Under the pieces are notes generated by a model. That model saw only the letters and a program-made list of their open reading frames with translations. It made no database searches and was not told the DNA's origin. This document shows positions 1-25,501 of a stretch of DNA of 25,501 nt, one piece after another. The position numbers were made by a program, and so were the translations under genes. Each line of letters starts with the position of its first letter. Within the stretch, counting starts at the first letter, position 1. Origin of the DNA: a virus; the IMG/VR virus record IMGVR_UViG_3300021519_000066, positions 1-25,501 of that record, one strand, 5' to 3'.

Positions 1-32
1 TAAGACTGGCATAAGCGTTCCTGGTTATACAG

Positions 33-40
33 TATTTATA
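33..40 (-). promoter_or_regulatory. Leftward T4-type late promoter element
   Basis: The minus strand reads TATAAATA, an exact match to the T4 late promoter -10 element that gp55 recognises. It would drive transcription leftward out of the window, so a late gene on the minus strand probably lies just beyond the left edge. An 8-base AT-rich match can occur by chance, but similar elements sit upstream of several late genes in this window. Confidence 0.45.
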
Positions 41-108
41 AGATGAATAATAGGCATAGATAATGTTTTTTAAAAAGGTTGACCTTGCGGAATTAAATAT
101 GTTAGTAT

Positions 109-1008
109 GTGCTAACTTTAAAGGACTATCAGGTGCGCCATAATTATTTAAACAACAAAGATATATTAAAAGAAATTCACAAAAGTAAAACAACATATTG
201 TTGTTACCCAAACCCCGCAGATGCAGACTATGATATGATACTGTTGGACGCGGGGAAAATTAACAAAAAGAACTTGTTAGAAGGCCGAAAAGTTCGTGCA
301 GAACGACTAGCAAAGCTGGCGCACGAAGCTGCGGCTGTTGATGGCGTTAAACGCAAATTAGATGAATTTGAAGTAAAACTTAAAGATGTAAGCGCATCAG
401 ATGTTGTTTTCCGAATCATGACATGGGACCATATTCCTGTTGACGATGTTAAATCCCGAAAAGCCGCAGTAAAACTTCTTGAAGAAGAAGGTGCACCGCA
501 CAGTGAATATGACGATGATGCAGATGTTGATATTTCTGGTAGTACCAAGTATGTCAAATGTAATTTTCCACCATTTTATCATTATAGAGTCGATGACAAT
601 AACGTTCCTGTTATAGTGGGCAAAAGTCACTGGAAGGGCGATTTAGAAACTGGCTCTTTTTCTAGAGAGCACGGAAAAATGACTAATAAGCTGGCTCACA
701 TGTTTATTAAGCTATGCGAACGATATGCTACTCGTTCCAATTGGCGCGGATACACTTACAACGATGAGATGCGTAGCCAAGCCTTGCTACAGTTAAGTCA
801 AATTGGGTTGCAATTCGATGAATCAAAATCACAAAATCCTTTTGCGTATTATACTGCGGCTATCACTAATAGCTTTACTCGTGTTCTTAATATTGAAAAG
901 CGTAATCAAAATCTAAGAGATGATATTTTAGAAATGAATAACCTAACGCCAAGTTACACACGACAAGGACAAAAAATATCAACCAGCAGTGATGGTGGTT
1001 ATGAGTAA
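109..1008 (+). CDS. 55: Late-transcription sigma factor, gp55-like, with large internal insertion
   Basis: This is a phage sigma factor that would direct host RNA polymerase to late promoters (T4 gp55 family, a minimal sigma70 region-2 relative). The N-terminal segment around YLNNKDILKEIHKSK (residues 13-27) and the C-terminal block from MTNKLAHMFIKLCERY (191 on) through DEMRSQ, FDESKSQNPFAYYT (about 236-249) and the basic NIEKRNQNLRDD are the family signature. T4 gp55 is 185 residues; this one is 299. The excess lies between the two conserved blocks (about 30-190), where a charged segment rich in Lys, Asp and Glu has no resemblance I recognise. The start used is GTG at 109; it keeps the conserved N-terminus but has no clear Shine-Dalgarno site. 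Identification is firm; the function of the insertion is unknown. Confidence 0.85.
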   Translation: MLTLKDYQVRHNYLNNKDILKEIHKSKTTYCCYPNPADADYDMILLDAGKINKKNLLEGRKVRAERLAKLAHEAAAVDGVKRKLDEFEVKLKDVSASDVVFRIMTWDHIPVDDVKSRKAAVKLLEEEGAPHSEYDDDADVDISGSTKYVKCNFPPFYHYRVDDNNVPVIVGKSHWKGDLETGSFSREHGKMTNKLAHMFIKLCERYATRSNWRGYTYNDEMRSQALLQLSQIGLQFDESKSQNPFAYYTAAITNSFTRVLNIEKRNQNLRDDILEMNNLTPSYTRQGQKISTSSDGGYE

Positions 1009-1015
1009 ATAAAAT

Positions 1016-1044
1016 TTGATTTTATCACTTGCTTAGTTTATACT
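1016..1044 (+). promoter_or_regulatory. Sigma70-like promoter abutting the gp47 start codon
   Basis: TTGATT (1016-1021) is separated by 17 bases from TATACT (1039-1044), a near-consensus host-type promoter. The predicted transcription start, about 7 bases after the -10, coincides with the gp47 ATG at 1051, and there is no Shine-Dalgarno site before that ATG. This suggests an early promoter producing a leaderless or nearly leaderless transcript. Confidence 0.5.
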
Positions 1045-1050
1045 ATATAG

Positions 1051-2067
1051 ATGACAAATCTCTTTAAGAAGGCTGCGGTCTTTACAGATATACATTTTGG
1101 GTTGAAATCAAATAGCACATTGCACAATGAAGATTGTTTGAACTTCGTTAAATGGGCAACTACAAAAGCCCGAGAAGAAGGATGCGAGACTGCTCTCTTT
1201 CTCGGCGACTGGCATAATAATAGAGCAAGCATTAACATCCTTACATTGGGATACAGCCTGCGGGCATTGGAGCATTTAAATGAAAACTTTGATCAAACAT
1301 ACTTCATTCCGGGTAACCACGATTTGTATTATCGCGACAAGCGTGATGTACAAAGTGTGGAGTGGGCAAAGCACTTATCTAATATCCATATTTGTAACGA
1401 TTGGACTACTTTCGGCGATGTGGTTATTGCTCCTTGGTTGGTTGGGGACGACCACAAAAAGTTAAAAAAGCTAAAAGGTAAGTATATGTTTGGGCACTTT
1501 GAATTGCCCGGGTATTTAATGAATGCCATGGTTGCTATGCCGGACCATGGAGAGATCACGGGCAATGACATGCAAGGATTTGAGCATGTGTTTACAGGCC
1601 ACTTTCATAAACGTCAAACACAACGCAATGTAACATACATCGGCAATTGTTTCCCACATAACTATGCAGACGCAGGGGATGACGATCGCGGACTTACTAT
1701 TTTAGAATGGGATAAAGAACCTGTATATCATTCTTGGCCCGATCAACCAATGTATCGTGTATTCCAACTTAGCGATGTATTAAAGCACACAGAAGTTATG
1801 CTTAAACCCAATATGCATGTTAGAGTAAACTTGGACATTGATATCAGCTACGAAGAAGCTACTTTTGTCAAAGAAACGTTTATTGATACTTACAAACTTC
1901 GAGAGATAACACTAATACCTGCCAAGACGACAGAGCTAACAGATTATGAAATACAAGGTAACATAGATTTTAAGAGCGTGGATCAAATTGTGTTTAGTCA
2001 ACTGAGCACTATTGATAGTAATCAATATAACCCAAACTTGTTGTTAGACATATACAGGAATCTATAA
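1051..2067 (+). CDS. 47: Recombination endonuclease subunit gp47 (Mre11/SbcD-like)
   Basis: This is the nuclease subunit of the phage Mre11-Rad50-type complex, which with gp46 processes DNA ends for recombination-dependent replication. The calcineurin-like phosphoesterase metal-binding motifs are all present and in order: FTDIHFG (D13, H15), LGDWHNN (D53, H55), PGNHD (88-91), GHFE (148-151) and TGHFHKR (H184, H186). The length of 338 residues matches T4 gp47 (339). The gene sits immediately upstream of gp46, 9 bases away, as in other T4-like phages. The ATG at 1051 begins just before the conserved first strand, so the start is secure despite the missing ribosome-binding site. No motif residue looks mutated, so the enzyme should be active. 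Confidence 0.93.
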   Translation: MTNLFKKAAVFTDIHFGLKSNSTLHNEDCLNFVKWATTKAREEGCETALFLGDWHNNRASINILTLGYSLRALEHLNENFDQTYFIPGNHDLYYRDKRDVQSVEWAKHLSNIHICNDWTTFGDVVIAPWLVGDDHKKLKKLKGKYMFGHFELPGYLMNAMVAMPDHGEITGNDMQGFEHVFTGHFHKRQTQRNVTYIGNCFPHNYADAGDDDRGLTILEWDKEPVYHSWPDQPMYRVFQLSDVLKHTEVMLKPNMHVRVNLDIDISYEEATFVKETFIDTYKLREITLIPAKTTELTDYEIQGNIDFKSVDQIVFSQLSTIDSNQYNPNLLLDIYRNL

Positions 2068-2068
2068 T
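2041..2068 (+). promoter_or_regulatory. Possible sigma70-like promoter before gp46
   Basis: TTGTTA (2041-2046), a 16-base spacer and a consensus TATAAT (2063-2068) lie at the end of gp47. Transcription would begin about 2075, two bases before the gp46 ATG. The only purine-rich site (AGGA, 2056-2059) is about 17 bases from the ATG, too far for a standard Shine-Dalgarno. The -35 matches consensus at only 4 of 6 bases, so this is tentative. Confidence 0.35.
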
Positions 2069-2076
2069 AAAAATCT

Positions 2077-3846
2077 ATGTTTAAAATAAAAGACTTAACC
2101 GTTCGTAACTTTATGAGTGTGGGTAATACTACCCAAGCAGTTAACTTTGACCGGCAGGACTTAACCCTTGTGCTAGGTGAAAACTTAGATCTAGGTGGGG
2201 ACGATTCTGGTGCCCGTAACGGCACAGGTAAAACTACTATCATTAACGCATTAAGCTATGCGTTATACGGCAATGCTCTAACTAACATTAAAAAAGATAA
2301 CTTAATTAATAAAACCAATACTAAAGGTATGATGGTTACTATTGATTTTGAAAAAGACGGGCAAAGCTATCGTATTGAACGTGGACGTAAACCCAACATA
2401 ATGAAGTTTTGGGTAGGCGATCAAGAAAAAGAAATTACCGATGATGCACAAGGTGACAGCAGAGAAACACAAGGTGACATAGAACGTATGTTGGGCATGA
2501 GTCACGATATGTTCAAGCACATTGTGGCACTAAACACCTATACAGAACCATTCCTGGCATTACGGGCAAATGATCAACGTACTATCATTGAGCAATTGCT
2601 TGGTATCACATTACTAAGCGAAAAAGCCGATAAACTTAAAGAACAGACAAAGGTAACCCGAGACTCTATAACGCAAGAAGAGTTCCGTATTAAGGCAGTT
2701 ACCGACGCAAATGTGCGTATTCAAGAGCAAATTGACGCCTTAAAACGCAGACAAACTCTGTGGACTACTAAGCATGCCGAAGAGATAACAAAGATTGAAA
2801 ATGCAACAGCGGAATTGCAAAAAATTGATATCATCAAAGAAATACAATTGCACAAAGAGCTTGCTGTGTGGGAACAATTGCGTAAAGATTTAAACGATCT
2901 TTCTAGCGCGACCAGCCGAGCAAAAATGGATTTGCAACGAGAAGAAAAAACTGTTTCAAAGTTAGTTGCTGAAATTACCACGCTAGAAAATCATCAGTGT
3001 CACACATGTGGCCAATCGTTCCACGACACCAAACACGAACAAGTACTAGATAGCAAGAAGACAGAATTAGAAACTGCTAGATCTGCTGCCAACGCACATT
3101 CAGAGTTGGTTGCAGAATTAATAAATGCCACTACATCGCTTGGTAAATTAGGGGCCAAGCCCGAAACGTTTTATACAAAAGAATCCGATGCCATTCACCA
3201 TCAAGCAAGCGTTGATAACTTGGTAGAACAGTTGGCATCTAAGATAGCAGAACAAGATCCATATGCCGAACAGATTGTTGAAATGCAAGAGCAAGGTGTC
3301 GAGGAGATCACATACGACACTATCAACGACCTTACAAATGTTAAAGAGCATCAAGAGTTCTTGCTTAAACTGTTAACAAACAAAGATTCATTTATACGTA
3401 AACGTATTATCGATCAAAACCTAAGCTATCTAAATGCACGACTTGGACAATACTTAGACCGCATTGGTTTGCCACATACTATTAAGTTTAATAACGACTT
3501 GACGGTAAGTATCACTGAGCTAGGCAGAGATTTAGACTTTGACAATTTAAGCAGAGGTGAACGAAATAGATTGATCCTATCGCTAAGTTGGAGTTTCCGT
3601 GATGTGTGGGAAAGTCTATATCAACCCATTAACTTATTGTTCATCGATGAGTTAATCGACTCAGGCCTCGATAGCTCAGGTGTTGAAAGTTCGTTGGCTA
3701 TCCTTAAGAAGATGTCGCGGGAGTCCAACAAATCAATTTGGCTAGTATCGCACAAGGATGAATTAATCGGTCGCGTGAACAATACCTTGCATGTTGTAAA
3801 AGAAAATGGCTACACTAGTTATAGTACCGATGTTGATATCACCTAA
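2077..3846 (+). CDS. 46: Recombination endonuclease subunit gp46 (Rad50/SbcC-like ATPase)
   Basis: This is the ATPase and DNA-tethering subunit that pairs with gp47. Domains in order: N-terminal ATPase lobe with Walker A GARNGTGKTT (K52); a long coiled coil with a zinc-hook CHTCGQ (C308, C311) at its tip; then the C-terminal lobe with the ABC signature LSRGERNRLILSLSW (about 491 on), Walker B NLLFIDELID (D524, E525) and the SHKDE switch near the end. The length of 589 residues is close to T4 gp46 (560). All catalytic motifs are intact. The last 41 bases overlap the annotated start of the following radical SAM gene, implying translational coupling of that gene to the recombination operon. Confidence 0.93.
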   Translation: MFKIKDLTVRNFMSVGNTTQAVNFDRQDLTLVLGENLDLGGDDSGARNGTGKTTIINALSYALYGNALTNIKKDNLINKTNTKGMMVTIDFEKDGQSYRIERGRKPNIMKFWVGDQEKEITDDAQGDSRETQGDIERMLGMSHDMFKHIVALNTYTEPFLALRANDQRTIIEQLLGITLLSEKADKLKEQTKVTRDSITQEEFRIKAVTDANVRIQEQIDALKRRQTLWTTKHAEEITKIENATAELQKIDIIKEIQLHKELAVWEQLRKDLNDLSSATSRAKMDLQREEKTVSKLVAEITTLENHQCHTCGQSFHDTKHEQVLDSKKTELETARSAANAHSELVAELINATTSLGKLGAKPETFYTKESDAIHHQASVDNLVEQLASKIAEQDPYAEQIVEMQEQGVEEITYDTINDLTNVKEHQEFLLKLLTNKDSFIRKRIIDQNLSYLNARLGQYLDRIGLPHTIKFNNDLTVSITELGRDLDFDNLSRGERNRLILSLSWSFRDVWESLYQPINLLFIDELIDSGLDSSGVESSLAILKKMSRESNKSIWLVSHKDELIGRVNNTLHVVKENGYTSYSTDVDIT

Positions 3847-4684
3847 GGTACTGCATGTGGAACCAACGGATGTTTGTCAATTGGCATGTCCTTTGTGTGC
3901 CCGTGAAACCGATCCAGCTTTCAATAAAGCACTTAAACATCATTTAACTGTTGAGCAGATTAAAGATAAGTTTAATGTAGAATTTATTCAACAGTTGGAT
4001 AAAATGTTTATGTGCGGTAATTATGGTGATCCGGCTGCTGGCGCACATACTGTGGATATATACAACTACTTTAGAAGTGTCAATCCCGCCATTACATTGG
4101 GTATGAATACCAATGGGAGTTTACAAACTAAACAATGGTGGACCCAACTTGGCAAACTACTCAATCAACCTAGAGACTATGTTGTATTCAGCATAGATGG
4201 ACTAGCGGATACCAATCACATATATCGTAAAAATAGCAATTGGGGTAAATTAATTGAAAATGTAACAGCATTCATTGATGCAGGTGGCCATGCTCACTGG
4301 GATATGCTAGTGTATGCACACAACCAACATCAAGTTGACCAATGTGCAGAATTTGCACATTCCTTGGGCTTTACTTGGTTCCGTGCCAAGGTTAGTAAAC
4401 GTCCGTATATTAACGGACTAGAGTTTCCCATTGGGTGGCAAGATCCCAAGCAGGAAGCGGGTCCAATACAATGTATTGCAGTACAAGAGCAAAGTACTTA
4501 TATAGATGCACAAGGCCGTGTCAGCCCTTGCTGTTGGTTGGGCAGTACCCAAACAGAATTTGTCACAATGGAACAAGTATCTGCAACATGGAACACCAAT
4601 CCGCATCCTGTGTGTCGTGCAACATGTTCCGGTACCAATAATAGCTTTACAAACCAATGGCAACGTGAGGTGCAATTATGTTAG
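3806..4684 (+). CDS. Radical SAM protein with C-terminal twitch/SPASM-like cysteines (first of pair)
   Basis: This should be a radical S-adenosylmethionine enzyme: CQLACPLC (C24, C28, C31) is the CX3CX2C motif that binds the 4Fe-4S cluster, and CGNYGDP (70-76) is a variant of the GGEP motif that contacts SAM. The C-terminal part has C223, IDAQGRVSPCCW (C242, C243) and CRATC (C270, C274), which fits an auxiliary cluster in a twitch or SPASM-like domain. The substrate is unknown; such domains often act on peptides, but no precursor peptide is visible nearby. The gene overlaps gp46 by 41 bases. A second in-frame ATG at 3830 (M9) is an equally possible start, and neither has a good ribosome-binding site. 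The next gene is a diverged relative, overlapping by 7 bases. Confidence 0.8.
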   Translation: MATLVIVPMLISPKVLHVEPTDVCQLACPLCARETDPAFNKALKHHLTVEQIKDKFNVEFIQQLDKMFMCGNYGDPAAGAHTVDIYNYFRSVNPAITLGMNTNGSLQTKQWWTQLGKLLNQPRDYVVFSIDGLADTNHIYRKNSNWGKLIENVTAFIDAGGHAHWDMLVYAHNQHQVDQCAEFAHSLGFTWFRAKVSKRPYINGLEFPIGWQDPKQEAGPIQCIAVQEQSTYIDAQGRVSPCCWLGSTQTEFVTMEQVSATWNTNPHPVCRATCSGTNNSFTNQWQREVQLC

Positions 4685-5688
4685 CCACGTGGCACTTTCA
4701 TATTGAAATTAGCAGTAAGTGTACGCTACGTTGTCCTAGGTGTGCTAGACAAGAAGTGCCAGACAGCCTGATAAACACTGAGTTAGACTTAGAATTTTTT
4801 CAACGCAACTTTACGCCAGAATTTATCAAAGCCAACGTAGAGAAAATTACATTCTGTGGTGACGATGGTGATCCTATATATGCACACGACTTAATTGCTG
4901 TGATACAATACATCAAAAGTATCAAGCCAGTTGAGATTGTTATTATTACAAACGGATCCCATAAAAAAGTATCCTGGTGGAAAGAGCTGGCGCAGACATT
5001 AACCAGCGTAGATAGCATACATTTTAGTGTTGATGGATTTAATAACCAAAGCAATAATTTATATCGTGTGAACAGCGACTACGATAGCATAATTAATGGT
5101 ATTGAAAGTGTACGCAAATATTCAACATGTCGCATGACATGGGCTGCTATTGCGTTTAAGTTTAACGAAGATCATTTAGCTGCCATGGAACAACAAGCAT
5201 TTAATTTAGGCATGGATGTTTTTCAAATTACCAAGTCTACCAAGTTTGGGAGTGTGTATCCAATATACGGAGTTGATGATCCTTTACAGCCAAGTACTAA
5301 ATTTGTGAGCAGTACACATAGATTTGAAAGAATTACAAAGAATTTGTCCAGAATAGCAAAAACCGTTAGGTTTAATGTTGCTAATGCTATATTATATAAC
5401 AAAGTAAAAGACAATAAAGAAATTATACCGTTGTGCGAAATTGGTAACAAAGGGTTGTATATTGATGCACGTGGTAGATTATTTCCGTGTTGTTGGGTTG
5501 CAAATAGATACAGTCACAACAATGAATGGCAGGAACTAGCAGAAAGGTTTAGTTTACAGACTCGCAATTTAGAAGAAGTACTCGGTGACCCGTTTTGGGA
5601 AACCGAACTTAAAACTTTTAGATGGCAAGAATGTAAAACAAAATGTAATACAACCGTTGTAAATCAAGAATACGCCACCACCTGGTAA
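4678..5688 (+). CDS. Radical SAM protein with C-terminal twitch/SPASM-like cysteines (second of pair)
   Basis: This is a second radical SAM enzyme, clearly related to the preceding one. CTLRCPRC (C15, C19, C22) is the cluster-binding motif and CGDDGDP (60-66) the SAM-contact variant. The C-terminal cysteines repeat the neighbour's layout: C253, IDARGRLFPCCW (C271, C272) and CKTKC (C319, C323). At 336 residues it is longer, mainly in the segment between the barrel and the C-terminal cluster. The ATG lies inside the end of the upstream gene and is preceded by GAGGTG at good spacing, so the two are probably translated together. The matched architectures suggest partners or sequential enzymes on one substrate, but that is inference. 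The substrate is unknown. Confidence 0.8.
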   Translation: MLATWHFHIEISSKCTLRCPRCARQEVPDSLINTELDLEFFQRNFTPEFIKANVEKITFCGDDGDPIYAHDLIAVIQYIKSIKPVEIVIITNGSHKKVSWWKELAQTLTSVDSIHFSVDGFNNQSNNLYRVNSDYDSIINGIESVRKYSTCRMTWAAIAFKFNEDHLAAMEQQAFNLGMDVFQITKSTKFGSVYPIYGVDDPLQPSTKFVSSTHRFERITKNLSRIAKTVRFNVANAILYNKVKDNKEIIPLCEIGNKGLYIDARGRLFPCCWVANRYSHNNEWQELAERFSLQTRNLEEVLGDPFWETELKTFRWQECKTKCNTTVVNQEYATTW

Positions 5689-5707
5689 ATAGAGATAACT
5701 ACTATGC

Positions 5708-6136
5708 ATGACATGGCTACACGAAAATATCTTAGTAGAAACTCTACCCGAAGACTGTATAGGTTTTGTATATTTGATTACAAATACTGTATCTGGTAGG
5801 AAATATGTTGGAAAAAAATTAGCAAAGTTTAGTAAAACGTCGTACAAGGTAGTAAAGTTAAAAAATGGTAACAAAAAGAAAAAGAAAATCCGAAGCAAAG
5901 TTGATTCGGATTGGCAATCATATTATGGCTCAAATTTAGAATTAAACAGTGACGTAGAAAAATTGGGTATTGACAAGTTTACACGTGAAATATTGTATTA
6001 CTGTAAAAGTAAGGCAGAGTGTAGTTACATTGAAGCAAGAGAACAATTTGAACGTAAAGTATTAGAAACTACAGATTATTATAACGGACAGATTTCTGTT
6101 CGTGTCCATGGCTCCCATATCATAAACAAGTTGTAA
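5708..6136 (+). CDS. GIY-YIG nuclease-fold protein, T4-like conserved type
   Basis: The N-terminal half carries a GIY-YIG-type core: GFVYLITN (FVY at 20-22) followed by GRKYVGKK (YVG at 33-35), then a very basic stretch (NGNKKKKK) and a C-terminal block ending in ECSYIEAREQFE, whose acidic residue could be the catalytic glutamate. At 142 residues it is a free-standing single-domain protein. It resembles a short GIY-YIG protein common in T4-like phages rather than I-TevI, since it lacks a DNA-binding linker and tail. Activity as a homing or DNA-processing nuclease is not shown. It is the last rightward gene before the structured non-coding region. A TAAATAGA element overlaps the end of the upstream gene. 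The start is ATG at 5708 with only a weak ribosome-binding site. Confidence 0.7.
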   Translation: MTWLHENILVETLPEDCIGFVYLITNTVSGRKYVGKKLAKFSKTSYKVVKLKNGNKKKKKIRSKVDSDWQSYYGSNLELNSDVEKLGIDKFTREILYYCKSKAECSYIEAREQFERKVLETTDYYNGQISVRVHGSHIINKL

Positions 6137-6345
6137 CAATCACTTCCGACACAAAGTCCGGCTCAGAACGCAAATACAGTATAGGCTAGCATCGGCTAAG
6201 CACGGATGCCCACGACAACTGGATCTCGGATCACAGGGACGGAAGACTCTTCGCTGTAAAAGAGCACTCAATCACTATCCTTAACAGGACGAAGATCGCT
6301 AATCGCCGCGGTTTGATTGTTTGAAAAAAATTAAAGGCTAAAAAG

Positions 6346-6367
6346 ACGTAGCAGTGATGCTACACGT
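6346..6367 (+). other. GNRA-tetraloop RNA hairpin
   Basis: GTAGCA, loop GTGA and TGCTAC form a perfect six-pair stem closed by a GNRA-type loop, with ACG/CGT able to extend it past one unpaired base. GNRA loops commonly dock into helices of large structured RNAs, which supports a folded RNA in this gene-free stretch. Confidence 0.6.
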
Positions 6368-6498
6368 TCACAAGTATGTTAGCGTATATATTGTGGACCG
6401 CCGTTGTATAAAGACACAACTCGAGGTACCGGACAACCGCCTCTGTAATGTTGTAACGCTAAGTGACTGTGCTACTCGGATGATGCTACAGATCTTAT

Positions 6499-6519
6499 CT
6501 TTGCCCAGTGCGGGCAAAG
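6499..6519 (+). other. Strong 8-bp hairpin CTTTGCCC/GGGCAAAG
   Basis: A perfect eight-pair inverted repeat with a five-base loop (AGTGC). It is not followed by a T-run, so it is more likely a structural element or 3' end-protecting hairpin of the upstream RNA than a classic rho-independent terminator. Confidence 0.6.
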
Positions 6520-6575
6520 TGTGACCAATTAATCTGGATGATACTATCTAAAAACAAAAACAATTAAAAAAATAA

Positions 6576-6619
6576 ATTGATGAGCGATAGCGATATCAAT
6601 AGACTTACGTAGTAAGTCT
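6576..6619 (+). other. Two abutting hairpins in gene-free region
   Basis: ATTGAT (6576-6581) pairs with ATCAAT (6595-6600). The very next base opens AGACTTAC (6601-6608), loop GTA, GTAAGTCT (6612-6619), a perfect eight-pair stem. With no base between them the two helices could stack end to end. They lie between the RNase P-like segment and the holin gene, about 80 bases before the holin stop. No coding potential and no tRNA features are visible. They could belong to a second RNA or to the 3' part of the first. Confidence 0.5.
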
Positions 6620-6684
6620 CGAAATAGAAAGAAGAATATAACACTCGCAGATATACTACGAATGGGATATTCCTCTTATTTTAG

Positions 6685-6709
6685 ATCAACAGATTGATTA
6701 TTTGTTTTT
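6685..6709 (+). terminator. Weak rightward terminator candidate
   Basis: ATCAA-CAGA-TTGAT is followed by TATTTGTTTTT on the plus strand, where transcripts from the replication genes and the RNA region meet the convergent holin gene. The stem is only five AT-rich pairs, so this is a low-confidence call. Confidence 0.25.
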
Positions 6710-6931
6710 CCAGATGCTATAAAGCACCCAAATAGCCACTAAGCCCACAAGACCTTGTGACCCAATTGACGCTACAATCGATGTAACGTTTGCAGTTACT
6801 GATACTGCTGGAAAGAAAGGAATTGCTACTCCTTTAAATAGAACTTCTAGCACAATAGCAAGAGCGATGATACTAACTCCTGTGTCTGCTAATGTACTAG
6901 CCCACTTCTTAATCGTATTAAGAATATCCAT
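6698..6931 (-). CDS. Small two-helix membrane protein, holin-like
   Basis: A 77-residue protein with two hydrophobic segments: VSIIALAIVLEVLFKGVAI and, after a small-residue turn, GLVGLVAIWVLYSIW, ending in a lysine tail (WKNK). Size, two membrane helices and charged ends suit a class II holin, which would permeabilise the inner membrane at lysis. No endolysin lies beside it, so the role is inferred from architecture. The start chosen (MDILNTIKKW) is preceded at seven bases by AGGAG (minus strand, 6939-6943). An upstream in-frame ATG at 6958 lacks such a site and would put the Shine-Dalgarno inside the gene. A late-type element CTAAATAT lies about 40 bases upstream. Confidence 0.6.
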   Translation of the reverse strand: MDILNTIKKWASTLADTGVSIIALAIVLEVLFKGVAIPFFPAVSVTANVTSIVASIGSQGLVGLVAIWVLYSIWKNK

Positions 6932-6971
6932 TATAAATCTCCTTTTAAATACCATCATCTCTGACAGTAGA

Positions 6972-6979
6972 ATATTTAG
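6972..6979 (-). promoter_or_regulatory. Late promoter element for holin-like gene
   Basis: The minus strand reads CTAAATAT, the TAAATA late-promoter core seen before other late genes here. It lies about 40 bases upstream of the holin-like start and downstream of the leftward terminator, so the holin-like gene appears to have its own late promoter. Confidence 0.45.
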
Positions 6980-7036
6980 GTGAGGTTATATCAATATAGT
7001 AGTATACTATTATAAGTTTACAGCTGGCATACATAT

Positions 7037-7074
7037 AGTAAAAATAAAAACACTAGCTTTAATGGGCCGGTGTT
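7037..7074 (-). terminator. Leftward rho-independent terminator
   Basis: Read on the minus strand, AACACCGGC (7074-7066), an eight-base loop and GCTAGTGTT (7057-7049) form a stem with one mismatch and one G-U pair, followed directly by TTTTATTTT. It ends the transcript of the two leftward hub genes and separates them from the holin-like gene. Confidence 0.55.
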
Positions 7075-7093
7075 ATGGATATATCAAAACTTC

Positions 7094-7312
7094 TTAAAAG
7101 AAAGGTAACCCAGAATCTTTTGTAGTTTCTAAATTGCTCTTAATAATTTTGCCAATTATATCACGGTCATCGGGTGACAGCATCATAGCATCGTCATACG
7201 ATATACTTCCACGCATAAACCAACATAGTGTTAATATATCGTGTTTTAAGGCTTTTGTCTCTTTATCCATCTTATCAAGCAGCTGGATAATTTCTTCGGA
7301 CTCTAAAGACAA
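7094..7312 (-). CDS. Small baseplate-hub-associated protein (T4-like, gp51/chaperone-type)
   Basis: A 72-residue soluble, charged protein: an N-terminal helix (EEIIQLLDKMDKETKALKHD) followed by LCWFMRGSISYDDAMMLSPD and a C-terminal helix ending in TKDSGLPFF. Short proteins with a WFMRG...LSP...GLPFF-like pattern follow the gp26 hub gene in T4-like phages and are usually treated as hub or tape-measure assembly factors. The exact T4 counterpart is uncertain. It begins 5 bases after the upstream hub gene stop, so the two form one leftward unit. The predicted start is TTG at 7312, with AAGG just upstream. A start further inside at MDKETK is possible but would cut the first helix. Confidence 0.55.
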   Translation of the reverse strand: MSLESEEIIQLLDKMDKETKALKHDILTLCWFMRGSISYDDAMMLSPDDRDIIGKIIKSNLETTKDSGLPFF

Positions 7313-7317
7313 AAGCC

Positions 7318-8169
7318 TTAGGCGAAAAAATTTGTTTGTTCAAACGTAAAAGGTGTTACAAAAGGTTTTTCACATTCAAGATTACTGCAAATTATATCAA
7401 TTTGAGTGTAGTCTGATTCTTGTTTAATATTGTCAATGGCAAGTTTAATTTTTTCCCAAACAGATCGATCGCAGTTATTTAAAAAATCTTTAATAAATGC
7501 AGGATCGTTGACTATCACTGGTTCTTCATCAAGTATTTTAATATGCTGGATACTTTTACTAACTTGTGCTAGACCAGTTTCAATTAGTTTTCTAAATAAT
7601 ACATCAAACTGTTTTGCTTTTTCTTCGTCAGATAATTCAACATTCTGTACAACCTTCATAATTCTTTCTTCGTCAAATGCTGTTATATTGTTTTTATTGT
7701 AGCTTTCGTATGACTGCGGGGATAGTGTAATTTCTAAATTATCCACTAATACTGGAGTATCCCATGACCCAAGTCCAATTTTATCGCTCATTACGGAAAT
7801 ATCAAGTCCGTGTTCGTTCTTGGTGTTACAATGGGGGCATACACAAGTGAATTCCAATTCAGAGCCGTAACTGGCAATTCGTATAGCAATTAATATTTTA
7901 TCTAAATCTACCATTGGCAGCTTCCACGCATTTTTAATGTTTGGGCAGCAACTTTGGATCACAGCCACGGTACTAGTTCCGTTTAATAATGCGTCTGGTG
8001 TTTTTATAGTGATTTCATCTTTGGCAGTCATTGCATACACTGGCAATTCCCCGGTCACTGGTAACTCAATGCTTCCTTCTGTCCACCATTTTCCTTGGCT
8101 TGGAAGTTTAATATGTAAAATTGGCTGTCTAAAATGCTTTGCCAGCGGATTAGTTGATAAACTGTTCAT
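7318..8169 (-). CDS. 26: Baseplate hub protein, gp26-like
   Basis: A 283-residue protein that resembles the gp26 baseplate hub subunit of T4-like phages: N-terminal NPLAKHFRQPILHIKLPSQG, a KDEITIKTPDALLNG segment, a treble-clef-like cysteine cluster CVCPHC, and a second cysteine pair near the C-terminus (CSNLEC). The cysteines suggest a bound metal. It would act in hub assembly at the centre of the baseplate. ATG at 8181 gives four extra residues, but ATG at 8169 has GGAG six bases upstream and is preferred. It is divergent from the tape-measure-like gene, with the 59-base gap shared by both starts. It is longer than T4 gp26 (208 residues), like other relatives outside the coliphages. Confidence 0.65.
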   Translation of the reverse strand: MNSLSTNPLAKHFRQPILHIKLPSQGKWWTEGSIELPVTGELPVYAMTAKDEITIKTPDALLNGTSTVAVIQSCCPNIKNAWKLPMVDLDKILIAIRIASYGSELEFTCVCPHCNTKNEHGLDISVMSDKIGLGSWDTPVLVDNLEITLSPQSYESYNKNNITAFDEERIMKVVQNVELSDEEKAKQFDVLFRKLIETGLAQVSKSIQHIKILDEEPVIVNDPAFIKDFLNNCDRSVWEKIKLAIDNIKQESDYTQIDIICSNLECEKPFVTPFTFEQTNFFA

Positions 8170-8178
8170 TTTGAACTC

Positions 8179-8186
8179 CATAAATA
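8179..8186 (+). promoter_or_regulatory. Late promoter element for tape-measure-like gene
   Basis: CATAAATA, followed by TATG, lies about 43 bases before the ATG at 8229. It overlaps the alternative upstream start codon of the divergent gp26-like gene, so the two divergent units share this short control region. Confidence 0.45.
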
Positions 8187-8228
8187 TATGTATACTTATC
8201 GTATAAATTAACGGCGCATATAAAAATT

Positions 8229-10850
8229 ATGGATATAGACCCAAAGATAGCAGAAACATTTGACCGACTGGGGATTACATTACCAGGTGTTGCTGGGGGT
8301 ATGGATAAATTATCTAAAGCCACAGACAAAGCGGTAAAGTCGGCTACATTGCAGGCTCTTGAGCAGGCAAGGGCACATCAATCATTAATAAAATCAATTG
8401 AAAAAGACTTAAGACAGCGCGGAATAGATCAAGCTGACGCTAAAACAATGGCCACGTTAACGGCTAAAAAAATTAAACAAGAAACTGATCAGTCTGAAGC
8501 TTTAGCAAAACGAACAGCCCTAGAAGAAGAAGCAACTAAAAAATTACAAGAACGATTTAATAAGTCAGTGGATGGACTTAATAAATTAGCCTCAGGCTCC
8601 TTGAGCGTTGTTAGCGCATTTGCGTCTAGCGACAAACTGTTCACTAGCGCAATACCAACTTTAGACTTAATGGGAACTACCATTAAGTCTGTTGTGTCTG
8701 GTCTTGCTGAAATGGTTAGCGGTGTTTCTGTATTTGGATTTAGTTTTGGTAAAGCATCAGAAGGTGTAGCAAAAGTTGTTGGTGTTGGTGTTGACTTAAC
8801 GGTTCAAGTTGCAAAAATGCAACTTGAAATGGCAGAGAAATATGTTGATAATTATAATCAGTTAAGTTCAGTTGGTGCAACGTTTGGTGGACAACTTGGT
8901 GGACTAGCAGATAAAGCAAAAAATTCTGGTATGTGGTTAGATCAATTTGCAAAATTTGTTAAGACTAACATAGTTGGTTTAACAGAAATGGGCGGCACAG
9001 TTGACCAATCCACTACTCTTATTGGGAAAATGAGTGCATCTGCAACAGATCATAATAAAAAACTTGTAATACTATACGGGGGGTATGATAAAGTTTCAGG
9101 CGCATTGGTTGGGTTTGGTAAACAAATGGCCAGTGTAGGATTAAGCGCAACTCAACAGCAAGATTATCTAATAAAAAATTCTGGAGCATACTTAACTAAT
9201 TTAAAAGCGTTGTCAGAGATAACTGGGCAAACAGTTGAACAATTACAAAAAGAACAAGAAGAAGCAAATAAAGATATTGCATACAGATTAAAACTTCGCG
9301 AATTAGGACAACTTGACGCAAAAGATGGCGGCACACGTATGCAAGATACAATGAATGCGGAATTGATAGTACGCAAAACATACGGTGCTCAATCTGCCGA
9401 TTTATATAAAGAAAAAGTTGCGCTAGACGGACAAGTGATATCACAGAGTGGTCAGATGACAGCCGCATACTTTGTGGAACAAAACAAAGCAATTGACCAA
9501 ATCATAGCCACAAAAAATCTTGAAGGCGAAGCTAGAACTAAAGCCATTGGCGGGATAGTTGAAGGATCTAAAAAGGCAATTGAAGCACAAACTACACTAT
9601 TAGCAGGTCTAGTACAATTAGGTCAATATGCTGGTGACGAAGTAACTAAAACTATTACAGAGGGTATTAAACAACAACTCGATAGTGAAGGTGTCCGTAC
9701 AAATCTCAATAGTGCAGTAACAGCAGCCTGGGACAATACCAGAAAAGCAATGGATGCTGAAGCTGCCGCAGTTGTTGCACTAACAAACATTGTTAGAACA
9801 AATCACCAAGAACTAGATAAAATTACAAGCAAGACCATAGGTCAAACAGCAGAAATGGCAACAGCGTTACACAAAGTAACTACAGAATTAATACGATTAT
9901 TTGGAGAAGCAGGTCAAGTATCTAAAGCAGTTACAATTTTTTCTGAGATGATTGCAGATGTTGCTACGCAGTTGAGGAAATATATAAACGAATCAACAGG
10001 AGGACCAAAATCAAAAGAAGAGGCCTCTTGGGGTAGAAAAGCATGGCATTACGGAGGACAAGCCCTTGGAACCATTGCCGGCGCCGGTGCTGCTCTTGGG
10101 TTAGGTGTTACAACAGGTGGCACCGGCCTTTTAGCAACAACCGCGCTTGTTAGCGGTGGCATGTACGGCGGCGGCAAGGCCGGCGACTATATAGCAGATA
10201 GGTTAGGGCTTGCTGGGGGAACTAGTGACACTTATAAGGAAAAGAAAGAATCTGAAAGAAGAGAAGGCATTGATAAATTATTGTCTTTTTCTGGCGGAGT
10301 AACTGGTAACAGGGCTAATTATGACGCATTAGATCCTGGTACTAGGGGTAGTTTTGAAGAAATGCTTGCGGCATATGGCAAACCGGTAAAACTTCAGTCC
10401 GGCTTCCGCACACAAGCACAACAAACTGCTTTGTACAATGAATGGTTAGCCGGCGGCGGAGGCAAAACCAAGCCAACTGTTAATACTCCAACATTTGGTA
10501 GTGTAACAACCCCATCGCCAGATGCTAGTTTCCATTCCCTTGGTAAAGCATTAGATATAGATCGCAATAGTTTTGATGCACTCGATTCCGCCGGCCTGCT
10601 GAAACAATTTGGATTTAAAACAGTACCCGGCGATCCTGGACATATACAAAAAATGGCCAAAGGTGGTATTACAGATGGAACAAGTATTGCAGGTGAAGCA
10701 GGACCCGAAGCAGTTATACCATTGCCAGACGGTCGCACAGTACCGGTTAAATTAGATGTAGGTGAACTAATTTCTAAAATGGATCGGTTAATTGCAGTAA
10801 TGATGGAAAATAGAGACTTTTCCGAAAAAATATTCCAAGCTGCTGCATAA
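8229..10850 (+). CDS. Tape-measure-like tail protein with M15-type peptidase domain
   Basis: An 873-residue structural protein. The first 600 residues are mostly helical, with alanine- and glutamine-rich coiled-coil segments and hydrophobic stretches (about 150-200 and 615-660), as in tail tape measures. Residues about 705-810 look like a D-Ala-D-Ala carboxypeptidase/VanY (M15) domain: LQSGFRTQAQQ (R727), FHSLGKALDID (H769, D776) and DPGHIQ (H805) give the His-Asp-His zinc set. It is followed by GEAGPEAVIPLP (822-833), a motif typical of tape-measure C-termini. The likely role is setting or filling the tail tube and cutting peptidoglycan during DNA entry. It sits beside hub genes and before gp20. 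T4 gp29 is 590 residues and lacks such a domain. The ribosome-binding site is weak. Confidence 0.7.
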   Translation: MDIDPKIAETFDRLGITLPGVAGGMDKLSKATDKAVKSATLQALEQARAHQSLIKSIEKDLRQRGIDQADAKTMATLTAKKIKQETDQSEALAKRTALEEEATKKLQERFNKSVDGLNKLASGSLSVVSAFASSDKLFTSAIPTLDLMGTTIKSVVSGLAEMVSGVSVFGFSFGKASEGVAKVVGVGVDLTVQVAKMQLEMAEKYVDNYNQLSSVGATFGGQLGGLADKAKNSGMWLDQFAKFVKTNIVGLTEMGGTVDQSTTLIGKMSASATDHNKKLVILYGGYDKVSGALVGFGKQMASVGLSATQQQDYLIKNSGAYLTNLKALSEITGQTVEQLQKEQEEANKDIAYRLKLRELGQLDAKDGGTRMQDTMNAELIVRKTYGAQSADLYKEKVALDGQVISQSGQMTAAYFVEQNKAIDQIIATKNLEGEARTKAIGGIVEGSKKAIEAQTTLLAGLVQLGQYAGDEVTKTITEGIKQQLDSEGVRTNLNSAVTAAWDNTRKAMDAEAAAVVALTNIVRTNHQELDKITSKTIGQTAEMATALHKVTTELIRLFGEAGQVSKAVTIFSEMIADVATQLRKYINESTGGPKSKEEASWGRKAWHYGGQALGTIAGAGAALGLGVTTGGTGLLATTALVSGGMYGGGKAGDYIADRLGLAGGTSDTYKEKKESERREGIDKLLSFSGGVTGNRANYDALDPGTRGSFEEMLAAYGKPVKLQSGFRTQAQQTALYNEWLAGGGGKTKPTVNTPTFGSVTTPSPDASFHSLGKALDIDRNSFDALDSAGLLKQFGFKTVPGDPGHIQKMAKGGITDGTSIAGEAGPEAVIPLPDGRTVPVKLDVGELISKMDRLIAVMMENRDFSEKIFQAAA

Positions 10851-10857
10851 CCTACGG

Positions 10858-10864
10858 TAAATAT
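10858..10864 (+). promoter_or_regulatory. Possible late promoter element before gp20
   Basis: TAAATAT preceded by GG lies 20 bases before the gp20 ATG at 10884. It matches the TAAATA core but not the upstream TA or CA of the better elements. The leader would be about a dozen bases and would include AGAGAG. Confidence 0.3.
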
Positions 10865-10883
10865 AGCATAAGAGAGAACATAT

Positions 10884-12593
10884 ATGGCCGGCTGGAAAAA
10901 ATATTTTAAAACATCAAACCTTCCTAGTAATATTAGTCCATTAGGTGGCGGCCGCGCACCCGATCCAGGAATGCGTAATTACCAAAGCCAATTGCCTGAA
11001 GTGTATATTGGTCATCCAAACCGTGTTGAACGTTATAATCAATATGAACAAATGGATATGGATAGTGAAGTAAATGCGGCTCTTGATATCTTGGCAGAGT
11101 TCTGCACACAAAAGAATCAAGAAAATCACACAGCATTTACACTTAAATTTAAAGAACAACCAAGCGACAACGAAGTAAAGATTCTTAAAGAACAGTTGCA
11201 ACAGTGGGTCGCATTAAACGAATTAAACAAACGCATATTTAAAATTATGCGTAATACGTTAAAGTACGGCGATCAAGTTTTTATACGTGATCCGCAAAAC
11301 TTTAAACTAATGTGGACAGAAATGTCTAAAGTAACAAAAGTTATTGTCAACGAAGGTGAAGGCAAAAAGCCCGAGCAATACTTAATTAAGGATCTAAATC
11401 CTAATTTTGAAAATTTAACAATGACAGCAGTAGCAACAACTGATACAAATTCAAATCACCCGCAGACAGGCGGCCCGAGCGGATCTTATGTACAGCCAAG
11501 CACACCATTTGGTGGTGGTTCACGTTTTAGCCATGCTAAAAACGAAGCGGCAATTGCTGCAGAACACATTGTACACGTTAGTTTAACAGAAGGGCTTGAT
11601 GTATTTTGGCCGTTTGGCAATAGTGTATTAGAGAACATTTTTAAGGTCTTTAAGCAAAAAGAATTGCTGGAAGATAGCATTATTATCTATCGTGTGCAAC
11701 GTGCTCCAGAGCGTAGAATCTTTAAAATTGACGTGGGCAACATGCCAAGTCATATGGCTATGGCGTTTGTTGAGCGTATTAAGAACGAAATCCATCAGCG
11801 TCGTATTCCATCACAAAGTGGTGGGGGTGGTGGTAATATGATGGATGCTACATATAATCCATTGAGCACAAACGAAGATTACTTTTTCCCTGTAACAGCA
11901 GACAATCGTGGTAGTAGTGTAGATGTATTGCCCGGCGGTGCCAATCTAGGTGAAATTACAGACTTACGTTTCTTTACTAACAAGTTATTCCGCGGTTTGC
12001 GTATACCAAGTAGTTACTTGCCCACTACAGCAGATGATGGTAGCCAAGCATACACAGACGGTCGTGTGGGTACAGCACTTATACAAGAATGGCGCTTTAA
12101 TCAATACTGCCAGCGTTTACAGGCAATGGTTGCTGATCCGTTAGACACTGAGTTTAAGCTGTTTATGAAGTGGCGTGGATTTAATATCGACGGATCACTA
12201 TTTGAATTGTCGTTTAACGAACCACAAAACTTTGCACAATATCGCCAGGCAGACATTGACTCTGCTCGTATCGCAACATTTACACAGTTAGAGCAATTTC
12301 CTTATCTGAGCAAACGCTACTTAATGAAACGTTATTTAGGTATGACTGAGCAAGAGATTAGTGAAAACGAAGTAATGTTTGCAGAAGAACGTGGAGATAC
12401 AGAAATTGCAACTCCCGATGCTCCTGGCTTGCGTAGTGTTGGTGTAAGTCCCGGCGGAATACAAAGTGACTTAGAAGGACTTGGCCCAGAAGCCAGCAAT
12501 CCAGAAGCCGGCGGTCCCGAATCGGCACCAGGTGCAACAGGGCCGGGTAATCAAGGTGCAGCAGGCGCGGTTGGCGCGGTTCCTACAATTTAA
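10884..12593 (+). CDS. 20: Portal vertex protein gp20
   Basis: This is the portal protein, forming the ring at one capsid vertex through which DNA is packaged and ejected. It is recognised by the T4-like portal pattern: ERYNQYEQMDMDSEVNAALD near residue 50, the stem and wing segments with VFWPFGNSVLENIFKVFKQK and RAPERRIFKIDVGNMPSH, then FTNKLFRGLRIPSSYL and the C-terminal LMKRYLGMTEQEISE. At 569 residues it is slightly longer than T4 gp20 (524). The extra length is a Gly/Pro/Ala-rich tail of about 55 residues and a Gly/Ser loop near residue 195. It starts the head gene cluster in the usual order. The start ATG has AGAGAG upstream. Confidence 0.95.
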   Translation: MAGWKKYFKTSNLPSNISPLGGGRAPDPGMRNYQSQLPEVYIGHPNRVERYNQYEQMDMDSEVNAALDILAEFCTQKNQENHTAFTLKFKEQPSDNEVKILKEQLQQWVALNELNKRIFKIMRNTLKYGDQVFIRDPQNFKLMWTEMSKVTKVIVNEGEGKKPEQYLIKDLNPNFENLTMTAVATTDTNSNHPQTGGPSGSYVQPSTPFGGGSRFSHAKNEAAIAAEHIVHVSLTEGLDVFWPFGNSVLENIFKVFKQKELLEDSIIIYRVQRAPERRIFKIDVGNMPSHMAMAFVERIKNEIHQRRIPSQSGGGGGNMMDATYNPLSTNEDYFFPVTADNRGSSVDVLPGGANLGEITDLRFFTNKLFRGLRIPSSYLPTTADDGSQAYTDGRVGTALIQEWRFNQYCQRLQAMVADPLDTEFKLFMKWRGFNIDGSLFELSFNEPQNFAQYRQADIDSARIATFTQLEQFPYLSKRYLMKRYLGMTEQEISENEVMFAEERGDTEIATPDAPGLRSVGVSPGGIQSDLEGLGPEASNPEAGGPESAPGATGPGNQGAAGAVGAVPTI

Positions 12594-12602
12594 TTAAAAA
12601 GG

Positions 12603-12610
12603 TTAAATAG
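12603..12610 (+). promoter_or_regulatory. Possible late promoter element between gp20 and the 77-aa gene
   Basis: TTAAATAG lies eight bases before the ATG at 12618. If used, transcription would start at about the start codon and the message would be nearly leaderless, which fits the lack of a Shine-Dalgarno site there. The match is partial. Confidence 0.3.
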
Positions 12611-12617
12611 CTATACT

Positions 12618-12851
12618 ATGTACATTTTAGAACTATTTGACCCAGCACCAACTGGCTACCGTGATGAGAAACAAGATCACAATATAACCAAAAAAAGCGA
12701 TAGCCGTGCGGGCTCAAGAGTAACATTGGCTCACTTAAATCAATTAAGACAAAGCCACGATGTGCGTAAGTTGGAACACGAGCAGAAGTTAGCAGCAGTT
12801 GCAAAACAGTATGCACCAGCCCCAGAAGCTGGCGGCGCCCCAGGCTTATAA
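12618..12851 (+). CDS. Small head-cluster protein, possible prohead core component (gp67-type position)
   Basis: A 77-residue, highly charged protein. It begins MYILELFDPAPTGY, has a basic, helical middle (RVTLAHLNQLRQSHDVRKLE) and ends in a short Pro/Ala/Gly tail. In T4-like phages a small prohead core protein (gp67) follows gp20, so position and charge suggest a core or assembly role, but I see no diagnostic gp67 motif. No ribosome-binding site precedes the ATG; a TAAATA element sits in its place. The gap to the next gene is 106 bases and holds that gene's promoter-like elements. Confidence 0.5.
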   Translation: MYILELFDPAPTGYRDEKQDHNITKKSDSRAGSRVTLAHLNQLRQSHDVRKLEHEQKLAAVAKQYAPAPEAGGAPGL

Positions 12852-12902
12852 TAAGTTTAGGCGTATCTTCGCCAAATTCGTCAAAAAACACCCATTTAAC
12901 CC

Positions 12903-12910
12903 CTAAATAT
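12903..12910 (+). promoter_or_regulatory. Late promoter element for prohead core gene
   Basis: CCCTAAATAT-type element (CTAAATAT core) about 48 bases before the ATG at 12958. A second, weaker copy (GTAAATAA, 12921-12928) follows. Confidence 0.45.
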
Positions 12911-12957
12911 ACGTAGTTTTGTAAATAACTTTACAAAGCCATTTAAAAGGAGTTCAC

Positions 12958-14022
12958 ATGAACAAGTTTGAGAAATTAATTGAGTACATCATTAATGATG
13001 AAGACCAAAAAGCCCGTGAATTATTTCACGACATCGTAGTTGAAAAAAGCCGTGATATCTATGAGTCAATCATAGAAGACGAAGAATCTGTAGAAGAACA
13101 AGTTGCCGGAGACCAAGTTGGTCAAATGGTTGACGAGATCGGCGCAGAAGAATCTGTACACGAAGAAGAAGACGAATTTAGCATTGACGATGTTGATGCA
13201 GACGACGAAGTTAGTGGCGATTTGCCAATGGACGGTGATCATGGTATCGAAGGTGATGACATGGGCGCAGAGCCAAATCATGATGAAACAGTCATGAACA
13301 TTGATGCTAAGTTAGACGAGCTATTAGCTAAGTTTGACGAGATCATGGGCGACACTGGCGGCGACGATATGGGTGCTGACATGGGCGATGAAATGCCAGC
13401 TGAAGAGCCAGGTATGGACGACATGGGCGGCGACGAACAAAGTATGGATCAAGGCGAAGAACAGTTTGCTGAAGGTAAGAAACCAGACTTCTTAGACCTA
13501 GATAAAGACGGTAACAAGAAAGAGTCGATGAAAAAAGCGGCTGATGACAAGAAAAGTGGTTCTGGTGCAAGTGGTTCTGGTAAATCAGGATCAGGCACAA
13601 GCGGCAAACCATTTGAAAGCCGTAAACAATCTACAACAGAATTAATGCGTGAATACGTTGACAAGATTCAAGATATGAATCTAACAGGCGCTTCCGAAGG
13701 CGACGCAGTTGGTGCAACTGGTAAAAAGACAAGTGTAAATGACAAGTCTATTACTGGCCCAGGTGCTGACTTTGGTGGCAAGACTGCTACTCCAAGAGGC
13801 GGCGAACAGAATCAAGACGGTACATCAGCTCCTAGCTCACCAAAGCCAGGTCAGCTAAAGTCTGGTAATGTAAACGTTCCTGGCGGCAACGCTGGTAAGT
13901 CTAGCTTCAAAACCAAAGAAGGTGATTATAGCACTGAACATGGTAAAGAAGGCCAAACAACTGACGGATCGGTTCCAGTATCTAAAAAATCCGTGCAAGT
14001 ACAAAATACTGGCAAGAAATAA
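12958..14022 (+). CDS. Acidic prohead core/scaffold protein (gp68/gp67-like)
   Basis: A 354-residue internal head protein candidate. The first 40 residues (FEKLIEYIINDEDQKARELF and following) match the N-terminal helix typical of T4-like prohead core proteins. Residues about 45-165 are extremely acidic, with degenerate DDMG/MGDE/EEPG repeats. The rest is low-complexity Ser/Gly/Lys/Thr sequence with GSGASGSGKSGSGTSG. Such a protein would be part of the scaffold inside the prohead and be degraded by gp21 on maturation. It lies directly before gp21 (13-base gap). AGGAG precedes the ATG. The disordered tail is unusually long for a core protein; parts could be mistaken for a structural or linker protein. 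The call rests on N-terminal similarity and position. Confidence 0.6.
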   Translation: MNKFEKLIEYIINDEDQKARELFHDIVVEKSRDIYESIIEDEESVEEQVAGDQVGQMVDEIGAEESVHEEEDEFSIDDVDADDEVSGDLPMDGDHGIEGDDMGAEPNHDETVMNIDAKLDELLAKFDEIMGDTGGDDMGADMGDEMPAEEPGMDDMGGDEQSMDQGEEQFAEGKKPDFLDLDKDGNKKESMKKAADDKKSGSGASGSGKSGSGTSGKPFESRKQSTTELMREYVDKIQDMNLTGASEGDAVGATGKKTSVNDKSITGPGADFGGKTATPRGGEQNQDGTSAPSSPKPGQLKSGNVNVPGGNAGKSSFKTKEGDYSTEHGKEGQTTDGSVPVSKKSVQVQNTGKK

Positions 14023-14035
14023 TTAGGAACTACAA

Positions 14036-14674
14036 ATGGCTTTGTACCTAAAAGAGAACTTAACTTTTGACCGGGCTGGTATCCAAGTATTAAGCGAGGA
14101 TGCAGCCGACGGGAAAGGTAAAGATCTCTATATGAAAGGGGTATTCATCGAAGGAGGCGTTAAAAACGCTAACGAACGAGTTTACCCCGTTCACGAAATT
14201 GAAAAAGCCGTTGGTACAATTAATGATCAAATCAAAGGTGGCTACTCCGTCTTAGGCGAAGTGGATCATCCAGACGATTTAAAGATTAATCTAGACCGCG
14301 TAAGCCATATGATCACAGAAATGTGGATGGATGGCCCTGCTGGTTTTGGAAAACTAAAAGTATTACCTACCCCAATGGGCGAGCTTGTAAGAGCTATGCT
14401 TACTTCTGGCGTTAAGCTAGGAGTTAGTTCACGTGGATCTGGGGAAGTAAACGAAAGTAGTGGACACGTTAGTGGTTTTGAAATCATTACCGTGGACGTT
14501 GTAGCACAGCCTAGTGCTCCGCATGCCTATCCAAAAGCAATCTATGAGAGCTTAATGAATATGCGTGGGGGAAATCAGGTGTTCGAAATGGCACGTGAAG
14601 CCAGTGGTAATCAACGAGTACAGAAGTACCTGAAAGAGGCAGTAACCCGCCTTATCAAAGATTTGAAACTATAG
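14036..14674 (+). CDS. 21: Prohead core protease gp21
   Basis: This is a serine protease that matures the T4-like prohead by cutting core and capsid proteins after an (L/I)-X-E motif. Motifs: NANERVYPVHEIEKAV, LGEVDHPDD with catalytic H78, GVKLGVSSRGSGEV with the catalytic serine (S131 or S132), and ITVDVVAQPSAPHA, whose aspartate may complete the active site. The 212 residues equal T4 gp21 in length. It is placed between the core protein and scaffold gp22 as expected. AGGA precedes the ATG. The major capsid downstream has a matching cleavage motif near its N-terminus. Confidence 0.94.
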   Translation: MALYLKENLTFDRAGIQVLSEDAADGKGKDLYMKGVFIEGGVKNANERVYPVHEIEKAVGTINDQIKGGYSVLGEVDHPDDLKINLDRVSHMITEMWMDGPAGFGKLKVLPTPMGELVRAMLTSGVKLGVSSRGSGEVNESSGHVSGFEIITVDVVAQPSAPHAYPKAIYESLMNMRGGNQVFEMAREASGNQRVQKYLKEAVTRLIKDLKL

Positions 14675-14686
14675 GAGAAATATCCA

Positions 14687-15796
14687 ATGTTAGATGCTAT
14701 CAAACCACTGTTGGATAACGGAATTATTAACGAAGAAACTCGCACAGCGATTTCCGAAGCTTGGGAAACACGTATTACCGAAGCTAAAGAAGAAGTACGT
14801 GCAGAACTGCGTGAAGAATTTAGTCAACGTTATCAACACGATAAACAAGTTATGGTTGAAGCTCTGGACAAAATGGTAACTGAGTCTCTCACTGCTGAAC
14901 TCTCAGAGTTTGCAGATGAAAAAAAACAATTAGCAGAAGACCGCGTTAAGTTTAAAACACACATGGTCGAAAGCGCAAGCAAGTTCAATAATTTCATGGT
15001 ATCAAAACTATCAGAAGAAATTAAAGAACTACGCTCGGACCGCAAACAATACGAAAGTGCCGTTGGCAAATTAGAAAAGTTTGTAATTCGTGCTTTGGCA
15101 GAAGAAATCAAGGAATTTGAGTCAGACAAACGTGCTGTAGTGGAAACTAAAGTTCGTCTAGTTCGTGAAGGTAAAGCTAAATTAGCTGAACTTCAAACCA
15201 AGTTCATTGCTCAATCCGCTGTCGCTGTTAAAGAGGCTGTAACCAGTTCATTAGAGTCAGAGTTGACTCAACTAAAAGAAGACATTCAAATTGCTCGCGA
15301 GAACATGTTTGGACGTCGTCTATTTGAAGCGTATGCTAGCGAATTTGCCGGTACTCACTTAAATGAGAACAAGCAGATCCGTAAGTTACAATCTACAGTA
15401 GATTTAGTAACTAATAAGTTGTCGGAAGCAGTTTCGGCAATTAAAAATAAGCAAGCTCTAGTTGAGACAAAAGAAAAAGAAATACGTATTATCAAAGAAA
15501 CAGCAGAACGCAAAGAAAAACTTGGCGAGATGTTGAAACCTTTGAACAAAGAAAAGTCAGCAATTATGCGTGACTTACTTGAAAGTGTAACGACTGATCG
15601 TCTTCAGTCTGCATACGAGAAGTATCTACCAGCTGTGTTGAACAATTCCGCTGTTAAAGAAGTAGCCCCAAAAGCTGCTGTTTTAACTGAGAGTCGTACA
15701 GCAGTAACTGGCGATAAAACTGCTAAAACTGCCGTTGAAACTTCAGAGACATATAACAATGTTTATGAAATGAAACGTTTAGCAGGGCTTAAATAA
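14687..15796 (+). CDS. 22: Prohead scaffold protein gp22
   Basis: This is the major scaffold of the prohead core, around which gp23 assembles before gp21 degrades the scaffold. The 369-residue sequence is almost wholly charged coiled coil, rich in Glu, Lys and Arg (for example AKEEVRAELREEFSQRYQ and KLSEEIKELRSDRKQYES), with no membrane or enzymatic motif. It ends with the conserved VYEMKRLAGLK type of tail. T4 gp22 is 269 residues, so this one is longer. AGGAG lies at good spacing before the ATG. It sits between gp21 and gp23, as in all T4-like head clusters. Confidence 0.9.
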   Translation: MLDAIKPLLDNGIINEETRTAISEAWETRITEAKEEVRAELREEFSQRYQHDKQVMVEALDKMVTESLTAELSEFADEKKQLAEDRVKFKTHMVESASKFNNFMVSKLSEEIKELRSDRKQYESAVGKLEKFVIRALAEEIKEFESDKRAVVETKVRLVREGKAKLAELQTKFIAQSAVAVKEAVTSSLESELTQLKEDIQIARENMFGRRLFEAYASEFAGTHLNENKQIRKLQSTVDLVTNKLSEAVSAIKNKQALVETKEKEIRIIKETAERKEKLGEMLKPLNKEKSAIMRDLLESVTTDRLQSAYEKYLPAVLNNSAVKEVAPKAAVLTESRTAVTGDKTAKTAVETSETYNNVYEMKRLAGLK

Positions 15797-15799
15797 ACC

Positions 15800-15807
15800 C
15801 TAAATAG
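15800..15807 (+). promoter_or_regulatory. Possible late promoter element before gp23
   Basis: CTAAATAG lies 14 bases before the gp23 ATG. A start at normal distance would fall within or next to the AAGGAAA ribosome-binding site, so either it works with an upstream promoter or the match is fortuitous. Confidence 0.3.
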
Positions 15808-15821
15808 GAAAAGGAAATATC

Positions 15822-17000
15822 ATGACACAAGCATTATTAGAAAGCCGTTGGGGCGAAACAAAAGATGCCCTGCTAGAAGGCCTACAAGGTTCGAAGAGAA
15901 CCACAATGGGTGTGATTTTAGAAAACACTCGCAAGATGTTAGCAGAAAACGCTTCAGGCGGTGCAACACAAGCTGGTAACGTAGCAACACTTAACCGTGT
16001 TATTCTACCTGTTATCCGTCGTGTTATGCCAACTGTTATCGCTAACGAAATCGTTGGTGTACAACCAATGACAGGTCCAGTTGCACAGATCCATACACTA
16101 CGTGTACGTTACGCTGACAACCAAACTGATTCAAGCGCATACGCAACATCCACTGCTGCTGGTGATGAAGCATTGAGCCCATTTAAGATTGCTGTTGCAT
16201 ACTCTGGTAGTTCATCTACTGGTCAAGCTACTTCAACATCCGCATTAGAAGGTGTTGCTGGTAACCGTATCAACGTTCAAATCTTGAAACAAGTTGTTGA
16301 AGCTAAGACACGCAAATTGTCAGCTCGTTGGACATTTGAAGCCGCTCAGGATGCACAATCCATGCACGGTTTAGATGTTGAAGCTGAAATTATGGCTGCT
16401 TTAGCACAAGAAATCACTGTAGAAATTGATCAAGAGATTCTTGGTTCACTACGTGCTCTTGCCGCAACTGACTTCACATTCGACCAAGCTGCCGTTTCAG
16501 GTACTGCTACATTCGTTGGTGACGAACACGCTGCTTTAGCTGTTCTAGTCAACCGTACAGCTAACTTGATCGCTCAGCGTACACGTCGTGGTGCTGGTAA
16601 CTGGGCTGTTGTTTCCCCAGCTGCATTAACAGTATTACAATCTGCTACAACAAGCGCATTTGCCCGTACAACAGAAGGTACTTTTGAAGCTCCTACAAAC
16701 ACTAAGTTTGTTGGTACATTGAACGGTGCAATGAAGATTTATGTTGACGGTTATGCAAATGACAGCCAAGCAGTTCTAGTTGGTTATAAAGGTTCTAGCG
16801 AAGCTGATGCAGCTGCGTTCTATTGCCCTTATATTCCTTTGATGAGCTCTGGTGTTGTTCTAGATCCAAGCACTTTTGAACCAGTCGTATCGTTCATGAC
16901 ACGTTACGGATATGTTGAGTTAACAAACACAGCATCATCTTTAGGTAACGCTGGTGACTACGTTGGCGAAATCGCTGTAGCAAATCTATCATTCCAATAA
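15822..17000 (+). CDS. 23: Major capsid protein gp23
   Basis: This is the main shell protein of the T4-like head. It is recognised by the N-terminal RTTMGVILENTRKMLAENAS, then NVATLNRVILPVIRRVMPTV, VGVQPMTGPVAQIHTLRVRY, RKLSARWTFEAAQDAQSMHG, and the C-terminal ADAAAFYCPYIPLMSS and MTRYGY motifs. L40-A41-E42 fits the gp21 cleavage rule, so maturation would remove 42 residues. At 392 residues it is clearly shorter than T4 gp23 (521), with the insertion domain reduced. AAGGAAA precedes the ATG. A strong terminator follows 35 bases after the stop, ending the head operon. Codon choice looks more constrained than in the neighbours, as expected for a very highly expressed gene. Confidence 0.96.
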   Translation: MTQALLESRWGETKDALLEGLQGSKRTTMGVILENTRKMLAENASGGATQAGNVATLNRVILPVIRRVMPTVIANEIVGVQPMTGPVAQIHTLRVRYADNQTDSSAYATSTAAGDEALSPFKIAVAYSGSSSTGQATSTSALEGVAGNRINVQILKQVVEAKTRKLSARWTFEAAQDAQSMHGLDVEAEIMAALAQEITVEIDQEILGSLRALAATDFTFDQAAVSGTATFVGDEHAALAVLVNRTANLIAQRTRRGAGNWAVVSPAALTVLQSATTSAFARTTEGTFEAPTNTKFVGTLNGAMKIYVDGYANDSQAVLVGYKGSSEADAAAFYCPYIPLMSSGVVLDPSTFEPVVSFMTRYGYVELTNTASSLGNAGDYVGEIAVANLSFQ

Positions 17001-17034
17001 TATTGGAATAACTAACCCAGGGATGGGAAGGTAC

Positions 17035-17061
17035 AAAAAGGCAACTTCGGTTGCCTTTTTT
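17035..17061 (+). terminator. Rho-independent terminator with UUCG loop after gp23
   Basis: The stem AAAAAGGCAAC pairs fully with GTTGCCTTTTT around a TTCG loop, with the T-run formed by the stem end and following bases. It is the expected stop for the head operon. Confidence 0.9.
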
Positions 17062-17072
17062 GTTGGCTGTAC

Positions 17073-17081
17073 CATAAATAG
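17073..17081 (+). promoter_or_regulatory. Late promoter element for the 147-aa gene
   Basis: CATAAATAG lies just after the gp23 terminator and about 75 bases before the ATG at 17154, giving a self-contained transcription unit up to the next terminator. Confidence 0.5.
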
Positions 17082-17153
17082 TTATGTTCATAAGAATTCT
17101 TGGAGTATAGCCACTTCGGGTAGCCTAGAACGCTATTTAAAGGAGAAAATAAA

Positions 17154-17597
17154 ATGGCAAAGTTAAAAATCGCTTATAAAGAAACAAACGGCACATTGCA
17201 TAGTCAAGACATACCTGGAGCAGCTGGTGGTACAGGTGGCCCAAGTCAATCTATCACAACAACTGGTGTAAAAACAATTGATGTATCGTACAACACTACA
17301 GCAAATGCACAAGTGACTCACGGTTATATTATTGCACAAAAAGGATCACGTAAATTCCGTGTAGCAAATTCTGCTTCAGCAGGTACTAGCATTACAACAG
17401 TAACACTAGTTAATGCAACAGGTGGTCTACGAACAGCTAGCCAAGGCAGCATTTCTGGATATACCTCAGCCAACGCAGCATTTAATGCAAGTCGTATTAC
17501 TAACAAATTTGTTTACGATTTTGCTGGTAACAAGTATCGTTATGTATTAACCCCAACCGTTGCTGGTGCTGGTTTTGCAAACGTTTCTGCTTATTAA
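17154..17597 (+). CDS. Small virion structural protein, function unknown
   Basis: A 147-residue protein rich in Thr, Ala, Gly and Ser, with alternating beta-type segments and no signal peptide or membrane helix. The C-terminal half includes SRKFRVANSASAG, VTLVNATGG and ITNKFVYDFAGNKYRYVLTP, a pattern I associate with small structural proteins next to gp23 in T4-like environmental phages, but no function is known to me. AAAGGAG lies at ideal distance from the ATG. It is bracketed by two UUCG terminators with its own late promoter element, suggesting separate and perhaps high expression. It could be a head decoration or head fibre protein; that is inference. Confidence 0.6.
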   Translation: MAKLKIAYKETNGTLHSQDIPGAAGGTGGPSQSITTTGVKTIDVSYNTTANAQVTHGYIIAQKGSRKFRVANSASAGTSITTVTLVNATGGLRTASQGSISGYTSANAAFNASRITNKFVYDFAGNKYRYVLTPTVAGAGFANVSAY

Positions 17598-17615
17598 TTT
17601 AAGTTAGCATTATGT

Positions 17616-17639
17616 AAAAAGGGACTTCGGTCCCTTTTT
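17616..17639 (+). terminator. Rho-independent terminator with UUCG loop after the 147-aa gene
   Basis: AAAAAGGGAC-TTCG-GTCCCTTTTT is a perfect stem with its own T-run, very similar in design to the terminator after gp23. It closes the single-gene unit. Confidence 0.9.
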
Positions 17640-17667
17640 ATTTGAAAAAACAATCTATTAACTTGGG

Positions 17668-17675
17668 CTAAATAT
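17668..17675 (+). promoter_or_regulatory. Late promoter element for the fibre cluster
   Basis: CTAAATAT, 22 bases before the ATG at 17697, immediately follows the terminator. It leaves a leader of roughly 15 bases including AAGG. It probably drives the run of fibre genes to 23079, since no other terminator is seen there. Confidence 0.45.
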
Positions 17676-17696
17676 ACTAAAATAAGGTTATTTACG

Positions 17697-18293
17697 ATGG
17701 CAACCACAAAAAGAATATTAGGTAATTATACCATAACCAACAAAGAAACTGCAGGTGCAAATGTAGTAATCTCAACTGGCACCTTATTCATTGATGGTAA
17801 CTTACAAATTGGTGGTAACAGTCAGAGTATTAGTCACACAAACACAGACATTACAGATAATATTGTTGTATTGAATAAAGGCGAAACAAATGCTGGTGTG
17901 TCAAGTCCCGGCTTTTCTGGTATTCAAATTGATAGAGGATCATTAGGTTCCAACGTTGCATTACGGTGGAATGAAAACGTCACGAACTGGCAGATAAGTT
18001 CAGACGGAAGCACATTTGCTAACATAGCCACAAGCGGTAGTTTATCAGTATCTAATTTAGATATGAGTACGTATAGTATATACAGTTCAACCATGCATAC
18101 TGTAAAATTTGATGATAACGTTGCTATAAAAAATACCACAGTGGCACCAACAGCAGTTGCAGGTTATAATGTAGTGTATGCACAAACGCCATCGGGCGGT
18201 GGATCGGGTTTGTATATAACTAATAGCACATACACAGCTCAAGAGCTTGTGACAAAAAGTAAGGCAGTTGCTTACAGTATTGTATTCGGATAG
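17697..18293 (+). CDS. Fibre-type structural protein (198 aa)
   Basis: A beta-rich, Asn/Ser/Thr-rich protein without membrane segments. Residues about 28-75 (TLFIDGNLQIGGNSQSI, then DITDNIVVLNKGET) are a fibre shaft module seen again in the genes at 21274 and 23251. It is followed by GFSGIQIDRGS, ALRWNENVTNWQISSDG, a pattern known from T4-like cyanophage fibre and structural proteins. The C-terminus (AVAYSIVFG) is short, so it may be a minor fibre or an adaptor. AAGG precedes the ATG. It is the first gene of a closely packed structural run. The receptor and virion location are unknown. Confidence 0.6.
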   Translation: MATTKRILGNYTITNKETAGANVVISTGTLFIDGNLQIGGNSQSISHTNTDITDNIVVLNKGETNAGVSSPGFSGIQIDRGSLGSNVALRWNENVTNWQISSDGSTFANIATSGSLSVSNLDMSTYSIYSSTMHTVKFDDNVAIKNTTVAPTAVAGYNVVYAQTPSGGGSGLYITNSTYTAQELVTKSKAVAYSIVFG

Positions 18294-18305
18294 GACTAAT
18301 TTAAA

Positions 18306-18620
18306 ATGGCAATCACAAACACAGCATTAACAACAACAGCGGCGAATATACTAGTTAACAGTTCGGGAACAACTGCGGTAACTACAATTCACTTGGCAAA
18401 CTATACTAACAATACACAAACAGTTAACGTGTATGTAGTACCTGGCGGAAGTACAGCAGGTAACAGTACAGTAATTTATTCAAATTATTCATTGACAGCA
18501 TATAACACATTAATTGTTTATGCAGAGAAATTTATTTTAGGCGGCGTAGGTGATGCAATCATGGCTAACTGTAGCAACGCATCTGCTGTAACAGCAACAG
18601 TGAGTTCAATCGGAATTTAA
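18306..18620 (+). CDS. Small beta-sandwich structural protein (104 aa)
   Basis: A 104-residue protein of Thr/Asn-rich beta strands: TTIHLANYTNNTQTVNVYVV, then GGSTAGNSTVIYSNYSLTAY and LIVYAEKFILGGVGDAIM. This strand order is common in small structural proteins among fibre genes of T4-like phages, and the composition suggests a secreted or surface beta-sandwich rather than an enzyme. AGGA lies upstream of the ATG, 12 bases after the preceding stop. The next gene begins one base after its stop. The function is not known; a fibre-associated role is inferred from location. Confidence 0.55.
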   Translation: MAITNTALTTTAANILVNSSGTTAVTTIHLANYTNNTQTVNVYVVPGGSTAGNSTVIYSNYSLTAYNTLIVYAEKFILGGVGDAIMANCSNASAVTATVSSIGI

Positions 18621-18621
18621 A

Positions 18622-19050
18622 ATGGGAAGACTTCTTAAAAATCCAGACATTGCACAAGGTTCACTTGGAGTACGATTACCAATTGGCACCACAACTTTGG
18701 CTGATGCACCATCTACTGGATTAATTAGATTTAATTCAGACAATAGTAGAATTGAATTTTATTATAACAACTCTTGGAATCAAGTTGCCAAAATTGGAAC
18801 TGTCTCTCTTGTAGTAGACGACATTGCACCTGATGGTGTCGCACAGACATTTTTAATGTCACAAGCAGAATCAAATGTAAACAGTATTGCTGTGTTTGTT
18901 GGCGGAGTATATCAACAACCAACTACCAACTATACGTTAAACGGAACAACAACGATTACATTTACAAGTACACCACCAGCCAACAACGGAATGATGCCAA
19001 ACAAGATTACTATAATTCACAATATTAACAGCACCGACGTTGCTGCATAG
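18622..19050 (+). CDS. Small fibre-type protein (142 aa), paralogue of the C-terminus of the 601-aa fibre
   Basis: A 142-residue protein with two recognisable parts. STGLIRFNSDNSRIEFYYNN is a shaft-like motif found in many phage fibres. The second part (VNSIAVFVGGVYQQPTTNYT, then ITFTSTPP and NKITIIHNI) is a beta module that often sits near fibre tips. Both parts recur in order in the 601-residue protein at 21274 (GYIRYNDQYNAVEFYNGSGW, ILVSINGTVQQPTYAYSV). This gene therefore looks like a detached or ancestral copy of that C-terminal region. GGAA lies near the ATG, which begins right after the preceding stop, suggesting coupled translation. Confidence 0.6.
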   Translation: MGRLLKNPDIAQGSLGVRLPIGTTTLADAPSTGLIRFNSDNSRIEFYYNNSWNQVAKIGTVSLVVDDIAPDGVAQTFLMSQAESNVNSIAVFVGGVYQQPTTNYTLNGTTTITFTSTPPANNGMMPNKITIIHNINSTDVAA

Positions 19051-19061
19051 GACTTACTAAT

Positions 19062-21272
19062 ATGGCAATAGGACGTATTACAGGACCGATGCTGTTTAGT
19101 AACCTGGAACGCCAGGGAACAGATCTTGCCATTGACGGAAATTTAATATATGCGGACGTAACAAATCGTCGGGTTGGTATTAATAATGCCAGCCCTGCAT
19201 ACTCGTTTGATTCTCCGGGCAATGTACGTCTTGCCAATATTATAATTACCGGTAGTACAATATCAAGTAATAATAATCAAGTTAATTTTGGTTTAATCTC
19301 TAATCTCAGAATAACCGGCGGCAATCCTGTTGATATTCCGTATACTGATGGCAGTGGTAATTTGGCATGGGGCAATCTAAGTGTTATTGCCAGCCTTGAA
19401 GGCTTTACTGCCAATAATCTTATCTTAGGATCAACGGCCCTTGCATCTAATCCGTTTGGGACCAACGCATTAACAACCGGCATGAATGTTGCTGAAGCAA
19501 TTGCAACATTAGATGATACATTTAGTAACATTGCAGTTATAACAAATGCAGCCATTGTAAGTACAAATGCTAATTTATCTGCACTAAAAGGAAACACCAT
19601 TACATTAGGTGCCAATGCCTCTGGATATCTTATAAGTAATGCAGTGACCTTAACAACGAGTACAACTGTGACAGATGGTTTAGCACAATTAAATTATATA
19701 CTAGGTAAATTGGTACCTCCTAGTCCTCCGGCTTTTCCGGGAACAACAGCATTAACATTGTTAACTGCTACTACCTCAGCTAGAATTTGTAACTTTGTAC
19801 AAACAGATAATGCACTTGGCAACACATATCAAGCAACAGCTGGTGCGACGGTGTCGGCTATTAGAACAAGTACATATACCACAAGTAACATTGCTGATGT
19901 TGGCTTAGGCGATTCGGGAACTGTAACAGTTTATTGGAACGGTCAAGCTGCAGGTGCAAATACACTGGTGTCCGGCGGGAACGTTTCTGCAGGTAACTTA
20001 CGCATTGGTCGAAACCTAGACTACAACAGCGTTAACAGCGCGGTCACTGCTAATTTCTGGAGAATATTTACTTCTTACGCTACTGGTACAGCATTACCGG
20101 GGTGGAATACAGTATTACTCAATGACACCTACAATGGTGCTAATACTAATCCTGTATTATTTTATTATGACAACACAACAGTGACCGGACCAACTTGGGC
20201 CAACGTCACAACAGCCGGCACAAACGCAGTACTAACAACAAATGCAGTAATTTATTCTAGTACTATACCGCACATCACTACAGGTTCTGTATTACGATTA
20301 AAAGGAAACGTTTCTAATTTAAGTGGCGACATGTATTATACCAGTGATACTTTTGTCACTGGCTCTGCAGGTGGAGCATGGCAAGCACCAACTTCGGTGG
20401 CGTATAGTGGACTAACACCAGCACCAACTACACCTTTGGTGAAAGATCTATATCGAAGTTCGGGTAGTGCATATTTAGAAACTGCTGCGGCATCAACATC
20501 ATCAACTTCGTTTGGTTCAAGCGCAACCGGACCAAGTTTAACAGCATTCAACGGATATAGTTCAACAGCACAATCATTTACAACAGCGTTGGGTGTTACT
20601 GTATTATATAAAGTTGGAACAACAACAAACATTGAAGAAACTAGCATATCAGTTAATTCTGTTGGTACCGGTTCTGGCAACGGCTATCGTGTAGCAAATC
20701 CAGGCAGTACTAATAACCCAGCATACACCGGAAGTGAAGCAACCTTTAATAGCCAAACGTCTGCATTAACATCATCGGATGCAATTGTTGTTGGTAGTGG
20801 CGCCCAAGGTGTGTTGACATGGAGCCAAACAAATTATTCTACAGGTTATTATCCAGTTGGACCAAATTTATCCACACAGGCCGCAACACAATATTTTACA
20901 ATGAAATTTGTACGTACCGCTGTTAGTAAATTTGATATTAAGTATACTGGAACAATAGCCGGCCTATGGGTAGCAATGCCAGGCCTAACAGAAAGTTCAA
21001 ATTATGCATCAAGCACCAATGGGTGGCTAGATGTAAGTACAGCATATGGTGGTGCAGGTATTCCTGGAACAGGAAGTTTGGCAAACGGTAGTGCTGGGTG
21101 TGCTGTTGGTGGTAACGCAATATTAAATTCAGCACAATCTCTTAAGAGCGTAACAGCAACATTTGGATCGTTAAGTTCAACAAATGCAACAAGCAATGAA
21201 ATTTATGTACGTGTGGCATTAACAAGCGGACAAAGTTTAACAGCATTGACAATAGAAACGGCAACTCACTAA
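19062..21272 (+). CDS. Large tail-fibre-type structural protein (736 aa)
   Basis: The N-terminus IGRITGPMLFSNLERQGTDL, then FIY-type strands and NRRVGINNASPAYSF, matches the start of large structural fibre proteins in T4-like environmental phages. The GRVGI...SP pattern often begins fibre shafts. The middle is a long series of Asn/Thr/Ser-rich beta repeats. The C-terminal 250 residues, with GLWVAMPGLTESSNYASS and GCAVGGNAILNSAQSLKSV, form a distinct domain that could bind the receptor. No chaperone or peptidase domain is apparent. AGGAC precedes the ATG, and the next gene starts two bases after its stop. The identity of the bound receptor and the position on the virion are unknown. Confidence 0.65.
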   Translation: MAIGRITGPMLFSNLERQGTDLAIDGNLIYADVTNRRVGINNASPAYSFDSPGNVRLANIIITGSTISSNNNQVNFGLISNLRITGGNPVDIPYTDGSGNLAWGNLSVIASLEGFTANNLILGSTALASNPFGTNALTTGMNVAEAIATLDDTFSNIAVITNAAIVSTNANLSALKGNTITLGANASGYLISNAVTLTTSTTVTDGLAQLNYILGKLVPPSPPAFPGTTALTLLTATTSARICNFVQTDNALGNTYQATAGATVSAIRTSTYTTSNIADVGLGDSGTVTVYWNGQAAGANTLVSGGNVSAGNLRIGRNLDYNSVNSAVTANFWRIFTSYATGTALPGWNTVLLNDTYNGANTNPVLFYYDNTTVTGPTWANVTTAGTNAVLTTNAVIYSSTIPHITTGSVLRLKGNVSNLSGDMYYTSDTFVTGSAGGAWQAPTSVAYSGLTPAPTTPLVKDLYRSSGSAYLETAAASTSSTSFGSSATGPSLTAFNGYSSTAQSFTTALGVTVLYKVGTTTNIEETSISVNSVGTGSGNGYRVANPGSTNNPAYTGSEATFNSQTSALTSSDAIVVGSGAQGVLTWSQTNYSTGYYPVGPNLSTQAATQYFTMKFVRTAVSKFDIKYTGTIAGLWVAMPGLTESSNYASSTNGWLDVSTAYGGAGIPGTGSLANGSAGCAVGGNAILNSAQSLKSVTATFGSLSSTNATSNEIYVRVALTSGQSLTALTIETATH

Positions 21273-21273
21273 G

Positions 21274-23079
21274 ATGGCTATAACCGACGGACAAAAAGTA
21301 GACTATCTATTAAAGAAAATTGGTTATGGTATATCCAAGACCGATACTTTAACGAATAAAAGTCCTGCCAATGAATCTATTGCAAGTCCATTACTAATTC
21401 GTGGCGACACGGTATGGCAACAAAGTAGTTTAATTTCTACAGTAAGTACATTACCAACAGCAAACACTAGTGTGATATCGGTTTATCGAGATACATTATC
21501 TAGTACAGTACAAGCCACAAACGATGGAACATCAGCAACTAATCGTACCTGGAAAACCAATTTAACAGACTGGGTTGGACCTGAATTTGGTGCTGGGTAT
21601 GCTGTTAAAGTATATACCGGGGTAAGCGGTAGTGCAACACCACAATCGCTAACTGCTCTACCAGTTGATGGATCAGGCAATAACGATTCGTGGTATTTTG
21701 ACTATCAATCCGGAGTATTAAACTTTGCAGACACAAACGTACCAAGCACAATTGGTGTTGCAGTATATGTGTCGGGCGCAAGGTATGTTGGGTCCAAGGG
21801 ACTGGCAACATTTCCAAATGGATTAACCATTGGTAATTTAAGCATTTCCGGAAATAGTATTAGCAGTAGCAGTGGCAATGTATTCATTAATGGTAATTTA
21901 ACAATCTCTGGTAATAGCGTAAGCATTGGATCTACTAGCCTATCTGTTGTTGACCCAATTATTAATGTACACTCCCCAAGCGATTTAACTGCACTAATAT
22001 CAAATGATAATTATGACATTGGTCTTAAATTACACTATTATGATACAATTGATTCTGCAGCATTCCTTGGTAGAGCAAACGACACGGGGTTTTTAGAATG
22101 GTACTCGCGTGGTAACGATACAGGAAATGTGTTTGTTGGAACCGCATACGGTACAATTAAATCCGGCGAGATGTTGTTGGCAAACACAACCGCAAGCACA
22201 AGCACATCAACTGGTGCATTACGTGTATCCGGTGGAGCCGGCATTGTTGGTAATTTGTTTGTGGGAAATATCTCAACAGGAATAATTAGTGCGTCCGGCA
22301 ATGTAAGTATGAGTAACTTACTAACCAATGGTTTCTTTTGGGGGAATGGTGTACCGGTACTATTCAGCAATTATAGTAATGCCAATGTGACGTTATTGCT
22401 ATCAAATTTTGGAAGTAATACAATTACAACCACTGGCAATATTACAGCCGGCAATATTATTGCAACATATACTACCAACGGAAATATTAAAGCCGACATA
22501 ATTAGCCCGTACCAAACAACAGTTACAACATTCAATTCATCAACAGCAATTGGATTACCAACCGGTGCTAACATTGCTAGACCAAGTAGCCCATTAGCAG
22601 GATATATTCGATATAACGATCAATATAATGCTGTGGAGTTTTATAATGGATCTGGCTGGGTCAGTGTAGTCACTAATATTGATGGTGAAAACTTTTTTGG
22701 TAACGGAACAAGCATCTATACTCTACGCAACGTTACTACAGCAAATGGTATTTTAGTTAGTATTAACGGTACAGTACAACAACCAACGTATGCATATTCG
22801 GTATCAGGTACAACGTTGACATTTACAGAAGCACCAACTGTAACGGATCAAATTGATATACGATATCTAGCAGTATCCCAAGCAGGTGATAATATTTTTA
22901 ATACTGATGTGTCTATAACAGGAAATATTACAGTAACAGGATTATATTCATCTACGCCAATTACAAAAACAGCAACCTCTCCCGGGGTAGCCGGGCAAAT
23001 ATGTTGGGACGCCAATTACATTTATGTATGCACAGCATCAAATACATGGAAACGTAGTGCGCTGACAGGCGGATTCTAG
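21274..23079 (+). CDS. Large tail-fibre-type structural protein (601 aa)
   Basis: The N-terminus (DGQKVDYLLKKIGYGISKTD) is a motif found at the start of structural proteins in T4-like cyanophages. Residues about 185-290 repeat GNLSISGNSISSSSGN and GNLTISGNSVSIGS, then VVDPIINVHSPSD, YDIGLKLHYYD and GFLEWYSRGND, the same module as in the genes at 17697 and 23251. Then TSTGALRVSGGAGIVGNLFV is a typical fibre repeat. The C-terminal third contains the two-part region shared with the 142-residue gene and ends QICWDANYIYVCTASNTWKR, a common fibre C-terminus. There is no ribosome-binding site; the ATG is two bases after the previous stop, implying coupling. Confidence 0.65.
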   Translation: MAITDGQKVDYLLKKIGYGISKTDTLTNKSPANESIASPLLIRGDTVWQQSSLISTVSTLPTANTSVISVYRDTLSSTVQATNDGTSATNRTWKTNLTDWVGPEFGAGYAVKVYTGVSGSATPQSLTALPVDGSGNNDSWYFDYQSGVLNFADTNVPSTIGVAVYVSGARYVGSKGLATFPNGLTIGNLSISGNSISSSSGNVFINGNLTISGNSVSIGSTSLSVVDPIINVHSPSDLTALISNDNYDIGLKLHYYDTIDSAAFLGRANDTGFLEWYSRGNDTGNVFVGTAYGTIKSGEMLLANTTASTSTSTGALRVSGGAGIVGNLFVGNISTGIISASGNVSMSNLLTNGFFWGNGVPVLFSNYSNANVTLLLSNFGSNTITTTGNITAGNIIATYTTNGNIKADIISPYQTTVTTFNSSTAIGLPTGANIARPSSPLAGYIRYNDQYNAVEFYNGSGWVSVVTNIDGENFFGNGTSIYTLRNVTTANGILVSINGTVQQPTYAYSVSGTTLTFTEAPTVTDQIDIRYLAVSQAGDNIFNTDVSITGNITVTGLYSSTPITKTATSPGVAGQICWDANYIYVCTASNTWKRSALTGGF

Positions 23080-23085
23080 AGTTTT

Positions 23086-23093
23086 TATAAATA
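23086..23093 (+). promoter_or_regulatory. Consensus T4 late promoter for the repeat fibre
   Basis: TATAAATA, an exact T4 late consensus, lies just after the stop of the 601-residue fibre gene. The predicted leader to the ATG at 23251 is about 150 bases, much longer than for other genes here. Confidence 0.6.
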
Positions 23094-23115
23094 GTTATAT
23101 ACTTCTATCCCATTC

Positions 23116-23195
23116 TTAAGTAATAGTGTTACTTAACGATCATCTAGCTTTATAATCCCATTCCGACTTTTTAAAATAATATGCAGGTTGGAATG
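23116..23195 (+). other. Two hairpins in the long leader of the repeat fibre gene
   Basis: TTAAGTAA and TTACTTAA (23116-23136) form a perfect eight-pair stem with a five-base loop. CATTCCGAC (23159-23167) and GTTGGAATG (23187-23195) form a nine-pair stem with one G-U. Neither is followed by a T-run, so they are more likely leader structure than terminators. They could stabilise the message or control its translation. Confidence 0.4.
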
Positions 23196-23250
23196 TTTCC
23201 TTACGACTATGGTAAATACGATATAACATAAAAATAGGAGCTTTACTGTA

Positions 23251-25501
23251 ATGGCCAATTTAACAAGAATACAGAATAACCAAATAACTGATAGTACCAT
23301 TCAAGCCGGGGCTAAACTGGCGGCCGGGTCTATTACAGGTAACTTACTTGCAACAGCGGTAACATTTAATAGTAACATTACTATTCTTGGAAATTTAACA
23401 GTATCGAATAGCTACACGCAATTAAATTCCATTAACACATATATTAATGATCCTATTGTTGTTTTTAATAATGGATACACTGGCTCTCCTAGTTACGATA
23501 TTGGTATTTTAGTAAACAGAAATTTAAGTTCGTTGGCACCGTACGGTGCAGTAAATGCCGCGTGGGTATGGAAAGAAGCAGACTCAGCATTTGAAGGCAT
23601 ACTGACCACTGAGACTGGTACTAGTGCCGGTGCAATTACTAATTCTGGATGGGCCAACGTAAAAGTTGGCAATATTACTGGAGTATCTTCTACGATAAAT
23701 GGTACTTCTTATGTAAGTGGTGCAACAACGTTGGCGTCAACATTGGGTGTTACTGGCGCAACTACTTTATCGTCGACACTGGGTGTTACTGGCGCAACTA
23801 CTTTAAGCACAGCAACAGCAGGTGGATTACAGGCACAAGCAATTGGTAACGTAGCTCCTGGATCGGCAGCATTTACAACGATTACTGCAAGTGGTACATT
23901 GGCTGTAACCGGTGCAACTACTTTAAGCACAGCAACAGCAGGCGGCTTACAAGCCCAAGCAATTGGTAACGTAGCTCCTGGTACTGGCGCATTTACAAGC
24001 GGCACATATAGCTCAACGTTGAGTATAACTGGCGCAACAACTTTAAGTACAGCAACAGCTGGCGCATTACAAGCCCAAGCAATTGGTAATGTAACACCTG
24101 GATCGGCAGCGTTTACAACAATTACTGCTTCTGGTACGTTAGGGGTAATTGGCGCAACAACTTTAAGTACAGCAACAGCCGGCGCATTACAAGCACAAGC
24201 CATTGGTAATGTAACACCAGGTACAGCCGCATTTACGACTGGTACATTTAGTTCAACAGTTGATGTTACTGGTGCAACAACATTAAGTACAGCAACAGCA
24301 GGTGGCCTACAGGCACAAGCAATTGGTAATGTAACACCTGGTACAGCCGCATTTACTACAGCAACAGCTGGCGCATTACAAGCCCAAGCAATTGGTAATG
24401 TAACACCGGGCGCCGGTAATTTTACAACAGTGGCAGTAACAAACTTTAGCACAGCCAATGCAGTTATCACAGGTGGTAGCGTAAATGGATCACCAATTGG
24501 TGCAAGTTCTGCAAGTTCTGGTGCATTTACAACTATTACTGCTTCCAGTACATTGGGGGTAACTGGCGCAACTACATTGACTACAGCCACAGCTGGCGGC
24601 CTGCAAGCCCAAGCTATTGGTAACGTAACACCTGGATCTGGTGCGTTTACAACTATTACTGCTTCCGGTACATTAGGTGTAACTGGAGCAACAACTCTTT
24701 CAACTGCTACAGCAGGTGGACTACAAGCCCAAGCAATTGGTAACGTAACGCCTGGCTCAGCCGCATTTACTACAGGTACATTCAGTTCAACACTTGGTGT
24801 AACTGGAGCAACAACTCTTTCAACAGCTACCGCAGGTGGACTACAAGCCCAAGCTATTGGTAACGTAACACCGGGCACTGGTAATTTTACAACTGTGGCA
24901 GTAACTAATTTTAGTACAGCCAACGCAGTTATCACTGGTGGTAGTGTTAATGGATCACCAATTGGTGCAAGTTCTGCAAACTCTGGTGCATTTACAACAA
25001 TCACAGCAAGTAGTACATTGGGGGTAACTGGCGCAACAACTTTAAGTACAGCAACAGCTGGCGCATTACAAGCCCAAGCAATTGGTAACGTAGCTCCTGG
25101 TACAGCCGCATTTACTACAGGTACATTTAGTTCAACACTTGGTGTAACTGGTGCAACAACTTTAAGTACAGCAACAGCTGGCGCATTACAAGCACAGGCC
25201 ATTGGTAATGTGACACCGGGCACTGGTAATTTTACAACATTGGTTGCAACAAACTTTAGCTCAGGTAATGCAGTTATCACAGGCGGTAGTGTTAATGGAT
25301 CACCGATTGGTGCAAGTTCTACAAGCACTGGTGCATTTACCACATTAACAGCAAGTGGCGCAACTACTTTAACTAATGCAACAGCCGCTACCACAGCCGG
25401 CACAGGCGCATTGGTAGTATCGGGTGGTATTGGAGTTGCAAAAGATTCATTCTTTGGCGCCAACGTAACAATTTATGGTAACTTAGCAGTATCTGGACAA
25501 A
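23251..25501 (+). CDS. Repeat-rich fibre protein, truncated by the window edge (at least 750 residues)
   Basis: This frame is open from ATG 23251 to the window end with no stop, and AGGAG lies 11 bases upstream. Residues 1-155 hold the shaft module (ILGNLTVSNSYTQLNSINTY, NDPIVVFNNGYTG, YDIGILVNRN). From residue 157 the protein becomes a repeat array of 40-residue units starting GATTLSTATAGGLQAQAIGN, then VAPG or VTPG and AAFTT. At least seven exact-length units and three longer composites occur. It then reads GTGALVVSGGIGVAKDSFFG, typical of phage fibre shafts, and continues past the edge. The array probably makes a long trimeric beta shaft. Length beyond the window and the tip domain are unknown. 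Confidence 0.75.
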   Translation, partial: MANLTRIQNNQITDSTIQAGAKLAAGSITGNLLATAVTFNSNITILGNLTVSNSYTQLNSINTYINDPIVVFNNGYTGSPSYDIGILVNRNLSSLAPYGAVNAAWVWKEADSAFEGILTTETGTSAGAITNSGWANVKVGNITGVSSTINGTSYVSGATTLASTLGVTGATTLSSTLGVTGATTLSTATAGGLQAQAIGNVAPGSAAFTTITASGTLAVTGATTLSTATAGGLQAQAIGNVAPGTGAFTSGTYSSTLSITGATTLSTATAGALQAQAIGNVTPGSAAFTTITASGTLGVIGATTLSTATAGALQAQAIGNVTPGTAAFTTGTFSSTVDVTGATTLSTATAGGLQAQAIGNVTPGTAAFTTATAGALQAQAIGNVTPGAGNFTTVAVTNFSTANAVITGGSVNGSPIGASSASSGAFTTITASSTLGVTGATTLTTATAGGLQAQAIGNVTPGSGAFTTITASGTLGVTGATTLSTATAGGLQAQAIGNVTPGSAAFTTGTFSSTLGVTGATTLSTATAGGLQAQAIGNVTPGTGNFTTVAVTNFSTANAVITGGSVNGSPIGASSANSGAFTTITASSTLGVTGATTLSTATAGALQAQAIGNVAPGTAAFTTGTFSSTLGVTGATTLSTATAGALQAQAIGNVTPGTGNFTTLVATNFSSGNAVITGGSVNGSPIGASSTSTGAFTTLTASGATTLTNATAATTAGTGALVVSGGIGVAKDSFFGANVTIYGNLAVSGQ
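23719..25356 (+). repeat. Tandem 120-bp (40-codon) repeat array inside the fibre gene
   Basis: Two short 12-codon units start at 23719 and 23755. Full 120-base units start at 23791, 23911, 24031, 24151, 24565, 24685 and 25030. Longer composites start at 24271, 24805 and 25150, each carrying an extra NFSTANAVITGGSVNGSPIG-type insert. All lengths are multiples of three, so the reading frame is kept. Copies differ mostly at third codon positions and at a few variable residues near the end of each unit, which implies duplication followed by drift under protein-level selection. Confidence 0.9.

Follow-up and report, generated by a model that had tools for sequence, protein, structure and literature searches.

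The two adjacent radical SAM genes described here (A and B) are very probably separable accessory genes rather than a fixed pair, judging from gene content and gene remnants in related phages. They occupy a slot bordered by gp46 and a SegE-like GIY-YIG gene, and the contents of this slot vary among close relatives. The window, by which we mean the whole 25,501-nucleotide stretch analysed (IMG/VR record IMGVR_UViG_3300021519_000066), derives from an aquatic, PA5oct-like jumbo phage. The portal protein and gp46 are nearest to those of PA5oct jumbo phages and of Sinorhizobium phage Phosso (about 50%). A near relative is represented by a 374-kb contig with a major capsid protein that is 95% identical; this contig has the A and B pair and 12 radical SAM matches.

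The two genes and their surroundings

The following features of the window are relevant to the analysis:

109-1008, plus strand: gp55-like late sigma factor (PHROG 12791, E 1.6e-78)
1051-2067, plus strand: gp47, SbcD-like nuclease subunit (PHROG 100, E 2.6e-55)
2077-3846, plus strand: gp46, SbcC-like, left border of the slot (PHROG 77, E 7.6e-102; best cultured match PA5oct group, 51%)
3806-4684, plus strand: radical SAM gene A, 292 aa (Pfam Radical_SAM, 39.6 bits)
3875-3898, plus strand: CX3CX2C motif of A for the SAM-binding 4Fe-4S cluster (C24, C28, C31), invariant in 28 relatives
4013-4033, plus strand: CGNYGDP motif of A (C70), invariant in relatives
4472-4627, plus strand: C-terminal cysteine region of A (C223, PCCW C242/C243, C270/C274), cysteines invariant, weak SPASM match
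4678-5688, plus strand: radical SAM gene B, 336 aa (Pfam Radical_SAM, 38 bits)
4720-4743, plus strand: CX3CX2C motif of B (C15, C19, C22), invariant in 37 relatives
4855-4875, plus strand: CGDDGDP motif of B (C60), with C60, G61, D63, G64, D65 and P66 invariant and D62 nearly so
5434-5646, plus strand: C-terminal cysteine region of B (C253, PCCW C271/C272, C319/C323), cysteines invariant
5708-6136, plus strand: SegE-like GIY-YIG gene, right border of the slot (Pfam SegE_GIY-YIG, E 2e-31)

An earlier note on this DNA had described two adjacent, overlapping radical SAM reading frames behind gp47 and gp46, with a common cysteine plan (CX3CX2C, CG..GDP, Cys, PCCW, CX3C). This description was borne out in full. 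Both frames score above the Pfam PF04055 Radical_SAM cut-off of 29.5 bits, A overlaps gp46, B overlaps A by 7 nt, and the cysteines are arranged exactly as claimed. The true start of A is probably the ATG at 3830 rather than that at 3806, because residues 1-9 of the structure model are of low confidence and the A frame of the closest relative (L217) opens at that codon. With this start, the overlap between A and the gp46 stop is 17 nt.

Each enzyme has nine cysteines that do not vary among its relatives (28 for A and 37 for B). Five of these are C-terminal, following the barrel, and may provide for one further 4Fe-4S cluster; in A they are probably the ligands of one auxiliary cluster. The SPASM domain (Pfam PF13186) was found only below threshold in A and B (16 and 16.2 bits, with a cut-off of 21.5). 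The dN/dS values of 0.09-0.11 for A and 0.05-0.06 for B are near that of gp46 and indicate purifying selection.

The relationship between A and B that the earlier note had supposed is real, as the two are homologous over nearly the whole cysteine plan; hhalign gave a probability of 99.9 across 233 columns that extend from the N-terminal cysteines to PCCW. A and B are old paralogs. They share about 30% identity and form separate deep groups, and a recent tandem duplication was rejected for these reasons. The best tree places A with other phage radical SAM proteins, and a single clade of A and B was not rejected by the AU test (p 0.54).

Neither gene belongs to the T4 core, as had been proposed, and both are also absent from the nearest cultured relative, PA5oct (Arenbergviridae, Wroclawvirus). 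The PA5oct group provides the best cultured match for gp46 and for the portal (50%), shares the gp55-gp47-gp46 order and has a baseplate hub gene nearby. Unlike the phage studied here, PA5oct has neither a radical SAM gene nor SegE at the corresponding place, and no radical SAM genes were found in its entire genome. A scan of bacterial and archaeal genomes with B, using degenerate patterns, matched only two records, and a plasmid search gave no match. Within the range of that one scan, the A/B family appears so far to be essentially confined to phages. One of the two records (L162) is a phage-like contig with a relative of B (47%) that was binned in a 'Pacearchaeota' MAG and looks mis-binned.

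Some minor features of the window were recorded. The SegE-like gene has a further match, to PHROG 447, whose label of NAD synthetase seems to be a misnomer. A lineage-specific promoter ahead of SegE (GATAACTAC) was considered and rejected, as it shows no enrichment in the window. A long, repetitive ORF on the minus strand (23709-25463, 584 aa) probably lies antisense to a repetitive structural gene that runs past the window end.

Contents of the slot between gp46 and the SegE-like gene

Searches based on A or on B returned about 200 loci each, with both genes in most and one in many. Because these samples had been selected by A or B, a second sample was drawn by gp46. It comprises the 80 closest gp46 matches and is thus not random; 72 of its loci show both borders of the slot. 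Among these 72, some slots contain both A and B, some only one of the two, some a different radical SAM gene and some no gene at all. A B-type gene is in places accompanied by an N-twitch radical SAM gene, and other slots include a radical SAM gene of the B12 type in combination. No fewer than three radical SAM types occur at this position (A/B type, N-twitch and B12 type). The slot is without a gene in 22 of the 72 loci (about a third), the smallest gap being 47 bp. In one slot an SGNH-like gene (family called by eye) replaces the radical SAM gene.

Both A and B were counted in 13 loci, A only in 13, B only in 21 and neither in 25 (n = 72; odds ratio 1.19, p 0.81), the loci being related and hence not independent. 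After dereplication at 97% gp46 identity the odds ratio was 0.98 (p 1.0). Two loci scored as having neither gene (L256 and L257) hold B, and a recount by hand gave 13, 13, 23 and 23 in the same order, with an odds ratio of 1. The slot measures about 0.9 kb where it holds A only and about 1.0 kb where it holds B only, which corresponds to the enzyme gene and nothing more. No B ortholog was found elsewhere in 12 A-only contigs (up to 135 kb), and no A ortholog in 12 B-only contigs (up to 331 kb), some of these contigs being fragments. The remaining matches in these contigs are distant paralogs (25-38% identity).

The suggestion that A and B act as a pair is therefore not sustained: each is found alone among close relatives as well as in long contigs, with co-occurrence at the level of chance. 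The earlier note would have given up the pair if each enzyme proved to be widespread alone with a known function; wide occurrence alone was found, and a known function was not.

Remnants of the missing gene are preserved in the two nearest relatives, each of which is without one of the two genes. In L218, the last four codons and stop of A (GTG CAG TTA TGT TAG) remain directly before B. In L217, the last codon and stop of B (TGGTAAATAG) remain after A. Therefore, the presence of both genes is the older state in this group, and either gene can be lost. In other B-only loci, the ATG of B overlaps the gp46 stop.

Radical SAM genes were identified in 48 of 50 non-empty slots between gp46 and SegE, 18 of 47 between gp47 and gp46, and 2 of 18 between gp55 and gp47; as copies passed on by descent are counted too, the number of independent insertions is lower. 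In one relative (L120, 1426-3869), an AMP-ligase-like gene and, after it, a tricarboxylate-receptor-like gene (the latter identified by eye) lie between gp47 and gp46. A functional tie to recombination is not supported; the slot is an insertion site that about a third of relatives leave empty.

Structure, family matches and candidate substrates

AlphaFold2 models of A and B (pLDDT 84 and 87) contain the radical SAM partial barrel fold and match solved radical SAM enzymes with a Foldseek probability of 1.00. The nearest solved folds are BlsE, MoaA, SPASM enzymes and viperin, with BlsE at the top for A and viperins at the top for B. The barrel is shared with BlsE, MoaA, SpeY/BtrN and viperin, but identity to these proteins is 13-19% and the structural similarity (TM about 0.5-0.6) is that of any radical SAM barrel. 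When compared with the sequences of solved structures, A had no match to any chain and B had a weak match to viperin alone.

All curated families score A and B far below cut-off. For NF033640 (N_Twi_rSAM), A reached 51.3 bits against a cut-off of 170, and the family was not among the 25 matches listed for B. Other radical SAM genes of these phages score above this cut-off, but members of NF033640 have the twitch part ahead of the barrel, whereas in A and B it comes after. The BlsE family (TIGR04466) was not among the 15 profile matches of A at E <= 1, and BlsE is thus a fold match only. A and B each represent an uncharacterised subfamily in which the active-site plan is invariant.

Because no small gene accompanies the enzymes (which argues against a RiPP system), the folds are generic barrels and the curated families fall below cut-off, we tentatively favour the explanation that A and B are two independent accessory enzymes that tailor small molecules or glycans. 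The weak step is the substrate class: a small molecule or glycan is a plausible candidate, proposed with some doubt. Each enzyme would be translated by coupling to gp46, and each has a predicted auxiliary second iron-sulfur cluster of the 'twitch' type. Cleavage of SAM would yield a 5'-deoxyadenosyl radical, and each enzyme alone would carry out C-H activation (dehydrogenation, epimerisation, decarboxylation or similar). The substrate may be a sugar, polyol, amino sugar or nucleoside supplied by the wider biosynthetic genes of the phage. A point against this explanation is that A and B are located in the recombination-gene region, outside biosynthetic arrays.

It is unlikely that A and B are instead peptide or protein maturases, either RiPP-like or modifying a phage or host protein. 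Their C-terminal cysteines are patterned like those of SPASM/twitch enzymes, a group with many peptide-modifying members, and SuiB, SkfB and anSME are among the fold matches. However, every RiPP-maturase model falls far short of its cut-off and a precursor gene accompanies neither A nor B; a large protein of host or phage may yet be a target. The earlier note had likewise seen no precursor peptide, and the A-only and B-only slots agree with it: cassettes that hold just the enzyme gene argue against a precursor peptide travelling with it. A RiPP system was rejected for this reason.

Modification of nucleotides or DNA bases, either to make a chain-terminating nucleotide as viperin does or as a step in DNA hypermodification, is quite improbable. 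It would fit the location in a recombination and replication region, the viperin folds and weak pVip (residues 10-128) and viperin profile matches of B, and the fold match of A to BlsE, an enzyme that acts on a cytosine nucleoside. However, the viperin matches are limited to the barrel core (NF038283, 34.9 bits against a cut-off of 180, residues 11-163 only), and the five invariant C-terminal cysteines of B set it apart from viperin, which is not known to have an auxiliary cluster. The position of A and B in the recombination region is explained by the insertion slot found there. As the matches are partial and below cut-off, identity as viperin or pVip was rejected.

That A and B work on one substrate as an obligate two-enzyme unit or heterodimer is very improbable. 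The overlap of the genes, their fixed A-B order, and the homology and strong conservation of both speak for it, but it was rejected because of the independent occurrence of A and B, the footprints of single losses in the nearest relatives and the absence of the partner elsewhere in long contigs. The overlapping A-B order is common when both genes are present and may reflect some cooperation. That A and B are selfish or neutral cargo of small benefit to the phage, spread by the GIY-YIG endonuclease whose gene borders the slot, is hardly credible, given the strong purifying selection on both genes and the selectivity of the slot, which favours radical SAM genes. A homing endonuclease as the mover was rejected because SegE persists beside empty slots and is widespread, being common in T4-like cyanophages.

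Radical SAM and Fe-S genes elsewhere in related genomes

Whole-record searches of the five longest A/B-bearing contigs of one set (228-337 kb) gave 12-17 radical SAM matches per record. Contigs chosen by capsid gave 0-12, with A and B in only two of the seven. Radical SAM genes elsewhere in related genomes adjoin genes for carbamoyltransferase, amidinotransferase-like, DegT aminotransferase, NDP-sugar epimerase and SGNH proteins, which counts in favour of tailoring of small molecules or glycans. Islands of about 20 kb in three contigs (L202, L211 and L216) combine several N-twitch radical SAM genes with a carbamoyltransferase (Pfam-supported), an amidinotransferase-like protein (recognised by eye, with no Pfam match) and SGNH-like proteins.

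Similar radical SAM arrays occur in the cultured phages CP220 and Mosig, which speaks for the same explanation. The Campylobacter phages CP220 and CPt10 are myoviruses with 11-12 radical SAM genes (PMC2853527), of which CP220 has 11. They resemble the phages studied here in having many such genes, tandem overlapping pairs and an exchangeable cluster with an amidinotransferase, and CP220 has profile matches to A and B. They differ in that identity is only 22-24%, the genes do not lie in a gp46-SegE slot and the phage lineage is another one. A 183-kb marine T4-like genome, TARA_ERS488813_N000010, is described in the accessible part of its report as encoding 12 radical SAM genes and Fe-S assembly genes, and other marine virus genomes as also encoding IscU/ATC (PMC5332604). 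The likeness to our phages is by description, and that part of the report contains no account of A, B or the slot. Radical-SAM-rich phages are thus already known from CP220 and from this T4-like virus (PMC5332604). For A and B, the presence, absence and single-gene states in close relatives offer ready-made comparisons for finding the product.

A broader proposal is that these jumbo phages run their own radical SAM-based secondary metabolism, with a modified glycan, nucleotide or natural product as the joint output and the slot between gp46 and SegE as a place for swapping alternative radical SAM steps. This is doubtful, and is based on a toolkit of up to 17 radical SAM enzymes, IscU/IscA, carbamoyltransferase- and amidinotransferase-like enzymes and, in some, MTAN and APRT. 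MTAN-like (phosphorylase-superfamily) and APRT-like (phosphoribosyltransferase) genes lie near the slot in some relatives (L120, 7947-8489; L070, 7394-7915), and such genes could recycle 5'-deoxyadenosine. MTAN/APRT as a constant partner was rejected, as the MTAN family is present in only 7 of 24 contigs.

Neither IscU nor IscA was found in PA5oct, Phosso, CP220 or Mosig. Among 23 records, IscU was identified in eight and an IscA-type gene in nine; five of the six longest A/B-bearing records are among them. Examples of phage genes for IscU/IscA-type Fe-S assembly are those at 112394-112762 of G003 and 2880-3266 of L198, the latter adjoining a radical SAM gene.
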